Assembly: GCF_001571145.1 (NCBI RefSeq)
Contig: NZ_BCTF01000005.1
Span: forward strand, 1-64,000
Length of the DNA: 64,000 nt
Source: Hydrogenophaga flava NBRC 102514
Lineage (GTDB): Bacteria; Pseudomonadota; Gammaproteobacteria; Burkholderiales; Burkholderiaceae_C
Reading direction: 5' to 3'
In this document: positions 1 to 64,000 of the stretch, one piece after another
How the letters are laid out: the number at the start of each line of letters is the position of its first letter
Position numbering within the stretch: position 1 is the first letter of the stretch
Translations under genes and position numbers: made by a program
Notes under the pieces: model-generated
What the model was told of the DNA's origin: nothing
Database searches by the model: none
Seen by the model: the letters and a program-made list of their open reading frames with translations, nothing else

Positions 1-113
1 TTGCAAATACCTCTGTTGAAAGAACAAAACCCGTGAGTGTTTAACGTCTCCGGCAGGGGGCAGCCACGGGCAGCCACCCCACCGCACAAGGCGGTGCCGA
101 AGACAGGTTCGAA

Positions 114-2216
114 TTACTTGGCGCGTGCCGAGATGATGGCTTCCTGCACGTTGCGCGGGGCTTCCGAGTAGTGCTTGAACTCCATCGTGTAGGTCGCACG
201 GCCTTGCGTTGCCGAGCGCAGCGAGGTCGAGTAGCCGAACATTTCGGACAGGGGCACTTCGGCCTTGATGGCCTTGCCGCCACCAACCATGTCTTCCATG
301 CCCTGCACCATGCCACGACGGCTGGACAGGTCGCCCATCACCGTACCGGCATAGTCTTCCGGCGTTTCCACTTCCACGGCCATCATGGGCTCCAGAATGA
401 CCGGCTGGGCCTTCTTGCAGCCTTCCTTGAAGCCGAAGATGGCGGCCATCTTGAACGCCAGTTCGTTCGAGTCCACGTCGTGGTACGAACCGAAGTGCAG
501 CGTGACCTTGACGTCCACCACCGGGTAACCGGCCAGCACGCCCTGAGTCAGGGCTTCATTGACGCCCTTTTCCACCGCGGGGATGAACTCGCGCGGCACC
601 ACGCCACCCTTGATGGCATCCACGAACTCGAAGCCCTTGCCGGCTTCCTGCGGCTCGATCTTGAGCACGACGTGACCGTACTGGCCCTTACCGCCCGACT
701 GGCGCACGAACTTGCCTTCGGCTTCTTCCACGGTGCCACGGATGGTTTCGCGGTAGGCCACCTGCGGCTTGCCGACGTTGGCTTCCACGCCGAATTCGCG
801 CTTCATGCGGTCAACAATGATTTCCAGGTGCAGCTCGCCCATGCCGGCGATGATGGTCTGGCCGGATTCTTCGTCGGTACGCACGCGGAACGACGGGTCT
901 TCGGCGGCCAGGCGGTTCAGGGCAATGCCCATCTTCTCCTGGTCGGCCTTGGACTTGGGCTCCACGGCTTGGGCGATCACGGGCTCCGGGAACACCATGC
1001 GCTCCAGCGTGATGATCGCGGACGGGTCGCACAGGGTTTCACCGGTGGTCACATCCTTCAAACCCACGCAGGCGGCGATGTCGCCAGCGCGGATCTCTTC
1101 CACTTCCTGGCGATTGTTGGCGTGCATCTGCACGATGCGGCCGATGCGCTCCTTCTTGCCCTTGACCGCGTTGTAGACGGTGTCGCCTTTCTTCAGCACG
1201 CCAGAGTACACACGCACGAAGGTCAGCTGACCCACGAACGGGTCGGTCATCAGCTTGAACGCCAGAGCGGACAGCTTCTCTTCGTCGTCGGCCTTGCGGT
1301 TGGTCGGCTGTTCGTCTTCGTCCGTGCCACCAACGGGGGGAATGTCCACAGGCGAAGGCAGCAGCTCGACCACGGCGTCCAGCATGCGCTGCACACCCTT
1401 GTTCTTGAACGCGGTGCCACACAACATGGGCTGAATTTCGCAAGCCAGCGTGCGGGCACGCAGACCGGCGGTGATCTCGGCTTCGGACAGGTCACCCTCT
1501 TCGAGGTACTTGTTCATCAGCTCTTCAGAGGCTTCGGCCGCAGCTTCCACCATCTTCTCGCGCCATTCCTTGGCCAGCTCGACCAGGTTGGCAGGGATGT
1601 CTTCGAAGGTGAACTTCATGCCCTGGGAAGCCTCGTCCCAGATGATGGCCTTCATCTTGCGCAGATCGACCACGCCAGTGAAGTGCTCTTCGGCGCCGAT
1701 GGGAATCACGATCGGCACCGGGTTGGCCTTCAGGCGCAGCTTCATCTGGTCATGAACCTTGAAGAAGTTGGCGCCGGTGCGGTCCATCTTGTTCACGAAG
1801 GCCAGACGGGGCACGCGGTACTTGTTGGCCTGGCGCCAGACGGTTTCCGACTGGGGCTGCACGCCACCCACTGCACAGTACACCATGCAGGCGCCGTCCA
1901 GCACGCGCATGGAGCGCTCCACCTCGATGGTGAAGTCCACGTGACCGGGGGTGTCGATGATGTTGAAGCGGTGCTCGGGGAAGGAGTTGTCCATGCCGCG
2001 CCAGAAGCAGGTCGTGGCAGCGGAGGTGATCGTGATGCCACGCTCCTGCTCCTGCTCCATCCAGTCCATGGTGGCGGCACCGTCGTGCACTTCACCGATC
2101 TTGTGGTTCACACCGGTGTAGTACAGGATGCGCTCGGTCGTGGTGGTCTTGCCGGCATCGATGTGGGCCGAAATACCGATGTTGCGGTAACGCTCAAGGG
2201 GCGTGTTGCGTGCCAT
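114..2216 (-). CDS. fusA: Elongation factor G
   Basis: Translational GTPase that drives ribosomal translocation and, with RRF, ribosome recycling in the cytoplasm. The 700-residue product has the usual EF-G length. The P-loop AHIDAGKTT lies near residues 17-25, and DTPGHVDF and NKMD (G3 and G4) follow in the first 150 residues. The C-terminal domains IV-V are intact ([23 protein letters not shown]). It is the last gene of an rpsL-rpsG-fusA block, 97 nt after rpsG. The next gene of the str operon (normally tuf or rpsJ) would lie beyond the left edge of the window; positions 1-113 hold no gene. Confidence 0.98.
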
Positions 2217-2243
2217 GAAAATTCTCCAAAATTAAGTACCAAA

Positions 2244-2308
2244 GCCCGCGACCCTTATGGGGCCCGCGGGCTCGCTTCCGATGGGAAAGGCAGGCCCAGA
2301 AGGCCTGC
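2244..2308 (-). promoter_or_regulatory. Two GC-rich hairpins in the rpsG-fusA gap
   Basis: The 97-nt gap between rpsG and fusA holds two inverted repeats. GCAGGCC (2290-2296) pairs with GGCCTGC (2302-2308) around a 5-nt loop, and GCCCGCG (2244-2250) pairs with CGCGGGC (2265-2271) around a 14-nt loop. Each is followed on the minus strand by only three T residues, so they are poor terminators. They may instead tune read-through or mRNA processing between the ribosomal protein genes and fusA. The function is inferred. Confidence 0.35.
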
Positions 2309-2313
2309 AGAAA

Positions 2314-2784
2314 TCAGAAGCGGAAGTGGCTGAACGCCTTGTTGGCTTCGGCCATGCGGTGCACTTCGTCACGCTTCTTCATGGCGCCGCCACGGCCTTC
2401 GGTGGCTTCGACCAGCTCATTGGCCAGGCGCTGGGCCATGGACTTTTCGCTGCGCTTGCGGGCCGCTTCCTTGATCCAGCGCATCGACAGCGCCAGACGA
2501 CGGACGGGGCGCACTTCAACGGGCACCTGGTAGTTGGCACCACCCACGCGGCGGGACTTGACTTCCACCATGGGCTTGACGTTGTTGATGGCGGTCGAGA
2601 AGATTTCCACCGGGTCTTTGCCGGTTTTCTTCTCAATCTGCTCGAGAGCACCATAAATGATGCGCTCGGCAACCGCCTTTTTTCCGCCTTCCATGATCAC
2701 GTTCATGAACTTGGAAAGCTCGACATTACCGAACTTGGGATCCGGCAGGATTTCACGTTTAGGGACTTCGCGACGACGTGGCAT
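2314..2784 (-). CDS. rpsG: 30S ribosomal protein S7
   Basis: Small-subunit protein that nucleates assembly of the 16S rRNA 3' domain and contacts tRNA at the E site. The 156 residues match the normal bacterial length, beginning [19 protein letters not shown] and carrying the conserved [12 protein letters not shown] and [11 protein letters not shown] stretches. It sits between rpsL and fusA in the usual str order. In E. coli S7 represses its own operon by binding the rpsL-rpsG intercistronic mRNA; the equivalent gap here is 156 nt and contains hairpins, so similar feedback is plausible but not shown. Confidence 0.98.
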
Positions 2785-2940
2785 TTTTTACCTCTGCATT
2801 GCTTCAGTTGGCGTCTTTTCAGACACCGCGAGAGCCATCCGGAGCTCTCACTTACTCGACCCGCACGGAACAGCCCGTGTTTGGGGTCACTACGTTCACA
2901 CCACCTGCCAGGCGGAGCAAACACCGTTATCTCAGGAAGA
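2785..2940 (-). promoter_or_regulatory. rpsL-rpsG intercistronic leader with hairpins
   Basis: This 156-nt spacer has no reading frame of its own. It contains GAGAGC (2830-2835) opposite GCTCTC (2844-2849), and a second short inverted repeat near 2864-2880. In enterobacteria the corresponding spacer is the S7 autorepression site. Whether these hairpins mimic the S7 rRNA target cannot be judged by eye. Confidence 0.3.
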
Positions 2941-3318
2941 TCAGGCCTTCTTGGGACGCTTCGCACCGTACTTGGAGCGCGACTGCTTGCGGTCTTTCAC
3001 GCCTTGCAGGTCCAGCGAACCGCGAACGATGTGGTAACGCACACCAGGCAGATCCTTGACACGACCACCACGGACCAGCACCACACCGTGCTCCTGGAGG
3101 TTGTGGCCTTCACCACCGATGTAGGAGATCACCTCAAAACCGTTGGTCAGGCGCACCTTAGCAACCTTACGCAGAGCGGAGTTGGGCTTCTTGGGGGTCG
3201 TGGTGTACACGCGGGTGCACACGCCACGACGCTGCGGCGAGTTTTCCATGGCCGGGCTCTTGGATTTGGTCTTTTCGACCTCCCGGCCGTGGCGCACGAG
3301 TTGATTGATGGTTGGCAT
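2941..3318 (-). CDS. rpsL: 30S ribosomal protein S12
   Basis: Decoding-centre protein of the small subunit, 125 residues, beginning [13 protein letters not shown]. The [15 protein letters not shown] and [13 protein letters not shown] segments are intact. Lys43/Lys44 and Lys88 are present, so the usual streptomycin-resistance substitutions at these sites are absent. Asp89, the residue methylthiolated in many bacteria, is also present. It is the first gene of the block, with a sigma-70-like promoter at 3389-3417. Confidence 0.98.
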
Positions 3319-3388
3319 GAAAGAAACGTCCCTAAACGTTTGATGAGCGAAAAAGCGAAACCCTTCGGAAAATTCCGAAAAGCCCTCT

Positions 3389-3417
3389 ACTGTATCACGG
3401 GCCTATTGAAAGACCAA
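3389..3417 (-). promoter_or_regulatory. Sigma-70-type promoter of rpsL-rpsG-fusA
   Basis: Read on the minus strand, a -35 element TTGGTC (3412-3417) and a -10 element TACAGT (3389-3394) are separated by exactly 17 nt. Transcription would start near 3382, about 64 nt upstream of the rpsL start codon. The position is right for the str block and the spacing is optimal. Confidence 0.6.
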
Positions 3418-3429
3418 GTCAGTATTTTT

Positions 3430-3456
3430 TGATCATGCAGTCCCACTGCATGATCA
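3430..3456. repeat. 12-bp perfect palindrome at the end of the carboxypeptidase gene
   Basis: TGATCATGCAGT (3430-3441) and ACTGCATGATCA (3445-3456) form a perfect 12-bp stem around CCC. The stop codon of the carboxypeptidase gene (3454-3456) lies inside it. On the minus strand it is followed by an A-run, not a T-run, so it is not a textbook terminator. It sits just upstream of the rpsL promoter and could limit read-through or bind a protein. Confidence 0.5.
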
Positions 3457-4641
3457 CTGGATCCACAGCCGCAGTGCATCCCAGGCCCGCCCGAAAATGC
3501 CACTCTCATCAACAGCCTCCAGCACCGTTAAAGGGACCTCGGCAACCAACTCACCACCCGCGGTGCGCACGCGAAGCGTCCCCACCTGCTGCCCCTTGAG
3601 AAGAGGCGCCACCAACGGGTCCGGACGGGTGACTTCGGTTTTGAGCCCGGCACCGGTTCCTGCCGGAACGGATACCACTACACCCTCGGGGCGCCCCAGC
3701 TTGGCCTGGTCTGCTCGACCTTTCCAGACACGGGGAGTAACCACCGCACCGCCCGCGGAACTCAACCGGACCGCCTCATAGGCCGTGAAACCCCAGTTCA
3801 GCAGCTTCTGACTCTCCGCTGCTCGTGAGTTTTCACTTGCAGCTCCCAACACGACGCTCAGCAGCCTGCGCTGCCCCTCTGGCCCGGCACCCAGCAAGGC
3901 ACTCGGTCGGCGCGCTGTCGCGACGAGGCAATAGCCCGCAGCATCGGTGTGCCCGGTCTTCAGACCATCCACCGTGGGGTCGCGGAACAGCAGAAGGTTC
4001 CGGTTGGTGTCGTTGGCTGCAGGGGTGCCCGGATAGCGGTAGCGCTGAATGGCGTAATAAGGAACGTATTCCGGGAAGTCGCGCATCAGCCGGGTCGCAA
4101 GCGTCGCCAGATCCCGGGCCGTGGTGGTGTGTCCCGGAACGGTCAGACCTTCCGGGTTCCTGAAGCTGCTGGCGTTCATTCCCAGCGCCTTGGCCTGGCG
4201 GTTCATCATTTCGACGAACTGCTCCGCACTTCCGCCCACGCCCTCGGCAAGGGCCATGGTGGCGTCATTGCCCGACTGGACGATCATGCCCTTGATGAGG
4301 TCCTCCACCGGCACCTTCATCTTGGGGTCGATGAACATGCGAGAGCCCGGCATCTTCCAGGCCCGCTCGCTCACCGAAAGCGTCTGCTTGAGGTCGAGCT
4401 TGCCGGACTTGAGGGCATCGAACACGAGATAGGCCGTCATCAGCTTGGTCAGCGAAGCGGGTTCGACTGGCTTGTCTTGGTCCTTGGCTGCCAGGACCTG
4501 CCCGGACGACACATCCAGAAGAAGGTACGCCCGCGCCGCCACTTCGGGAGGTTGCGGAACCGCCGCCGAGGCAGCCAGTTGCCAACTCAGAAAGAAAGCG
4601 GCCAACAGACCGCCTTTGCGCAAGATTCGTTCAAACAGCAT
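3454..4641 (-). CDS. dacC: D-alanyl-D-alanine carboxypeptidase (PBP5/6 type)
   Basis: Low-molecular-mass penicillin-binding protein that removes the terminal D-Ala of peptidoglycan pentapeptides. The 395-residue protein has an N-terminal signal peptide (hydrophobic AAFFLSWQLAASA, residues 14-26). The three serine-acyltransferase motifs are S63-L-T-K66, S123-G-N125 and K228-T-G230. After the catalytic domain comes a beta-rich PBP5_C region and a C-terminal amphipathic stretch (FGRAWDALRLWIQ) typical of the membrane anchor. Many betaproteobacterial annotations call it dacC or dacA; the choice between paralogue names is uncertain. It is transcribed toward the str block. Confidence 0.9.
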   Translation of the reverse strand: MLFERILRKGGLLAAFFLSWQLAASAAVPQPPEVAARAYLLLDVSSGQVLAAKDQDKPVEPASLTKLMTAYLVFDALKSGKLDLKQTLSVSERAWKMPGSRMFIDPKMKVPVEDLIKGMIVQSGNDATMALAEGVGGSAEQFVEMMNRQAKALGMNASSFRNPEGLTVPGHTTTARDLATLATRLMRDFPEYVPYYAIQRYRYPGTPAANDTNRNLLLFRDPTVDGLKTGHTDAAGYCLVATARRPSALLGAGPEGQRRLLSVVLGAASENSRAAESQKLLNWGFTAYEAVRLSSAGGAVVTPRVWKGRADQAKLGRPEGVVVSVPAGTGAGLKTEVTRPDPLVAPLLKGQQVGTLRVRTAGGELVAEVPLTVLEAVDESGIFGRAWDALRLWIQ

Positions 4642-4687
4642 GGATATGAAAAAGAAGAAAGAAGACCAGGGTCGAGGCGACCCGAGT

Positions 4688-5311
4688 TCAGGCGGCGAGA
4701 TGCCGCTGCACCAGTTCTCGCAACAAGGGCAACTGCCCGTGAAAGAAGTGCCCCCCGCCAGGCACCACCAGCACAGGCAGGGATTGCGGGCGCGACCAAT
4801 CCATCACGGACTGCAGCGGCACGGTGTCGTCGTGCTCACCATGGATGACCAATGTGCGCAGGCGAAGTTCATCCGGAATGACGGCAACATCGAACCGGCT
4901 GGCGGCAGTACCGACCAGCACCACCTTCTGGATGTCCCGCTGGCCGTGCAGTGCGGCCACAGCCTGGCTTGCAACGAAACCGCCAAACGAGAAACCAGCA
5001 AGACACAGCGGGCCATCGGGCGCCTGTGACCGGACAACCGCCAGCATGTCCTGCAGCTCCCCGCGCCCTTCGTCGTAGACACCCTCGCTCGCGCCCACAC
5101 CACGGAAGTTGAAGCGCACGGCCGACCAGCCGCAGAGGACAAAAGCGCGCGCAAGGGTCTGCACCACCTTGTTGGTCAGAGTCCCCCCATGCAACGGGTG
5201 GGGGTGCGCGATGACAGCCATCCCACAGGAAGGCCCGACAGGACGGTCGATGGCCGCCTCCAACTGCCCGGAGGGCCCCACCTGAAAAAGATGCTCGGTG
5301 TGTGCGTTCAC
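4688..5311 (-). CDS. Alpha/beta hydrolase, dienelactone-hydrolase-like
   Basis: A 207-residue cytoplasmic alpha/beta hydrolase. The oxyanion region AHPHPLHGG (residues 35-43), the nucleophile elbow GFSFGG with Ser108, the acid loop HGEHDDTVP and the late histidine in GGGHFFHG are all present. This is the small hydrolase family often found as an uncharacterised neighbour of dacC in Comamonadaceae. The substrate cannot be read from the sequence. It precedes the carboxypeptidase gene by 46 nt on the same strand and may be co-transcribed with it. Confidence 0.8.
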   Translation of the reverse strand: MNAHTEHLFQVGPSGQLEAAIDRPVGPSCGMAVIAHPHPLHGGTLTNKVVQTLARAFVLCGWSAVRFNFRGVGASEGVYDEGRGELQDMLAVVRSQAPDGPLCLAGFSFGGFVASQAVAALHGQRDIQKVVLVGTAASRFDVAVIPDELRLRTLVIHGEHDDTVPLQSVMDWSRPQSLPVLVVPGGGHFFHGQLPLLRELVQRHLAA

Positions 5312-5345
5312 GTCGTCGTGCTACCAACCCGGGAATCCGGGCATC

Positions 5346-5687
5346 TCAGCGCCCAACTTCCGGTGGCGTTCGCAAACGCTCGACCACCACCCCGTCCCTG
5401 AGATGCGACTGCACGATCTCGTCGATGTCTTGTTCGTCCACATAGCTGTACCAGACAGCCTCGGGGTAGACGACGGCAATAGGGCCACCAGCACAGCGAT
5501 CAAGGCAGCCAGCCTTGTTCACCCGCACCTTGCCGGGACCCAGCAAACCCAGCGCCTTGGACTGGCTCTTGCACCGATCAAAGGCCGCCTGCGCCTTGTG
5601 CTGCGCACAGCAGTTTTCGCCGCTGTCGCGCTGGTTCAGGCAGAAAAAGATGTGGCGCTCGTAGTAGGAAGATCGGTTCTCTGACAT
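5346..5687 (-). CDS. Thioredoxin-like 2Fe-2S ferredoxin
   Basis: A 113-residue protein of the thioredoxin-fold 2Fe-2S ferredoxin family. It has cysteines in FFCLNQRDSGENCC near the N-terminus and in AGCLDRCAGGP further on, the spacing used to hold a 2Fe-2S cluster. It probably carries electrons in the cytoplasm, but the partner is unknown. It lies 34 nt downstream of the start of the hydrolase gene region and only 9 nt from the stop of the VanZ-like gene, so all may form one minus-strand transcription unit. Confidence 0.8.
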   Translation of the reverse strand: MSENRSSYYERHIFFCLNQRDSGENCCAQHKAQAAFDRCKSQSKALGLLGPGKVRVNKAGCLDRCAGGPIAVVYPEAVWYSYVDEQDIDEIVQSHLRDGVVVERLRTPPEVGR

Positions 5688-5696
5688 GCCTGGATT

Positions 5697-6821
5697 CTAG
5701 TGGTCGACCTGGCGCTCGACGGGGACCTGGGTCACTGCACGCACGGCATACACCAGAGCGGCAAACGGCCACAACCAGCCCAGCCACTGCGAAAGGCCGT
5801 GGAAGCGGATGAAACGCCCCTGTTCCCAGACGTTCAACGACTGGTCAAAGTAGGCGCTCACTGGCGCACGATTGAGAAGACTCAGCGACACCGCCAGCGT
5901 CAGCAGAAGGCCCACATGGCACACCCGCGATGGCAGCCGCAACGTGGCCAGCGCCACCACCGCCGCGACAGCCATGCCCAGCAGCGCCGGCATGTCCACC
6001 CAGGCCCAAGCGTGGTCCGGCCCGTAAGTCATGGCCGCCGAAAATCCAGCGGCGCCCAGGGCCGAGAAGAGCAGCGCAGCCAGCAGCGCCAGCCGGCGCC
6101 AGGGTGCAGGCACATCCGCATACCCCAGCATCAGCGGTGCCAGCAGACCCAGCGCCACGCACAGCGCCTGCGCCAGCGGGCTCAGAGGCACGGCCGCTTC
6201 CGACTGCAAGGGCAACCAGACCAGAAAGGGAGTGTCCACCAGCAGGCCAGACAACGCCTCCTCCAGCTGACCCCAGACCTGCCCCAGACCGAACGGTACC
6301 GACACCGGATACAAGAGGGCAAACGGCCAGAGCGCCAGCAACACCAGCGACGCGTGCGCATGAGGCGCAAACCAGTGCCGGCGGAACTGTGTCCATTGCC
6401 GCATCACACCCAGCCGCTCGACCAACCAGGCCAAACAGACGCCCAGTACGCCCCCCGCGATGTTGAGTCCCAGGTCCAGGTTGGACGGAACCCGCATGGG
6501 CAGAAAATTCTGCAAAGTCTCCAGCGACAGCGACAGAATGGCCGGCAACAGCACCGCAAACAGCCACGCCCAGCGCCCCCAACCCGACCGCAGCAGCCCC
6601 AGCGCCGCCAGAAACCCAAGAGGCACATAGCCCACCAGGTTGGCCAATACGTCGAACTTGGTCCAGTACCTGGGAAGGGGCGCATTCAGAAACGCCCAGA
6701 CTGGTCCGCCTGACCACTTCCAGCCCTCGAAAGGGTAGAGACTGGCATACACGACCAGCGCCGCAAACAGCAGCGACAGCGGAATGGCAGAGGATCGGCT
6801 CGCCACAGCGCGCCCGGTCAT
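5697..6821 (-). CDS. VanZ-like multi-pass membrane protein
   Basis: A 374-residue integral membrane protein with about ten hydrophobic segments. The N-terminal third carries the VanZ-like arrangement (YASLYPFEGW, DVLANLVGYVPLGFLAAL, SLSLETLQNFLPMRVPSNLD). VanZ gives low-level teicoplanin resistance in enterococci; the role in proteobacteria is unknown. I chose the start at 6821 because its ATG overlaps the stop of the upstream hemJ gene (TGATG), whereas an in-frame upstream extension to 7052 would run antisense-like through hemJ. Confidence 0.8.
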   Translation of the reverse strand: MTGRAVASRSSAIPLSLLFAALVVYASLYPFEGWKWSGGPVWAFLNAPLPRYWTKFDVLANLVGYVPLGFLAALGLLRSGWGRWAWLFAVLLPAILSLSLETLQNFLPMRVPSNLDLGLNIAGGVLGVCLAWLVERLGVMRQWTQFRRHWFAPHAHASLVLLALWPFALLYPVSVPFGLGQVWGQLEEALSGLLVDTPFLVWLPLQSEAAVPLSPLAQALCVALGLLAPLMLGYADVPAPWRRLALLAALLFSALGAAGFSAAMTYGPDHAWAWVDMPALLGMAVAAVVALATLRLPSRVCHVGLLLTLAVSLSLLNRAPVSAYFDQSLNVWEQGRFIRFHGLSQWLGWLWPFAALVYAVRAVTQVPVERQVDH

Positions 6822-7249
6822 CAGAATGGCTTGACGACCACCAGAACGACCACCAGCACCAGCATGATCACCGGCGCCTCGTTGAACCAACGGAACCAGA
6901 CATGGTGGCGTCGATTGGCGTTGGTCCTGAAGGACTTCAGGAGCTTCCCACATGCGTGGTGATAGCCCAGGATCAGAACCACCAGCAGAAGCTTGGCATG
7001 CATCCAGCCGTTGCCGGCACCCAGGCCGATCCCGTACCCCAGCCAGAGCCACAGCCCCAGTGCCAGCGCAGGGACAGCCAGCATGGTGGTGAAACGGAAC
7101 AGCTTTTCGGCCATCAGCATCAGCCGTTCGCGCTCGGCCACGCTTTCGGGGGGAACCATGGCCAGATTCACAAAGATGCGCGGCAGATAGAACAGGCCTG
7201 CGAACCAGCTGGCGATGAAGACGATGTGGAAGGATTTGACCCAGAGCAT
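6821..7249 (-). CDS. hemJ: HemJ-type protoporphyrinogen IX oxidase
   Basis: A 142-residue membrane protein of the HemJ/CopD-like family, which oxidises protoporphyrinogen IX to protoporphyrin IX in bacteria lacking HemG and HemY. It begins MLWVKSFHIVFIASWFAGLFY, with the conserved N-terminal histidine (His8) in the first of four membrane spans. The conserved GYHHACGKLLKSF segment follows. hemB, another haem-biosynthesis gene, lies 1.6 kb away on the other strand, which fits a haem role. Translationally coupled to the VanZ-like gene downstream. Confidence 0.85.
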   Translation of the reverse strand: MLWVKSFHIVFIASWFAGLFYLPRIFVNLAMVPPESVAERERLMLMAEKLFRFTTMLAVPALALGLWLWLGYGIGLGAGNGWMHAKLLLVVLILGYHHACGKLLKSFRTNANRRHHVWFRWFNEAPVIMLVLVVVLVVVKPF

Positions 7250-7301
7250 GCGGGCAGTTTATCTGCGCCGCTGCCGCGGGGACTCAGGATCGCGCGGCAC
7301 A

Positions 7302-7330
7302 AAAAAAACCCGGCCCACAGGGCCGGGTTA
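7302..7330 (-). terminator. Rho-independent terminator
   Basis: AACCCGGCCC (7308-7317) and GGGCCGGGTT (7321-7330) form a perfect 10-bp stem with a 3-nt loop. On the minus strand this is followed by an unbroken T-run (complement of 7302-7309). It would end a minus-strand transcript coming from the 7502-8632 gene or from the 170-nt stretch in between. Confidence 0.85.
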
Positions 7331-7446
7331 GGAAGCCTTTTTGCTGTCACACACTAAGGCACCCGCTCAGGGAGGAAAAGCGGGGAGCGGTCCAAGGACG
7401 CGCTCGGGACTGATGTTACAACAAATCACATTGGATGTGAAGCGGA

Positions 7447-7468
7447 ACCCTGTCAGCTTTGACAGGGT
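7447..7468. repeat. 9-bp hairpin in the 7331-7501 interval
   Basis: ACCCTGTCA (7447-7455) pairs perfectly with TGACAGGGT (7460-7468) around a 4-nt loop. There is no T-run on either side, so it is not an obvious terminator. It lies between the stop of the kinase/receiver gene and the strong terminator at 7302-7330, in a stretch with no convincing reading frame. Confidence 0.4.
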
Positions 7469-7501
7469 CTGCACGTTGGCCAAAAAGTAGATTCAAAAGC
7501 A

Positions 7502-8632
7502 TTACATCATCTTGGCCAGTTCGAACATCACGGCCGTGCCCAGCGCCTCACGGATGTTCCCTCGTCCGACCTTGGCCATCGAAAATTCGCCAAAACCCGA
7601 CATATCAAACGAACTGTCGTCGGGTGAAATCTCCACGAACGGAAACTCGAAAACCTCGCGCAGCAGCTCGTTTCGGAAGCGATCGAACTCTTCGTCCTTG
7701 AGCTCCGAATCGACCACGATCAGGTTGGGCATGCGGGCCTTGACGGCGTCACGCGCCTGGTGGAAGTCGACCACGCTGTCGGAGGTGATCCCGATTTCAC
7801 GCAGCGCGTCTCGCACGTCGGCACGGATTTGCAGACTCGGGGAAATCGTGAGCACATAGGTGCCCGAGAGCGACTTGAACATCGACGAGTGCTCGTCCGA
7901 CAGGTCGACAGTCGAAATCCCGTCGACCGCCTGAACCACGGTGCGGCTGAACATCGCCGTAAAGCTGACACCCTCGGCGGTCACGTCGCGCTCAAGGTCG
8001 ATACCGCCCGAGGCGGCCGCGATCTGGCGGATCAGCATCCAGCTGAGGCTGTCGGACGATGTGCTGCTGGAGGGAGGCACGCCGTCGTTGGCCACGCGCA
8101 TCTGCAGCCGCGCGTGCTGCGGCCAGGCATTGAGATCCACCCTCACGTCCACCCGGTTGCCGAACGGAATGCCCCAGTCGAGCACCGCGTTGACGAAGGA
8201 ATGCGCCACCGTCGGATCGATGAGCACCTCGACTGGCTTGAGTTTGCGGCGCAGGGCGATGCCCAAGATGCCCAGCTCCTGCTTGCGCTCCTGCAGCACG
8301 CCCTCCACTAGATCGGCCATGTTCACCTTCTCGTGCGACTGGCGGATGCGCCCTCCGTACATGCGGTGGATCTGCTGGGCGCTGAGCCCTGCCAGCTTGA
8401 TGCGCTCGGCGGGAATGTTCAGCGCCCGGTGTTCCATCTTGGTGATCCGGCCCTTGGCCAGCAACTGGTCAATCTGGCTCTGGAGACTGCTCACACCCTC
8501 GGTGAACTGGTCGGCCAGCGCAGACACCAGCTCCTGCCAGTGGTCCTCCAGCTTCCATGCATCGGCCTCGGCCGGAGCGCCTGGCTTGGGGTTGGAGGTC
8601 TGGTTGGATGGACTGGATCTGGTGGGCTGCAT
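7502..8632 (-). CDS. Degenerate histidine-kinase ATPase / receiver protein
   Basis: A 376-residue protein I recognise by architecture only. Residues about 30-135 are a helical dimerisation-like region without an H-box histidine in the normal context. Residues about 136-230 look like a GHKL ATPase fold with a weak N-box (FVNAVLDWG, Asn148) and a weak G1 box (VANDGVPP, Asp183-Gly184). Residues about 258-376 look like a receiver domain with Asp308 in NLIVVDSEL at the phosphoacceptor position. Missing glycine-rich loops suggest weak or no ATPase activity. It stands alone, divergent from hemB, with no partner regulator. The domain reading is moderate confidence; the function is unknown. Confidence 0.6.
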   Translation of the reverse strand: MQPTRSSPSNQTSNPKPGAPAEADAWKLEDHWQELVSALADQFTEGVSSLQSQIDQLLAKGRITKMEHRALNIPAERIKLAGLSAQQIHRMYGGRIRQSHEKVNMADLVEGVLQERKQELGILGIALRRKLKPVEVLIDPTVAHSFVNAVLDWGIPFGNRVDVRVDLNAWPQHARLQMRVANDGVPPSSSTSSDSLSWMLIRQIAAASGGIDLERDVTAEGVSFTAMFSRTVVQAVDGISTVDLSDEHSSMFKSLSGTYVLTISPSLQIRADVRDALREIGITSDSVVDFHQARDAVKARMPNLIVVDSELKDEEFDRFRNELLREVFEFPFVEISPDDSSFDMSGFGEFSMAKVGRGNIREALGTAVMFELAKMM

Positions 8633-8755
8633 GACAGTGCCTTGAGTGAAAGATTCCTACTGCATTCCTGAAGGTCGCAGAAGCTTCGGTATTTTCTTAT
8701 TACACGGAGATCAACATATCGCTCCGCCGTTCTTAATCATCGTGCTTTTTTTACG

Positions 8756-8801
8756 ATTTGCAACAACCGATCAGGCACCACGCGCAGGTGCCATCGCAAA
8801 T
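8756..8801. promoter_or_regulatory. Nested inverted repeats upstream of hemB
   Basis: An outer pair, ATTTGC (8756-8761) and GCAAAT (8796-8801), encloses an inner pair, GGCACC (8774-8779) and GGTGCC (8787-8792). The structure ends 35 nt before the hemB start codon. It could be an operator or a leader hairpin controlling hemB; no regulator is identifiable from the motif. Confidence 0.35.
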
Positions 8802-8815
8802 TACTGCACGGTTGA

Positions 8816-9838
<1,023 letters not shown>

Positions 9839-9851
9839 AGCAAGTCCTCGC

Positions 9852-10973
9852 ATGCGCGTCTTCCACATCCAGACGACCTCGGTCACCGAATCGGCTGATC
9901 TGCCCACACAGCCGCCGGCCACCGGGTTCATCTGGATCGCCTGCGGCCGGCGGGAATTCGAGCTGGAGCAGGGCCACGTGCAGTCCACACTGCAGGCGCT
10001 GGGCAGCGTGCCGCTGGTGGACCTGCACATCTCCGACCTGCTGAACAACCAGCTGCCCTCGCATTTCGACTACACCTCGCAGTACGACCTGCTGGTGTTC
10101 CGCCGCTTGGCCGCCGGGCACAGCGAAACCGACCTGTCCCACCCGGGCCAGGTGCTCACGCAACCCACCCGCCGCGGCGGACCGCCGGTGCTGCGCCGCA
10201 TCGACACCAGCCCGGTGGGCTTCGCGGTGTTCGACCGGGTGCTGCTGACGGTGCACCCGGCCGGCTGCACGGTGCTGGACCACTACGCCACCCGCCTGCT
10301 GGGCGCGGGCACGAGTGCTGCGCGGGCGGCTGGTGTGAATCTGCCCGCCGGCCCGGCCGACCTGATGCTGCGCATCGTCAACCAGATGGTCGACGGCTAC
10401 CTGGAGCTGCGGCGCGAACTCACGCGCCAGCTGGACCACTGGCAGGCCGAACTGCTGCACCCGTCCACCCGCTTCAACAACTGGAGCTCGTTGCTGGACG
10501 CGCGCATCTCGCTGCACCAGCTCGACGAGATCTGCGAGGACCAGCGTGCCGCCGTTCAGGACTGGATCGAGGCGCTGGCGGGCTGGGAGGTGGTCGAGGG
10601 CAAGAGCGATCACTTCGGTGGCCACAAGGGCCTGGAACTGCTCAAGGTGCGCAGCCGCGACGTGCTGGAGCACATCGAGCGTGTGATCCACCACGTGCGG
10701 CGCCTGGAGCAGAACGCGGAGACCGCGGTGCAGATGCACTTCTCGGCGCAGAGCAACCGCACGAACGACATCATGCGCACGCTCACCGCGCTGACCGCCA
10801 TCTTCCTGCCGCTGAACCTGATCGCCGGCATCTTCGGCATGAACTTCGATTTCATCCCGCTGCTGCATGACAACGCCGGCTTCTGGTGGGCCATGGGGTC
10901 GATGGTCCTGATCGCGGCCGGGCTGAGCGTGGTGTTCTGGCGCAAGCGCTACCTGGCGCGCAGCGGACGCTGA
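9852..10973 (+). CDS. CorA-family magnesium/divalent-cation transporter
   Basis: A 373-residue CorA-family channel. A large cytoplasmic alpha/beta domain (residues 1-300) with long helices is followed by two C-terminal membrane spans. The GMN signature is present in IFGMNFDFIP between them, and the protein ends in a short basic tail (WRKRYLARSGR), as in CorA. Substrate could be Mg2+, Co2+ or Zn2+ (ZntB-like); the sequence alone does not decide. It begins 13 nt after hemB and may share its transcript. Confidence 0.85.
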   Translation: MRVFHIQTTSVTESADLPTQPPATGFIWIACGRREFELEQGHVQSTLQALGSVPLVDLHISDLLNNQLPSHFDYTSQYDLLVFRRLAAGHSETDLSHPGQVLTQPTRRGGPPVLRRIDTSPVGFAVFDRVLLTVHPAGCTVLDHYATRLLGAGTSAARAAGVNLPAGPADLMLRIVNQMVDGYLELRRELTRQLDHWQAELLHPSTRFNNWSSLLDARISLHQLDEICEDQRAAVQDWIEALAGWEVVEGKSDHFGGHKGLELLKVRSRDVLEHIERVIHHVRRLEQNAETAVQMHFSAQSNRTNDIMRTLTALTAIFLPLNLIAGIFGMNFDFIPLLHDNAGFWWAMGSMVLIAAGLSVVFWRKRYLARSGR

Positions 10974-10998
10974 CGGCGCGGCCCAGCGCGTCGGGGCC

Positions 10999-11916
10999 TC
11001 AGGGCCGGCCGTTGTTGTGCGCCACTCCGAACAGCGCTGCAGCGTTGTCCCAGGCGATGCGGCGGGCCACGCTGGCCGGCAGCCCGCCCAGCCAGTGCCT
11101 GTAAGACTGCATGAGCTCGTCGTAATAGAGCCAGCGCTGGTTGACCCAGGTGTCCGATCCGATCACGAACCGTTCGGGGTACTTCAGCAGCAGGCTGTGC
11201 CACTCGGGGCAGAGCTGCCCGTCGCCGCAGGTCAGCCCCGGCCGGTAGGACAGCTCACCCATCAGCAGGGGGTAGCGCGCCATGAGCGCGTCGACGCGTT
11301 CGACAGAAGCCCCACCGATGCCCGTGTGCGCCCAGATGAGGCGCATCTTCTGCCCCTGGCTGGGCGTGGCGGCCATCAGCAGATCGATCGCCACGTCGTC
11401 GACGTGCGCGAGCACGGCCAGCCCCTTCTCCTCGGCCAGGGCCATCAGCCGCCGCGCGACCGGTCCGTTGGCGTTGGCGCTGTCGTAGAGGTGGAACTCC
11501 CCCAGGCCCCGGTAGGGGCCGGCCGGCGTGCCGCGCGCCAGTTCGGTGGTCACCAGCTCGACGATGCTCTCGTCCTGGAACCAGCCGCTGTAGTCGGCAC
11601 GGTTCCTGTACAGGCGCACAAAGGGCACCACGGTCACGCCCGCGGCATGGGTGGCCTCGCGCGCGCCGGCCAGGGCAAGGGTGCCGGCATTGGGGCGCGA
11701 ATTGGCCAGCACCGCGCGCACGCCGTTGCGCTGCATGCGGGCCAGCACATCGGTCAGCGGGTGCGGGCAGCCTGGGTCGGGCGCGTCCTGCACGCAGGCC
11801 TCGTCGTTGTAGTGCAGATGGGCGTCGAACAGCGGCCCCGCATAAGGGGTCTGCGCCATCGCAGGCGCCGCGCCACAGGCCAGCCACAACAGGCCCCGTC
11901 GCAGCAGGTCGCGCAT
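10999..11916 (-). CDS. Secreted amidohydrolase-superfamily protein
   Basis: A 305-residue TIM-barrel amidohydrolase-like protein. I start it at 11916 because that gives a signal peptide ([21 protein letters not shown]) and leaves 7 nt after the upstream gene. The motif [11 protein letters not shown] near residues 29-39 supplies two metal-binding histidines. Later [12 protein letters not shown] and IGSDTWV supply further candidate metal and catalytic residues. The export signal points to the periplasm. The substrate is unknown. It follows the dienelactone hydrolase gene on the same strand. Confidence 0.75.
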
Positions 11917-11923
11917 GCCGGCC

Positions 11924-12607
11924 TCAGCCCAGGTGTTGTGCAAGGAAGGCGAGCGTGCGTTCCCGGGCCAGCGCAGCCGAGGGCGCATCCCGGGAGCCCC
12001 GCTGGTCGCAGTTGAAACCGTGGTGCGCCGGATAGAGGTGCACCGTCACCGCGGGATGCGCCTGACGGAACGCCTCGACGCCGTCCAGAGGAATCCAGCG
12101 GTCCTGCTCGGCAAAGTGCGCCAGCGTCGGGACCTGCTCCTTGCGCGCCATCTCGTCCGGTGTGGTCATGCCGCCGCCGTAGTACGGCACCGCCGCCGAC
12201 AGCCCCTGCAGCGTGCAGGCCGAGCGCCAGGTCAGCAGGCCGCCCCAGCAGTAACCCACGATGCCGACCTTGCCGCCCTGCGCCGCCAGCTGGATCGCGG
12301 CCTGGATGTCGGCCATCACGCCCGGTGGGGGCAGGGCCTCGACCGCGGTCTTGAGGGCCATGCCCTCGCCCATGTCGGCCTCGGTGTAGCCCAGCTCCAC
12401 GCCTTGCCGCACCCGGTGGAAGGTGGACGGAGCCACCACGAAATAGCCTTCGGCCGCATAGCCGTCGGCCACGGCCTGGATGTGGCTGTTGACGCCGAAG
12501 ATTTCCTGCAGCACGACCAGCCCGCCCCTGGACTGGACCGCGGGCTGGGCCACGTAGGCGGGGAACTTGAATCCGTCGGCGGAAGTGACTTGTACAAAGC
12601 TGCCCAT
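11924..12607 (-). CDS. Dienelactone hydrolase family protein
   Basis: A 227-residue alpha/beta hydrolase of the dienelactone hydrolase (clcD-like) family. The nucleophile is a cysteine in GYCWGG, the acid lies near AEQDRWIPL, and the histidine is in PAHHGFNC, the Cys-Asp-His triad of this family. The start at 12607 was chosen for its GGAGA ribosome-binding site; the frame is open to 12739 but the extra residues are unlike the family. It may open lactones of chloro-aromatic pathways or serve general hydrolysis. It is divergent from the SDR gene at 12730. Confidence 0.85.
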
Positions 12608-12729
12608 GGTGTCTCCGAACGTTGGTATGGGGCAGGCCCGGTTCGCGACGGGTGCGCGGCGGCAACCTGCGTTAAGTTTCGACAGACGCATGTTGTAACC
12701 GCAAACGAACAATCCGGAAGGAAGCATGG

Positions 12730-13488
12730 ATGGACACAAGTCACGCAGGTGTGCTGTTGGTGACCGGCGCCAGCCGGGGCATCGGGGCCGCGACCGCGCA
12801 GCTGGCGGCCCGGCAGGGCTGGGCGGTGGCGGTGAACTACAGCGCGAACTCGCTGGCCGCTGACGAGGTGGTGCGCAGCATCCGCGCCGACGGCGGCCGC
12901 GCGATCACGGTGCAGGCCGACGTGGCTGACGAGGCCCAGGTGCTGCGCATGTTCGAGAAGGTGGACGCCAAGCTCGGGCGCCTGACCGGGCTGGTGAACA
13001 ACGCTGGCGTGGTGGACGTGACGGCGCGGGTCGACGAGATGAGCGCGGCGCGCTTCAAGCGCATGTTCGACATCAACGTGTTCGGCAGCTTCCTGTGCGC
13101 GCGCGAGGCGGTGCGCCGCATGAGCACGCGCCACGGCGGCGAGGGCGGCGCCATCGTCAACGTCTCCAGCGCCGCCTCGCGCATCGGCTCGCCCGGGCAG
13201 TACGTGGACTACGCGGCCAGCAAGGGCGCCATCGACACCTTCACCCTCGGCCTGGCCAAGGAGGTCGCGGCCGAGGGCATCCGCGTCAACGCGGTGCGGC
13301 CGGGCCTGATCGAGACCGAGATCCACGCCTCGGGCGGACTGCCCGACCGGGTCAACGACCTCAAGCACCTGGTGCCGATGCAGCGCGGCGGCACGGCCGA
13401 CGAGGTGGCGCAGGCCATCTTCTGGCTGCTGTCACCGGCGGCCAGCTACACCACCATGAGCCTGCTGGATGTCTCCGGCGGCCGCTGA
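12730..13488 (+). CDS. SDR-family oxidoreductase
   Basis: A 252-residue classical short-chain dehydrogenase. The nucleotide-binding TGASRGIGAA is at residues 12-21, NNAG is in the middle, a catalytic serine lies in VSSAASRIGSP and the catalytic YxxxK is YAASK. The C-terminal end SYTTMSLLDVSGGR is family-typical. NADP is likely from the Arg in TGASRG. The substrate is unknown; glucose-1-dehydrogenase and 3-oxoacyl-ACP reductase annotations are both common for such sequences. It has a good GGAAGGAAG ribosome-binding site and precedes the MaoC gene by 21 nt. Confidence 0.85.
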   Translation: MDTSHAGVLLVTGASRGIGAATAQLAARQGWAVAVNYSANSLAADEVVRSIRADGGRAITVQADVADEAQVLRMFEKVDAKLGRLTGLVNNAGVVDVTARVDEMSAARFKRMFDINVFGSFLCAREAVRRMSTRHGGEGGAIVNVSSAASRIGSPGQYVDYAASKGAIDTFTLGLAKEVAAEGIRVNAVRPGLIETEIHASGGLPDRVNDLKHLVPMQRGGTADEVAQAIFWLLSPAASYTTMSLLDVSGGR

Positions 13489-13509
13489 ATCAAAAGACAG
13501 AAAGAACCC

Positions 13510-14031
13510 ATGACCGCCACCACCCCCGAACAGAGCCCCCACATCCAGATCTGGTGGGAAGACCTGGAGGTCGGCCAGACGCGCGACCTGGGCACGATCT
13601 CGCCGACGAAGGAAGAGATCATCGCCTTCGCCAGCCAGTTCGACCCGCAGCCTTTCCACCTGAGCGAAGAAGGCGGCAAGGCCTCGGTGTTCGGCGCCCT
13701 GAGCGCCAGCGGCTGGCACACCTGCGCCATGGCCATGCGGCTGATGGTCACCAACTTCCTGCACGAGACCTCCAGCCTGGGCTCGCCAGGGCTGGAAAGC
13801 CTGAAGTGGACCAAGCCGGTCTACCCCGGCGACGTGCTGCGGCTGCAGCACACCATCACCGAGAAGCGGCCCATGAGCAAGCGCCCTGACGTGGGCCTGG
13901 TGCGCACGATCTGGGAGATGTTCAACCAGCACGATGAGAAAGTTCTCCACATGGAGGGCTACGGCATGTTCAGATTGAAGGAGCCCCCACGCTCCGCCGC
14001 TGCGCGGGTCGCTGCCCCCCACGGGGGCTGA
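13510..14031 (+). CDS. MaoC-family (R)-enoyl-CoA hydratase-like dehydratase
   Basis: A 173-residue hot-dog-fold protein. The hydratase-2 motif is visible as FASQFDPQPFHLSE, with catalytic-type Asp45 and His50, followed by FGALSASGWHTCA. It probably hydrates an enoyl-CoA or related thioester, together with the SDR encoded just upstream. The last 17 residues (from KEPPRSAAARV onward) are encoded by a GC-rich intergenic repeat that runs through the stop codon, so the natural C-terminus of the family probably ends near FRL. Confidence 0.85.
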   Translation: MTATTPEQSPHIQIWWEDLEVGQTRDLGTISPTKEEIIAFASQFDPQPFHLSEEGGKASVFGALSASGWHTCAMAMRLMVTNFLHETSSLGSPGLESLKWTKPVYPGDVLRLQHTITEKRPMSKRPDVGLVRTIWEMFNQHDEKVLHMEGYGMFRLKEPPRSAAARVAAPHGG

Positions 14032-14057
14032 TCCGGCTTGGGGCGGCCCGGCGCCGG
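13982..14057 (+). repeat. GC-rich multi-hairpin intergenic repeat, copy 1
   Basis: A run of three GC hairpins: CCGCCGCTGCGCGG-like, then CCCCCC...GGGGG (about 14014-14028), then GGGGCGGCCCGGCGCCGG (14040-14057). The same order of elements recurs after the stop codons at 23355 and 51801. Here it overlaps the end of the MaoC coding sequence. It resembles the dispersed palindromic repeats common in Comamonadaceae and may act as a transcript end. Confidence 0.55.
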
Positions 14058-14085
14058 ATCGACCGGTCAGCCGCACAATAGCGGG

Positions 14086-14706
14086 ATGGATTTCAAGCCC
14101 CTCATCACGCTGCTGGCCATCGTCAACCCGCTGGCCATCGTGCCCTTCTTCATTCACTACACGCAGGGTTTCAGCTCGGCGCAGCGCAAGCGCACCATCC
14201 TGATTTCCTCGTTCAGCGCGTTTGCGGTCATTGCCACCTGCGCGGTGATCGGCCTGCAGATCCTGGAGTTCTTCAGCATCTCGCTCGCCAGCTTCCAGGT
14301 GGGCGGCGGCATGCTGCTGCTCACTTCGGCGCTGTCCATGCTGAACGCCCAGCCGGCCGAGGCCAAGGCCACCAAGAGCGAGGTGGACGACGCCGGCACC
14401 AAGGCGTCCATCGCGGTCGTGCCGCTGACCATTCCGTTGCTCACCGGCCCGGCCACCATGTCCACCGTGGTGATCTACGCCGACCAGGCCAAGACCTTTT
14501 TCCAGCACGCCGCCCTGGTGGGCTATGGCGTGGTGATCGCGCTGGCCACCGCCGTGTGCTTTGCCGCAGCCAAGCCCATTGCCCGCTTCCTGGGCCAGAC
14601 CGGCATCAACGTGATGACGCGGCTGATGGGCCTGATCCTGGCGGCGCTGGCGGTGGAGGTGATGGCCGCCGGGCTGGTCAAGCTGTTCCCGGCACTGGGC
14701 GCCTAG
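14086..14706 (+). CDS. MarC-family integral membrane protein
   Basis: A 206-residue membrane protein with six predicted spans. It begins MDFKPLITLLAIVNPLAIVPFF, and VPLTIPLLTGPATMSTVVIY (the MarC NPxG-like half) lies in the centre. The family was once linked to multiple antibiotic resistance but its function is unresolved. The start at 14086 was preferred over 14038 because the extra residues are hydrophilic repeat-derived sequence. Its stop overlaps the stop of the convergent gntR gene by 4 nt. Confidence 0.88.
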   Translation: MDFKPLITLLAIVNPLAIVPFFIHYTQGFSSAQRKRTILISSFSAFAVIATCAVIGLQILEFFSISLASFQVGGGMLLLTSALSMLNAQPAEAKATKSEVDDAGTKASIAVVPLTIPLLTGPATMSTVVIYADQAKTFFQHAALVGYGVVIALATAVCFAAAKPIARFLGQTGINVMTRLMGLILAALAVEVMAAGLVKLFPALGA

Positions 14707-15455
14707 CCCCCTCCGGCGGTAGGCAGCGGCCGGCCCGACTCGGCCGCGTGCCGCGTCAGGATGTCGCAGGTCAGGCGGATGTGGGCTTCCAGCGCCAGCG
14801 CGGCGCGAGCCTCCTGCCGCACCATGGCCGCCAGGAAGATGCCCTCGTGCTCGGCGTGCACGTCGCGGTCAAACCCCGGCGTCGCGCCGATGCGGATCGC
14901 GATGTGGCGGTAGCGCTCGCCGTGGCGGTAGAGGATGTCCAGCAGGTGCCGTGTCCAGGGTGAGCTGTGGCCCGCAATCAGGGTTTCGTGGAAGTGGCGG
15001 TTGGCGCGCTCCCACTGGTCCGGGTCGCGGCCGGCGCCGCCCTCCTCGGCCGCGCTGAGCTGCGCAAAGGCTGCGCGCACCGCCGCCTCCCAGGCCGCGT
15101 CGCCGAGCCGGATCGACTGGCGCAGCGCCTCGGTCTCGAGCCGCACGCGGGTGTCGGTCAAGTCGCGCAGGTCGTCCAGCGACACGGCGCTGACGCGGTA
15201 GCCGCGCTGGCCTTCGACCGTCACCAGCGCGTCGGACACCAGCAGCGCCAGCGCCTCGCGCAGCGTGCCGGCGCCCACGCCGTAGTGGTCTTTGAGGTGC
15301 TCGACGCGCAGGCGCTGGCCCGGCTGCAGATCGCCGCACACGATGTGATGCCGCAGCGCGCGGTAGGCGCGTTCGGTGAGCGTGCGTGGTTCGGGTTCGT
15401 CGCTGCGCGGCGCCGGGCCGGCGGCGTGATCGGGTCGAAGCAGGTCTTGCAGCAT
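14703..15455 (-). CDS. GntR-family (FadR/FCD) regulator of the phenol cluster
   Basis: A 250-residue regulator. An N-terminal winged helix-turn-helix (TLTERAYRALRHHIVCGDLQ, then LKDHYGVGAGTLREALALLV) is followed by an all-helical FCD domain with candidate metal ligands (NRHFHETL, HAEHEGIFLA, LEAHIRLT). It lies 8 nt downstream of dmpR on the same strand. In Comamonas testosteroni TA441 a GntR repressor, AphS, sits beside the DmpR-type activator AphR and silences phenol degradation; by context this is probably its equivalent. The frame is open upstream to 15638 but the ATG at 15455 fits the spacing. Confidence 0.85.
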   Translation of the reverse strand: MLQDLLRPDHAAGPAPRSDEPEPRTLTERAYRALRHHIVCGDLQPGQRLRVEHLKDHYGVGAGTLREALALLVSDALVTVEGQRGYRVSAVSLDDLRDLTDTRVRLETEALRQSIRLGDAAWEAAVRAAFAQLSAAEEGGAGRDPDQWERANRHFHETLIAGHSSPWTRHLLDILYRHGERYRHIAIRIGATPGFDRDVHAEHEGIFLAAMVRQEARAALALEAHIRLTCDILTRHAAESGRPLPTAGGG

Positions 15456-15463
15456 GGCAAAGC

Positions 15464-17143
<1,680 letters not shown>

Positions 17144-17239
17144 AAGTGTCTCCGGTGGGGTCGCTCTGTGGCGACTGGAATCTCGATATTTTCCGCGATG
17201 TGCCCCCAGGTCGGCAAGCCGGCGACGCAGCACCAGAAG

Positions 17240-17255
17240 TTGATCATTTGATCAA
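17240..17255. promoter_or_regulatory. DmpR-type upstream activating sequence
   Basis: The palindrome TTGATCATTTGATCAA closely resembles the inverted-repeat binding sites known for DmpR and XylR. It lies about 190 nt upstream of the -24/-12 element, further than in the Pseudomonas dmp system, and about 97 nt upstream of the dmpR start, so it may also affect dmpR expression. I saw no second full copy. Confidence 0.7.
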
Positions 17256-17379
17256 TCCGGGCCGAAATCGCCTCTCCAAATCGTGATTTCTTCCGCATGC
17301 TGCGCCGCAAAAACCGAAGGAACAGGCTATCGGAAGGCGTGCAGCGATCTGGATGTTGCACTGCACACCAGCTCTTTTC

Positions 17380-17395
17380 TCAGGGATTTCCCTGA
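17380..17395. promoter_or_regulatory. Palindrome between the activator site and the -24/-12 promoter
   Basis: TCAGGGATTTCCCTGA is an inverted repeat with 7-bp arms (TCAGGGA/TCCCTGA), about 34 nt upstream of the -24 element and abutting one copy of the mirrored 13-bp motif. It is a candidate operator, for example for the GntR regulator. No family consensus identifies it. Confidence 0.4.
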
Positions 17396-17428
17396 AATAT
17401 CGAGATTTTTGGCAAAACCGGTGCGAGC

Positions 17429-17443
17429 TGGCACGCCATCTGC
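17429..17443 (+). promoter_or_regulatory. Sigma-54 (-24/-12) promoter of the phenol operon
   Basis: TGGCACGCCATCTGC has the invariant GG and GC doublets with the correct 10-nt interval and the TGGCACG -24 consensus. Transcription would start near 17455, about 30 nt before the dmpK start codon. Together with the DmpR-type palindrome at 17240 this is a standard activator-dependent promoter. Confidence 0.85.
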
Positions 17444-17486
17444 GAAAGGGGACGCGTCCGACAACGCACCGACCGCCCCCAGCACC

Positions 17487-17687
17487 ATGCCCCAGACCAC
17501 CGACACCCCCCTGCCCGCCGTCGACACCTCGCTGCGTTTCGTGCGGGTGATCGAACGCCGTGCCGACGGCCTGGTCGCCTTCGAGTTCTCGATCGGCTGG
17601 CCGGAGCTGGCGGTGGAGCTGATGCTGCCCGCCCCGGCCTTCGAGGCCTTCTGCGCCAACAACCGGGTGCAGCGTCTGGACACCTGA
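17487..17687 (+). CDS. dmpK: Phenol hydroxylase P0 component (assembly protein)
   Basis: A 66-residue DmpK-like protein. The core SLRFVRVIERRADGLVAFEFSIGWPELAVELMLP matches the family; it is shorter than the Pseudomonas DmpK (about 92 residues) at the N-terminus. DmpK is not part of the active enzyme but is needed for productive assembly, probably by aiding iron loading of the oxygenase. It is the first gene after the sigma-54 promoter, with no strong ribosome-binding site. The frame is open further upstream (to 17283), but that part overlaps the promoter. Confidence 0.85.
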   Translation: MPQTTDTPLPAVDTSLRFVRVIERRADGLVAFEFSIGWPELAVELMLPAPAFEAFCANNRVQRLDT

Positions 17688-17732
17688 GTTCCCGAGAGCT
17701 GTTCGAACAACCCACCACGGAGACAAGCACCG

Positions 17733-18728
17733 ATGAACATCGACCTGCAGGCGCGGGAGATCACGCCGCTGCGCCAGACCTACGCCCACGTGGCGAAATA
17801 CATCGGCGGCGACAAGGCCGCCAGCCGTTACCAAGAGGCCACCTTCGGCGCGCAGCCGATGACCAACTTCCATTACCGGCCGACCTGGGACCCGGGCCAT
17901 GAGCTCTTCGACGCCAGCCGTTCGAAGATCGTGCTGGCCGACTGGTACGTGCTCAAGGACCCGCGCCAGTTCTACTACGCGACCTGGACCATGGCCCGCG
18001 CCCGGCAGCAGGACGCGATGGAGGCCAACTTCCAGTTCGTCGAGCAGCGCGCCATGGTCGGCAAGATGCCCGACGCGATCCGCGAGAAGGCGCTGACGGT
18101 GCTGATGCCGCTGCGCCACGCGGCCTGGGGCGCCAACATGAACAACGCGTCCATCTGCGCCTACGGTTTTGGCACTGCGTTCACCGCGCCGGCCATGTTC
18201 CACGCGATGGACAACCTGGGGGTGGCGCAGTACCTCACCCGCCTGGGCCTGGTGCTGGGCGAACCGCAGTCGCTCGAAGACGGCAAGCAGGCCTGGCTGG
18301 ATGCGCCCGAGTGGCAGGGCCTGCGCCGGCTGGTCGAAGACAGCTTCGTGGTCAGCGACCCGGTCGAGCTGTTCGTGGCGCAGAACTTCGCGCTCGACGG
18401 CCTGCTGTACCCGCTGATCTACGGCGGCTTCGTGGACGACCACGTCGCGCTGCAGGGCGGCACCGCGGTGGCCATGCTGACCAGCTTCATGCCCGAGTGG
18501 CACGACGAGAGCGCGCGCTGGGTCGACGCCGTCATCAAGGCCGCCGGTGCCGAGTCGGACGCCAACCGCCAGCTGCTGCGCACCTGGACCGGCCACTGGA
18601 TGGACCGCGCCCAGGCCGCCCTCTCGCCCATCGCCCGCCTCGCCCTGGGCGACGTCGGCGAGACCGTGCTCAGCGACGCCCGCGTGCAGCTTCAGGCGCG
18701 CCTGGCCAAGACCGGCGTGGCCGCCTGA
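17733..18728 (+). CDS. dmpL: Phenol hydroxylase P1, oxygenase beta subunit
   Basis: The 331-residue non-catalytic beta subunit of the multicomponent phenol 2-monooxygenase. It is a diiron-fold ferritin-like protein that lacks the full set of iron ligands and supports the DmpN subunit in an alpha2-beta2-gamma2 oxygenase. The sequence shows the family pattern (LADWYVLKDPRQFYYATWTMARARQQDAME). A GGAG site precedes the ATG. It lies 45 nt after dmpK and 23 nt before dmpM, in one operon. Confidence 0.93.
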   Translation: MNIDLQAREITPLRQTYAHVAKYIGGDKAASRYQEATFGAQPMTNFHYRPTWDPGHELFDASRSKIVLADWYVLKDPRQFYYATWTMARARQQDAMEANFQFVEQRAMVGKMPDAIREKALTVLMPLRHAAWGANMNNASICAYGFGTAFTAPAMFHAMDNLGVAQYLTRLGLVLGEPQSLEDGKQAWLDAPEWQGLRRLVEDSFVVSDPVELFVAQNFALDGLLYPLIYGGFVDDHVALQGGTAVAMLTSFMPEWHDESARWVDAVIKAAGAESDANRQLLRTWTGHWMDRAQAALSPIARLALGDVGETVLSDARVQLQARLAKTGVAA

Positions 18729-18751
18729 CCAGGCCTGAACAGGAGACCCAA

Positions 18752-19021
18752 ATGTCCGACGTATTCATCGCTTTCCAGCACAACGAAGAGTCCCGCGTGG
18801 TGATCGACGCCATCGTGGCCGACAACCCCAACGCGGTGCTGACCCACCCCACCGGCCTGGTCAAGATCAACGCGCCCGGCAGCCTGACCATCCGCCGCGA
18901 AACCATCGAGGGCCTGACCGGCCGGCCCTACGACCTGCAGGCCATCCACGTCAACCTCGTCACCCTCTCGGGCCACATCGACGAAGACGACGACCAGCTC
19001 ACGCTGAGCTGGTCGCACTGA
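18752..19021 (+). CDS. dmpM: Phenol hydroxylase P2, regulatory (effector) protein
   Basis: An 89-residue cofactor-free coupling protein. It binds the oxygenase and speeds catalysis, as MmoB does in methane monooxygenase. The sequence MSDVFIAFQHNEESRVVIDA with the later PYDLQAIHVNLVTLSGHIDE is diagnostic. A strong AGGAGA site precedes the ATG at 18752. Confidence 0.93.
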   Translation: MSDVFIAFQHNEESRVVIDAIVADNPNAVLTHPTGLVKINAPGSLTIRRETIEGLTGRPYDLQAIHVNLVTLSGHIDEDDDQLTLSWSH

Positions 19022-19045
19022 ACACAACGCAGAAGGAGACAACGC

Positions 19046-20590
19046 ATGGACACCCGTGTTGCGAGCAAGAAGCTCGGCTTGAAGGAACGCTACGCCGCCA
19101 TGACGCGCGGCCTGGGCTGGGAAACCAGCTACCAGCCGATGGACAAGGTGTTCCCGTACGACAAGTACGAGGGCATCAAGATCCACGACTGGGACAAGTG
19201 GCAGGACCCGTTCCGCCTGACCATGGACGCCTACTGGAAGTACCAGGGCGAGAAGGAAAAGAAGCTCTACGCCGTCATCGAAGCCTTCGCGCAGAACAAC
19301 GGCCAGCTCGGCGTGGCCGATGCGCGCTACGTCAACGCGCTCAAGCTGTTCATCCAGGGCGTGACACCGCTGGAGTACTACGCGCACCGTGGCTTCGCCC
19401 ATGTGGGCCGCCAGTTCACCGGTGAAGGCGCCCGCGTCGCCGCGCAAATGCAGTCCATCGACGAGCTTCGCCACTACCAGACCGAGACGCACGCGATCTC
19501 GCACTACAACAAGTACTTCAACGGCATGCACCACTCGAACCACTGGTTCGACCGCGTGTGGTACCTCTCGGTGCCGAAGTCCTTCTTCGAAGACGCCTGC
19601 ACCGGTGGCCCGTTCGAGTTCCTCACGGCCGTCAGCTTCAGCTTCGAATACGTGCTGACCAACCTGCTGTTCGTGCCCTTCATGAGCGGCGCGGCGCACA
19701 ACGGCGACATGAGCACCGTCACCTTCGGTTTCTCGGCGCAGAGCGACGAGAGCCGTCACATGACGCTGGGCATCGAGTGCATCAAGTTCCTGCTGGAGCA
19801 GGACCCGGACAACGTGCCCATCGTGCAGCGCTGGATCGACAAGTGGTTCTGGCGCGGCTACCGCCTGCTGACCCTCGTGGCCATGATGCAGGACTACATG
19901 CTGCCCAAGCGCGTGATGAGCTGGAAGGAAGCCTGGGAGATGTACGCCGAAGAAAACGGCGGCGCCCTGTTCAAGGACCTGGCGCGCTACGGCATCCGCG
20001 AACCCGCCGGCTGGAAGCAGGCCTGCGAAGGCAAGGACCACATCAGCCACCAGGCCTGGAACACCTTCTACAACTACAACGCCGCCGCGCCCTTCCACAC
20101 CTGGATTCCCAGCGACGAGGAAATGGCCTGGCTGTCGGAGAAGTACCCCGAGACCTTCGACACCTACTACCGCCCGCGCTTCGAGTTCTTCCGCGAGCAG
20201 CAGCAGGCCGGCAACCGCTACTACAACAAGACGCTGCCGATGCTGTGCACCACCTGCCAGATCCCGATGCTGTTCACCGAAGAGGGCGACGCCAGCAAGA
20301 TCTGCTACCGCGAGAGCGACTACAAGGCCTACAAGTACCACTTCTGCAGCGACCACTGCAAGAGCATCTTCGACCACGAGCCCGAGAAGTACGTGCAGAG
20401 CTGGCTGCCGGTGCACCAGATCTACCAGGGCCACTGCTTCCCCGAAGGCACCGACCCGACCGCCGAGGGCTTCGACCCGCTGATGGCTGTGCTCAAGTAC
20501 TACGAGATGGAGGTCGGCCGCGACAACTTCGACTTCGAAGGTTCGGAAGACCAGAAGAACTTTGCGATGTGGAAAGGAGAAGCCAAATGA
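19046..20590 (+). CDS. dmpN: Phenol hydroxylase P3, diiron oxygenase alpha subunit
   Basis: The 514-residue catalytic subunit that converts phenol to catechol with O2. Two ExxH iron-binding motifs are visible (IDELRHYQTE and SDESRHMTLG), together with the partner glutamates in TPLEYYAHRG and SFEYVLTNLLF, giving a full diiron site. A C-terminal cysteine cluster (CTTCQIP and FCSDHCKSIF) is the zinc-binding YHS-like region seen in phenol and toluene hydroxylases. An AAGGAGA site precedes the ATG. The stop overlaps the dmpO start (ATGA). Confidence 0.96.
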   Translation: MDTRVASKKLGLKERYAAMTRGLGWETSYQPMDKVFPYDKYEGIKIHDWDKWQDPFRLTMDAYWKYQGEKEKKLYAVIEAFAQNNGQLGVADARYVNALKLFIQGVTPLEYYAHRGFAHVGRQFTGEGARVAAQMQSIDELRHYQTETHAISHYNKYFNGMHHSNHWFDRVWYLSVPKSFFEDACTGGPFEFLTAVSFSFEYVLTNLLFVPFMSGAAHNGDMSTVTFGFSAQSDESRHMTLGIECIKFLLEQDPDNVPIVQRWIDKWFWRGYRLLTLVAMMQDYMLPKRVMSWKEAWEMYAEENGGALFKDLARYGIREPAGWKQACEGKDHISHQAWNTFYNYNAAAPFHTWIPSDEEMAWLSEKYPETFDTYYRPRFEFFREQQQAGNRYYNKTLPMLCTTCQIPMLFTEEGDASKICYRESDYKAYKYHFCSDHCKSIFDHEPEKYVQSWLPVHQIYQGHCFPEGTDPTAEGFDPLMAVLKYYEMEVGRDNFDFEGSEDQKNFAMWKGEAK

Positions 20591-20943
20591 GCGTCGTTGC
20601 CATCGCCCCCTACGAGTTCACGCCGCAGGATGTGCGCGAGAACTTCCCCGCGCCGCTGCTCTACATCGGCTGGGAAGACCACCTGATGTTCTGCGCACCC
20701 TTCTGCCTGCCGCTGCCGCCGGACACCCCGTTCGGCGCCCTGTCGGCGGCGGTGCTGCCCGGCATCTACGGCTACCACCCCGACTGGGCCCGGATCGACT
20801 GGAGCCAGGCCGAGTGGAAGAAGAACGGCCAGCCCTGGACGCCCGACCCGGCCAAGTCGCTGGCCGAGAACGGCCTGGTGCACAAGGACGCGATCCGCTT
20901 CCGCACGCCCGGCCTCACCGGCATCAAGGGTTCGTTCAGCTGA
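20587..20943 (+). CDS. dmpO: Phenol hydroxylase P4, oxygenase gamma subunit
   Basis: The 118-residue small subunit of the oxygenase. It begins MSVVAIAPYEFTPQDVRENFPA and contains the conserved YIGWEDHLMFCAPFCLPLPPDTPFGAL segment. Its ATG overlaps the dmpN stop by 4 nt, so the two are translationally coupled, as expected for fixed stoichiometry. Confidence 0.93.
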   Translation: MSVVAIAPYEFTPQDVRENFPAPLLYIGWEDHLMFCAPFCLPLPPDTPFGALSAAVLPGIYGYHPDWARIDWSQAEWKKNGQPWTPDPAKSLAENGLVHKDAIRFRTPGLTGIKGSFS

Positions 20944-20950
20944 TCCGGTC

Positions 20951-22012
20951 ATGAGCTACCAACTGACGATCGAGCCGCTGGGCGCGACCATCGAGGTCGA
21001 AGAGGGCCAGACGGTGCTGGACGCGGCGCTGCGGCAGGGCATCTACCTGCCGCACGCCTGCGGCCACGGCCTGTGCGGCACCTGCAAGGTGCAGGTCTGC
21101 GGCGGCGAGGTGGACCACGGCGCGGCCAACCCGTTCGCGCTGATGGACTTCGAACGCGACGACGGCAAGACCCTGGCCTGCTGCGCCACGCTGCAGGCCG
21201 ACACCACCATCGAGGCCGACATCGACGAGGAACCCGATGCGCGCGTGATCCCGGTGCGCGACTTCGCCACCACGGTCGCTCGTATCGAGGACCTCACGCC
21301 GACCATCAAGGCGATCCACCTGGCGCTCGACAAAGTCATCGATTTCCAGGCGGGGCAATACGTGCAGGTGGAGATCCCGGGCGTGGGCAGCCGCGCCTTC
21401 TCTATCGCCAACGATCCGGCCGCGGTGAAGGCCACGACCAGCATCGAGCTGAACGTGCGCCAGCTGCCCGGCGGCGCCGGCACCACCTGGCTGCACCAGC
21501 AGCTGAAGGTGGGCGACCGCCTGCGCGTGGCCGGGCCGTATGGCCGCTTCTTCGTGCGCGAGTCGGCGCAGCAACCGTTGCTGTTCATGGCCGGCGGCTC
21601 GGGCCTGTCGAGCCCGCGCTCGATGATCACGGACCTGCTCTCGCGCGGCTGCACGTTACCGATCACCCTGGTCTACGGGCAGCGTTCGCGCGAGGAGCTG
21701 TACTACGACGCCGAGTTCCGCGCGCTCGCCGCGCAGCATCCGAACTTCACCTACGTTCCCGCGCTGTCGCACGAGCCCGAAGGTTCGGACTGGGACGGAT
21801 TGCGCGGCTTCGTGCACGAGGCGGCCAAGGCGCATTTCGGTGGCAGCTTCGCGGGCCAGAAGGCCTACCTGTGCGGACCGCCGCCCATGATCGAGGCCTG
21901 CATCTCCACGCTGATGCAGGGGCGCCTGTTCGAGCGCGACATCTACACCGAGAAGTTCCTCTCGGCGGCCGATGCGCAGGCCACGCGCAGCCCCCTGTTC
22001 CAGAGGGTCTGA
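20951..22012 (+). CDS. dmpP: Phenol hydroxylase P5, FAD/2Fe-2S reductase
   Basis: The 353-residue electron-supplying reductase. An N-terminal plant-type 2Fe-2S domain (CGHGLCGTC, residues 37-45, with a later LACC cysteine) is followed by a ferredoxin-NADP-reductase-like unit with FAD motif RAFSIAND and NAD motif AGGSGLSSPRS. It moves electrons from NADH to the DmpN diiron centre. It begins 7 nt after dmpO. Confidence 0.95.
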   Translation: MSYQLTIEPLGATIEVEEGQTVLDAALRQGIYLPHACGHGLCGTCKVQVCGGEVDHGAANPFALMDFERDDGKTLACCATLQADTTIEADIDEEPDARVIPVRDFATTVARIEDLTPTIKAIHLALDKVIDFQAGQYVQVEIPGVGSRAFSIANDPAAVKATTSIELNVRQLPGGAGTTWLHQQLKVGDRLRVAGPYGRFFVRESAQQPLLFMAGGSGLSSPRSMITDLLSRGCTLPITLVYGQRSREELYYDAEFRALAAQHPNFTYVPALSHEPEGSDWDGLRGFVHEAAKAHFGGSFAGQKAYLCGPPPMIEACISTLMQGRLFERDIYTEKFLSAADAQATRSPLFQRV

Positions 22013-22017
22013 CCGCC

Positions 22018-22389
22018 ATGTCGATCTTCGATTCCCGCCCCAAGTTCGCAGTGCATGTGGCGCAGACGGACGAGACCTTTCCCTGCGCTGGCAACGAAAG
22101 CCTGCTCACCGGCATGGTGCGCCTGGGCCGCAAGGGCATCCCGGTCGGCTGCGTCAATGGCGGCTGCGGCGTCTGCAAGGTCCGCATCCTGGCTGGCGAC
22201 ATCAAGGCCCTGGGCCCGATCAGCCGCGCCCAAGTGAGCGCCGACGAAGAGTGCCAGGGCTACACGCTGGCCTGCCGCGTCGCGCCCCAGACGCCGGTGA
22301 ACCTCGAAGTCGCCGGCAAGCTGAACAAACCGTTTTCAAAAGGGCGCGCAGGGTCTGCGACTGCAAGCCCCCTTCCTCAACAGCAGTAA
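22018..22389 (+). CDS. dmpQ: Chloroplast-type 2Fe-2S ferredoxin of the catechol dioxygenase
   Basis: A 123-residue XylT/DmpQ-type ferredoxin. The cysteine ligands lie in GCVNGGCGVCKVR and in GYTLACR. The role known for XylT is to re-reduce the inactivated active-site iron of catechol 2,3-dioxygenase, and the gene stands directly upstream of dmpB here as well. The C-terminal 15 or so residues (KGRAGSATASPLPQQQ) look unconserved. Confidence 0.92.
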   Translation: MSIFDSRPKFAVHVAQTDETFPCAGNESLLTGMVRLGRKGIPVGCVNGGCGVCKVRILAGDIKALGPISRAQVSADEECQGYTLACRVAPQTPVNLEVAGKLNKPFSKGRAGSATASPLPQQQ

Positions 22390-22410
22390 CCAACCACCAG
22401 GAGACACGAC

Positions 22411-23355
22411 ATGGGTGTGATGCGCATCGGGCACGCGAGCCTGAAAGTGATGGACATGGACGCCGCGGTCAGGCACTACGAGAACGTGCTCGGCCTCAAG
22501 ACCACCATGAAGGACAAGGCGGGCAACGTCTACCTCAAGTGCTGGGACGAGTGGGACAAGTACTCGCTGATCCTGACCCCCTCCGACCAGGCCGGACTGA
22601 ACCACGTGGCCTACAAGGTCGAGAAGGACAGCGACCTCGACGAGCTGCAGAAGAAGGTCGAGGCCTGGGGCGTGAAGACCGTCCTGCTGGACGAGGGCAC
22701 CCTGCCCTCCACCGGCCGCATGCTGCAGTTCAACCTGCCCAGCGGCCACGAGATGCGCCTGTACGCCACCAAGGAATACGTGGGCACGGAAGTGGGCACC
22801 ACCAACCCCGACCCGTGGCCGGACGGCCTCAAGGGCGCGGGCGTGCACTGGCTGGACCACCTGCTGCTGATGTGCGAGATGAACCCGCCCGAGGGCATCA
22901 ACACCGTGGCCGACAACACCCGCTTCATGACCGAGGCGCTGGACTTCTTCCTGACCGAGCAGGTGCTGGTCGGCCCCGAAGGCAACATGCAGGCCGCCAC
23001 CTGGATGGCCCGCACCACCACGCCGCACGACATCGCCTTCGTGGGCGGCGCCAAGAGCGGCCTGCACCACATCGCCTTCTTCCTCGACTCGTGGCACGAC
23101 GTGCTGAAGTCGGCCGACGTGATGGCCAAGAACAAGACCAAGATCGACGTCGCCCCGACGCGCCACGGCATCACGCGCGGCGAGACGATTTACTTCTTCG
23201 ACCCCAGCGGCAACCGCAACGAGACCTTCGCTGGCCTGGGCTACCTGGCCCAGCGCGACCGGCCGGTGACGACCTGGACGGAGGACCAGTTGTGGAGCGG
23301 GATTTTCTATCACACCGGTGAAGCTGTTCCCAGCTTCACCGATGTGTACACCTGA
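22411..23355 (+). CDS. dmpB: Catechol 2,3-dioxygenase
   Basis: A 314-residue extradiol ring-cleaving enzyme of the vicinal oxygen chelate superfamily, which opens catechol to 2-hydroxymuconic semialdehyde. The Fe(II) ligands are His150 (VHWLDHLLL), a histidine of the LHH pair at 219-220, and Glu271 in the [11 protein letters not shown] signature. An AGGAGA site precedes the ATG. It belongs to the same family as XylE. A GC-rich repeat follows the stop. Confidence 0.96.
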
Positions 23356-23356
23356 T

Positions 23357-23465
23357 CTCCCCCCTGCGCCGCTGACGCGGCTTCCCCCCTCTCTGGCGCG
23401 CCTGCGGCGCTGGGAGGGGGGACGGCATCTTGGGCCGGCGGAGCCGGACCCTCGATGCCCCTGGA
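23357..23465 (+). repeat. GC-rich multi-hairpin intergenic repeat, copy 2
   Basis: Directly after dmpB: a GCGCCGCTGACGCGGC-type hairpin, then CCCCCCTCTC...GGGAGGGGGG, then GGCCGGCGGAGCCGG, ending with a GATGCCCCTGG tail. Order and spacing match the copies at 13982 and 51802. It divides the phenol hydroxylase/dioxygenase half of the operon from the lower-pathway half and may lower or process the transcript there. Confidence 0.6.
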
Positions 23466-23499
23466 TTGAAGTCACTTCACGCTCACCGCTCTTCCTTTC

Positions 23500-23931
23500 A
23501 TGTCACTCGTTCTTTCTGTTCCTGCTTCTGTCATCACCGCGTCGGCCGCCTCTCTGGCCTGTCAGGCGGCGCTGGCGCATGCAGAGGCATTGGGCATTCG
23601 CATCAACGTGGCCGTGACCGATGCCTCGGGCACGCTGGCCGCGTTCTTGCGCATGCCCAATGCCTTTCTGCATTCGATCGACATCGCGATCGACAAGGCC
23701 TACACAGCGGCCAGCTTCGGCTTCCCCACTTCGCAGTGGGGTGGCGTGATCGGCGACGACGAACTGCTGCGCATCGGCCTGAACCAGCGCCAGCGCCTGG
23801 TGCTGTTCGGTGGCGGCCTGCCCATCGTGGCCGAGGGCCAACGCATCGGTGGCATCGGCGTGTCCGGCGGCTCGGCCGAACAGGACGAAGCCTGCGCCTG
23901 CGCCGGCCTGCAAGCCCTGGGTCTCGACTGA
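23500..23931 (+). CDS. GlcG/HbpS-family (DUF336) protein
   Basis: A 143-residue protein of the GlcG/HbpS family. It shows the alternating SLACQAALAHAEALGIRINVAVTDASGTLAAFLRM pattern and the late glycine-rich FGGGLPIVAEGQRIGGIGVSGG motif. Members bind haem or corrinoids or have no known role. Genes of this type recur between the dioxygenase and the semialdehyde dehydrogenase genes in betaproteobacterial phenol clusters, so a supporting role in catechol metabolism is likely, but its reaction is unknown. Confidence 0.8.
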   Translation: MSLVLSVPASVITASAASLACQAALAHAEALGIRINVAVTDASGTLAAFLRMPNAFLHSIDIAIDKAYTAASFGFPTSQWGGVIGDDELLRIGLNQRQRLVLFGGGLPIVAEGQRIGGIGVSGGSAEQDEACACAGLQALGLD

Positions 23932-23956
23932 TTTTTCTTTTCTCTCCTCACGCACC

Positions 23957-25411
23957 ATGAAACAGTTCCTGAACTTCATCAATGGCGAATTTGTCGCCAC
24001 CGACAAAACCTTCGACAACCGCAACCCGGCCACCAACGCCGTGGTGGGCCAGGTGCACGAGGCCGGCCAGCGCGAGGTCGACGCGGCCGTGGCCGCCGGC
24101 CGCGCGGCGCTCAAGGGCGAGTGGGGCCGGATGAGCGTGGTGCGCCGCGCCGAGCTGCTGCACGCGGTGGCCGACGAGATCAACCGCCGCTTCGACGACT
24201 TCCTCGCCGCCGAGCTGGCCGACACCGGCAAACCGCGCTCGCTGGCCTCGCACATCGACATCCCGCGCGGCGCGGCCAACTTCAAGATCTTCGCGGACAT
24301 CGTCAAGAACGTGCCGACCGAAAGCTTCCAGATGACCACGCCCGACGGCGGCACGGCCATCAGCTACGGTGTGCGCACGCCCCTGGGCGTGGTCGGCGTG
24401 ATCTGCCCCTGGAACCTGCCGCTGCTGCTGATGACCTGGAAGGTCGGCCCGGCCCTGGCCTGCGGCAACACCGTGATCGTCAAGCCCTCCGAAGAGACCC
24501 CCGCCACCGCCACGCTGCTGGGCGAGGTCATGAACACCGTGGGTATCCCGAAGGGCGTGTACCAGGTGCTGCACGGCTTCGGACCCGGCTCGGCCGGCGA
24601 GTTCATCACCAAACACCCGGGCGTCAACGGCATCACCTTCACCGGTGAGACCCGCACCGGCGAGGCCATCATGGCCGCGGCCGCCAAGGGCGTGCGCCCG
24701 GTTTCGTTCGAGCTCGGCGGCAAGAACGCCGGCATCGTGTTCGCCGACGCCGACTTCGACAAGGCCATCGCCGGCATCACGCGCAGCGCCTTCGAGAACT
24801 GCGGCCAGGTCTGCCTGGGCACCGAGCGCGTCTACGTGCAGCGCCCGATCTTCGACAAGTTCGTCTCTGCATTGAAAGAGAAGGCCGAGGGCCTGAAGAT
24901 CGGCGGCCCCGACATGCCCGGCGTGGGCATCGGCCCGCTGATTTCGGCCGAACACAAGCAGAAGGTCATGGGCTACTACGCCAAGGCCAAGGCCGAGGGT
25001 GCGACCGTGGTCACCGGCGGCGGTGAGCCGGCCATGACGGGCGAATACGCCAACGGCCACTTCGTGCAGCCCACCATCTGGACCGGCCTGCCCGAGAGCG
25101 CCAGCGTGATCCGCGAAGAGATCTTTGGCCCCTGCTGTCACATCGCCCCCTTCGACACGGAAGAGGAAGCCGTCGCGCTGGCCAACGCCACCGACTACGG
25201 CCTGGCCACCACCGTCTGGACACAGGACCTCGGCAAGGCCCACCGCATGGCCGCCGCCATCGAGGTTGGCCTGTGCTGGATCAACAGCTGGTTCCTGCGC
25301 GACCTGCGCACCGCCTTCGGCGGCGCCAAGGCCTCGGGCATCGGCCGCGAAGGCGGTGTGCACTCGCTCGAGTTCTATACCGAGCTCCGCAACGTGATGG
25401 TGAAACTGTGA
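23957..25411 (+). CDS. dmpC: 2-hydroxymuconic semialdehyde dehydrogenase
   Basis: A 484-residue NAD-dependent aldehyde dehydrogenase that oxidises 2-hydroxymuconic semialdehyde to 4-oxalocrotonate, the first step of the oxalocrotonate branch. The general base Glu252 (FELGGKNAG), the nucleophile Cys286 (NCGQVCLGTERV) and the PWNLP cofactor motif are present. The ATG at 23957 gives the family N-terminus MKQFLNFINGEFV. Its stop overlaps the GTG start of dmpD. Confidence 0.95.
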   Translation: MKQFLNFINGEFVATDKTFDNRNPATNAVVGQVHEAGQREVDAAVAAGRAALKGEWGRMSVVRRAELLHAVADEINRRFDDFLAAELADTGKPRSLASHIDIPRGAANFKIFADIVKNVPTESFQMTTPDGGTAISYGVRTPLGVVGVICPWNLPLLLMTWKVGPALACGNTVIVKPSEETPATATLLGEVMNTVGIPKGVYQVLHGFGPGSAGEFITKHPGVNGITFTGETRTGEAIMAAAAKGVRPVSFELGGKNAGIVFADADFDKAIAGITRSAFENCGQVCLGTERVYVQRPIFDKFVSALKEKAEGLKIGGPDMPGVGIGPLISAEHKQKVMGYYAKAKAEGATVVTGGGEPAMTGEYANGHFVQPTIWTGLPESASVIREEIFGPCCHIAPFDTEEEAVALANATDYGLATTVWTQDLGKAHRMAAAIEVGLCWINSWFLRDLRTAFGGAKASGIGREGGVHSLEFYTELRNVMVKL

Positions 25412-26277
25412 ACGCTCCGCACAACCCCGAAATCGCCCGCAGCGTCCGCACGGGCGCCTTCCACAGCAACGTGCACGACCTCGGCGCCTCCAAGCCAGGC
25501 CAGCCGCCGGTGCTGTTCATCCACGGCTCCGGGCCGGGCGTGAGCGCCTGGGCCAACTGGCGCCTGGCGATGCCCGTCATCGCGCAGGAGCGCCGCGTGA
25601 TCGCGCCCGACATGGTGGGCTTCGGCTACACCGACCGCCCGGCCGGCATCACCTACACCATGGACACCTGGGTCCAGCAGGCGCTGGACGTGATGGACGC
25701 CATGGGCGTGGCGCAGGCCGACGTGGTGGGCAACAGCTTCGGCGGTGCGCTCTCGCTGGCGCTGGCCGTTCGCGCGCCGCAGCGTGTGCGCCGCCTGGTG
25801 CTCATGGGCTCGGTCGGTGTGCCCTTCCCGATCACGCCGGGCCTGGACGCCGTCTGGGGCTACGAGCCCTCGCTGGCCACCATGAAACAGTTGCTGGACA
25901 TCTTTGCCCACAGCCGCGCGCTGGTGACGGACGAGCTGGCCGAGTTGCGCTACCAGGCCAGCATCCGCCCCGGCTTCCAGGAGTCCTTCTCGGCGATGTT
26001 CCCCGCCCCGCGCCAGCGCTGGGTCGACGCCATGGCCAGTCCGGAAGCCGCGATCCGCGCACTGCCGCACGAAACACTCATCGTGCACGGTCGCGAAGAC
26101 AAAGTGATCCCGCTGCAGACCTCGCTCACGCTGAGCCAGTGGATTCCCAACAGCCAGCTCCACGTGTTCGGCCACTGCGGCCACTGGACGCAGATCGAAC
26201 ACGCCGCGCGCTTCGCCCAGCTGGTGTCGAACTTCCTCGCCGAAGCCGATGCCCAGTCCGCCAAGACCTCCCCATAA
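25408..26277 (+). CDS. dmpD: 2-hydroxymuconic semialdehyde hydrolase
   Basis: A 289-residue alpha/beta hydrolase that splits 2-hydroxymuconic semialdehyde into formate and 2-oxopent-4-enoate (and acts on methylated ring-fission ketones). The catalytic triad reads Ser110 (GNSFGG), Asp231 (HGREDKVIP) and His259 (HCGHW), and the oxyanion motif is HGSGPG. The start is a GTG at 25408 overlapping the dmpC stop (GTGA), which gives the normal family length. Confidence 0.94.
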   Translation: MNAPHNPEIARSVRTGAFHSNVHDLGASKPGQPPVLFIHGSGPGVSAWANWRLAMPVIAQERRVIAPDMVGFGYTDRPAGITYTMDTWVQQALDVMDAMGVAQADVVGNSFGGALSLALAVRAPQRVRRLVLMGSVGVPFPITPGLDAVWGYEPSLATMKQLLDIFAHSRALVTDELAELRYQASIRPGFQESFSAMFPAPRQRWVDAMASPEAAIRALPHETLIVHGREDKVIPLQTSLTLSQWIPNSQLHVFGHCGHWTQIEHAARFAQLVSNFLAEADAQSAKTSP

Positions 26278-26289
26278 GGCACACCCACC

Positions 26290-27066
26290 ATGATCTCCAT
26301 CGACACCCTGGGCGACGAGCTCTACACCGCGCTGCGCGACCGTCAGGTCGTCGAGCCCCTCTCCAACCGCTTCCCCGACATCACCATCGAGCAGGCCTAC
26401 CGCATCCAGGAGCGCATGCTGAAGCGGCGCCTGCAGGCCGGCGAGCGCATCATCGGCAAGAAGATCGGCGTGACCTCGGCCGCCGTGATGAACATGCTGG
26501 GCGTGCACCAGCCGGACTTCGGCTACCTGACCGACGCCATGGTGGTCAACCAGGGCGAGGCCATCGACATCTCCACGCTGATCCAGCCCAAGGCCGAAGG
26601 CGAGATCGCCTTCCTGCTCAAGCGCGACCTGATGGGCCCGGGCGTGGGTGTGTCCGACGTGCTGGCCGCCACCGAGTGCGTGATGCCCTGCTTCGAGATC
26701 GTCGACTCGCGCATCCGCGACTGGAAGATCAAGATCACCGACACCGTGGCCGACAACGCATCGTGTGGCGTGTTCGTGCTGGGCGACCGCGCGGTCAGCC
26801 CGCTGGCGCTGGACCTGCAAACCTGCGGCATGGTGCTGGAGAAGAACGGCGAGGTCGTCGCCACCGGCGCGGGCGCCGCGGCCCTGGGCTCGCCGCTGAA
26901 CGCCGTGGCCTGGCTGGCCAACACCATGGGCCGCCTGGGCATTCCGCTCAAGGCCGGCGAGGTGGTGCTCTCGGGCGCGCTGGCCGCCATGTTCCCAGCC
27001 GCCAAGGGCGACTTCTTCCGTGTCTCCATCGGCGGGCTGGGCGAGTGCTCGGTGCGCTTCCACTGA
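26290..27066 (+). CDS. dmpE: 2-oxopent-4-enoate hydratase
   Basis: A 258-residue MhpD-family hydratase that adds water to 2-hydroxypenta-2,4-dienoate to give 4-hydroxy-2-oxovalerate. The metal-binding region is seen in IQPKAEGEIAFLLKRDL and ECVMPCFEIVDSRIRDWKIKITDTVADNAS. It stands 12 nt after dmpD. DmpE and DmpH paralogues form a complex in Pseudomonas, and their genes are adjacent here. Confidence 0.93.
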   Translation: MISIDTLGDELYTALRDRQVVEPLSNRFPDITIEQAYRIQERMLKRRLQAGERIIGKKIGVTSAAVMNMLGVHQPDFGYLTDAMVVNQGEAIDISTLIQPKAEGEIAFLLKRDLMGPGVGVSDVLAATECVMPCFEIVDSRIRDWKIKITDTVADNASCGVFVLGDRAVSPLALDLQTCGMVLEKNGEVVATGAGAAALGSPLNAVAWLANTMGRLGIPLKAGEVVLSGALAAMFPAAKGDFFRVSIGGLGECSVRFH

Positions 27067-27085
27067 TCCTGCGGAGCCCCTCACC

Positions 27086-27874
27086 ATGAACCTCAAGCAA
27101 GCCACCATCGCCGCCCTGGCCGAGCACCTGGAGAACTGCCAGCTGCAGGCCCGCGACACCACCAAGATCACCGACGAGCACCCGGACATGGACTGGGAGG
27201 ACGCCTACGCCATCCAGGCCGCCATCCTGGCGCGCAAGCAGGGGCGCAGCCTGAAGCTCGCGGGGCTCAAGGCCGGCCTGACCTCGTTCGCCAAGATGAA
27301 GCAGATGGGCGTGGCCTCGCCCGTGTTCGGCTTCATGACCGAGGACTACGCCGTGCCGCACGGCGGCGAGGTCAAGACCAGCGAACTCATCCACCCCAAG
27401 GTCGAACCCGAGATCGCCTTCGTGCTCAAGCGCGCGCTCAGCGGCCCGGGCTGCCACATGGGCACCGTGCTCGCCGCGACCGACTTCGTGCTGCCCGGCA
27501 TTGAGGTGATCGACAGCCGCTACCGCGACTTCAAGTTCGACCTCAAGAGCGTGATCGCCGACAACACCTCGGCCGCGCGCTTCGTGGTCGGCGGCCAGCC
27601 CATGAAGGTGGACGGCCAGGACCTGCGCACAGTCGGCATCGTGATGGAGAAGAACGGCCTGCCCGTGGCCTTCGGCGCCGGCGCCGCCGTGCTTGGCCAC
27701 CCCGCAACTGCGATTGCCATGCTGGCCAACCACCTGGGCGCGCGGGGCGAAGAGATCCCCGCCGGCACGCTGATCCTGTCCGGTGGCATCACCGAGGCCG
27801 TGTCCGTTGCCGCGGGCGACTCGGTGACCTTGAAAGTGCAAGGCATGGGCAGCACGGGCCTCCGTTTCATTTGA
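27086..27874 (+). CDS. dmpH: 4-oxalocrotonate decarboxylase
   Basis: A 262-residue member of the same fold as DmpE, which decarboxylates 2-oxo-3-hexenedioate to 2-oxopent-4-enoate. I separate it from DmpE by the DmpH-like features [50 protein letters not shown] and [24 protein letters not shown]. In Pseudomonas pVI150 the order is E-F-G-H-I; here dmpH has moved to directly follow dmpE. Confidence 0.92.
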
Positions 27875-27893
27875 AGTTCAGAGAAAGACAGCC

Positions 27894-28808
27894 ATGAGCA
27901 AGAAGATCAAATGCGCCCTGATCGGGCCCGGCAACATCGGCACCGACCTGCTGGCCAAGCTGCAGCGCAGCCCGGTGCTCGAACCCGTGTGGATGGTCGG
28001 CATCGACCCCAACTCAGACGGCCTCAAACGCGCGAAAGAGATGGGCATCAAGACCACCGCCGAGGGCGTGGACGGCCTGATCCCTCACATGAAGGCCGAC
28101 GGTGTGCAGATCGTTTTCGACGCCACCAGCGCCTATGTGCACGCCGAGAACTCGCGCAAGGTCAACGAACAGGGCGCGATGATGATCGACCTCACGCCCG
28201 CGGCCATCGGCCCCTACTGCGTACCGCCCGTGAACCTCAAGCAGCACGTCGGCCAGCGCGAGATGAACGTGAACATGGTCACCTGCGGTGGCCAGGCCAC
28301 CATCCCCATGGTCTACGCGGTCAGCCGCGTGCAGCCCGTGAGCTACGGCGAGATCGTCGCCACCGTGTCCAGCAAATCCGTCGGCCCCGGCACGCGCAAG
28401 AACATCGACGAGTTCACCCGCACCACGGCCGGCGCGGTCGAGAAGGTGGGCGGCGCCAAGAAGGGCAAGGCCATCATCGTGATCAACCCGGCCGAGCCGC
28501 CGCTGATCATGCGCGACACGGTGCACTGCCTGGTCGAGGGCAAGCCCGACGAGGCCGCCATCACGAAGTCGGTCCACGACATGATCAAGGAAGTGCAGAA
28601 GTACGTGCCGGGCTACAAGCTGGTCAACGGCCCCGTCTTCGACGGCCAGCGCGTCTCGGTCTTCATGGAGGTCGAGGGCCTGGGCGACTACCTGCCCAAG
28701 TACGCCGGCAACCTGGACATCATGACCGCCGCCGCCGCGCGCACGGCCGAAATGTTTGCCGAAGAAATCCTCAAGGGCGAGCTGGTGCTCGAACCCGTGG
28801 CCGCCTGA
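27894..28808 (+). CDS. dmpF: Acetaldehyde dehydrogenase (CoA-acylating)
   Basis: The 304-residue subunit of the DmpFG complex that converts channelled acetaldehyde to acetyl-CoA with NAD and CoA. The N-terminal Rossmann motif is [11 protein letters not shown] (residues 10-20) and the acyl-accepting cysteine is Cys131 in [12 protein letters not shown]. It stands directly upstream of its partner aldolase gene dmpG, separated by 14 nt. Confidence 0.95.
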
Positions 28809-28822
28809 CCCGGAGCCCCACC

Positions 28823-29863
28823 ATGAGCCAGAAAAAAATCACCCTGCACGACATGACCCTGCGCGACGGGATGCATCCCAAGCGCCACCTGATGACGCTC
28901 GACCAGATGAAGAGCATCGCCTGCGGCCTGGACGCCGCCGGTGTGCCGCTGATCGAGGTCACGCACGGCGACGGCCTGGGCGGCTCCAGCGTCAACTACG
29001 GCTTCCCGGCCCACAGCGACGAGGAGTACCTGGGCACCGTGATCCCGCTGATGAAGCAGGCCAAGGTCTCGGCCCTGCTGCTGCCGGGCATCGGCACCGT
29101 CGACCATCTGAAGATGGCGCACGGCCTGGGCGTGCACACCATCCGCGTGGCGACGCACTGCACCGAAGCCGACGTGAGCGAACAGCACATCACCTACGCG
29201 CGCAAGCTCGACATGGACACCGTCGGCTTCCTGATGATGGCCCACATGAACAGCCCCGAAGGCCTGGTCACGCAGGCCAGGCTGATGGAGAGCTACGGCG
29301 CCAACTGCATCTACGTCACCGACTCGGCCGGCTACATGCTGCCCGCCGACGTGAAGGCCCGCCTGCAGGCCGTGCGCGACGCGCTCAAGCCCGAGACCGA
29401 GCTGGGCTTCCACGGCCACCACAACCTGGCCATGGGCGTGGCCAACTCGGTCGCCGCCATCGAGTGCGGCGCCACGCGCATCGACGCGGCCGCCGCCGGC
29501 CTGGGCGCGGGCGCGGGCAACACCCCCATGGAAGTGCTGGTCGCCGTGCTCGACCGCATGGGCGTGAACACCGGCGTGGACGTCTGGAAGATCCAGGACG
29601 TGGCCGAAGACCTCGTCACCCCCATCATGGACTTCCCGATCCGCATCGACCGCGACGCGCTCACGCTGGGCTACGCCGGCGTGTACGGCAGCTTCCTGCT
29701 GTTCGCCAAACGCGCCGCCGTGAAGTACGGCCTGTCGGCGCGCGACATCCTGGTCGAGCTGGGCCGCAAGAAGATGGTCGGCGGCCAGGAAGACATGATC
29801 GAAGACACCGCCATGACCATGGCGCGCGAGCGCGATGTGCGCCTGCAGAAAAAAGCCGCCTGA
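28823..29863 (+). CDS. dmpG: 4-hydroxy-2-oxovalerate aldolase
   Basis: The 346-residue class II aldolase that cleaves 4-hydroxy-2-oxovalerate to pyruvate and acetaldehyde, with the aldehyde passed through a tunnel to DmpF. The HMG-CoA-lyase-like TIM barrel carries the catalytic [11 protein letters not shown] motif near residues 13-23 and the metal-binding [11 protein letters not shown] motif. The C-terminal communication domain ([30 protein letters not shown]) is intact. Confidence 0.95.
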
Positions 29864-29875
29864 GGAGACCGCACC

Positions 29876-30067
29876 ATGCCGTTCGCACAGATCTACATGC
29901 TCGAAGGCCGCACGCCCGAGCAGAAGAAGGCCGTGATCGAAAAGGTCACCCAGGCGCTGCACGAGGCGACTGACGCGAAGAAGGAAACCATCCGCGTCTG
30001 GATCCACGAGATGCCCAAGGAGAACTGGGGCATCGCGGGCGTCAGCGCCAAGGACCTCGGGCGCTGA
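29876..30067 (+). CDS. dmpI: 4-oxalocrotonate tautomerase
   Basis: A 63-residue tautomerase of the beta-alpha-beta 4-OT family. It converts the 2-hydroxymuconate form to 2-oxo-3-hexenedioate, the substrate of DmpH. The catalytic residue is the proline exposed after removal of the initiator Met (MPFAQIYMLEGR). Residues such as the arginine in KETIRVWIHEMPKENWGIAG are conserved. It lies 12 nt after dmpG and 2 nt before the next gene. Confidence 0.94.
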   Translation: MPFAQIYMLEGRTPEQKKAVIEKVTQALHEATDAKKETIRVWIHEMPKENWGIAGVSAKDLGR

Positions 30068-30069
30068 CC

Positions 30070-30864
30070 ATGGCACCGATCGCCGTCCACCGCTACGACG
30101 GGCGCGTGGTCGTGGTGACCGGCGCCGCGCAGGGCATCGGCCGGGCCTGCGCGCTGCGCATGGCGGCAGAGGGCGCAAGCGTGGTGCTGGTGGACCGCGC
30201 CGCCGGCCCCTGCGAAGCGGTGCGCGACCAGATCACCGCCCACGGCGGCGATGCCCTGCTTGTGGCGGCCGACCTGGAGCAGCACGAGGGCGCGCAGGCC
30301 GTGGTGCAGGCGGCCCTGCAGGCCCACGGCCGCGTCGACGTGTCGGTGCACAACGTGGGCGGCACCATCTGGGCCAAGCCGTTCTGGGAGTACACGCCCG
30401 ACGAGATGCAGCGCGAGATCAGCCGCTCGCTCTGGCCCACGCTGTGGTGCTGCCGCGAGATGGCCGCGCTGATGAAGCGCCAGGGCCAGGGCGCCATCGT
30501 GAATGTCGGCTCCATCGCCACGCGCGGCATCTACCGCGTGCCCTACGCCGCGGCCAAGGGGGGCGTGCACGCGATGACCGTGGCCATGGCGATGGAACTC
30601 GCCGAGTTCGGCGTGCGCGTCAACTGCGTCTCGCCCGGCGCCATCGACAACGGCCAGCGCATCGTGCCGCGCAACCCGCAGCCGCTGAGCGAGGCGGAAA
30701 CCGGCTGGATGAAAGCGATCTACACCCAGTCGCTGCGCGACACGCCGATGAACCGCCTGGGCACGCCGGAGGAGATCGCCGCGGCCATCGGCTTCCTGGG
30801 CGCGCCCGAGGCCTCGTACATCACCGGCCAGGTGCTGTTCGTGGGCGGCGGCGCCATCGGCTGA
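30070..30864 (+). CDS. BenD/XylL-like cis-dihydrodiol dehydrogenase (SDR)
   Basis: A 264-residue short-chain dehydrogenase with TGAAQGIGRA at the nucleotide site and the YxxxK motif YAAAK. Long stretches match what I know of BenD/XylL, the enzyme that oxidises and decarboxylates benzoate cis-diol to catechol: NVGGTIWAKPFWEYTP, SLWPTLWCCREM and SIATRGIYRVPY. No benzoate dioxygenase (benABC) gene is in the window. The gene starts 2 nt after dmpI, so it is part of the meta operon. It may feed a diol into catechol or act on a different diol. Confidence 0.78.
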   Translation: MAPIAVHRYDGRVVVVTGAAQGIGRACALRMAAEGASVVLVDRAAGPCEAVRDQITAHGGDALLVAADLEQHEGAQAVVQAALQAHGRVDVSVHNVGGTIWAKPFWEYTPDEMQREISRSLWPTLWCCREMAALMKRQGQGAIVNVGSIATRGIYRVPYAAAKGGVHAMTVAMAMELAEFGVRVNCVSPGAIDNGQRIVPRNPQPLSEAETGWMKAIYTQSLRDTPMNRLGTPEEIAAAIGFLGAPEASYITGQVLFVGGGAIG

Positions 30865-30936
30865 GGGCTTCGGGTCTTTCCACCGGCTGGTGACAATGGT
30901 GCACACCCTGTTCACCGCACCCCGAGGAGAAGACTG

Positions 30937-32325
30937 ATGACCGCTCCCCACCTGTCACTGGCCGAGATCGCCGCCCGCCTGCGCCGCCGTGAAACGACGG
31001 CGGTGGCGCTGATCGACGCCTGCGCACAGAACCACGCGCGCACCGAGCCCCGACTCAACGCCTACAAGACCTGGGACGGCGAACGCGCCCGCACCGCCGC
31101 CGCGGCGGTCGACACCCTGCTGGACCAGGGCATGGACCTGGGCCCGCTGATGGGCCTGCCGGTGTCGGTGAAAGATCTGTACGGCGTGCCCGGCCTGCCG
31201 GTGTTTGCCGGCAGCGACGAGGCCCTGCCCGAAGCCTGGCAAGCAGCCGGGCCGCTGGTCGCGCGGCTGCAGCAGCAATTGGGCATCGTGGTCGGCAAGA
31301 CGCACACGGTCGAGTTCGCGTTCGGCGGCCTCGGCGTCAACGCCCACTGGGGTACGCCCTGGAACCCCTGGTCGCGCGACGAACACCGCGTGCCCGGCGG
31401 GTCGAGCGCGGGCGCGGGCGTTTCGCTGGTGCAGGGCAGCGCCCTGCTGGCGCTGGGCACCGACACGGCGGGCTCGGTGCGCGTGCCCGCGTCCATGACC
31501 GGGCAGGTGGGCCTGAAGACCACGGTGGGGCGCTGGCCGGTCGAGGGCATCGTGCCCCTGTCGTCTTCGCTCGACACCGCGGGCGTGCTCACCCGCACGG
31601 TGGAAGACCTGGCCTACGCCTTCGCCGCGCTCGGCCCCGAACACCAGGGCCTACCCGCGCCCGCCCCGGCGCGCCTGCAGGGCCTGCGCGTCGGCGTGCC
31701 GACGAACCACTTCTGGGACGACATCGACCCGAGCATCGGCGCCGTGGTGGAGGCCAGCATCGAACGCCTCGCGCAGGCCGGCGCACAGGTGGTCCGCCTG
31801 CCGCTGCCGCACTGCGAAGAAGCCTTCGACATCTTCCGCCGCGGCGGCCTGGCGGCGTCCGAACTCGCGGCCTACATGGACCTGAATTTTCCGCACAAGG
31901 TGGAGCGGCTGGACCCGGTGGTGCGCGACCGCGTGCGCTGGGCCGAGCAGGTGTCTTCCGTCGAGTACCTGCGGCGCAAGGCCGTGCTGCAGCGCTGCGG
32001 CGCGGGCGCGGTCCGGGTGTTCGACGACGTCGACGTGCTGCTCACGCCCACCGTGCCCGCCTCGCCGCCGCGGCTGGCCGACATCGGCACGGTGGAGACC
32101 TACGCGCTGGCCAACATGAGGGCCATGCGCAACACCGCCATCAGCAACCTGTTCGGCTGGTGCGCGCTGACCATGCCCGTGGGGCTGGATGCGAACCGCA
32201 TGCCGGTGGGCCTGCAGCTGATGGGGCCGCCGCGCGCCGAAGCGCGGCTGATCGGCATCGCGCTCGGCATCGAGGCCCTGATCGGCCAGGGCCACGCGCT
32301 GCTGGGCACGCCCGACCTGTCCTGA
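30937..32325 (+). CDS. Amidase-signature-family hydrolase
   Basis: A 462-residue amidase with the Ser-cisSer-Lys triad: Lys79 (LPVSVKDLYG), Ser156 (GGSSAGAG) and Ser180 (DTAGSVRVPAS). The spacing of 24 residues between the serines is standard. Length and motif order are complete. It lies 72 nt after the BenD-like gene and 13 nt before a hydratase gene, in the same direction as the meta operon. It could release an aromatic acid or a ring-fission acid from an amide; the substrate is unknown. Confidence 0.85.
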   Translation: MTAPHLSLAEIAARLRRRETTAVALIDACAQNHARTEPRLNAYKTWDGERARTAAAAVDTLLDQGMDLGPLMGLPVSVKDLYGVPGLPVFAGSDEALPEAWQAAGPLVARLQQQLGIVVGKTHTVEFAFGGLGVNAHWGTPWNPWSRDEHRVPGGSSAGAGVSLVQGSALLALGTDTAGSVRVPASMTGQVGLKTTVGRWPVEGIVPLSSSLDTAGVLTRTVEDLAYAFAALGPEHQGLPAPAPARLQGLRVGVPTNHFWDDIDPSIGAVVEASIERLAQAGAQVVRLPLPHCEEAFDIFRRGGLAASELAAYMDLNFPHKVERLDPVVRDRVRWAEQVSSVEYLRRKAVLQRCGAGAVRVFDDVDVLLTPTVPASPPRLADIGTVETYALANMRAMRNTAISNLFGWCALTMPVGLDANRMPVGLQLMGPPRAEARLIGIALGIEALIGQGHALLGTPDLS

Positions 32326-32338
32326 CCGGAGCACACCC

Positions 32339-33136
32339 ATGGACGACCCCGTTGCGCAATCTGCCGAACGCATCTGGGCCGCCCGCCAGGCCGGTCACAC
32401 GCTCGACGCCGAGGCCACCATCGGCACCCCCGACCTCGCCACCGCCTACGCCATCCAGCGCGCGCTGCTCGCGCTGCGCCTGGCCGCCGGCGAGCGCGTG
32501 GTCGGCTGGAAGCTGGGCTACACCTCCGAGGTGATGCGCCGCCAGATGGGCATAGCCCGGCCCAACATCGGGCCGCTGACCGACTGGATGCTGCTCGGTT
32601 CGGGCGACGCGGTGCACGAGCGCCTGGTGCAGCCGCGCGTGGAACCTGAGATCGGGCTGCGCCTGAAGACCGCCCTCGACGCGCGGCACGCGCCCGTCGA
32701 CCGCCACAGCGTGGCCGCCGCCGTGGAAGGCGCCTACACCTGCCTTGAAGTCGTGCACTCCACCTGGACCGGCTACCGTTTCAACCTCGAACAGAACACC
32801 GCCGACAACGCGTCCGCCGGCCAGGTGGTTGTCGGGCCGCGCTTGCCGGTAACCGACCTGATGGCGCTCGACACCGTGGTGGTGCAACTGAGCGACGGCA
32901 GCCAAACGCTGGGCCAGGGCGTGGGCGCCGACGCCGACGGGCACCCGCTGGATGCGGTGGCGCGGCTGGTGCGGGAGCTGGCTGCGAATGGTCAGCGGCT
33001 GGAGGCGGGGGATCTGGTGATCACGGGCGGGTTGACGAAGGCTTGTGCGCTGGAGGTGGGTGGTTGGCTTTCAGCGCACTTTTGCGGTGGGGACGCGTGG
33101 TCAACCGAAGTGGTGGTCTATCAATCAGCACAGTAA
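32339..33136 (+). CDS. MhpD-family 2-oxoalkenoate hydratase/decarboxylase, extra paralogue
   Basis: A 265-residue relative of DmpE and DmpH. It keeps the family frame (AYAIQRALLALRLAAGERVVGWKLGYTS, VQPRVEPEIGLRLK, ADNASAGQVVVG, DLVITGGLTKA) but is diverged, for example YTCLEVVHSTWTGYRFNLEQN in place of the usual IDSR segment. It may act on a substituted or amino ring-fission acid. It follows the amidase by 13 nt and is probably the last gene of the meta operon. Confidence 0.75.
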   Translation: MDDPVAQSAERIWAARQAGHTLDAEATIGTPDLATAYAIQRALLALRLAAGERVVGWKLGYTSEVMRRQMGIARPNIGPLTDWMLLGSGDAVHERLVQPRVEPEIGLRLKTALDARHAPVDRHSVAAAVEGAYTCLEVVHSTWTGYRFNLEQNTADNASAGQVVVGPRLPVTDLMALDTVVVQLSDGSQTLGQGVGADADGHPLDAVARLVRELAANGQRLEAGDLVITGGLTKACALEVGGWLSAHFCGGDAWSTEVVVYQSAQ

Positions 33137-33238
33137 CTTTGCTGTTTTCGAATTGGTTCGCCTTGAGAGCTTCAGGCGTCCATGCTCCACACCTTCCTCC
33201 GAAGCGAAGGTATCGTCGATCAACCGAGAGTTGCGTGC

Positions 33239-33265
33239 CGGACCTCAATGTCCGCGTTGATTTTT
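33239..33265 (+). terminator. Possible weak terminator of the meta operon
   Basis: CGGAC (33239-33243) pairs with GTCCG (33250-33254) around a 6-nt loop. Six bases later there is a run of five T (33261-33265). The stem is short, so this is only a candidate end point for the long operon that starts at 17455. Confidence 0.3.
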
Positions 33266-33293
33266 AAGGCGGGTTCCCAACACACGTATGCGA

Positions 33294-33962
33294 TCAGCAA
33301 AACACCAAAGCCGCTCCGGTTTTGATGGACGCCTCGCAACCCCGAATCAGTCGGATGCAGCTGAACGACTCAATGCCAAACTGTTGCCAGCGCACCTGCC
33401 CTGCCCCGGGTGCTCCGGCGGCTTCCCAAACTTCGTCCGACTCGCAATTCAGGTCTTCCGGAAGTTCAAGCACACGAGCAAGAGCCTTGCACTCCGCAAG
33501 TAGGCGGTGAGCAGATCCGATCGCCCCCCCGACACGGTCAGACAACTCCCCGGGATCGATCACCTGGGCGAAGTCCACGGGCACATAGAACCCTTCGGCG
33601 TCGCCGTGCAGCATCAGATGCTGAAACGGCAAATCACTGATATCGCCATCGCCTACCGCCTCGTAGTACTTCTCCACAACCGGATCGTCGTCAGGGGCTT
33701 CGCTAGATGGCGCATAGAGCGATTGATCCAAAGCAACATACGCAGCAAGCCGCCGCAGGTGGTGAAGGCCCGAATATCCATACATCTCGCAGGAAAACCA
33801 ATCGTCTTCTGGGAGCTCTGGTGGCTCGGAATACCCCGAAAGTCCCTGGCGTTCGAGACATGCACCGACTGCTTTGATGCTTTGAATGAATTCATCAGCG
33901 AACTCCGGGTCTTCCCGCCGTACATCTGCGAGATAGCCCACCATCAGACCAAGCCCCATCAC
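33294..33962 (-). CDS. Hypothetical protein in a lower-GC patch
   Basis: A 222-residue protein I do not recognise. It is acidic, with many Asp/Glu and several tryptophans (DDWFSCEMYGYSGLHHLRRLAAYVAL; ELPEDLNCESDEVWEAAG). It has no signal peptide or membrane span. The surrounding 33.14-34.03 kb is visibly poorer in GC than its neighbours and uses less biased third positions, which suggests acquired DNA. The first methionine was taken as the start; MGLGLMVG one codon later is equally possible. Soluble acidic proteins of this size include contact-toxin immunity proteins, but nothing here proves that. Confidence 0.55.
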   Translation of the reverse strand: MMGLGLMVGYLADVRREDPEFADEFIQSIKAVGACLERQGLSGYSEPPELPEDDWFSCEMYGYSGLHHLRRLAAYVALDQSLYAPSSEAPDDDPVVEKYYEAVGDGDISDLPFQHLMLHGDAEGFYVPVDFAQVIDPGELSDRVGGAIGSAHRLLAECKALARVLELPEDLNCESDEVWEAAGAPGAGQVRWQQFGIESFSCIRLIRGCEASIKTGAALVFC

Positions 33963-34032
33963 AGCCCCCTTCTACACATTTGTTTGGAAACGGGGAGTGT
34001 GCATCAAGCGCACCAACCTCCATTCCACATGG

Positions 34033-34653
34033 TTAGCAAGGCACCGGCATCTTGAACGCCGCCCGCGCCCGATCCACCTGTGGGGCCACGATGCAGCCGG
34101 GCACGTGGTCGTTCAGCAGGCCCATGGCCTGCATGAAGGCGTAGACGGTGGTGGGCCCGACAAATTTCCAGCCGCGCTTCTTCAGGTCTTTCGCCAGGGC
34201 CACCGCCTCGGGAGAGGTCGTCACGGTTTGTGGGGGCGCGGCGTGGGCGCGGCCCGGTTCGTAGCGCCAGAAGTAGGCCGCGAGCGAGCCGCACTCGGCC
34301 TGAAGGTTGACGGCGCGGCCGGCGTTGTGAATGACGGCTTCGATCTTGCCGCGGTGACGGACGATGCCTTCGTCCTGCAACAGGCGGGCAACCTGGCGCT
34401 CGCCGTAGCCCGCCATGCGGTGGAAGTCGAATCCGTCGAATGCCTTTCGGAAGTTCTCGCGCTTGGCGAGGATGGTTCGCCAGCTCAGGCCCGACTGGAA
34501 GCTCTCCAGGCAGAGCTTCTCGAACAGGCGGATGTCGTCGCCCACCGGGAAGCCCCATTCCTGGTCGTGGTAGGCCTCGTACTCGGGCGTGGCGGCGCAC
34601 CAGCGGCAACGCGGCTGACCGTCGCTGCCGGTCACGGTCTGGGCTTTACTCAT
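34033..34653 (-). CDS. tag: DNA-3-methyladenine glycosylase I
   Basis: A 206-residue base-excision-repair enzyme that removes 3-methyladenine from alkylated DNA. Family marks are RCRWCAATPEYEAYHDQEWGFPV near the N-terminus (with a zinc-binding cysteine and histidine), FEKLCLESFQSGLSWRTIL and KFVGPTTVYAFMQAMGLLNDHVPGC. The ATG at 34653 overlaps the stop of the yciI-like gene (ATGA), so tag is the third gene of a tetR-yciI-tag operon. Confidence 0.93.
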   Translation of the reverse strand: MSKAQTVTGSDGQPRCRWCAATPEYEAYHDQEWGFPVGDDIRLFEKLCLESFQSGLSWRTILAKRENFRKAFDGFDFHRMAGYGERQVARLLQDEGIVRHRGKIEAVIHNAGRAVNLQAECGSLAAYFWRYEPGRAHAAPPQTVTTSPEAVALAKDLKKRGWKFVGPTTVYAFMQAMGLLNDHVPGCIVAPQVDRARAAFKMPVPC

Positions 34654-34976
34654 GCGGCGCTCTCGCTGCCGGCGAGGAGCGCAGCCACGCCTGACGCCAT
34701 CACGGACGGGGCGGCGGGGTGGATGTCGGCCGTCACCACGCCGTGCACGACGAAGGGGTCTTGCGCGATGCGGGCATGAACGGCGGCGGCATCGGTGCCC
34801 ACGGCGATCACCAGGCCGCCCTGCCCCTGGTCGAGCGAGCCGGCCAGCAGGAAGCTGCCGTCGGCGATGCCGTCCTGGATCCATTGTTTGTGCCCGGCCA
34901 TCCACTGGCCGGCCTGTGCGCGGTTGGGGCCGAATCGCAAAAAGACGATGAACACGGTGGTGCTGTGAGGGTTCAT
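34650..34976 (-). CDS. YciI-family protein
   Basis: A 108-residue protein of the YCII-related (dimeric alpha-beta barrel) family. It begins MNPHSTTVFIVFLRFGPNRAQAGQWMAGHKQWI and has the central GSFLLAGSLDQGQGGLVIAV pattern with a conserved histidine and aspartate. These proteins resemble small dehydrochlorinases or muconolactone-isomerase folds, but most have no known reaction. The ATG overlaps the stop of the tetR gene and its stop overlaps the start of tag. Confidence 0.8.
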   Translation of the reverse strand: MNPHSTTVFIVFLRFGPNRAQAGQWMAGHKQWIQDGIADGSFLLAGSLDQGQGGLVIAVGTDAAAVHARIAQDPFVVHGVVTADIHPAAPSVMASGVAALLAGSESAA

Positions 34977-35593
34977 GGGGCGGTCTTTCGTCTGGGCCGG
35001 TTCGCGGCCGCCGGGTTGGGAACGAAGCTGGCAAGCCACTCGGCCACCGCGTCCACTTCGCGCTGGATGAAGGTTTCGTCGTGGAAGGTGTTGGCCAGCA
35101 TGGCGACGCCCTGGCTGCGCGCGAGCAGGTGCAGCGCCAGTTCGTCGGCGCGCGGCGCATGGCCCAGGGCCTCGAACTGGGTGCGCAGCCAGTCGCGGAA
35201 CTGGCCAAAGATCATTCCGGCGTCGCCCTGCGCGGGGTGGTCGAGCTTGGCGAGTTCGGCGCACAGCGTTCCTACCGGGCAGCCGTAGCGCTGGATGTCG
35301 TGCCGGTTGCGCACCAGCATCTCCGCAAAGCAGCGCAGCCGGTCCTGCGGTGTTGCGGCGTCCCGCGTCCATGTGTCCAGCATGGACTGGGTTCGCACCG
35401 AACGCAGCGCGATGACCGCGCCCAGGATGTCGTCCTTGGTTCTGAAGTGGTAATAGAAGTTGCCCCGCGAGAGGCCGACGGCGTCGGCGATGTCGGCGAA
35501 GGAGGTCTTCTCGAACCCCCGTTGGTAGAACAGGGTGTCCGCCGCGTCGACGATGCGCGCTCGGGTGGTGGGTGTGGCTTCGGCAGCGCTCAT
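34973..35593 (-). CDS. TetR-family transcriptional regulator
   Basis: A 206-residue repressor-type regulator. The N-terminal helix-turn-helix is RARIVDAADTLFYQRGFEKTSFADIADAVGLSRGNFYYHFRTKDDIL. The C-terminal ligand domain resembles TetR_C_6/NemR-like proteins, with a cysteine pair (RYGCPVGTLCAELA) that could sense electrophiles. It is first in a tetR-yciI-tag operon. TAGGAC repeats at 35624-35662, directly upstream, are the likely operator. Confidence 0.88.
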   Translation of the reverse strand: MSAAEATPTTRARIVDAADTLFYQRGFEKTSFADIADAVGLSRGNFYYHFRTKDDILGAVIALRSVRTQSMLDTWTRDAATPQDRLRCFAEMLVRNRHDIQRYGCPVGTLCAELAKLDHPAQGDAGMIFGQFRDWLRTQFEALGHAPRADELALHLLARSQGVAMLANTFHDETFIQREVDAVAEWLASFVPNPAAANRPRRKTAP

Positions 35594-35623
35594 GATGGTG
35601 AGGGCATGGTGGGCGGGTGTTTC

Positions 35624-35662
35624 TAGGACGATTGGCCTAGGCAGTATAGGACAGGCGTCCTA
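35624..35662. promoter_or_regulatory. Tandem TAGGAC inverted-repeat operators for the TetR regulator
   Basis: A perfect inverted repeat, TAGGACAGGCGTCCTA (35647-35662), and a near-perfect one, TAGGACGATTGGCCTA (35624-35639), are centred 23 nt apart, about two helical turns. They lie 31-69 nt upstream of the tetR start codon, where an autoregulatory operator would be. Confidence 0.6.
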
Positions 35663-35708
35663 AACAGAGCAACGGGAGTAGAAGATTCAGCTTTGCCCGG
35701 TAGGTCAC

Positions 35709-35738
35709 TTGTTGTTAAAACTGTATGGATGTACAGTA
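35709..35738 (+). promoter_or_regulatory. Sigma-70 promoter overlapped by a LexA-like box
   Basis: TTGTTG (35709-35714) and TACAGT (35732-35737) are separated by 17 nt and would start transcription about 32 nt before the VOC gene. Across the spacer and -10 lies AACTGTATGGATGTACAGTA (35719-35738), which keeps the CTG-N10-CAG core (35721-35736) and most of the enterobacterial LexA consensus. A repressor bound here would cover the -10 element. Confidence 0.6.
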
Positions 35739-35774
35739 CATTCTCCGACCACCACACCACATGAGAGGCCCCAC

Positions 35775-36188
35775 ATGCTCGACCACATGACGTTTCGCGT
35801 GACCAACATCGCCCAAGCCAAGGCCTTCTACAGTGCGGCCCTGGCGCCGCTGGGTTACAGCGTCTGCTTTGAAGGGAACTACGGTTCCAACATCCTCGGT
35901 CTGGCCTACCCGGACGCCGCCGAGCCCGACGGCAAAAAGGCGGATGTGTGGTTCATCGACGGGCCATCGCCTTACGGCGGGCCGGCGGCCACCACGGGTT
36001 GCCATCTGGCGTGGCGCGCACAAAGCCGCGCGCAGGTGGACACCTTCTACAAGGCGGCCATCGCCGCCGGCGGCAAGGACAACGGCGCGCCCGGCCTGCG
36101 CCCGGACTACCACCCCAACTACTACGGTGCTTTCGTGATCGACCCCGAGGGCAACAACATCGAAGCGGTCTGCCATCTGCCCGAGTGA
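35775..36188 (+). CDS. VOC (glyoxalase/bleomycin resistance)-family protein
   Basis: A 137-residue single-domain vicinal oxygen chelate protein. It begins MLDHMTFRVTNIAQAKAFYSAALAPLGY, and GCHLAWRAQSRAQVDTFYKAAIAAGG and GAFVIDPEGNNIEAVCH follow, with histidine and glutamate at the metal positions. The reaction is unknown. The start at 35775 has a GAGAGG site. The promoter upstream overlaps a LexA-like box, unusual for this family. Confidence 0.85.
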   Translation: MLDHMTFRVTNIAQAKAFYSAALAPLGYSVCFEGNYGSNILGLAYPDAAEPDGKKADVWFIDGPSPYGGPAATTGCHLAWRAQSRAQVDTFYKAAIAAGGKDNGAPGLRPDYHPNYYGAFVIDPEGNNIEAVCHLPE

Positions 36189-36334
36189 GCGCAGCCGGGC
36201 GGTGGCGAGGATGCCTTCGGGCGGATAGCGGTTGGAATGGCCCATGTCCAGCGAGGCATCGCCATAGGCCTCCCAGTAACAATCGGGTAAGACAAGGTTC
36301 CGTAGCATGGGCTTTTCAACACCGAAGGCCCCCC

Positions 36335-37108
36335 ATGCAAACAATGTTTCGTTCTGCACACCTGTGCGCCAGTGCCGTTGGACTGGCACTGTTCACGACA
36401 GCGGCACAGGCCGACGGCCCGGGCCAGGAGGGCCAGGGCGCCTCGTGGAGCCTCGGTCTGGGCGTGGGGAGCGAAACATCGCCCTACCGGGGAGTGGACA
36501 CGGAAACCAAGGCGCTTCCCGTGCTGGCTTTCGAAAACGCCCATGTGCGCCTGTTCGGCCCGTCGCTGGACGTGAAGCTGCCTTCCACCGGCGCCGTGTC
36601 GTGGGCCTTGCGGGCGCGCTATTCGGACCAGGGCTACAAGGCGAGCGACGCGGCGGAGCTTGCGGGCATGGCCGAGCGCAAGGGCGGCTTCTGGCTGGGC
36701 GGCCGGGCGGACTGGCGCCAGCCCTGGGGGCAGTTGTCCGGAGAGTGGCTGGCGGACGCCAGCGACCGCAGCGGGGGCCAGCAGTTCAAGCTGGAGGCCA
36801 GCCAGCGCTTTCCGCTCGGCGGGGTGAGCGTGAGGCCGCACATCGGCCTGGTGTGGCAGGACCGTTCGATGGTCGACTATTACTACGGTGTCGGCCAGCA
36901 GGAGTCGCGCCCGGGGCGCGCGGCCTACGCCGGAAAATCGACGCTCAACACCGAGCTCGGTCTGCAGGTAATGGTGCCGCTGGCGCCCGGACACAGCGTG
37001 ATGATGGGGCTGACCCACACCCTGCTCGGCTCGGGCATCAAGAACAGCCCGCTGGTGGACCGGAGCGGCGTGTCGGCGGTGCGCGCTGCCTACATCTTCC
37101 GTTTCTGA
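36335..37108 (+). CDS. MipA/OmpV-family outer-membrane protein
   Basis: A 257-residue outer-membrane beta-barrel protein. It has a signal peptide (cleavage near AQA-DGPG, residue 26), and ends in the aromatic AAYIFRF typical of barrels inserted by BAM. The opening WSLGLGVGSETSPYRGVDTETKALPVLAFENAHVRLFG pattern is that of MipA, a scaffold for murein hydrolases in E. coli. The gene leads a set with a two-component system 24 nt downstream, so the pair may regulate it. Confidence 0.88.
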   Translation: MQTMFRSAHLCASAVGLALFTTAAQADGPGQEGQGASWSLGLGVGSETSPYRGVDTETKALPVLAFENAHVRLFGPSLDVKLPSTGAVSWALRARYSDQGYKASDAAELAGMAERKGGFWLGGRADWRQPWGQLSGEWLADASDRSGGQQFKLEASQRFPLGGVSVRPHIGLVWQDRSMVDYYYGVGQQESRPGRAAYAGKSTLNTELGLQVMVPLAPGHSVMMGLTHTLLGSGIKNSPLVDRSGVSAVRAAYIFRF

Positions 37109-37132
37109 ACCGCCCAACAAGCCCGACCCACG

Positions 37133-37807
37133 ATGCAACGCGTGCTGCTGCTGGAAGACCATGACCGCCTGGCCGCGCTGGTGCGCCAGGCGATCGAGGG
37201 CGCGGGCCTGGCCTGCGACACGGTGGCCAGCGCCAGCCAGGCGTGGTCCGCGCTGCAGACGGTGGACTACGCCGCCGCGATCATCGACCGGGGGCTGCCC
37301 GACGGCGACGGTCTGGAGCTGGTGCGCCGCCTGCGTTCGGCCCAGCGGTTCGTGCCCTGTCTGATCCTGACCGCCCGCGACGCGCTGCACGACCGCGTGG
37401 ACGGGCTCGAAGCCGGCGCGGACGACTACCTGAGCAAGCCGTTTCCGATGGCCGAGCTGGTGGCGCGCGTGCGGGCGCTGCTGCGCCGTCCGCCACAGCA
37501 GGTGCGGCTGAGCCCGAGCTGGGGCGATGTGCAACTGCACCCCGAGCAGGGCACGATGTCGCGGCGGGGCATCAGCTGTCCACTGCCGCGCACGGAGATG
37601 CAGATCATGCTGGCGCTGTTCAGGCACGAGGGCCTGCCGGTGCGGAGGTCGGCCCTGGAAGCGGCCGCCTGGGGCTCGCAGGAAGCCGTGACGCCGAATG
37701 CGCTGGACGTCGCGCTGCACCGGCTGCGCCGCAAGCTCGACGTGCTGGGCTCCAGCCTGCAGATCTCCAATGTTCGAGGGGTCGGTTATGCCGCAGTGGC
37801 TCGTTGA
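37133..37807 (+). CDS. OmpR/QseB-type response regulator
   Basis: A 224-residue regulator. The receiver domain has acidic residues Glu8-Asp9 and phosphoacceptor Asp52 (AAIIDRGLPDGDG), and the switch lysine lies in YLSKPFPMAELVARV. The C-terminal winged helix is of the OmpR/PhoB type (NALDVALHRLRRKLD). It lies between the mipA-like gene and its cognate kinase gene, with which it overlaps by 20 nt. Confidence 0.9.
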   Translation: MQRVLLLEDHDRLAALVRQAIEGAGLACDTVASASQAWSALQTVDYAAAIIDRGLPDGDGLELVRRLRSAQRFVPCLILTARDALHDRVDGLEAGADDYLSKPFPMAELVARVRALLRRPPQQVRLSPSWGDVQLHPEQGTMSRRGISCPLPRTEMQIMLALFRHEGLPVRRSALEAAAWGSQEAVTPNALDVALHRLRRKLDVLGSSLQISNVRGVGYAAVAR

Positions 37808-39098
37808 CTGGCGCCAGAGCCTGGCGTTCAAGCTGATGGTCTCGTACCTGCTGGCCTGGGGGCTGGCCGCTGCGCTGGTCGGCGTTGCGGTGTGGGTGGC
37901 CCTGCAGTTCCAGCCCGCCGACAGCTCGTTTCGCAACGCGCAGCGCCTGACCCGGTTGCTGGGCGATTCGCTGGTGTTCGACGCGCAGGGACGGCCGCAG
38001 CGCATCGACGGCATGGACAGGCTGGAATGGCTGACCAGGGCGCTGCCCGACGATTTTTCCTACCGCGTCAGCGACCGCCAGGGCCGCGTGTTCCTCTCCT
38101 CGACGACGGCCGTCGGGGTGCAGCCGGAGCCTCCGCACCCGCTCGAAGGCCACACGCTGTTGATCGAACACGCCGGACAGACCTGGGAAGTGCATGCGAC
38201 GGTCAGCCAACGCCTGATCGACCTGATTCACCTCAGCGCCGACCACCACCTGCGTGGTGTGGCGCTGGCGACCGCCGGCATGTCCATCCTGCTGCTGGGC
38301 GCGGTGCTGTGGGTCGTCATCCAGCGGCTGCTGCGCCCGCTGCGCGAGGCCTCCGCCCAGGCCATGCAGATCAACCCGCAGCAGTTGTCGCTGCGTCTGG
38401 AGGAGGACGACCTGCCCGGCGAACTCAAGCCGCTGGTGCGCGCCTTCAACCAGGTGCTGGACCGCCTGGAGACGGGCTTTCGACACCAACAGCGCTTTCT
38501 GGCCAATGCCGCGCACGAACTGAAGACGCCGCTGGCCCTGCTGCGCGGGCAGATCGAGCTGGGCGGCGCGCACCAGACCGAGCAGTTGCTCGCCGATGTG
38601 GACCAGCTGGCGCGGCAGGTGCAGCAGCTGCTGTTGCTGGCCGAGGTGAGCGAGCCCAGCAACTTCAAGAGCGAAACCATCCACCTCATGCCGCTGGCGC
38701 ACGAGGTGCTGGGCTTTCTGGAACCGCTGGCCAGGCAACGTGGCGTCAGGCTGGACCTTCACTTCTCGGATGCCCGAACGATGGTGGCGGGTGATCGCAT
38801 GGCGCTGTTCGCGCTGCTGAGAAACCTGGTGGAGAACGCTCTGAACTTCGCCCCTGCCCACAGCACCGTTACGCTCGTGCTGAACGCGCAATCGCTGGAG
38901 GTGATCGACCAGGGCCCAGGCATCGACCCTGCGCACGTGGCGCATGTGTTCGATCGCTTCTGGCGCCACCCCGAGCGCCGCAGCCACGGCGCGGGCCTGG
39001 GCCTGGCGATCTGCAGGGAAATCGCCAACGCCCACCGCTGGCAATTGACAGCGCACACGCGTCAGCCGGGCGCCCTGTTCCGGCTGGAGTTCGGCTGA
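37788..39098 (+). CDS. QseC-type sensor histidine kinase
   Basis: A 436-residue inner-membrane kinase. Membrane span 1 (residues 15-38) and span 2 (about 157-178) flank a periplasmic sensor of about 115 residues. A HAMP domain follows, then the H-box with His243 (ANAAHELKTPLALL), the N-box (LRNLVENALNFAP) and the G-boxes (VIDQGPGIDP, GAGLGLAICREI). The start ATG at 37788 lies inside the regulator gene and has a GAGGGG site. The periplasmic signal is unknown. Confidence 0.9.
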   Translation: MPQWLVDWRQSLAFKLMVSYLLAWGLAAALVGVAVWVALQFQPADSSFRNAQRLTRLLGDSLVFDAQGRPQRIDGMDRLEWLTRALPDDFSYRVSDRQGRVFLSSTTAVGVQPEPPHPLEGHTLLIEHAGQTWEVHATVSQRLIDLIHLSADHHLRGVALATAGMSILLLGAVLWVVIQRLLRPLREASAQAMQINPQQLSLRLEEDDLPGELKPLVRAFNQVLDRLETGFRHQQRFLANAAHELKTPLALLRGQIELGGAHQTEQLLADVDQLARQVQQLLLLAEVSEPSNFKSETIHLMPLAHEVLGFLEPLARQRGVRLDLHFSDARTMVAGDRMALFALLRNLVENALNFAPAHSTVTLVLNAQSLEVIDQGPGIDPAHVAHVFDRFWRHPERRSHGAGLGLAICREIANAHRWQLTAHTRQPGALFRLEFG

Positions 39099-39165
39099 CG
39101 CGCCGTCACCCCCTGACGGGCCTGGCGCCTACCACCGTTTTCTTTCACTTCAACAGGAGTCACCC

Positions 39166-39507
39166 ATGATCCGCAAGCTGGCCGCCGTCGGTCTATTCGT
39201 CTCATTTCTGGCGATGGCCAGCTCCGGGATGATGATGTTCGTGATCGAGAAGCCCTCGTTCACGATCCAGATGCACCCTGTGCACAAGCTGTTCGGATTG
39301 CTGATGATCGTCTCTGTGATCGCCCACCTGAGCTTCAACTTCCGCGGCCTGCTCAACCACATGAAGACGCGCTCCGTGGCCTGGGTGGGCGGTGTGCTGG
39401 TCGTGCTGATGGTCCTGCTCTACGGCGTGGTCATCAACAACCAGGTGCCGGACGATCTGGCCCGGCAGATGGACGCCGCGGCAGCCCAGGCTGAGGCGGG
39501 GAAGTGA
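39166..39507 (+). CDS. DUF4405-type small membrane protein
   Basis: A 113-residue protein with three hydrophobic spans (VGLFVSFLAMASSGMMMFV; LFGLLMIVSVIAHLSFNF; GGVLVVLMVLLYGVVI). Histidines at HPVHKLFG, VIAHLSF and LLNHMK match the histidine pattern of DUF4405 and cytochrome b561-like proteins, so haem binding is possible. It begins 67 nt after the kinase gene on the same strand and may be part of that regulon. Confidence 0.75.
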   Translation: MIRKLAAVGLFVSFLAMASSGMMMFVIEKPSFTIQMHPVHKLFGLLMIVSVIAHLSFNFRGLLNHMKTRSVAWVGGVLVVLMVLLYGVVINNQVPDDLARQMDAAAAQAEAGK

Positions 39508-39538
39508 GCTGGGGGCGGTGCCGGAAACCGCGCTTGAT

Positions 39539-40348
39539 TCAGTAGCCCCCGGAAGGAGAAGTAGACGAAGCAGGTGCAGCGCTTGCGAAACGCTGCACCA
39601 ACCCCGACGCCGCCTTCACCAGCAGCGTCGTGTCCACCCCCACTGCCACGAACAGCGCGCCCGCGTCGAGGTACTGCTGCGCCAGCGCCGGGTCGGTCGC
39701 GAGGATGCCGGCGGCCTTGCCGGCGGCGCGCACGGTGGCGATGCCGTCGAGGATGACTTTCTGCACCTCGGGGTGGCCGGGCTGGCCGCGATAACCCATG
39801 CTGGCCGACAGGTCGGCCGGGCCGAAGAACACGCCGTCCACGCCCTCGGTCTCGGCAATCGCTTTCAGGTTGTTCACCGCGGTCACGGTCTCGGCCTGCA
39901 CCAGCAGGCACATCTGGTCGTTGGCCTGGTTGAGGTAGTCGTCGACCTGGTTCCAGCGCGAGGCGCGCGCGAGCGCCGCGCCCATGCCGCGGATGCCTTC
40001 GGGCGGGTAGCGCATGGCCTGCACCATCAGCGCGGCCTGTTCGGCGGTGTCGATCATCGGGATCAGCAAGGTCTGCGCGCCAATGTCGAGGTATTGCTTG
40101 ACGAGAGCGACGTCGGCCTGCACCGCGCGCACGACTGCGTGGGTCTTGCTGTAAGGCGCAACCGCACGCAGCTGGTCGAGGGCGGTGCGCGGGTCGTTGG
40201 GCGCGTGTTCGCCGTCGATGAGCAGCCAGTCAAAGCCGCAGCCGGCCAGGGCCTCGGCCACGTCGGGCGAGGCGAAGCCGACCCAGCAGCCGATCTGGGC
40301 TTTGCCGGCCTTGAGGGCGTCGCGGAAGGTGTTCTGGGGGATCTTCAT
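39539..40348 (-). CDS. hpaI: 4-hydroxy-2-oxoheptanedioate aldolase
   Basis: A 269-residue class II pyruvate aldolase of the HpcH/HpaI family. It cleaves 4-hydroxy-2-oxoheptanedioate to pyruvate and succinic semialdehyde, the last step of homoprotocatechuate meta-cleavage. The motifs [14 protein letters not shown] (catalytic histidine and metal-ligand region) and [15 protein letters not shown] are intact. Its start overlaps the stop of the PanE-like gene (ATGA). It is the last gene of the hpa operon. Confidence 0.93.
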
Positions 40349-41367
40349 GGGGTGTCGGGGTACAGGTGTTTCATCTGGCCCATGAGGCGCGTGAGGCCCA
40401 TGAGCGCGTCCATGTTCGGCGTGGCCACGCCGAGGTGCTGACCGATTTCGCGCACCGCGCCGACCAGGGCGTCGAGCTCGATGGGGCGGCCCGCTTCCAC
40501 GTCCTGCAGCATCGAGGTCTTGAAGGAGCCGAGCTTGCGCGTGACGGCGTGGCGGTCTTCGGGTTGCTGGTCGATGGGAATGCCAATGCGCGCACCGATG
40601 GCCTGCGCCTCGCGCATCACGGCGCTGCAGAAGCCGCGCACCAGCTCGTCGTCGAGGATGCGGTCGCAGGGCGCGCCGGTGATGGCCGAGACAGGGTTCA
40701 TGGTCATGTTGCCCCAGAGTTTGAACCAGATGTCGCGCTGGATGCGCTCGGACACGGTGACGCCGAAACCGGCCTGCGTGAGCAGCTCGCCCAGCGCCTG
40801 CACGCGCGCAGACGTGCCGCCCGCGGGCTCGCCGATGATGAGCTGGTTGTTCTTGATGCGTTCGATGCGCGCGGGCTGGGGCGCGGCGGCGCTGGCGTGC
40901 ACCACGCAGCCGATGACCTGCGATGTGGGGATGTTCTGCGCCGTCAGGCCCAGCGGGTCCACCGCCTTGAGCTGCAGGCCCGCGGCCTCGCCCGGCAGGC
41001 CGTCGAAAAACCACCAGGGCACGCCGTTCATGGCGACCAGCACGACCGTGTGCGGGCCCATGAGCGCGCGCACGGCGGGCGCGACCTGCGGCATGGCCGG
41101 GCCTTTGACCGAGACGATCACCAGGTCCTGCACGCCCAGGCTGGCCGCGTCGTCACTGGCGTTGACCGGCACGCTGTGTTCAGCACCATCGGCGTCGACC
41201 CAGGTCAGGCCGCGCTCGCGCAGCGCACGCAGGGTGTCTCCGCGCGCCACGGCCGAGAGCTGCAGCTGGCCAGCCGGCAGGCGCGAACCGAGCCAGCCGG
41301 CGAACAGGCCGCCGATGGCGCCGACGCCGACAACGGCGATCTTCTTGAAGCTTGTCGAATCAGTCAT
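40345..41367 (-). CDS. 2-dehydropantoate 2-reductase-family protein
   Basis: A 340-residue ketopantoate-reductase-like protein. The N-terminal Rossmann motif is [18 protein letters not shown] and the catalytic lysine is probably in [19 protein letters not shown], with later [16 protein letters not shown] typical of PanE. It is embedded in the hpa operon, coupled at both ends by ATGA overlaps, so it may reduce a 2-oxo acid of this pathway rather than make pantothenate. Confidence 0.82.
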
Positions 41368-42125
41368 GCACGGTACCCCGGGTCGATGCGGTCGATCAGG
41401 CGCTGCATAGCAGCAAACGAATCCTCACCGGCGCCGTATTTGGGGTTGAAGTTGAGCGAGTCACGCACGCAGCCTTCGAGCACCGGTGCCGGAATGTGCC
41501 GGAGCTGGCCGAGCGTGGACGAGGCGACCTGGATCTCGCAGGCGCGCTGCACCAGCCAGAGGATGTTGAAGGCCTGCGGAAGCGTGTGGCCGATGACCAC
41601 CGGGCCGTGGTTGCGCAGCAGCAGCACGCGCTTGCCGCCCGCACTGGCGAGGATGCGCGCGCCCTCTTCGCGGTGCACGGTGATGCCCTCGAAGTCGTGG
41701 TACGCCACCTGGTTGTGCAGCTGGGCGGCGTAGAAGTTGGTGTAGCTCAGGCCTTCTTCGCTGCAGCAGACGGCCATGGTAGGCGTGGTGTGCACGTGCA
41801 TCAAGCAGTGCGCGTCGGGCAGGGTGGCGTGGATGGCGCCATGGAAGGTGAAGCCGGCCGGGTTGATGGGCCAGTCGTCGTTGCCGATGATGTTGCCGTC
41901 GACATCGACCTTGACCAGGTTGGACGCGGTGACCTCGGTGTAGTGCAGGCCGAAGGGGTTGATGAGGAAGTGGTCGTCCGGCCCCGGCACGCGCAGCGAG
42001 ATGTGGTTGTAGATCAGCTCGGTCCAGCCCATGTGGGCAAAGATGCGGTAGCAGGCGGCGAGCTGCACGCGCGCCTGCCATTCGGCGTCGCTGAAGCGGG
42101 CGGGTTTGAGGAAGGCGTAGGCCAT
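41364..42125 (-). CDS. Class II aldolase/adducin-family protein
   Basis: A 253-residue zinc-dependent aldolase-fold protein. The metal-binding histidines are in HVHTTPTMAV and LRNHGPVVIGH, and the N-terminal GWTELIYNHISLRVPG segment is typical of the araD/adducin family. Members split or decarboxylate hydroxylated acids or act as non-enzymatic adducins. Between hpaH and the PanE-like gene, with a 4-nt overlap to the latter. The role in the pathway is unknown. Confidence 0.82.
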   Translation of the reverse strand: MAYAFLKPARFSDAEWQARVQLAACYRIFAHMGWTELIYNHISLRVPGPDDHFLINPFGLHYTEVTASNLVKVDVDGNIIGNDDWPINPAGFTFHGAIHATLPDAHCLMHVHTTPTMAVCCSEEGLSYTNFYAAQLHNQVAYHDFEGITVHREEGARILASAGGKRVLLLRNHGPVVIGHTLPQAFNILWLVQRACEIQVASSTLGQLRHIPAPVLEGCVRDSLNFNPKYGAGEDSFAAMQRLIDRIDPGYRA

Positions 42126-42143
42126 GGAGTCTCCTTCGGTCGA

Positions 42144-42971
42144 TCAGATGAACTTGAACTTCAGGCAACCCAGCGGGCCGTAGTCCGCCTCGAACAAATC
42201 GCCCACCTTAGCCGCCACAGGCCGCGTGAAGCTGCCGGCGAGCACGATCTCGCCGGCCTGCAGCGTCTCGCCCCAGGGCGCCAGTTTGTTGGCCAGCCAG
42301 GCGATGCCGATGGCCGGGTCACCCTGCACACCGGCAGCGAGACCTGTCTCTTCCACCGCGCCGTTCTGCCGCAGGATGGCGCCGCACCAGGGGCGGTTGG
42401 TGGTGTGCGGGTCGGCACGGAAGGCCGGGTCGCCCGCGCCGATGACGATGCCGGCATTGGCCGCGTTGTCGCTGATGGTGTCGTAGACCTTGCGCATCAC
42501 CTTGGTGTGGCGGTCGAACTGCTCGATGCGCGCATCGATGATCTCGATGGCGGGCGTGATGTAGTCGGTGGCGGCCAGCACGTCTTCCACCGTGACGTTC
42601 GGGCCGGCCAGCGGCGCCTTGAGCACGAAGGCCAGCTCGACCTCGACGCGCGGGGCGATGAAGTTCTTCACCGGAATCTCCAGCACCTCGCCGGCGTGGG
42701 CGACATAGAGCATGTCGTCGAGCAGGGTGCCGTAGTCGGGCTCGTCGATCTGGCTGCTGATCTGCATGGCGCGGCTGGTCAGGCCGATCTTGTGGCCGAT
42801 CACCTTCTTGCCGGCGGCCTTCTCCAGATCCACCCAAGCGCGGCCGATGCGGTAGCCGTCTTCGACCGTCATGCCGGGGTGGCGCTTTGAAAAGTGCTCG
42901 ACCTGGGTGCGGGTCTGCTGGGAGCGCTGCAGCTCGGCGGCGAGCTGCTGAACGAGGGCGTCGTCGAACAT
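42144..42971 (-). CDS. hpaH: 2-oxohept-4-ene-1,7-dioate hydratase
   Basis: A 275-residue MhpD-family hydratase that adds water to 2-oxo-hept-4-ene-1,7-dioate, giving the HpaI substrate. Family marks are KHRHPGMTVEDGYRIGRAW-like near residues 30-47, KVIGHKIGLTSRAMQ, APRVEVELAFVLK, EIIDARIEQFDR and SDNAANAGIVIG. It lies 7 nt downstream of hpaF. Confidence 0.9.
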   Translation of the reverse strand: MFDDALVQQLAAELQRSQQTRTQVEHFSKRHPGMTVEDGYRIGRAWVDLEKAAGKKVIGHKIGLTSRAMQISSQIDEPDYGTLLDDMLYVAHAGEVLEIPVKNFIAPRVEVELAFVLKAPLAGPNVTVEDVLAATDYITPAIEIIDARIEQFDRHTKVMRKVYDTISDNAANAGIVIGAGDPAFRADPHTTNRPWCGAILRQNGAVEETGLAAGVQGDPAIGIAWLANKLAPWGETLQAGEIVLAGSFTRPVAAKVGDLFEADYGPLGCLKFKFI

Positions 42972-42978
42972 GGTTTCT

Positions 42979-43425
42979 TTATGTCCTGTTGAAAAGCGGA
43001 TGCAGGGAACTGTTCTTGGCGTCGAAGACTTCGTGGCCTTCGTCGACCTGCACGGTGATGCCGATGGGGCGCTTCGCCAGCTGTTCAGCGAAGCGTTCTT
43101 TCACCACCGCGTTGAGCACCTCGCCCACGCGCTGGTGCACGGCGGCGCTGCGGCCTTTGGCCATGCGCAGGTTCATGTAGATGAAGGCGTAGTCGCCGCC
43201 CAGGCCGGCGGCGACACCCGCCGCGCCGCCGTCGGAGATGGCGCTGTGCGCGGCCGGGTAGGCCAGCACGCGCGTGCCGCCGGTGGGAAAGACCTGCTTG
43301 TCCTGCTCGTCGCGCACGGCCAGCATCGCGTCGGCCAGCGCACGGCACAGGCCGGTCATGTCGACGCCGCCCTCGGAGGCCGGCTTGTCGAGGTTGGGGG
43401 TGTAGAGGATGACGAGGTGGGGCAT
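42979..43425 (-). CDS. hpaF: 5-carboxymethyl-2-hydroxymuconate isomerase
   Basis: A 148-residue tautomerase-superfamily isomerase with the catalytic amino-terminal proline (MPHLVILYTPNL). It isomerises 5-carboxymethyl-2-hydroxymuconate before decarboxylation by HpaG. E. coli HpaF is about 126 residues; this one is longer at the C-terminus (HEVFDAKNSSLHPLFNRT). It lies between hpaD and hpaH, 14 nt after the former. Confidence 0.85.
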   Translation of the reverse strand: MPHLVILYTPNLDKPASEGGVDMTGLCRALADAMLAVRDEQDKQVFPTGGTRVLAYPAAHSAISDGGAAGVAAGLGGDYAFIYMNLRMAKGRSAAVHQRVGEVLNAVVKERFAEQLAKRPIGITVQVDEGHEVFDAKNSSLHPLFNRT

Positions 43426-43439
43426 GGGGTGCTTCCGGT

Positions 43440-44366
43440 TTACAGGCGCGTGGCGATGGTGGAGAAGCCGTCGGCGCGCGAAGCCACGGGCTGCGGGATG
43501 GCCGAGCCGCTGACCGGCAGCACCGGGAACAGCGCGTTGATCTGGCCGGTGCCGCTGGCGCCGAAGTACGGCGTGACGATCTCGGCCTGGCCGGTGTATT
43601 CGCTCCAGCCCAGCACGCCGAGCATCATGGCCGTGTCGTGCATGAAGCCTTCGCCGTGGCCCTTGGCGGCGTACTCGGGCAGCATCTCGCAGAAGTCCTT
43701 CCACGCGCCGGCCTGCCACATGCGCACGACCTCGTCGTCCAGGTGCTGCAGGAAAGGGCTCCAGACCTTGAACGCGAATTCGGGCGCCAGCCCGTTCTGC
43801 GCGAAGCGGTGGCTGAGCGAGCCGCTGGCGAGGAAGGCGACGGTGCCGTCGTAGTGGTCTTCCACGGCCTTGCGCATGGCCCAGCCCAGGCGCGCGCTGT
43901 CGTTGAGGTAGTGCGAGGTGCACAGCACCGAGACCGACACCGCCTTGAAGTGCTGGTCGGCGTTCATGTAGCGCATGGGCACGAGGGTGCCGTATTCGGG
44001 CTGCAGCGTGGTGGCGTGGTGGGCCAGGGTTTCGACACCGTGTTCGCTGGCGACTTTCGCCAGCAGTTGGCCCAGCTCCGGGTTGCCGGGGATGGCGTAG
44101 CCCATGTTGCTGATGAAGTGGGGCAGCTCGTTGCTGGTGTAGGTGCCCTGCCAATGCTCGGCGCAGTTGAGGTGGTAGGTGGCGTTGACGAGCCAGTGGG
44201 TGTCGAAGACGACGATGGTGTCTACCCCCAGTTCTTTGCAGCGGCGCGCGATTTCCTTGTGGCCGTCGATGGCGTCCTGGCGGGTACCTTTGCGCGGGCC
44301 GTCAAGCTCGCTGAGGTACATCGAGGGGACGTGGGTGATCTTGCCGACCAGTGCTACTTTGCCCAT
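43440..44366 (-). CDS. hpaD: 3,4-dihydroxyphenylacetate 2,3-dioxygenase
   Basis: A 308-residue LigB-type (class III) extradiol dioxygenase that opens the ring of homoprotocatechuate to 5-carboxymethyl-2-hydroxymuconic semialdehyde. The start MGKVALVGKITHVPSMYLSEL and the VVFDTHWLVNATYHLNC and GSLSHRF segments agree closely with E. coli HpaD; the histidines there are the Fe ligands and acid-base residues. It is not related to the catechol dioxygenase at 22411. A 339-nt gap with palindromic repeats separates it from hpaE. Confidence 0.94.
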   Translation of the reverse strand: MGKVALVGKITHVPSMYLSELDGPRKGTRQDAIDGHKEIARRCKELGVDTIVVFDTHWLVNATYHLNCAEHWQGTYTSNELPHFISNMGYAIPGNPELGQLLAKVASEHGVETLAHHATTLQPEYGTLVPMRYMNADQHFKAVSVSVLCTSHYLNDSARLGWAMRKAVEDHYDGTVAFLASGSLSHRFAQNGLAPEFAFKVWSPFLQHLDDEVVRMWQAGAWKDFCEMLPEYAAKGHGEGFMHDTAMMLGVLGWSEYTGQAEIVTPYFGASGTGQINALFPVLPVSGSAIPQPVASRADGFSTIATRL

Positions 44367-44414
44367 TTGGCTTGTCTCCGTTGGTGGTTCTTTTCTCGGC
44401 TGAGGTGTTTGGTG

Positions 44415-44516
44415 GAAGGCGAGGTGGGTGGTATACCTCCGCTCATGTCCCCCGGGCTTTTCTGCGCAAAGCCCTCCTCCTTTACTTCGCTGCGGCACAC
44501 CACCCACCTCGCCTTC
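44415..44516 (-). repeat. Palindromic element, unit 1 (minus orientation)
   Basis: A 102-nt unit. Outer arms 44415-44437 and 44494-44516 form a 23-bp stem with two exceptions, both G-U wobble pairs in RNA. The enclosed core (44438-44493) is 56 nt. Read on the minus strand the core starts GCAGCGAAGTAAAGGAGGAG, passes through a 19-nt inner hairpin (arms GGCTTT/AAAGCC), and ends CGGGGGACATGAGCGGA. The first 20 and last 17 core positions are identical in unit 2. It lies in the gap between hpaE and hpaD. Confidence 0.85.
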
Positions 44517-44564
44517 TCTCGCTGCGCATCGGTGCTCGAACAGTGGAGTGCCCACATCACTTCT

Positions 44565-44670
44565 GGCTTGGAGGATCGGGGTACCCGGTGCAGCGAAGTA
44601 AAGGAGGAGAAACGGGCAAAGCCCGTTTCGGGGGACATGAGCGGAACCGGGTACCCCGGTCCTCCAAGCC
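44565..44670 (+). repeat. Palindromic element, unit 2 (plus orientation)
   Basis: A 106-nt unit with outer arms 44565-44589 and 44646-44670 forming a 25-bp stem whose only exception is one G-U wobble. The core (44590-44645) is 56 nt as in unit 1, with the same first 20 and last 17 positions. The 19-nt inner hairpin differs in sequence (AAACGGGC/GCCCGTTT with an AAA loop) but keeps length and pairing. The outer arms share no sequence with those of unit 1. No coding capacity of note. Confidence 0.85.
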
Positions 44671-44705
44671 CGCCCAGGTAGCTGCGTGAAACCGCAGAGT
44701 GCACG

Positions 44706-46181
44706 TCACACACCCCAATGAGGAATGTGGTGCGACCCCATGGACACCGCCACATTCTTGGGCTCAAGGAACACCTCGTAGCTCCAGGTACCGCCCTCGC
44801 GCCCGGTCCCCGATGCCTTGGTGCCACCGAACGGTTGCCGCAGATCCCGCACGTTCTGCGAGTTCACGAAGCACATGCCCGCTTCCACCGTAGCGGCGAC
44901 GCGGTGCGCCTTGCCGATGTTCTCGGTCCAGACATAGCTCGACAGCCCGTACTGGATGTCGTTGGCAATGCGGATCGCGTCCGCCTCGTCCTTGAACGGA
45001 ATCAGGCAGGCGACGGGGCCGAAGATCTCGTCCTGCGCGATCTTCATTCGGTTGTCCACGTCGGCAAACACCGTCGGCCACACGTAGTTGCCAGCCGCCA
45101 CATGCGACGGCAGCTCGGCCGCATAACTCGGCCGGTCCAGCCCGCCGCACAACATCGTCGCGCCTTCCTTCGGCCCCAGATCGATGTAGCTGCGCACCTT
45201 GGCCAGGTGGGCCTTGCTGATCATCGGGCCGATGGTGGTCTTCTCATCCAGCGGGTCGCCCACCACGATGCGCTTGGCGCGCTCGGCGAATTTGGCGGCG
45301 AAGTCGGCGTAGATGCTCTGCTGCACCAGGATGCGCGAGCCGGCGGTGCAGCGCTCGCCGTTGTTGCTGAAGATCATGAAGAGTGCGGCATCGAGCGCGC
45401 GGTCCAGATCGGCGTCGTCGAAGATCACGAACGGGCTCTTGCCGCCCAGCTCCATGCTGAACTTCTTCAGGCCCGCGGTCTTGACGATGCGGTTGCCGGT
45501 GGCGGTGGAGCCGGTGAAGCTGATGGCGCGCACGTCGGGGTGGGCGCACAGCGGCTCGCCCGCTTCCTTGCCGAAGCCGTGCACCACGTTGAGCACACCG
45601 GCCGGGATGCCGGCTTCCAGCGCCAGCTCACCCAGGCGCGCGGCGGTCAGCGGGCTGAGTTCGCTCATCTTCAACACCGCGGTGTTGCCGAAGGCCAGAC
45701 ACGGCGCGACCTTCCAGGTGGCGGTCATGAAGGGCACGTTCCACGGACTGATGAGCGCACACACACCGACCGGGTGGAACAGTGTGTAGTTCAGGTGCGT
45801 GGGCGTGGGGTAGGTGTGGCCGTCGGTGCGGGTGCACATCTCGGCGAAGTAATAGAAGTTGTCCGCCGCGCGCGGGATCAGCTGTTTGCCGGTCTGCGCG
45901 ATCACCTGGCCCGTGTCTTCGGTCTCTGTCTTCGCGATCTCGGGCACGTGTTTCGCGATCAGGTCGCCCAGGGCGCGCACCTTCTTCGCGCGCTCGGTCG
46001 CCGGCAGGCCGGCCCAGGCGGGAAAGGCATCCTTCGCGGCCTGGACCGCGGCGTTGACCTCGGCCTCGGTGCCCGAGGCCACCTCGGCCAGCACGCCCTG
46101 CGTGGCCGGGTTGATCGTTTCAAAGTAGTCGGAGCCGGCAACGGTCTTGCCGTTGATGAGGTGGTCGATGCGTTGCGTCAT
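44706..46181 (-). CDS. hpaE: 5-carboxymethyl-2-hydroxymuconic semialdehyde dehydrogenase
   Basis: A 491-residue NAD-dependent aldehyde dehydrogenase that oxidises the HpaD ring-fission aldehyde to 5-carboxymethyl-2-hydroxymuconate. The base glutamate is in SMELGGKSPFVIF, the nucleophile cysteine in NNGERCTAGSRI and the cofactor motif is SPWNVPF. The start at 46181 overlaps the stop of hpaG2 (ATGA) and gives the normal length; the frame is open upstream but overlaps hpaG2. Confidence 0.93.
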   Translation of the reverse strand: MTQRIDHLINGKTVAGSDYFETINPATQGVLAEVASGTEAEVNAAVQAAKDAFPAWAGLPATERAKKVRALGDLIAKHVPEIAKTETEDTGQVIAQTGKQLIPRAADNFYYFAEMCTRTDGHTYPTPTHLNYTLFHPVGVCALISPWNVPFMTATWKVAPCLAFGNTAVLKMSELSPLTAARLGELALEAGIPAGVLNVVHGFGKEAGEPLCAHPDVRAISFTGSTATGNRIVKTAGLKKFSMELGGKSPFVIFDDADLDRALDAALFMIFSNNGERCTAGSRILVQQSIYADFAAKFAERAKRIVVGDPLDEKTTIGPMISKAHLAKVRSYIDLGPKEGATMLCGGLDRPSYAAELPSHVAAGNYVWPTVFADVDNRMKIAQDEIFGPVACLIPFKDEADAIRIANDIQYGLSSYVWTENIGKAHRVAATVEAGMCFVNSQNVRDLRQPFGGTKASGTGREGGTWSYEVFLEPKNVAVSMGSHHIPHWGV

Positions 46182-46951
46182 GCCTTGCTTTCCGTGGAAA
46201 TTGTGTTGATGAGCGAGCCGATGCCGTCGATCTCGGTGACGACCACGTCGCCGGGCTGGCAGTCGACGACACCGTCGGGCGTGCCGGTGAGGATGAGGTC
46301 GCCCGGCATCAGGGTCATGAAGCCGCTGAAGTAGGCGATGAGCGTGGCGACGTCGAAGATCATGTCTTTCGTGCTGCCCTGCTGCGTGACCTTGCCGTTG
46401 ACCATCGTGCGCAGCGCCAGCGCCTGCGGATCGGGCACATCGGCCGCGTCCACCAGCCAGGGGCCCAGCGGCGTGCAGGTGTCGCGGTTCTTGACCTTGA
46501 GGTTGGGGCGGTACCAGTTCTCCAAGTAGTCGCGGATCGCGTAGTCGTTGGCCACCGTGTAACCGGCCACGTAGCGCAGCGCGTCGGCCTTCTTCACGCG
46601 CTTGGCGGGCTGGCCGATGACCACCGCCAGCTCGCACTCGTAGTGCATGAAGTTCACGCCATCGGGCCGCACGGTGAAGGCCTTGTGCCCCGTCAGCGAG
46701 GCCTCGCCCTTGACGAAGGCCAGCGGTTCTTCGGGCGCCTTGAAGGCGAGTTCCTTGGCGTGGTCGGCGTAGTTCAGGCCCAGGGCCAGCACGGTGCGTG
46801 GGCGGTCCAGCGGCGCGAGCGGGGGCAGCCAGACCACCTCGTCGAAGGACGCGCGGTGGCCTTTGAAGGCGGGCGTGAGCAGTTCGAGCTGGCCGTCTTT
46901 TTCAACGGCGTCGTGGACCGCGCCGGCCCAGGCGATGCGGGCGTGCTTCAT
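46178..46951 (-). CDS. hpaG2: HpaG second half: FAH-family isomerase/decarboxylase
   Basis: A 257-residue fumarylacetoacetate-hydrolase-family protein corresponding to the C-terminal half of E. coli HpaG. Together the halves decarboxylate 5-oxopent-3-ene-1,2,5-tricarboxylate and isomerise the product. Marks: VLALGLNYADHAKELAFK, HYECELAVVIGQPAKRVKK and GDLILTGTPDGV, with the metal-binding glutamates in YECELAVVIG. Overlaps both neighbours by 4 nt. Confidence 0.9.
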   Translation of the reverse strand: MKHARIAWAGAVHDAVEKDGQLELLTPAFKGHRASFDEVVWLPPLAPLDRPRTVLALGLNYADHAKELAFKAPEEPLAFVKGEASLTGHKAFTVRPDGVNFMHYECELAVVIGQPAKRVKKADALRYVAGYTVANDYAIRDYLENWYRPNLKVKNRDTCTPLGPWLVDAADVPDPQALALRTMVNGKVTQQGSTKDMIFDVATLIAYFSGFMTLMPGDLILTGTPDGVVDCQPGDVVVTEIDGIGSLINTISTESKA

Positions 46952-47592
46952 GCGGCCTCCTGCACGAAATGGTTGACCAGCGGAGCAAAGCCGGTGGCGG
47001 TGATCTCGACCGAATCGCCGGCCTTGGCGCGCGGCCGCGTGCCGTCGTCCAGGCAGTCGGTGCCGACCATCAGCACATCGCCCGGCCGCATCGACTGGAA
47101 GGCGTTGACGTCGGCCCACAGCGTGGCGGCGTCGCGCACCAGGTCGGCCAGGGCGGTGCGCTGGCGCATCACGCCGTCCACGCGCAGTTCCAGCACCAGC
47201 GAGGCGAGTTCGGCTAACGAGTTCACCGGCCGCACCGCATCGCCCACGCCGAGGAAGCCGTCCACGCAGCGGAACTTCACCGGCGGGCGGTAGTAGCTCT
47301 CGTGCGGAATCGCCACGTCGTTGAGCAGCACGGCGCCGGCCACGCGGCCGCCCTCGCCCGCCACCAGCCCCAGGCTGGCGGCCACCTCGATCTCGGCCAC
47401 GCCCTTGGGCAGGGTGATGGCCTGGCCGCTGCGGGTGAAGGTGTTGGCGGTCTTGATGTAGAGCACCGGCGCATTCGGCGGCGCCTTGTAGGGCGCTTCG
47501 TGCATGCGCGGCGCCCACAGCGCGTGTTCGCGCTGGTAGTTCAGCAGCGTGCCGTAGACGGTGCCGCCGGGAAGGTAGGGGTTCGTTTTCAT
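46948..47592 (-). CDS. hpaG1: HpaG first half: FAH-family decarboxylase subunit
   Basis: A 214-residue FAH-family protein corresponding to the N-terminal half of the fused E. coli HpaG. It begins MKTNPYLPGGTVYGTLLNYQ and shows LYIKTANTFTRSGQAITLPKGVAEIEVAASLGLV and GDVLMVGTDCLDDGTRPRAKAGD. In this organism the enzyme is split into two translationally coupled genes. It is 7 nt downstream of hpaR. Confidence 0.88.
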   Translation of the reverse strand: MKTNPYLPGGTVYGTLLNYQREHALWAPRMHEAPYKAPPNAPVLYIKTANTFTRSGQAITLPKGVAEIEVAASLGLVAGEGGRVAGAVLLNDVAIPHESYYRPPVKFRCVDGFLGVGDAVRPVNSLAELASLVLELRVDGVMRQRTALADLVRDAATLWADVNAFQSMRPGDVLMVGTDCLDDGTRPRAKAGDSVEITATGFAPLVNHFVQEAA

Positions 47593-47599
47593 GGGGGTG

Positions 47600-48088
47600 T
47601 CATTCCTCGATGTCGTCGACCTCGACGCCGCCGGGCGCTTCGAGCGCGATCACGTTGTCCAGCAGGTCGTAGAGCTGCGCGAGCCGGTCGGAGCCCAGCT
47701 GCGCTTCCATCCACTGGTAATGCGACTCGATGGTCTGCGACAGCTTGCGCACCAGCTTCAGGCCGGCGGGCGTGGCGCGCACCACGGTGCGCCGCGCGTC
47801 CTGCGGGCAGCGGTTGCGGGTGATCAGGCCGTCGCGCTCCATGCGGTTGAGCACGCCGGTCAGGCTGGGGCCGAGCAGCAACGCATCGCGCGCCACGCGG
47901 CCGGTCTCCACACCCGCCGGGTCGCGGGCGTGTTCGCCCAGCACGCGCAGCACGCGCCACTGCTGGTCCGACAGGCCGTGCTCGCGCAGGCTGGGCCGGG
48001 TGTGCTGCATCACCGCCTCACGCGCCTCCAGCAGCAGGCGCGGCAGGTTGCGGTGAACAAAAGAAGGGGAGCTGTCGTCGATGGCCAT
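47600..48088 (-). CDS. hpaR: HpaR-type MarR-family repressor
   Basis: A 162-residue MarR-family regulator with a winged helix (RVARDALLLGPSLTGVLNRMERDGLITRNRCPQDARRTVVRATPAG). By position at the head of the hpa operon and by length it is HpaR, which represses homoprotocatechuate genes until 4-hydroxyphenylacetate or homoprotocatechuate binds. A palindrome at 48104-48119, 15 nt upstream of the start codon, is the likely operator. It is divergent from the nitronate monooxygenase gene. Confidence 0.88.
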   Translation of the reverse strand: MAIDDSSPSFVHRNLPRLLLEAREAVMQHTRPSLREHGLSDQQWRVLRVLGEHARDPAGVETGRVARDALLLGPSLTGVLNRMERDGLITRNRCPQDARRTVVRATPAGLKLVRKLSQTIESHYQWMEAQLGSDRLAQLYDLLDNVIALEAPGGVEVDDIEE

Positions 48089-48103
48089 GGTTCTGTGCAA
48101 TTT

Positions 48104-48119
48104 ATTTAATATGTTAAAT
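48104..48119. promoter_or_regulatory. AT-rich operator palindrome of hpaR
   Basis: ATTTAATATGTTAAAT has perfect 6-bp arms (ATTTAA/TTAAAT) around 4 nt. It stands out as AT-rich in a GC-rich region, lies just upstream of hpaR and is of the size bound by MarR dimers. Confidence 0.6.
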
Positions 48120-48184
48120 GTTTTCCCAACTATCACCAAACAGGGGTTAACCCTTGTCCCCAGGGACCGGCCGACAATTGCGGC

Positions 48185-49228
48185 ATGAACACGCTCGCCC
48201 AACGCCTGAACGTCGATCGCCTGCTGCTGCAGGCGCCCATGGCCGGCTCGCAGGGCTCGGCCCTGGCGCTGGCGGTCTGCGGGGCCGGCGGCATCGGCGC
48301 CCTGCCCGCCGCCATGCTCACGCCCGAGGCCCTGGCCCAGGAACTCACCACGCTCACGCAAGGCACCGGCGGACCGTGGAACCTCAACTTCTTCTGCCAA
48401 ACGGCACCCGTGCCCGACGCCGCGCGCGAAGCCCGCTGGCGCGAGGCGCTGGCGCCGTACTACGCCGAGCTGGGCCTGGACATCGCGGCCGTGCCGGCCG
48501 GCGCGGGGCGTGTGCCCTTCAGCCACGCGGTGGCCGACCTGGTGGAGCCGTTCCGCCCGCCCATCGTGAGCTTCCACTTCGGCCTGCCCGCGCCCGACCT
48601 GCTGGCGCGTGTGAAGGGCTGGGGCAGCATGGTGCTGTCGTCGGCAACGACGGTGGACGAGGCGCTGTGGCTCGAAGCCCAGGGCGTGGACGCCGTGATC
48701 GCGCAGGGTGTCGAGGCCGGCGGCCACCGCGGCATGTTCCTCACCGAGGACCTCACGACGCAGGTCGGCACCTTCGCCCTGCTGCCGCAGATCGTGGCCG
48801 CGGTGAAGGTCCCGGTGATCGCGGCCGGCGGCATCGCCGACGTGGCGGGCGTGCGGGCCGCATTGACGCTCGGCGCCTCGGGCGTGCAGGTGGGCACGGC
48901 CTACCTGTGCAGCAACGAGGCCACCACCTCGGCCCTGCACCGCGCCGCGCTGCAGAGCGAGGCGGCGCGCCACACGCAGCTCACCACCCTGTTCACCGGC
49001 CGGCCGGCGCGCGGCATCCCCAACCGCGTGATGCGCGAGCTCGGCCCGCTGAACCCGGCCGCGCCCGCCTTCCCCACCGCCACCGCAGCCATCGCGCCGC
49101 TGCGCGCGCACTGGGAGAAGCAGGGCAGCGGCGACTTCTCGCCGCTATGGAGCGGGCAGAACGCCAGCGGCTGCCGCAGCGCACCGGCCGCGGACATCAC
49201 GGCCGCGCTGCTCCAGGGGTTTGCCTAG
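48185..49228 (+). CDS. Nitronate monooxygenase-family flavoprotein
   Basis: A 347-residue FMN-dependent TIM-barrel protein of the nitronate monooxygenase/2-nitropropane dioxygenase family, which oxidises alkyl nitronates such as propionate 3-nitronate. Marks: QAPMAGSQGSALALAVCGAGGIG, the catalytic histidine in GVEAGGHRGMF, and the FMN-binding PVIAAGGIADVAGVRAALTLGASGVQVGT-type segment. It is divergent from hpaR. Its stop overlaps that of the convergent J-domain gene by 4 nt. Confidence 0.88.
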   Translation: MNTLAQRLNVDRLLLQAPMAGSQGSALALAVCGAGGIGALPAAMLTPEALAQELTTLTQGTGGPWNLNFFCQTAPVPDAAREARWREALAPYYAELGLDIAAVPAGAGRVPFSHAVADLVEPFRPPIVSFHFGLPAPDLLARVKGWGSMVLSSATTVDEALWLEAQGVDAVIAQGVEAGGHRGMFLTEDLTTQVGTFALLPQIVAAVKVPVIAAGGIADVAGVRAALTLGASGVQVGTAYLCSNEATTSALHRAALQSEAARHTQLTTLFTGRPARGIPNRVMRELGPLNPAAPAFPTATAAIAPLRAHWEKQGSGDFSPLWSGQNASGCRSAPAADITAALLQGFA

Positions 49229-50385
49229 ACCCAGCCGGGGTCCCCGTCGCCAGGGCGCGGCGTTTCGCGCAGGCGGTTGAGCCAGCGCTTGAGACCGGCC
49301 GGCTCCTGCACCTGGGCCAGGTCCTGCGCCAGCCGGGCCACCGCCGCCTCCAGCACGCCCACCTGGTTCAGCAGCTGCTGCCTGAGCGTGTTCGGGTTGG
49401 CCACCTGGCCCGGCGGCAGCTCGAACTCGGCGGCCAGCTGCCCTTGACGGGCGGCGCGCTCGCGTTCCAGCCCGGCCACCTGCTGCTTGAGCAACAGCGT
49501 CAGCGCGGCCAGCCGGTCGTCCGCCAGGCGCGAGACCGCGGCCGGGTCGGCCAGCTCGGCGCGCAGCTGGATCTGCATCAGCGTCACCAGGTCCTTGCGG
49601 GCGTAGGCGGTGTTGGCCTCGCTCATCAGCGCGGTCTTGCGCTGGCGCTCGGTTTCGTCGGGCTCGCGGTCGGGGTGCAGGGCGCTGGCCAGCTGGCGGA
49701 ACAGGGTGCGCAGCTGGGTCTCGGCGTCGGCCGCCTGCGCTTCGGCCTGCTGCGTGCCCGGCTGTTTGCGCGCCTTGCGGGCTTGTGCCCTGGCCTGGCG
49801 GCGCGCCTGCTCTTCGTCGCGCGCCTCGCGCAGCCGCGCCATGCCGGCGCGCACCAGCTCGTCCATGGACAGGTCCTCATCGTCACCGGCCAGCGGCTCG
49901 CCCAGCGCGGCCTCCAGACGGGCGCGCATCGCGTCGGCCGCGGCCTGCTTCTTCTGCGCCAGGCTCTGGCGGCTGTGCCGGTCGTGCAGGGCCACCATGT
50001 CGGCCTCGCCTTCGTCCGCCAGGGTTTGCGCCAGCGCGCACAGCGCCTCGGTGGCCGTCTCCTGCTGCAGGCGGCTCAGCGCCTTGCCCTGCAGGTGCCC
50101 CTCCAGCGCCAGGGCCAGGGCGCGCATTCGCTCGCGCCGCTGCCGCTGAAGGGGTGAGAGCCAGCGGTGCCGCTCGGCCCGGTGTTCCTGACCCAGCGCG
50201 TCGAGTTCGTCCAGTTGCGCACGCAGCTTGTCGACGCGGCTCAGCTGCAGGTTGAAGGCGCGGGCCGCGGCCGACAGCGGCTGCTCATCCGGCGCCAGCG
50301 CCTGCAGGGCGGTGGCGGGGACGATGCGGTGCGAGGAAGAAGGGGAACGGGTGGCGGACACGGCGGCGGGCGAAGGACCGGGCAT
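49225..50385 (-). CDS. Coiled-coil protein with a J-domain-like segment
   Basis: A 386-residue highly charged, Ala/Arg/Gln-rich protein. Long coiled-coil helices flank a J-domain-like stretch near residues 225-270 (LFRQLASALHPDREPDETERQRKTALMSEANTAY) with the HPD motif at 237-239. J domains stimulate DnaK-type chaperones, so it may recruit DnaK to a target. The start at 50385 is preferred over 50445 because the earlier region overlaps the radA promoter side. It is divergent from radA. Confidence 0.7.
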   Translation of the reverse strand: MPGPSPAAVSATRSPSSSHRIVPATALQALAPDEQPLSAAARAFNLQLSRVDKLRAQLDELDALGQEHRAERHRWLSPLQRQRRERMRALALALEGHLQGKALSRLQQETATEALCALAQTLADEGEADMVALHDRHSRQSLAQKKQAAADAMRARLEAALGEPLAGDDEDLSMDELVRAGMARLREARDEEQARRQARAQARKARKQPGTQQAEAQAADAETQLRTLFRQLASALHPDREPDETERQRKTALMSEANTAYARKDLVTLMQIQLRAELADPAAVSRLADDRLAALTLLLKQQVAGLERERAARQGQLAAEFELPPGQVANPNTLRQQLLNQVGVLEAAVARLAQDLAQVQEPAGLKRWLNRLRETPRPGDGDPGWV

Positions 50386-50424
50386 GGACCGGCCCGTCGG
50401 GGTGTCGACTATATTGCCGGCCAC

Positions 50425-51801
50425 ATGGCCAAAGAAAAGACCCAATACACCTGCAACGAATGTGGCGGCACCAGCCCGCGCTGGCTGGGCAAGTGCCCGA
50501 GCTGCGGCGCCTGGAACACGCTGGTGGAATCGGTCGCCGAGAGCGCCGGCGCCGGCAAGAACCGCTTCGCCTCGCTGGCGCCGGCCAGCGCGGTCGCCAC
50601 CCTGGCCGACATCGAAGCCACCGACGTGGCGCGCTCGCCCACCGGCATCGGCGAACTCGACCGCGTGCTGGGCGGCGGCGTGGTCGAAGGCGGTGTGGTG
50701 CTGATCGGCGGTGACCCCGGCATCGGCAAGTCCACCCTGCTGCTGCAGGCGCTGGATGCGCTGCAGCGCGCGAATCAGAAAACGCTCTACGTCACGGGCG
50801 AAGAGTCGGGTGCCCAGGTCGCGCTGCGCTCACGCCGGCTCGGGCTCGACGGTTCGCAGGTCCAGGTGCTGGCCGAGATCCAGCTGGAGAAGATCCTGGC
50901 CACGCTGTCGGCGCACAAGCCGGCCATCGCGGTGATCGACTCGATCCAGACCGTGTATTCCGAGCAGCTGACCAGCGCGCCGGGTTCGGTGGCGCAGGTG
51001 CGCGAATGCGCGGCCCACCTCACACGCGCGGCCAAGGCCAGCGGCACGGCCATCGTGCTGGTGGGCCACGTGACCAAGGAAGGCGCCCTGGCCGGCCCGC
51101 GCGTGCTGGAGCACATGGTGGACACCGTGCTGTATTTCGAGGGCGACACACACAGCAGCTTCCGCCTGATCCGCGCCATCAAGAACCGCTTTGGCGCGGT
51201 CAACGAGATCGGCGTCTTCGCCATGACTGAAAAGGGCCTCAAGGGCGTGAGCAACCCCAGCGCCATCTTCCTCAGCCAGCACAGCGAGCCGGTGCCCGGC
51301 AGCTGCGTGATGGTGACGCTGGAGGGCACACGGCCCATGTTGGTGGAGATCCAGGCCCTGGTGGACAGCGGCGGCCCCTCGCCACGGCGCCTGTCCGTCG
51401 GCCTGGACCGCGACCGCCTCGCCATGCTGCTGGCCGTGCTGCACCGCCACGCGGGCGTGGCCTGCATGGACCAGGACGTGTTCGTCAACGCGGTCGGCGG
51501 CGTGCGCATCAGCGAGCCCGCGGCCGACCTGGCCGTGATGCTGGCAATCACCAGCAGCCTGCGCGGCCGCGCCCTGCCCAAGGGCTTCATCGCCTTCGGC
51601 GAGGTGGGTCTGGCGGGTGAGGTGCGCCCGGCCCCGCGCGGCCAGGAGCGCCTGAAGGAAGCGGCCAAGCTGGGCTTCTCCGTCGCGGTGGTGCCCAAGG
51701 CTAATGCGCCCAAGAAGAACGACAAGGCCTTCGAGGGTCTGACCATCCACGGCGTGGACCGCATAGAAGAGGCCATGGAACTGGCGCGGAGTTTGGCTTG
51801 A
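50425..51801 (+). CDS. radA: DNA repair ATPase RadA
   Basis: A 458-residue RecA-like helicase that promotes branch migration in recombinational repair. The N-terminal zinc finger uses Cys10, Cys13, Cys24 and Cys27. Walker A is GGDPGIGKST, the RadA-specific KNRFG motif is present (IRAIKNRFGAVNE), and the C-terminal Lon-protease-like domain lacks a protease active site. It begins 39 nt from the divergent J-domain gene. Confidence 0.96.
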   Translation: MAKEKTQYTCNECGGTSPRWLGKCPSCGAWNTLVESVAESAGAGKNRFASLAPASAVATLADIEATDVARSPTGIGELDRVLGGGVVEGGVVLIGGDPGIGKSTLLLQALDALQRANQKTLYVTGEESGAQVALRSRRLGLDGSQVQVLAEIQLEKILATLSAHKPAIAVIDSIQTVYSEQLTSAPGSVAQVRECAAHLTRAAKASGTAIVLVGHVTKEGALAGPRVLEHMVDTVLYFEGDTHSSFRLIRAIKNRFGAVNEIGVFAMTEKGLKGVSNPSAIFLSQHSEPVPGSCVMVTLEGTRPMLVEIQALVDSGGPSPRRLSVGLDRDRLAMLLAVLHRHAGVACMDQDVFVNAVGGVRISEPAADLAVMLAITSSLRGRALPKGFIAFGEVGLAGEVRPAPRGQERLKEAAKLGFSVAVVPKANAPKKNDKAFEGLTIHGVDRIEEAMELARSLA

Positions 51802-51890
51802 CCCCCCGCGCCGCCTTCGGCGTCACCCCCCTGCCAGGGGGGCGATGCCAGGGGCCCGGCAGAGCCGGTTCCACGGCATCTCTGGACGAA
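51802..51890 (+). repeat. GC-rich multi-hairpin intergenic repeat, copy 3
   Basis: Directly after radA: a CGCCGCCTTCGGCG hairpin, then CCCCCCTGCCAGGGGGG, then GGCCCGGCAGAGCCGG and a GGCATCTCTGG tail. Element order matches the copies at 13982 and 23357. The middle stem is the strongest and could end radA transcription without a T-run. Confidence 0.6.
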
Positions 51891-51958
51891 GCCCTCGCGC
51901 CACAACCATACGTACAAACCGCCACCGAAACTGACTGCCCACTGCGGACAATTCCTGC

Positions 51959-52357
51959 ATGAACTTCCAGCGCATCGCCGTCCCCCTGCTTGTCATCGGT
52001 CTGCTCGTCTTTGCCGGGCGCCAGTACGGCTGGGCGGGTGTGGCCGCCGTGGGCGGGGGCCTGGTGATGTGGCTGCTGCTGCACTGGACGCGGATGATGA
52101 CGGTGATGAAGCGAGCCGCCCACCGGCCCATCGGCTGGGTCGCCAGTGCGGTCATGCTCAACGCCAAGCTCAAGCCGGGTGTGAACCTGATGCACGTGAT
52201 CGCCATGACCCGTTCGCTGGGCGAGCGCCTCAGTGCCGAGGGCGAACAGCCCGAGCGCTACCGCTGGACCGACAACGGCGGATCCACCGTCACCGTCACC
52301 CTGCAGGGTGGCCGCGTGACCGTCTGGGAACTGCAGCGCCCGCCGGCCGAAGGCTGA
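51959..52357 (+). CDS. Hypothetical small membrane protein
   Basis: A 132-residue protein with two N-terminal membrane spans (IAVPLLVIGLLVFAGRQYGW; GVAAVGGGLVMWLLLHWTRM) and a soluble C-terminal half (TVTVTLQGGRVTVWELQRPP) of beta character. I do not recognise a function. It stands alone between radA and ilvE on the same strand. No signal beyond the membrane spans is visible. Confidence 0.7.
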   Translation: MNFQRIAVPLLVIGLLVFAGRQYGWAGVAAVGGGLVMWLLLHWTRMMTVMKRAAHRPIGWVASAVMLNAKLKPGVNLMHVIAMTRSLGERLSAEGEQPERYRWTDNGGSTVTVTLQGGRVTVWELQRPPAEG

Positions 52358-52451
52358 AAGCACCCGCCTCGGGGCCTGGGGCGGGCACCTAAAATGCGTG
52401 TTTCTGCGGCGCAAGACCGCGCTTGAGACACCCATTTTCAAAGGACCCCGC

Positions 52452-53393
52452 ATGAGCCCCGTGATTCCCTCGATGTCCGACCGCGACGGCAAGATCTGGA
52501 TGGACGGCCAGATGGTGGACTGGCGCGACGCCAAGATCCACGTGCTGACCCACACACTGCACTACGGCTGCGGCGCCTTCGAGGGCGTGCGCGCCTACAA
52601 GACGGCCGACGGCAGCACCGCCATCTTCCGCCTGGAAGAACACACCGACCGCCTGTTCAACAGCGCCAAGATCCTGCGCATGGCCATCCCCTTCACCAAG
52701 GAACAGGTGAACGAGGCCCAGAAGGCCGTGGTGCGCGAGAACAAGCTGGAGAGCTGCTACCTGCGCCCGCTGACCTGGATCGGTGACAAGAAGCTGGGCG
52801 TGTCCCCCAAGGGCAACACCATCCACCTGATGGTCGCGGCCTGGGCATGGGGCGCCTACCTGGGTGAAGAGGGTCTGAAACGCGGCATCCGCGTCAAGAC
52901 CAGCAGCTACACCCGCCACCACGTCAACATCACCATGACGCAGGCCAAGGCGGTGAGCAACTACACCAACTCCATCCTGGCCAACATGGAAGTGACCGAC
53001 GAGGGTTACGACGAGGCCCTGCTGCTGGACAGCTCGGGCTTCGTGTCCGAAGGCGCGGGCGAGAACATCTTCGTGGTCAAGAACGGCGTCATCTACACGC
53101 CCGACCTGTCGGCCGGCGCCCTGAACGGCATCACCCGCAACACCGTGTTCCACATCGCCAAGGACCTGGGCCTGGAGATCGTGCAGAAGCGCATCACCCG
53201 CGACGAGGTCTACATCGCCGACGAGGCCTTCTTCACCGGCACCGCCGCCGAAGTGACCCCGATCCGCGAGCTCGACCGCATCACCCTGGGTGAAGGCAGC
53301 CGCGGTCCGATCACCGAGAAAATCCAGAGCGCCTTCTTCGACATCGTCGGCGGCCGCAATCCCAAGTACGCGCACTGGCTGACAAAGGTCTGA
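52452..53393 (+). CDS. ilvE: Branched-chain amino acid aminotransferase
   Basis: A 313-residue fold-type IV PLP transaminase that makes or degrades valine, leucine and isoleucine with glutamate/2-oxoglutarate. The PLP lysine is Lys166 (TQAKAVSNYTNS); HTLHYGCGAFEGVRAY and SSGFVSEGAGENIFVVKNG are class-IV signatures. It begins a three-gene group with the zinc-finger and glycosyltransferase genes. Confidence 0.94.
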   Translation: MSPVIPSMSDRDGKIWMDGQMVDWRDAKIHVLTHTLHYGCGAFEGVRAYKTADGSTAIFRLEEHTDRLFNSAKILRMAIPFTKEQVNEAQKAVVRENKLESCYLRPLTWIGDKKLGVSPKGNTIHLMVAAWAWGAYLGEEGLKRGIRVKTSSYTRHHVNITMTQAKAVSNYTNSILANMEVTDEGYDEALLLDSSGFVSEGAGENIFVVKNGVIYTPDLSAGALNGITRNTVFHIAKDLGLEIVQKRITRDEVYIADEAFFTGTAAEVTPIRELDRITLGEGSRGPITEKIQSAFFDIVGGRNPKYAHWLTKV

Positions 53394-53403
53394 GGAACAT
53401 TCC

Positions 53404-53613
53404 ATGAGCACTTCTTCCAAGATCGAACTGGCCGCCAAGGACCTGAACCCGCAGGGCGGGGTGTTCTGCCCCAACCCCAAGGCCGACATGAAGCTCTGGA
53501 ACAGCCACCCCAAGGTGTTCCTGGACGTGGCCCGTACGGGCCAGGCCCGCTGCCCCTACTGCGGCACGGTGTACGCCCTCAAGGCCGGCGAAGTGGTGGC
53601 GCACGGTCACTGA
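53404..53613 (+). CDS. zf-CHCC zinc-finger protein
   Basis: A 69-residue protein with the CHCC zinc-finger pattern: Cys in GGVFCPNPKADM, His in LWNSHPKVFLDV and the pair in RCPYCGTVY. The family includes the NDUFS6-like zinc subunit fold of complex I, but the bacterial free-standing forms have no assigned role. It lies 10 nt after ilvE and 2 nt before the glycosyltransferase gene. Confidence 0.85.
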   Translation: MSTSSKIELAAKDLNPQGGVFCPNPKADMKLWNSHPKVFLDVARTGQARCPYCGTVYALKAGEVVAHGH

Positions 53614-53615
53614 AC

Positions 53616-54446
53616 ATGAGGACGGTGGGCGGCGTCGAGGTGGTGGTCTCGACCTACAACCACCCCAGCGCGTTGGACCTGGTGCTGCATGCGCTGCTGC
53701 GGCAGAGCCAGCCGGACTTCCGGATCTGTGTCGCCGACGACGGCTCGGGGCCGCAGACGGCCGAACTGATCGCCGCGTGGCAGCAACGCCTGGGGCTCCG
53801 GCTGCGCCACATCTGGCAGGCAGACCGCGGTTTCCGCAAGAACCGCATCCTCAACAAGGCGATTGCCAGCTCGACCGCAGACTACTTGGTCTTCCTGGAC
53901 GGCGACTGCCTGCCGTCCGAGCACTTCGTGGCACGCCACCTGGCGCTGGCGCGGCCCCGGCGCTTCTGCACCGGCGGGGTGATCCGGCTCACCCTGGCCG
54001 CCAGCGAGGCGGTGCTGGCGCCGGGGGTCGACTCGGGCGAGGTCTTCACGCCGTCCTGGCTCGCATCACACGACGCCCTGCGCAGCACCAGCGCCCGGCT
54101 CAAGGCCGGCCTTTACCCGCCCTGGGCCTCGCTCCTGGCCGAGCGCCTGACCACCGTGCGCCGCACCTGGAACGGCGGCAACAGTTCCACGGCGCGCATC
54201 AACCTGATCCGGGTGAACGGATTCGACGAGAACTTCGGCTACGGCGCCGAGGACATTGAGCTGGGCTTCCGCCTCAACAACGCGGGCATCCGGGGGGTCC
54301 ACCTGCGGTACTCGGCCCCAGTGCTGCATCTGGAACACCGGCGCGACTATGCCCACCCGGACGAACGCGTGCGCAACAAACAGGCGGCGCGCCAGGCCCT
54401 GCGGCAGGGCAAGACCACCACGGCCCACGGCATCGTCGAACTCTGA
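53616..54446 (+). CDS. Family 2 glycosyltransferase
   Basis: A 276-residue GT-A fold glycosyltransferase. The N-terminal nucleotide-sugar site is VEVVVSTYNHPSALDLVLHALLRQS with the following VADDGSG; the metal-binding DxD-like motif is FLDGDCLPSEHF. The C-terminal half carries the galactosyltransferase-like GFDENFGYGAEDIELGFRLNNAG motif. Such enzymes often add sugars to lipopolysaccharide core. The acceptor is unknown. A terminator follows. Confidence 0.85.
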   Translation: MRTVGGVEVVVSTYNHPSALDLVLHALLRQSQPDFRICVADDGSGPQTAELIAAWQQRLGLRLRHIWQADRGFRKNRILNKAIASSTADYLVFLDGDCLPSEHFVARHLALARPRRFCTGGVIRLTLAASEAVLAPGVDSGEVFTPSWLASHDALRSTSARLKAGLYPPWASLLAERLTTVRRTWNGGNSSTARINLIRVNGFDENFGYGAEDIELGFRLNNAGIRGVHLRYSAPVLHLEHRRDYAHPDERVRNKQAARQALRQGKTTTAHGIVEL

Positions 54447-54468
54447 GTTACCGTGCACCGGCCAAAAA

Positions 54469-54490
54469 AAAGCCACCTTGCGGTGGCTTT
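54469..54490. terminator. Terminator after the glycosyltransferase gene
   Basis: AAAGCCACC (54469-54477) and GGTGGCTTT (54482-54490) form a perfect 9-bp stem with a TTGC loop. A run of eight A (54464-54471) precedes it, so the T-run is better on the minus strand; it can act in both directions. It ends the ilvE group. Confidence 0.75.
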
Positions 54491-54754
54491 GAAGTCCTTG
54501 GAAGGACGTCGTTGGGAGACCAGTGCGAGCGACGTTTTGGTTTTGGATGTAAGCCGTCACTCGCTTTGTTGTGACAGCAACCCGCAAATTGTGCGTTGCG
54601 ACACGGTTTCCGACCATCCCCTGTTTGGGGGAGAACTGTGGACCTTTGTTGCAATTCGCTCAAAAACGAGGCAGCAAATCAGCACGAAATGCTGCCAGGG
54701 TCACAGTGCTGTGACAAATTGCACACCCCAGCAGCCAACAAAATTTACAGCCCG
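54491..54754. other. Intergenic stretch with two inverted repeats, no gene
   Basis: From the end of the glycosyltransferase gene to the stop of the kinase gene there are 308 nt without a convincing reading frame. GGCAGCA (54670-54676) pairs with TGCTGCC (54690-54696), and GTCACAG (54700-54706) with CTGTGAC (54709-54715). They lie downstream of the kinase gene on its strand and may end its transcript. The stretch is AT-richer than its neighbours. Confidence 0.4.
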
Positions 54755-56008
54755 TTACAGTGGCAATTCGACCACAAAGCGGGCGCCACCCCCAGCGCGG
54801 TCTTCGCAGCGCACGCTGCCCTGGTGCCGCAGGGCGATCGACCGCACCAGGGACAAGCCCAGGCCCACCCCGCCCACGCTCTCGCTGGCACCTGGCAAAC
54901 GGTAGAACGGCTCGAAGATGCGTTCCCGCAGTTCGGGCGGCACGCCCGGCCCATGGTCCTCGACGCTCACCCGGACCAGCGCCTGCCCGCCCGGCGACGT
55001 GACGCGGTCGATGCCCAGACGGGCCGGTTCGGCGACTCCTCCTGCCTCCGGCCGGTGGCCGTAGCGCCGCGCGTTCTCCAGCAGGTTGCGCAGCAGGCGG
55101 CGCAGCAGCTTGGGGTAGCCCTGCACCAGCACCGGCGAGATGCCTTCGGCCACATCCAGGTCGGCGCCGGTGCGCGCGCACTCCTCGGCCGCCAGCCCCA
55201 CCAAGTCGACCTCCTCGGTCGGGCCCAGCGCCGAGGCCTCGCAGGCATCGCGCAGGTCCAGCCGGCTGGCCATCAGGATCTCGTCGATCAGTTGATCCAG
55301 TTCGTCGATGTTGCGCGCGATCTCGGCCCGCTGCGGCGCCCGCGCCGGGTCGTTGCCCAGCAGCTCCAGTCCGATGCGGATACGGGCCAGCGGCGAGCGC
55401 AGCTCGTGCGAGGCATTGGCCAGCAGGGTCTTGTGCGAGAGCATCAGGGTCTGCACGCGTTCGGCCGCCGCGTTGAAGCGCTCGGCCAGAAACGCCACCT
55501 CGTCCTGCCCGCTGACCGGCAGGCGGGCGCTGAGGTCGCCTTGCCCCCAGCGCTCGACGCCGCGCTGCAGCCGTTCCAGCCGCTGGGTCAGGCGCCGCAC
55601 GATGGGGTAGGCGCCCAGCGCCACCGCCAGCCCGACCAGGCCCAGCAGCCAGGCAAAGCCAATCGGCGACTGCAGGCCGAACAGGCTGCGCCGCCCCGGC
55701 GCGGGGCTGCCGGGCTGGCGGTTCGGGCGCGGCAGCTGGATGTACAGCGTCTGGCCATCCTTCATCTGCACCTGGAACTCCAGCCCCTGGCCGGGCACAC
55801 GCACGGCCTGCGCCGGCGCCTCACCCAGGATCTCCCCGGCGCCATTGCGCAGCACGATCTCGCGCGCGATCCGCGCGTCGCGCTCCTCGCGGTCGCGATC
55901 CAGCGCCATCTGCCAGAGCCAGCCGACGACCAGGGTCAGCACCGCCACGGCGGCCACGATGGCCAGCCAGATGCGCAGGTACAGCTTCTGACCCAGCAGG
56001 CTTTTCAT
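54755..56008 (-). CDS. RstB/EnvZ-type sensor histidine kinase
   Basis: A 417-residue inner-membrane kinase. Span 1 (about 11-33) and span 2 (about 115-137) flank an 80-residue periplasmic part. HAMP follows, then the H-box with His201 (LANASHELRSPLARIRI), N-box (LLRNLLENARRYG) and G-boxes (VEDHGPGVPP, GGVGLGLSLVRSI). The ATG overlaps the stop of its regulator gene (TGATG), so the two are translationally coupled. Confidence 0.92.
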   Translation of the reverse strand: MKSLLGQKLYLRIWLAIVAAVAVLTLVVGWLWQMALDRDREERDARIAREIVLRNGAGEILGEAPAQAVRVPGQGLEFQVQMKDGQTLYIQLPRPNRQPGSPAPGRRSLFGLQSPIGFAWLLGLVGLAVALGAYPIVRRLTQRLERLQRGVERWGQGDLSARLPVSGQDEVAFLAERFNAAAERVQTLMLSHKTLLANASHELRSPLARIRIGLELLGNDPARAPQRAEIARNIDELDQLIDEILMASRLDLRDACEASALGPTEEVDLVGLAAEECARTGADLDVAEGISPVLVQGYPKLLRRLLRNLLENARRYGHRPEAGGVAEPARLGIDRVTSPGGQALVRVSVEDHGPGVPPELRERIFEPFYRLPGASESVGGVGLGLSLVRSIALRHQGSVRCEDRAGGGARFVVELPL

Positions 56009-56739
56009 CAGTCTTGCTGTTTCGCGAAAACGTAGCCCACGCCGCGCACCGTCAGGATGCGCTTGGGCTCCTTGCTGTCGGCCTCGATGGCGTTGCGGAT
56101 GCGGCCGATATGCACGTCGATGCTGCGGTCGAAGGCTTCGAGCTCGCGCCCGCGCACCGCCTCCATGATCTGGTCGCGCGTGAGCACGCGACCGGCGCGT
56201 TCGGCCAGCGCCACCAGCAGATCGAACTGGTAGGAGGTCAGCTCACAGGCCTTGCCCGCCACCTGCACCGTGCGCGCGTCGCGGTCGATCTCCAGCGAGC
56301 CGAAGCGCAGCACCGGCGTGGCGCGCGTCGTGGCCGCAGCGGAAGTCACCTCTCCGCGGCGGCGCAGCACGGCGCGAATGCGCGCCAGCAGTTCGCGCGG
56401 CTCGAAGGGCTTGGGCAGGTAGTCGTCGGCGCCCAGTTCGAGGCCAATGATGCGGTCCATCGGGTCGCCCTTGGCCGTCAGCATCAGCACCGGCACGCGG
56501 GCGTTGCCATTGGGCAGGGCCCGGATGCGGCGGCAGACCTCCAGGCCGTCGATGCCCGGCATCATCAGGTCCAGGATCACCAGCTCGGGCTGCAGCAGCG
56601 GCAGCTGCTCCAGACCTTTCTCGCCGTCGGGCGCATGGGTGACCTCGTAACCAGACTGGGCCAGGTACTCGGTGACCATCTGCGCCAGACGCGCATCGTC
56701 TTCGATCATCAGGAGGCGGGTGGAGGTCGGGGCGTTCAT
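56008..56739 (-). CDS. OmpR/RstA-type response regulator
   Basis: A 243-residue regulator with receiver (Glu13-Asp14-Asp15 in MIEDDARL, phosphoacceptor Asp57 in LVILDLMMPGIDG, lysine in YLPKPFEPRELLARI) and a winged-helix DNA-binding domain (RSIDVHIGRIRNAIEADSKEPKRILTVRGVGYVF). First gene of a two-gene operon with the kinase. The signal and the regulon are unknown. Confidence 0.93.
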   Translation of the reverse strand: MNAPTSTRLLMIEDDARLAQMVTEYLAQSGYEVTHAPDGEKGLEQLPLLQPELVILDLMMPGIDGLEVCRRIRALPNGNARVPVLMLTAKGDPMDRIIGLELGADDYLPKPFEPRELLARIRAVLRRRGEVTSAAATTRATPVLRFGSLEIDRDARTVQVAGKACELTSYQFDLLVALAERAGRVLTRDQIMEAVRGRELEAFDRSIDVHIGRIRNAIEADSKEPKRILTVRGVGYVFAKQQD

Positions 56740-56819
56740 GCAGTCAGTTTATAGACCTGAACCATGCATGGTCTCCCATGCGCGTGAACCGTTTGTCTCG
56801 CTCACGTAAAGTTACCGCC

Positions 56820-58364
56820 ATGTTCAAGCCCGACGTCCCCGCCCTGCCCGCCCGCTCGTTGCCCGGTCTGCTGCACGGCCTGGCGCAGACCCGGCCCGAC
56901 ACCCCGGCCGTTCGCTGGCTCGATACCACGACGGGCGAGCGCAGCGACTGGAACTTCGCCCGGCTGAACGCCGAGGCCGATGCGCTGGCCAGGTGCTTCA
57001 TGGTGCTGGGTGTGCGCCGGGGCGACCGGGTCGCCTGGCTGGGGCTGAACCACCCGGCGCTGATCGCCGCGCTGTTCGCGCTCGGGCGCCTGGAGGCGGT
57101 GCTGGTGCCGCTGAACACCCGGCTGGCGACGACGGAGTGGGCCGCGGTGCTGGGCGACTGCACGCCCAAGCTGCTGGTGCACGACACCTCGTTCAGCGAG
57201 GCGGCGGGCGTGCTCTGCGATGGCCCCGGTCGCCCGGTCGACCTCATGCTCGACCACCTGCTCGCGTGCGCGCCGTCCACCCTGCTGCCGGAAGCCCCGG
57301 CCGAGGCTCTGGACCGCCCGGTGCTGCTGGTCTACACCTCGGGCACCACCGGCGCGCCCAAGGCCGCCGTGCACACCCAGGGCAACCTGCTGGCGAACAT
57401 GGCCATCGCCGCGCAGGTGCAGGGCCTGACGGCGGAGGACACGGTGCTGACCGTGCTCCCACTTTTCCACGTGGGCGGCCTGTGCATCCAGACCCTGCCG
57501 GCACTCTCGGTCGGTGCCACCGTGCTGCTGCACAGCCGCTTCGATCCCGCGGCCACGCTGCGGGCCATTGCCGTCGAACGGCCCAGCCTGACGCTGCAGG
57601 TACCCGCCACCCTGCAGGCGCTGACCGCCCACCCCGGCTGGACCGCCACCGACCTTTCGTGCCTGCGCACGGTCTGGGCCGGGTCTTCGGTGCTGTCACC
57701 CGAGCCGCTCAAGGCCTTCATGGCGCGTGGCGTGCCGGTGAGCAACGTCTACGGCAGCACCGAGACTGGCCCGTTTTCCATCGCCCTGCCGCCGGAGCAC
57801 GCCGCTACCCACATCGGCTCCTGCGGCTGGCCGGCGCCGGGTGTGGAGATCCGGCTGCTGGACGGCCTTGGCCAGCCTGTGGCCACTGGACAGGTCGGCG
57901 AGATCGCAGTGCGGGCGCCCAATGTGGTCGCCACCTACTGGCCCGACAAGCCCGCCCTCGACGCAGACGGGTTCTTCCACAGCGGCGACCTGGCGCAGCA
58001 GGCGGCGGACGGCAGCTTCACCGTGGTCGGCCGCGCCAAGGACATGATCATTTCGGGCGGCGAGAACATCTACCCGGCCGAGATCGAAAACCTGATCGCC
58101 ACCCACCCGGCGGTGGCCGAATGCAGCGTGGTCGGGCAGGCCGACGCGCGCTGGGGCGAGGTGGCGGTGGCGGTGGTGGTGCTGCGCGATGCGTCGGCAG
58201 ACGACGACTGGGACGCGTCGCTGCGCGCCTTCCTAGACGGCCGGCTGGCGCGCTACAAGTGGCCGCGCCGCTGGGTGCTGCTGGAGGCCCTGCCGCGCAC
58301 TGCGCTGGGCAAGGTCCAGAAGGCAGCACTCAAGGCGCTGCTGGAGACGCCGCCGGCGAACTGA
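56820..58364 (+). CDS. AMP-binding acyl-CoA ligase
   Basis: A 514-residue adenylate-forming enzyme. The P-loop-like motif LLVYTSGTTGAPKAAVHTQG, YGSTETGPFSIALPPE, the hinge aspartate in FFHSGDLAQQ and the C-terminal lysine in PRTALGKVQKAALK are all present. It activates a fatty or aromatic acid as an acyl-adenylate and then a CoA thioester; size and motifs are near MenE-like and medium-chain ligases. The start at 56820 (MFKPDVPALPAR) is preferred over 56778; neither has a strong ribosome-binding site. It overlaps the convergent permease gene by 35 nt. Confidence 0.85.
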   Translation: MFKPDVPALPARSLPGLLHGLAQTRPDTPAVRWLDTTTGERSDWNFARLNAEADALARCFMVLGVRRGDRVAWLGLNHPALIAALFALGRLEAVLVPLNTRLATTEWAAVLGDCTPKLLVHDTSFSEAAGVLCDGPGRPVDLMLDHLLACAPSTLLPEAPAEALDRPVLLVYTSGTTGAPKAAVHTQGNLLANMAIAAQVQGLTAEDTVLTVLPLFHVGGLCIQTLPALSVGATVLLHSRFDPAATLRAIAVERPSLTLQVPATLQALTAHPGWTATDLSCLRTVWAGSSVLSPEPLKAFMARGVPVSNVYGSTETGPFSIALPPEHAATHIGSCGWPAPGVEIRLLDGLGQPVATGQVGEIAVRAPNVVATYWPDKPALDADGFFHSGDLAQQAADGSFTVVGRAKDMIISGGENIYPAEIENLIATHPAVAECSVVGQADARWGEVAVAVVVLRDASADDDWDASLRAFLDGRLARYKWPRRWVLLEALPRTALGKVQKAALKALLETPPAN

Positions 58365-59757
58365 CGCGGGTGGCCAGCCAGATCAGCACCAGCACCGGCA
58401 GCCCGAGCAGCGCGGTGGCGGTGAAGAAGGTCGGGTAGTCGTAGGCGTCGACGAAGGCACCGGAGTAGCCCGCCAGCCACTTGGGCGCCAGCAACATCAT
58501 GGAACTGAAGAGCGCGTACTGCGTGGCCGAGTAGCTGACGTTGGTCAGGCTCGACAGGTAGGCGATGAAGGCCGCCGACGCCACGCCAGCGCTCAGGTTG
58601 TCGGCCGAGACCACGGCGATCAGCGCCGTCACGTCGTGGCCGTGGCCGGCCAGCCAGGCGAACAGCAGGTTGCTCGCGGCCGATAGGATGGCGCCCAGCA
58701 TCAGCACCCGCATCACGCCCAGCCGCAGCGAGAGCGCGCCGCCGACGAAGGCGCCCACCAGGGTCATGATCACGCCGTAGACCTTGGTGACCGCGGCCAC
58801 CTCGTCTTTGGTGTAGCCCATGTCCACATAAAACGGGTTGGCCATGATGCCCATCACCACGTCGCTGATGCGGTAGACGCCGATCAGCGCCAGGATCAGC
58901 AGCGCGTGCATGCCGTAGCGCTTGAGGAAATCGGCAAACGGCTCGACGAAGGCGCCGCGGAACCACTCGGCCGCGTTGCGGCTGGGCGGCAGCGCCACCT
59001 GGGCCGGCTCACGCGAGAACAGCACCGTCACCACGCCGACCAGCATGCTCGCCGCCATCACCAGGTAGGCCGTGGCCCAGGCGGCGTTCTGGTAGAGCGC
59101 GCCGGGCGCCGGTTTGGTGGCCTCGACAGCCCCGGCCACCGCAGCCGCCGCCTGGGCTGCCACAGGCGCCACCTCGGCCCGCGCCGCCAGCCAGAGCACG
59201 CCGGCGCCAGCCCAGATCATGGCCAGCCGGTAGCCGGTCTGGTACGTCGCGGCCAGCGCGCCCTGATGCGCGGCGTCGGCCGACTCGATGCGGTAGGCGT
59301 CCAGCGCGATGTCCTGCGTGGCCGAGGCGAAGGCCACCGCCAGCGCACACCAGACCACCAGGTTCAGCTGGCTGCGCGGATCGGCGAACGCCATGCCCGC
59401 CAGCGCCACCATGATCGCGAGTTGCGACAGCAACAGCCAGCTGCGGCGGCGCCCCATGGCGTGGGTCAGCAGCGGGATCGGCAGCCGGTCGACCAGCGGC
59501 GACCAGACCCACTTGAAACCGTATGCAAGACCCACCCAGCTCAGGTAACCGATGGTGGTGCGGTCCAGCCCCGCCTCGCGCAGGCGGAAGCTCAGCGTGC
59601 CCAGCACCAGCAGCAGCGGCAGGCCAGCCGAAAACCCGAGCGCGAACATGCGCAGGCTGGCCGGCTCCAGGTAGGCCTTGAGGGTATCGCCCCAGCTGGG
59701 CCGGGGGGGCGTGGCGTGGGTGTCGGGCGACGCTGGCGTGACGGATGGCTGGTTCAT
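58330..59757 (-). CDS. AmpG-like major facilitator permease
   Basis: A 475-residue MFS protein with about 12-14 membrane spans. It shows the AmpG pattern: FALGFSAGLPLLLVLGTLSFRLREAGLDRTTIGYLSWVGLAYGFKWVWSPLVDRLP near the N-terminus and SATQDIALDAYRIE in the first half. AmpG imports GlcNAc-anhydro-muropeptides for peptidoglycan recycling. An Ala-rich insertion of about 30 residues lies around residues 200-225. The C-terminus overlaps the ligase gene. Confidence 0.85.
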   Translation of the reverse strand: MNQPSVTPASPDTHATPPRPSWGDTLKAYLEPASLRMFALGFSAGLPLLLVLGTLSFRLREAGLDRTTIGYLSWVGLAYGFKWVWSPLVDRLPIPLLTHAMGRRRSWLLLSQLAIMVALAGMAFADPRSQLNLVVWCALAVAFASATQDIALDAYRIESADAAHQGALAATYQTGYRLAMIWAGAGVLWLAARAEVAPVAAQAAAAVAGAVEATKPAPGALYQNAAWATAYLVMAASMLVGVVTVLFSREPAQVALPPSRNAAEWFRGAFVEPFADFLKRYGMHALLILALIGVYRISDVVMGIMANPFYVDMGYTKDEVAAVTKVYGVIMTLVGAFVGGALSLRLGVMRVLMLGAILSAASNLLFAWLAGHGHDVTALIAVVSADNLSAGVASAAFIAYLSSLTNVSYSATQYALFSSMMLLAPKWLAGYSGAFVDAYDYPTFFTATALLGLPVLVLIWLATRVSSPAASPAAP

Positions 59758-59827
59758 GAACAGGGTGGGCGCGAGGCCAAGCGGCGGACCCGTGGCAGGC
59801 GACGGGGGCTTTGCCTATTATTGGCCC

Positions 59828-60682
59828 ATGTGCTTTCTCTGCGACCTCAAACAGCGCTCCCCCGATGCCCCGGCCGCCGGTCCCTGGCAGGCCCGGCGCG
59901 CCTTCCTGCTCGCCGCGTCCGCGGCGGCAGCCGCGCCGGCCATGGCCCAGGTCGATGTTGGCAAGGCGTCGAGCATGCGCAAGCTGGTGCCCGCCGAAAC
60001 CATTGAAAAAGCTGGTGCCCAGCAGTTCGTGGCCACGGTGCAGGAGGCGAAGAAGCAGAACGCGCTGATGCCCGCCGACCACCCGCAGACCAAGCGCCTG
60101 CACGCCATCGCGAAGAAGATCATTCCGTTCACCGCCGCCTGGAACCCGCGGGCGAAGGACTGGCAGTGGCAGGTGGCGCTGATCAACAGCGACCAGATCA
60201 ACGCCTTCTGCCTGCCCGGCGGCAAGATCGCCTTCTACACCGGCATCCTGAACAAGCTGCAGCTCAGCGACGACGAGACCGCGATGATCATGGGCCACGA
60301 AATGGCCCACGCACTGCGCGAACACGCGCGCGAGCGCCTGGCCAAGAGCAGCGCCACCAACCTCGGCCTGCGCCTGGGCGCCGAACTGCTGGGCCTGGGC
60401 AACCTGGGCGCGGTTGCCGCCGACATGGGCTCACAGCTGCTGACGCTCAAGTTCAGCCGCGAAGACGAGAGCGAGGCCGATCTGGTAGGCCTGGAGCTGG
60501 CGGCGCGCGGCGCCTACCAGCCCAATGCCAGCGTCAGCCTCTGGCAGAAGATGGCCAAGGCCGGTGGCGGCAACGGCATCGCCTTCCTCTCGACCCACCC
60601 CAGCGGTCCGGATCGGATCAAGCAGCTGCAGGCGAATGTGCCGAAGGTGCAAGGGCTGTACGAGCAGGCCCGGCGGGGCTAG
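59828..60682 (+). CDS. M48-family zinc metalloprotease
   Basis: A 284-residue M48 peptidase with zinc ligands His157 and His161 (GHEMAH) and a third ligand in REDESEADLVGLELA. The N-terminus has a CxxC (MCFLCDLKQR), then a twin-arginine-like signal, ARRAFLLAASAAAAAPAMA, with cleavage near residue 40, so it is probably exported. Related proteins (LoiP, BepA-like) act in outer-membrane quality control. It is divergent from the AmpG-like gene. Confidence 0.85.
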   Translation: MCFLCDLKQRSPDAPAAGPWQARRAFLLAASAAAAAPAMAQVDVGKASSMRKLVPAETIEKAGAQQFVATVQEAKKQNALMPADHPQTKRLHAIAKKIIPFTAAWNPRAKDWQWQVALINSDQINAFCLPGGKIAFYTGILNKLQLSDDETAMIMGHEMAHALREHARERLAKSSATNLGLRLGAELLGLGNLGAVAADMGSQLLTLKFSREDESEADLVGLELAARGAYQPNASVSLWQKMAKAGGGNGIAFLSTHPSGPDRIKQLQANVPKVQGLYEQARRG

Positions 60683-60729
60683 CATCCGCCCGTCGGCGAC
60701 CGCCGACGCCCACCCTAAGGAGACACGCC

Positions 60730-60966
60730 ATGAAAGCCCTGGTGACCGCGTCCGCCCTGCTGTTCTGCTCGGCGGCCTTTGCCCACAACTGCCCCAACGA
60801 AATGAAGGCGATCGATGCCAAGCTCGGCGCCAGCCCGAGCCTGTCCGCGGCCGACATGGACAAGGTGAAGTCCTTGCGCGCGCAAGGAGAAAAGATGCAC
60901 AAGGAAGGTAAGCACGACGAGTCCATGAAGGCGCTCGGCGAAGCCAAGAAGATGCTCGGCCTCTAA
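60730..60966 (+). CDS. Small periplasmic hypothetical protein
   Basis: A 78-residue protein with a clear signal peptide (MKALVTASALLFCSAAFA). The mature part is about 60 residues, helical and lysine-rich (MDKVKSLRAQGEKMHKEGKHDESMKALGEAKKMLGL), with one cysteine in HNCPNEM. The function is unknown; such small helical proteins are common downstream of protease genes in Comamonadaceae. An AAGGAGA site precedes the start. Confidence 0.75.
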   Translation: MKALVTASALLFCSAAFAHNCPNEMKAIDAKLGASPSLSAADMDKVKSLRAQGEKMHKEGKHDESMKALGEAKKMLGL

Positions 60967-60990
60967 GCGGGCCGTGTCCGGGCGGGCCGC

Positions 60991-61629
60991 TCAGGCCGCC
61001 TTGACGTAGGGGTTGAAACGCCGCTCCTCGCCCAGCGTGCTCTCCGGCCCATGCCCCGGGATGAAGACTGTGTCGTCCCCCATGGGCCAGAGCCGCTCCC
61101 TGATGCTGGCGATCAGCTGCGCGTGGTTGCCCTGAGGGAAATCGGTGCGGCCAATGCTGCCGGCGAACAGCACATCGCCCACGAAAACCCGCTGCGCCTC
61201 AGGCGAGTGGAACACCACGTGGCCCGGCGTGTGGCCCGGGCAGTGCCGCACGTGGAGCGTGCAGCGCCCGATCTGCACCGTGTCGCCGTCGGCCAGCCAG
61301 CGGGTCGGCGTGAAGTGGCCCGCCGGCGGAAAGCCGAACATCCGGCTCTGCTGCGGCAGGCCGTCGATCCAGAACTGGTCGCCGGGGTGCGGGCCGATGA
61401 TGGGCAGGCCCAGCCGCTCGGCCAGTTCGGCCGTGCCACCCGCGTGGTCGATGTGGGCATGGGTCAGCCAGATGGCCTTGAGCGCAACGCCCAGCTGCTT
61501 CGCCGCGTCGACCAGCCGGTCGAGGTCGCCGCCCGGGTCGATCACGGCGGCGTCGCGGGTTTCATCGCACCAGACGATGGAGCAGTTCTGGGCAAAGGCG
61601 GTGACGGGGATGGTCTGGTAACGGAACAT
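60991..61629 (-). CDS. Metallo-beta-lactamase-fold hydrolase (glyoxalase II-like)
   Basis: A 212-residue MBL-fold protein with the metal motif THAHIDHAGG, later HCPGHTPGH and VGDVLFAGSIGRTDF, and a last histidine in FIPGHGPESTLGEERRFNPYV. The tail GEERRFNPYV is typical of the GloB2/YcbL group that hydrolyses S-lactoylglutathione or related thioesters. It stands alone on the minus strand. Confidence 0.88.
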   Translation of the reverse strand: MFRYQTIPVTAFAQNCSIVWCDETRDAAVIDPGGDLDRLVDAAKQLGVALKAIWLTHAHIDHAGGTAELAERLGLPIIGPHPGDQFWIDGLPQQSRMFGFPPAGHFTPTRWLADGDTVQIGRCTLHVRHCPGHTPGHVVFHSPEAQRVFVGDVLFAGSIGRTDFPQGNHAQLIASIRERLWPMGDDTVFIPGHGPESTLGEERRFNPYVKAA

Positions 61630-61693
61630 GGTGGGTCGGCAGCGCGATAGTCGGTGAGGCGGCTGCCCCGCACCAGATTTTCCCTCACCCCGG

Positions 61694-62635
61694 TCAGCCA
61701 ACCAGGGACCGCGCGCCCACCCAGTGCCCGTGGCGACAGAGCTGCTGCATCGTCTCCACCGCCAGTGCGGCCACCGCCTGGCAGGCCGTGGAGCGCGGAA
61801 TGTGGGCCGAGCTGCACACCGCCAGCACCCGCTCCAGGGGCGGAGGGCCCACCGGCGTGGCGCGCAGCAGGCCCGTGTCGATGTCGGCCTGCAGGGGCAT
61901 GACCGGCAGCAGCGTGCGGCCCAGGCCGGCCAGCAGCGTGGTGCGCAGGATGCTGATCGAACTGATATCCGCCTCGACCCTCGGTGGTGGCAGGCCCGCT
62001 GCGGCGGCAGCCGCCTCGATGATCGGGCGCACACCATGCGGGCTGGCCGGCAGGATCAGCGGCTGCGCCAGTGCCTGCTGCAGAGTCAGCGCGCGACCGC
62101 GGCGCCCCGTCCTGGGCGCGCTGGCCGGCTCGATCAGGCAGAGCTGCTCGCTCAGCACAGGGGTCACCGAAAAGCCCCCGAGCTGGCCATCGTCAAACAG
62201 CACCGCCAGCTGGATCTGGCCGGTGCGCAGCTGGCGCGACAGGTTCCCGGTGAGTTCCTCGGTCAGCTCCAGCGTCACCCGGGGAAAGCGTTGCCTCACC
62301 TCGCGCAGCAGCGGCAGCGCCAGGGCGCTGGAGGCGCTGTGCGGCAGGCCGAACACCACCGTGCCCTCGGGCTCCTGGCGGGTGCTGCGGGCACTGGCCA
62401 CGGCTTCCTCGGCCTGGCGAAGGATCGACACGGCGTGCGGAAAGAACCGCTGCCCGGCCTCGGTCAGCCCCACGCCCCGGCGGGAACGCTCAAACAGGCT
62501 CACACCCAGTTCCGCCTCCAGTTGCGCGAGCTGGTGGCTCAGCGCCGACTGCGCCACGAACACGCGTTCGGCCGCCTTGGTGACGCTGCCACTGTCGGCG
62601 ATCGCAACGAAATAGCGCAACTGTCTGAGTTCCAT
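61694..62635 (-). CDS. LysR-family transcriptional regulator
   Basis: A 313-residue regulator. The N-terminal helix-turn-helix is ELRQLRYFVAIADSGSVTKAAERVFVAQSALSHQLAQLEAELG and a periplasmic-binding-protein-like effector domain follows. It starts at the ATG 62635; a GTG nine bases upstream is an alternative. A 9-bp perfect inverted repeat (62632-62667) covers the start codon. No target gene is adjacent in divergent orientation, so the regulon is not evident from this window. Confidence 0.88.
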   Translation of the reverse strand: MELRQLRYFVAIADSGSVTKAAERVFVAQSALSHQLAQLEAELGVSLFERSRRGVGLTEAGQRFFPHAVSILRQAEEAVASARSTRQEPEGTVVFGLPHSASSALALPLLREVRQRFPRVTLELTEELTGNLSRQLRTGQIQLAVLFDDGQLGGFSVTPVLSEQLCLIEPASAPRTGRRGRALTLQQALAQPLILPASPHGVRPIIEAAAAAAGLPPPRVEADISSISILRTTLLAGLGRTLLPVMPLQADIDTGLLRATPVGPPPLERVLAVCSSAHIPRSTACQAVAALAVETMQQLCRHGHWVGARSLVG

Positions 62636-62667
62636 CTCGAGCACCGATCCATCTGATTTCGAGATGG
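62632..62667. promoter_or_regulatory. Inverted repeat over the lysR start codon
   Basis: CCATCTCGA (62632-62640) and TCGAGATGG (62659-62667) are perfect 9-bp arms separated by 18 nt. The left arm contains the start codon (62633-62635). It could be the autoregulatory binding site of the LysR protein or a translation-controlling hairpin. Confidence 0.5.
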
Positions 62668-62838
62668 CAGTGTGAATGCTCTGTATTGGACAGATGACCC
62701 TGCCCCGCGTTCAATACACCCACCCCAGCGGATACCCGTCCTGCCCGCCAAAAGCGGTCAGTCAGCGCCCCACCAGGCCAGCACGGTCGTCCGCAACACC
62801 GCTCACCCGCGGTGTGGCCCCGGGTTCTGAGCAGCGGC

Positions 62839-63642
62839 TCAGAGCTTGAAGTCGTATTCGATGGTGATCGGGGCGTGGTCGCTGAACTTCTCGCCCTTGT
62901 AGATCGCCTCGCTGCGCGCGGTCTCGGCGAAGGCCGGGGTCGCGAGGTGGTAGTCCAGCCGCCACCCCACGTTGTTGGCATACGCCTGACCCCGGTTGCT
63001 CCACCATGTGTAGCAGGTGTCCGTGGTGTCGGGCTGCAGCCGGCGGTAGACGTCGATCAACCCACCCTCGTTCAGCAGCTTCGTCATCCAGGCGCGCTCT
63101 TCGGGCAGGAAGCCGCTGTTCTTTTGGTTGCTGCGCCAGTTCTTCAGGTCTTTTTCCTGGTGGGCGATGTTGACATCGCTGCAGATCACGAAGTCGCGCG
63201 TCTGCTTCAGCGCCATCAGGTGCGGGTACATCAGGTCCAGGAAGCGGTACTTGGCTTCCTGCCGTTCGGGGCCGGACGAGCCGCTGGGAAAGTAGACGCT
63301 GATGACCGAGAACTTGCGCTTGGGCGTGTCGAAGCGCAACTCGGCCCAGCGGCCCTCGGCGTCGAATTCGCCGCCGTCAAAGCCGATGACCACGTCGCTG
63401 GGCTCGTGCCGGGTGTAGACCGCCACGCCCGAGTAGCCCTTCTTTTCCGCGAAATGGAAATGGCCCTTGAGGCCAACCATCTCCTCGAACCGACCGGCCA
63501 CGTCTGCGGCCTGGGCCTTGACTTCCTGCACACAAATACAATCCGGCGAATGCCCGGCGAGCCAGTTTTCCAGCCCTTTGTTGCTGGCCGAACGGATGCC
63601 GTTGAGATTGAGGCTGGTCAGTTTGAACAAGGATTTCCCCAT
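62839..63642 (-). CDS. xth: Exodeoxyribonuclease III
   Basis: A 267-residue AP endonuclease/3'-5' exonuclease of base-excision repair. Marks: [17 protein letters not shown]-type (ICVQEVKAQ), [22 protein letters not shown], and RLDYHLAT with [10 protein letters not shown] at the end; these carry the metal-binding Asp/Glu/His residues. The ATG at 63642 overlaps the pyrE start codon. A TTG at 63630 (before [10 protein letters not shown]), with GGGGA upstream, is an alternative start. The stop lies in a 7-bp hairpin (62826-62843). Confidence 0.94.
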
Positions 63643-64000
63643 GTCGTTGGATGCGGGCGCCGCGGGCGCCGATGCAAAAGAAGATTCACTGGCGCAGGAC
63701 TTCGTGCAGTTCTGCGTGGACTCGGGCGTGTTGCGCTTTGGCGAGTTCAAGACCAAAGCCGGGCGCCTCTCGCCCTACTTTTTCAACGCCGGGCTGTTCG
63801 ACGACGGCGCCAAGCTCGGCCGGCTTGCGCAATTCTATGCACAGGCCCTGATCGCCAGTGGCATTGAGTTCGACATGATCTTCGGCCCCGCCTACAAGGG
63901 CATTCCGCTGGGCGCCGCCGTGGCCATCGAGCTGGCCCGCCTGGGCCGCAACGTGCCGTTTGCCTACAACCGCAAGGAAACCAAGGACCACGGCGAGGGC
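63641..64000 (+). CDS. pyrE: Orotate phosphoribosyltransferase (5' part)
   Basis: The first 120 residues of the enzyme that couples orotate and PRPP to orotidine 5'-phosphate in pyrimidine synthesis; the rest lies beyond the window. The segments [34 protein letters not shown] and [15 protein letters not shown] agree with the family. An AAGGA site stands 7 nt before the ATG at 63641. The start codon shares CATG with the divergent xth start. Confidence 0.93.

Follow-up and report, generated by a model that had tools for sequence, protein, structure and literature searches.

The named repeats nearest to the element described here are REPIN and the Beta-proteobacterial repeat element BRE. REP and REPIN sequences are defined by a tag, GTAG or CGTC, located at the hairpin foot. 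Integron attC sites carry RYYYAAC and GTTRRRY boxes and are read by structure as a folded single strand, the stem sequence being variable. BRE (PMC3110155) is a repeat of 75-91 bp, arranged in head-to-tail tandem arrays and aligned over its full-length sequence.

We analysed a stretch of 64,000 nt of Hydrogenophaga flava NBRC 102514 (contig NZ_BCTF01000005.1, positions 1 to 64,000), referred to as the window, in which two hairpin units are located between hpaE and hpaD. Both genes are encoded on the minus strand within a 4-hydroxyphenylacetate pathway cluster, hpaE being the gene upstream of the element and hpaD starting 48 bp downstream of the end of unit A. The features are as follows:

43440..44366, minus strand: hpaD, 3,4-dihydroxyphenylacetate 2,3-dioxygenase (TIGR02298, 438 bits)
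44415..44670: whole element between hpaE and hpaD, two divergent units, 256 bp
44415..44516, minus strand: unit A, outer arms 44494-44516 and 44415-44437 (23 bp with two G.T), core 44438-44493
44474..44493, minus strand: left end of the unit A core, GCAGCGAAGTAAAGGAGGAG
44455..44473, minus strand: inner hairpin of unit A, GGCTTT...AAAGCC
44438..44454, minus strand: right end of the unit A core, CGGGGGACATGAGCGGA
44517..44564: spacer between units A and B
44565..44670, plus strand: unit B, outer arms 44565-44589 and 44646-44670 (25 bp), core 44590-44645
44590..44609, plus strand: left end of the unit B core, the GCGAA part of which pairs with the right end and in which AAGGAGGAG is the conserved purine loop
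44610..44628, plus strand: inner hairpin of unit B, AAACGGGC/GCCCGTTT
44629..44645, plus strand: right end of the unit B core
44706..46181, minus strand: hpaE, 5-carboxymethyl-2-hydroxymuconate semialdehyde dehydrogenase (TIGR02299, 791 bits)

Sequence, inverted-repeat and motif scans reproduce the two units as described in the initial annotation, i.e. cores of 56 nt each with identical 20-nt and 17-nt ends, inner hairpins of 19 nt in both units differing in sequence, and outer stems of 23 vs 25 bp with unrelated sequences, in which the only non-Watson-Crick pairs are G.T, two in A and one in B (by eye). The 20-nt motif has two matches in the window vs 0.00 expected from 100 shuffles; the 17-nt motif, searched with up to three mismatches, is not significant alone as 10 of 100 shuffles reach two matches, and both of its window copies are exact. 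The constrained fold resides on the minus strand in unit A and on the plus strand in unit B. The folding z-scores of these strands are -9.1 (A) and -9.4 (B) as RNA and -7.1 and -9.8 as DNA, those of the opposite strands -6.6 and -9.8 as RNA and -6.0 and -8.5 as DNA. As the opposite strands also fold well, folding energy alone cannot identify the strand and other evidence is required.

In an ungapped alignment of 54 units, drawn from a pairing-filtered set and including several hpa-locus units of different congeners, 34 of 40 tested pairs vary on both sides. The covariation score is 0.740, whereas shuffling gives 0.173 on average and slid partners reach no more than 0.133; paired cells amount to 88.7% vs 60.2%, and the structure string used contains an additional outer pair that does not form in 50 of the 54 units. 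The stems of other copies thus covary, and the proposal of the initial annotation that a conserved loop with covarying stems reflects a selected fold or hairpin-recognised mobile DNA is strongly supported by many copies and by one orthologous locus. Among 177 non-redundant units the first 20 pairs of the stem contain 355 G.T vs 28 A.C, showing that the strand bearing AAGGAGGAG is the strand that matters; this count covers 325 of 334 units, nine having been dropped by a filter scoring G.T as paired, which slightly biases the ratio. A similar G.T-counting pairing filter underlies the core-pairing counts and the sense/antisense comparison in tandem gaps given below.

Each unit is composed of an outer stem, 22-27 bp long in 222 of 277 units, a conserved short helix with tandem G.A, a conserved internal loop rich in purines (AAAGGAGGAG / CGGGGGAC) as well as a free inner hairpin. 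The core ends had been taken for conserved single strands; their conservation holds, but they are not fully single-stranded, since the ends pair as GCGAAGT/ACATGAGC with tandem G.A and A.G (209 and 220 of 280 non-redundant units). Natural variants replace the tandem G.A by Watson-Crick pairs and thereby destroy the ATG, namely GCGAAAT/ACATTCGC in 36, GCGGGGT/ACACCCGC in 3, GCGACAT/ACAGTCGC in 3 and GCGGCAT/ACAGCCGC in 3 of the 280 units, numbers in which variants are over-counted as units with differing cores were never merged. Beside the tandem G.A, compensated changes from C-G to T-A occur in 17 and from A-T to G-C in 37 units. The inner helix is not always intact, the core C-G pair that forms the second of the GC step being broken in 20 of 280 units. 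A translation start formed by the ATG and AAGGAGGAG is not supported by the wider set: ATG is present in 187 of 280 units, otherwise replaced by ATT (46), ACG (33), AGC, AGT, ACC and others, and it is lost in variants keeping the pairing, so that a translated small ORF with conserved Shine-Dalgarno sequence and ATG was rejected.

The purine loop hardly varies: in the middle, A stands opposite G in 260, G opposite A in 18, G opposite C in 1 and A opposite A in 1 unit, and G never opposite G. In two units (L019 and L176) G.G is replaced by A-T, and from these we favour antiparallel pairing over a G-quadruplex as the probable state of the four GG runs. A kissing interaction between the A and B cores is disfavoured as the cause of the conservation, because the two cores at one locus can belong to different types. 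In three loci of two genera (L007, L309 and L360) a different palindromic insert of ~70 bp is found at one common core position, flanked by GGGGGA and CATGAGCGG (by eye); in L007 its centre is CAAACAGTCCAGTGGACTGTTTG.

Some part of the window stretch is matched by 64 of 67 genomes of the genus, and both units are kept in 28 aligned congener loci at hpaE-hpaD, counted with no pairing filter and leaving out L223 (mapped, long) and L222 (fragment). Across these 28 loci the mean pairwise identity is 0.90-0.96 for the core ends, like that of the coding flanks (0.86 and 0.91), and 0.56-0.62 for outer arms and inner hairpins, not far from the 0.47-0.57 of intergenic DNA and spacer; the spacer itself (44517-44564) reaches 0.544 and is not above other intergenic DNA. 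Pairing of the outer stem persists in 599 of 616 cells in B and in 577 of 595 cells in A (~97%), the exceptions being 43 G.T and 0 A.C in B and 69 G.T and 2 A.C in A, in total 112 vs 2. As units A and B are placed on opposite strands, a strand-wise mutation bias cannot account for both G.T biases. The core conservation at this orthologous locus exceeds what would be expected of a passive mobile relic and points to a probable function in place.

The A and B alleles are mosaic with respect to the flanking-gene tree, which makes exchange between congeners likely and means that the 28 loci are not independent. Of 18 further congeners 17 could be anchored, showing six empty sites, four with scars or lacking a unit, six with B only and one with A only (by eye); one of the six B-only sites keeps the stem of A without the core. 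The unit antisense to the operon is equally constrained and is the survivor in six of these seven one-unit sites, which are not independent. The locus thus combines long residence with single-unit loss, and copies are dispersed inside some genomes: in G338 several whole-pair copies resemble one another and have recognisable outer ends, some of them with an interrupted or altered unit A; G075, G122 and G335 contain copies sharing a unit with recognisable ends in differing surroundings.

The own genome carries five copies of the exact 20+17 core and ten of a slightly shorter pattern, and a covariance model built from the 54 ungapped units finds 20 matches there, unit B having the top score of 113.9 bits. 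Searching the core ends across genome samples that include the own genome, as the initial annotation had proposed, showed that 55 of 399 genomes at family level carry the exact core, and pattern or model are present in 17 of 399 genomes at order level, in 4 of 274 at class level (one being weak, E 2.8e-5) and in 7 of 249 at phylum level, rates that are not strictly comparable because three different patterns and one model were used across the ranks. Of the phylum-level matches G1251 is due to chance and lacks a hairpin, and the remaining six belong to the same class. Hydrogenophaga, Rhodoferax, Variovorax, Rubrivivax, Ideonella, Sulfurisoma, Luteimonas and Pseudoxanthomonas are among the matches listed, which include Xanthomonadaceae copies. 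A phage origin is disfavoured, viral contigs yielding no match and the plasmid search four weak records, three of them replicons >1 Mb.

With Rfam 15 (4227 families) at curated score the only match in the window is anti-hemB RNA (RF02837) at 7299-7386 on the minus strand (66.5 bits, cut-off 49.5), outside the units. Over the units there are 19 sub-threshold matches, i.e. 18 miRNA models and Deinococcus Y RNA, the best with 29.6 bits against a cut-off of 73, in agreement with the earlier impression of no named family. Rfam and the open-access papers searched, subscription papers being outside this search, gave no family match, and a 15-nt core string was absent from these papers. The family, distributed in Burkholderiales and Xanthomonadaceae, appears to be unreported.

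Neighbouring pairs of units at <300 bp are divergent in 99 of 103 distinct cases (107 of 111 before merging identical ones), with cores a median of 94 bp apart in neighbouring pairs and 85-97 bp apart in 72 of the 99 divergent pairs. The same orientation is seen in 1 of 103 distinct pairs, and head-to-tail arrays of the BRE type were rejected on this ground, the L388 case being counted in addition. This locus (L388 740-1200, G1201), from a more distant genome of the same class, contains three consecutive units (-,-,+) whose stems are long (by eye). Single units make up 75 of 145 non-redundant elements outside the hpa locus. The flanking genes are ordinary: in a scan of 121 of 270 candidate flanking proteins (<=480 aa) the commonest Pfam family occurs in 8 of 121, arguing against a fixed neighbour gene, and no transposase is found among the 25 commonest of 162 Pfam families.

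Taken together, we show the fold and its strand, and we tentatively explain them by a REPIN-like paired mobile or structural element recognised as a folded single strand, either RNA or ssDNA, a reading in which our confidence comes near to even without reaching it. The two units, divergent around a spacer of ~45 bp, would form a small non-coding paired hairpin element. A trans-acting factor would most likely recognise the folded single strand by its loop and shape and not by stem sequence, leaving the stems free to drift while pairing holds. The factor is presumably a protein; mobility may have been the original purpose, the pair moving in a REPIN-like manner, and the element may have a beneficial or tolerated role at the 3' ends of genes. 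We lean slightly towards ssDNA as the recognised strand because the constraint at one locus is equal on both strands regardless of transcription direction; such equal constraint favours ssDNA or a trans-acting product over a cis-acting mRNA signal. The strong tolerance of G.T without A.C speaks for RNA. Several results count against this reading: no mobilising gene was found, no target-site duplications were noticed in an unsystematic look, viral contigs gave no match, the cores at the orthologous locus are conserved beyond expectation for a passive mobile relic, and one core pair is broken in 20 of 280 units.

A possible, albeit doubtful, extension is that the elements represent a new class, according to which each strand of one locus would by itself encode one and the same structured single-stranded molecule (RNA or ssDNA), read via the purine loop and the helix geometry, with free stems, long kept regardless of transcription direction and served by a dedicated machinery that would be neither RAYT nor integron integrase.

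Rather doubtful, in our view, is a structured RNA element acting in transcripts from either strand, e.g. as bidirectional 3' processing, stability or attenuation signal, the divergent pair ensuring one functional unit whichever direction is read. Consistent with it, G.T is tolerated about like a pair and A.C is not, the tandem G.A and the conserved internal loop resemble features of RNA, and the elements prefer 3' ends: with gene calls from a GC-frame heuristic, and after dropping elements close to a locus end or overlapping a predicted ORF, the 145 elements lie in 75 tandem, 58 convergent and 12 divergent gaps compared to a local background of 194/57/63, i.e. enriched in convergent and rare in divergent gaps. 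Lone units in tandem gaps show a weak lean to sense (21 sense, 14 antisense; P 0.31). Against this stands the comparison of 39 tandem pairs, in which sense and antisense units are preserved about equally (the sense unit is the poorer one in 13 pairs and the antisense unit in 14; G.T:A.C 73:4 vs 76:4; mean core mismatches 1.41 vs 1.82), as well as the equally constrained antisense unit at the hpa locus and its survival at the one-unit sites. The fold quality is independent of flanking-gene transcription, which argues against a simple mRNA element, and an element of the own-strand mRNA is disfavoured since sense and antisense units are equally good. The intergenic region of the window including the spacer holds no promoter-like or terminator-like match, disfavouring a promoter in the unit region; a T run after the stem is absent in 275 of 280 units, with T4 or longer in 5 of 280 and in none of the window region, arguing against an intrinsic terminator.

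Membership in a REP/REPIN-RAYT system, i.e. mobilisation by a REP-associated tyrosine transposase, is improbable. The divergent pairs do conform to an inverted hairpin pair with a short spacer, they are intergenic and chromosomal, and the own genome has one RAYT-like gene. This single RAYT-like protein (L224 1141-1833, G000:C9) scores 66 bits to NF047646 at a cut-off of 80 and has HFQ in place of the expected HxH motif. Against membership, no tag is found at a fixed place (GTAG in 6 and CGTC in 16 of 280 units), the stems are free in sequence, and G338 with its many similar copies has no RAYT match. The link to a REP transposase considered in the initial annotation finds no support: RAYT is near-universal with matches in 347 of 399 family genomes, made up of 49 of the 55 that have the exact core and 298 of the 344 that lack it, the six unmatched exact-core genomes, G338 among them, being those absent from the list of matches, and none of the 31 RAYT loci examined (the own one and 30 others, a minority of RAYT loci) contains a unit. 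The main text of a paper on GTAG/CGTC sequences (PMC3733652) contains none of six terms for Burkholderiales and genera of this order.

Still more improbable are attC-like recombination sites flanking or receiving gene cassettes. The units of one pair enclose a type IV restriction (Mrr) gene (L042 600-2017, G280:C12; gene at L042:876-1811 between units A and B), absent in the orthologous L166 where the units are 136 bp apart, and a second divergent pair encloses a gene-sized stretch of ~720 bp (L387 1190-1990, G020:C14) with an ORF that is hydrophobic-looking by eye. Just these two cases were noticed, with no excised or swapped cassettes shown, and both attC boxes occur together in none of the 280 units and one box in 20. 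Least credible is that intrastrand template switching keeps the palindromes perfect as a mutational process without selection, which would suit long, near-perfect palindromes and the deletions inside hairpins of relatives but conflicts with a strand-specific G.T bias that is opposite on the two strands of one locus, with coordinated loop changes and with the stem length distribution.

The structural covariation is very clear, and the combination of free stem sequence and fixed loop provides an experimentally clean route to the binding factor. The two-strand constraint raises the question whether such bacterial repeats are selected as RNA or as single-stranded DNA.

Compared to known systems, anti-hemB RNA is likewise structured and present in the same window but belongs to another covariance model, which has no match at the units. 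Like attC sites, the element would be recognised by structure as a folded single strand with variable stem sequence, but it has no attC boxes and no cassette array was seen. With BRE (PMC3110155) it shares being a mostly intergenic repeat of Betaproteobacteria including Comamonadaceae, and it differs by divergent pairs with unrelated stems, a distinction drawn from the description of BRE and not from its sequence. From REPIN it differs by the missing GTAG/CGTC tag, a unit of ~105 nt that combines two hairpin segments with a large conserved internal loop, stems differing freely inside one genome with ~20 matches there and no RAYT link seen; in common with REPIN/REP-RAYT (PMC3116915) it has short hairpins arranged as inverted pairs around a spacer, intergenic, chromosomal and dispersed, with single units occurring too.
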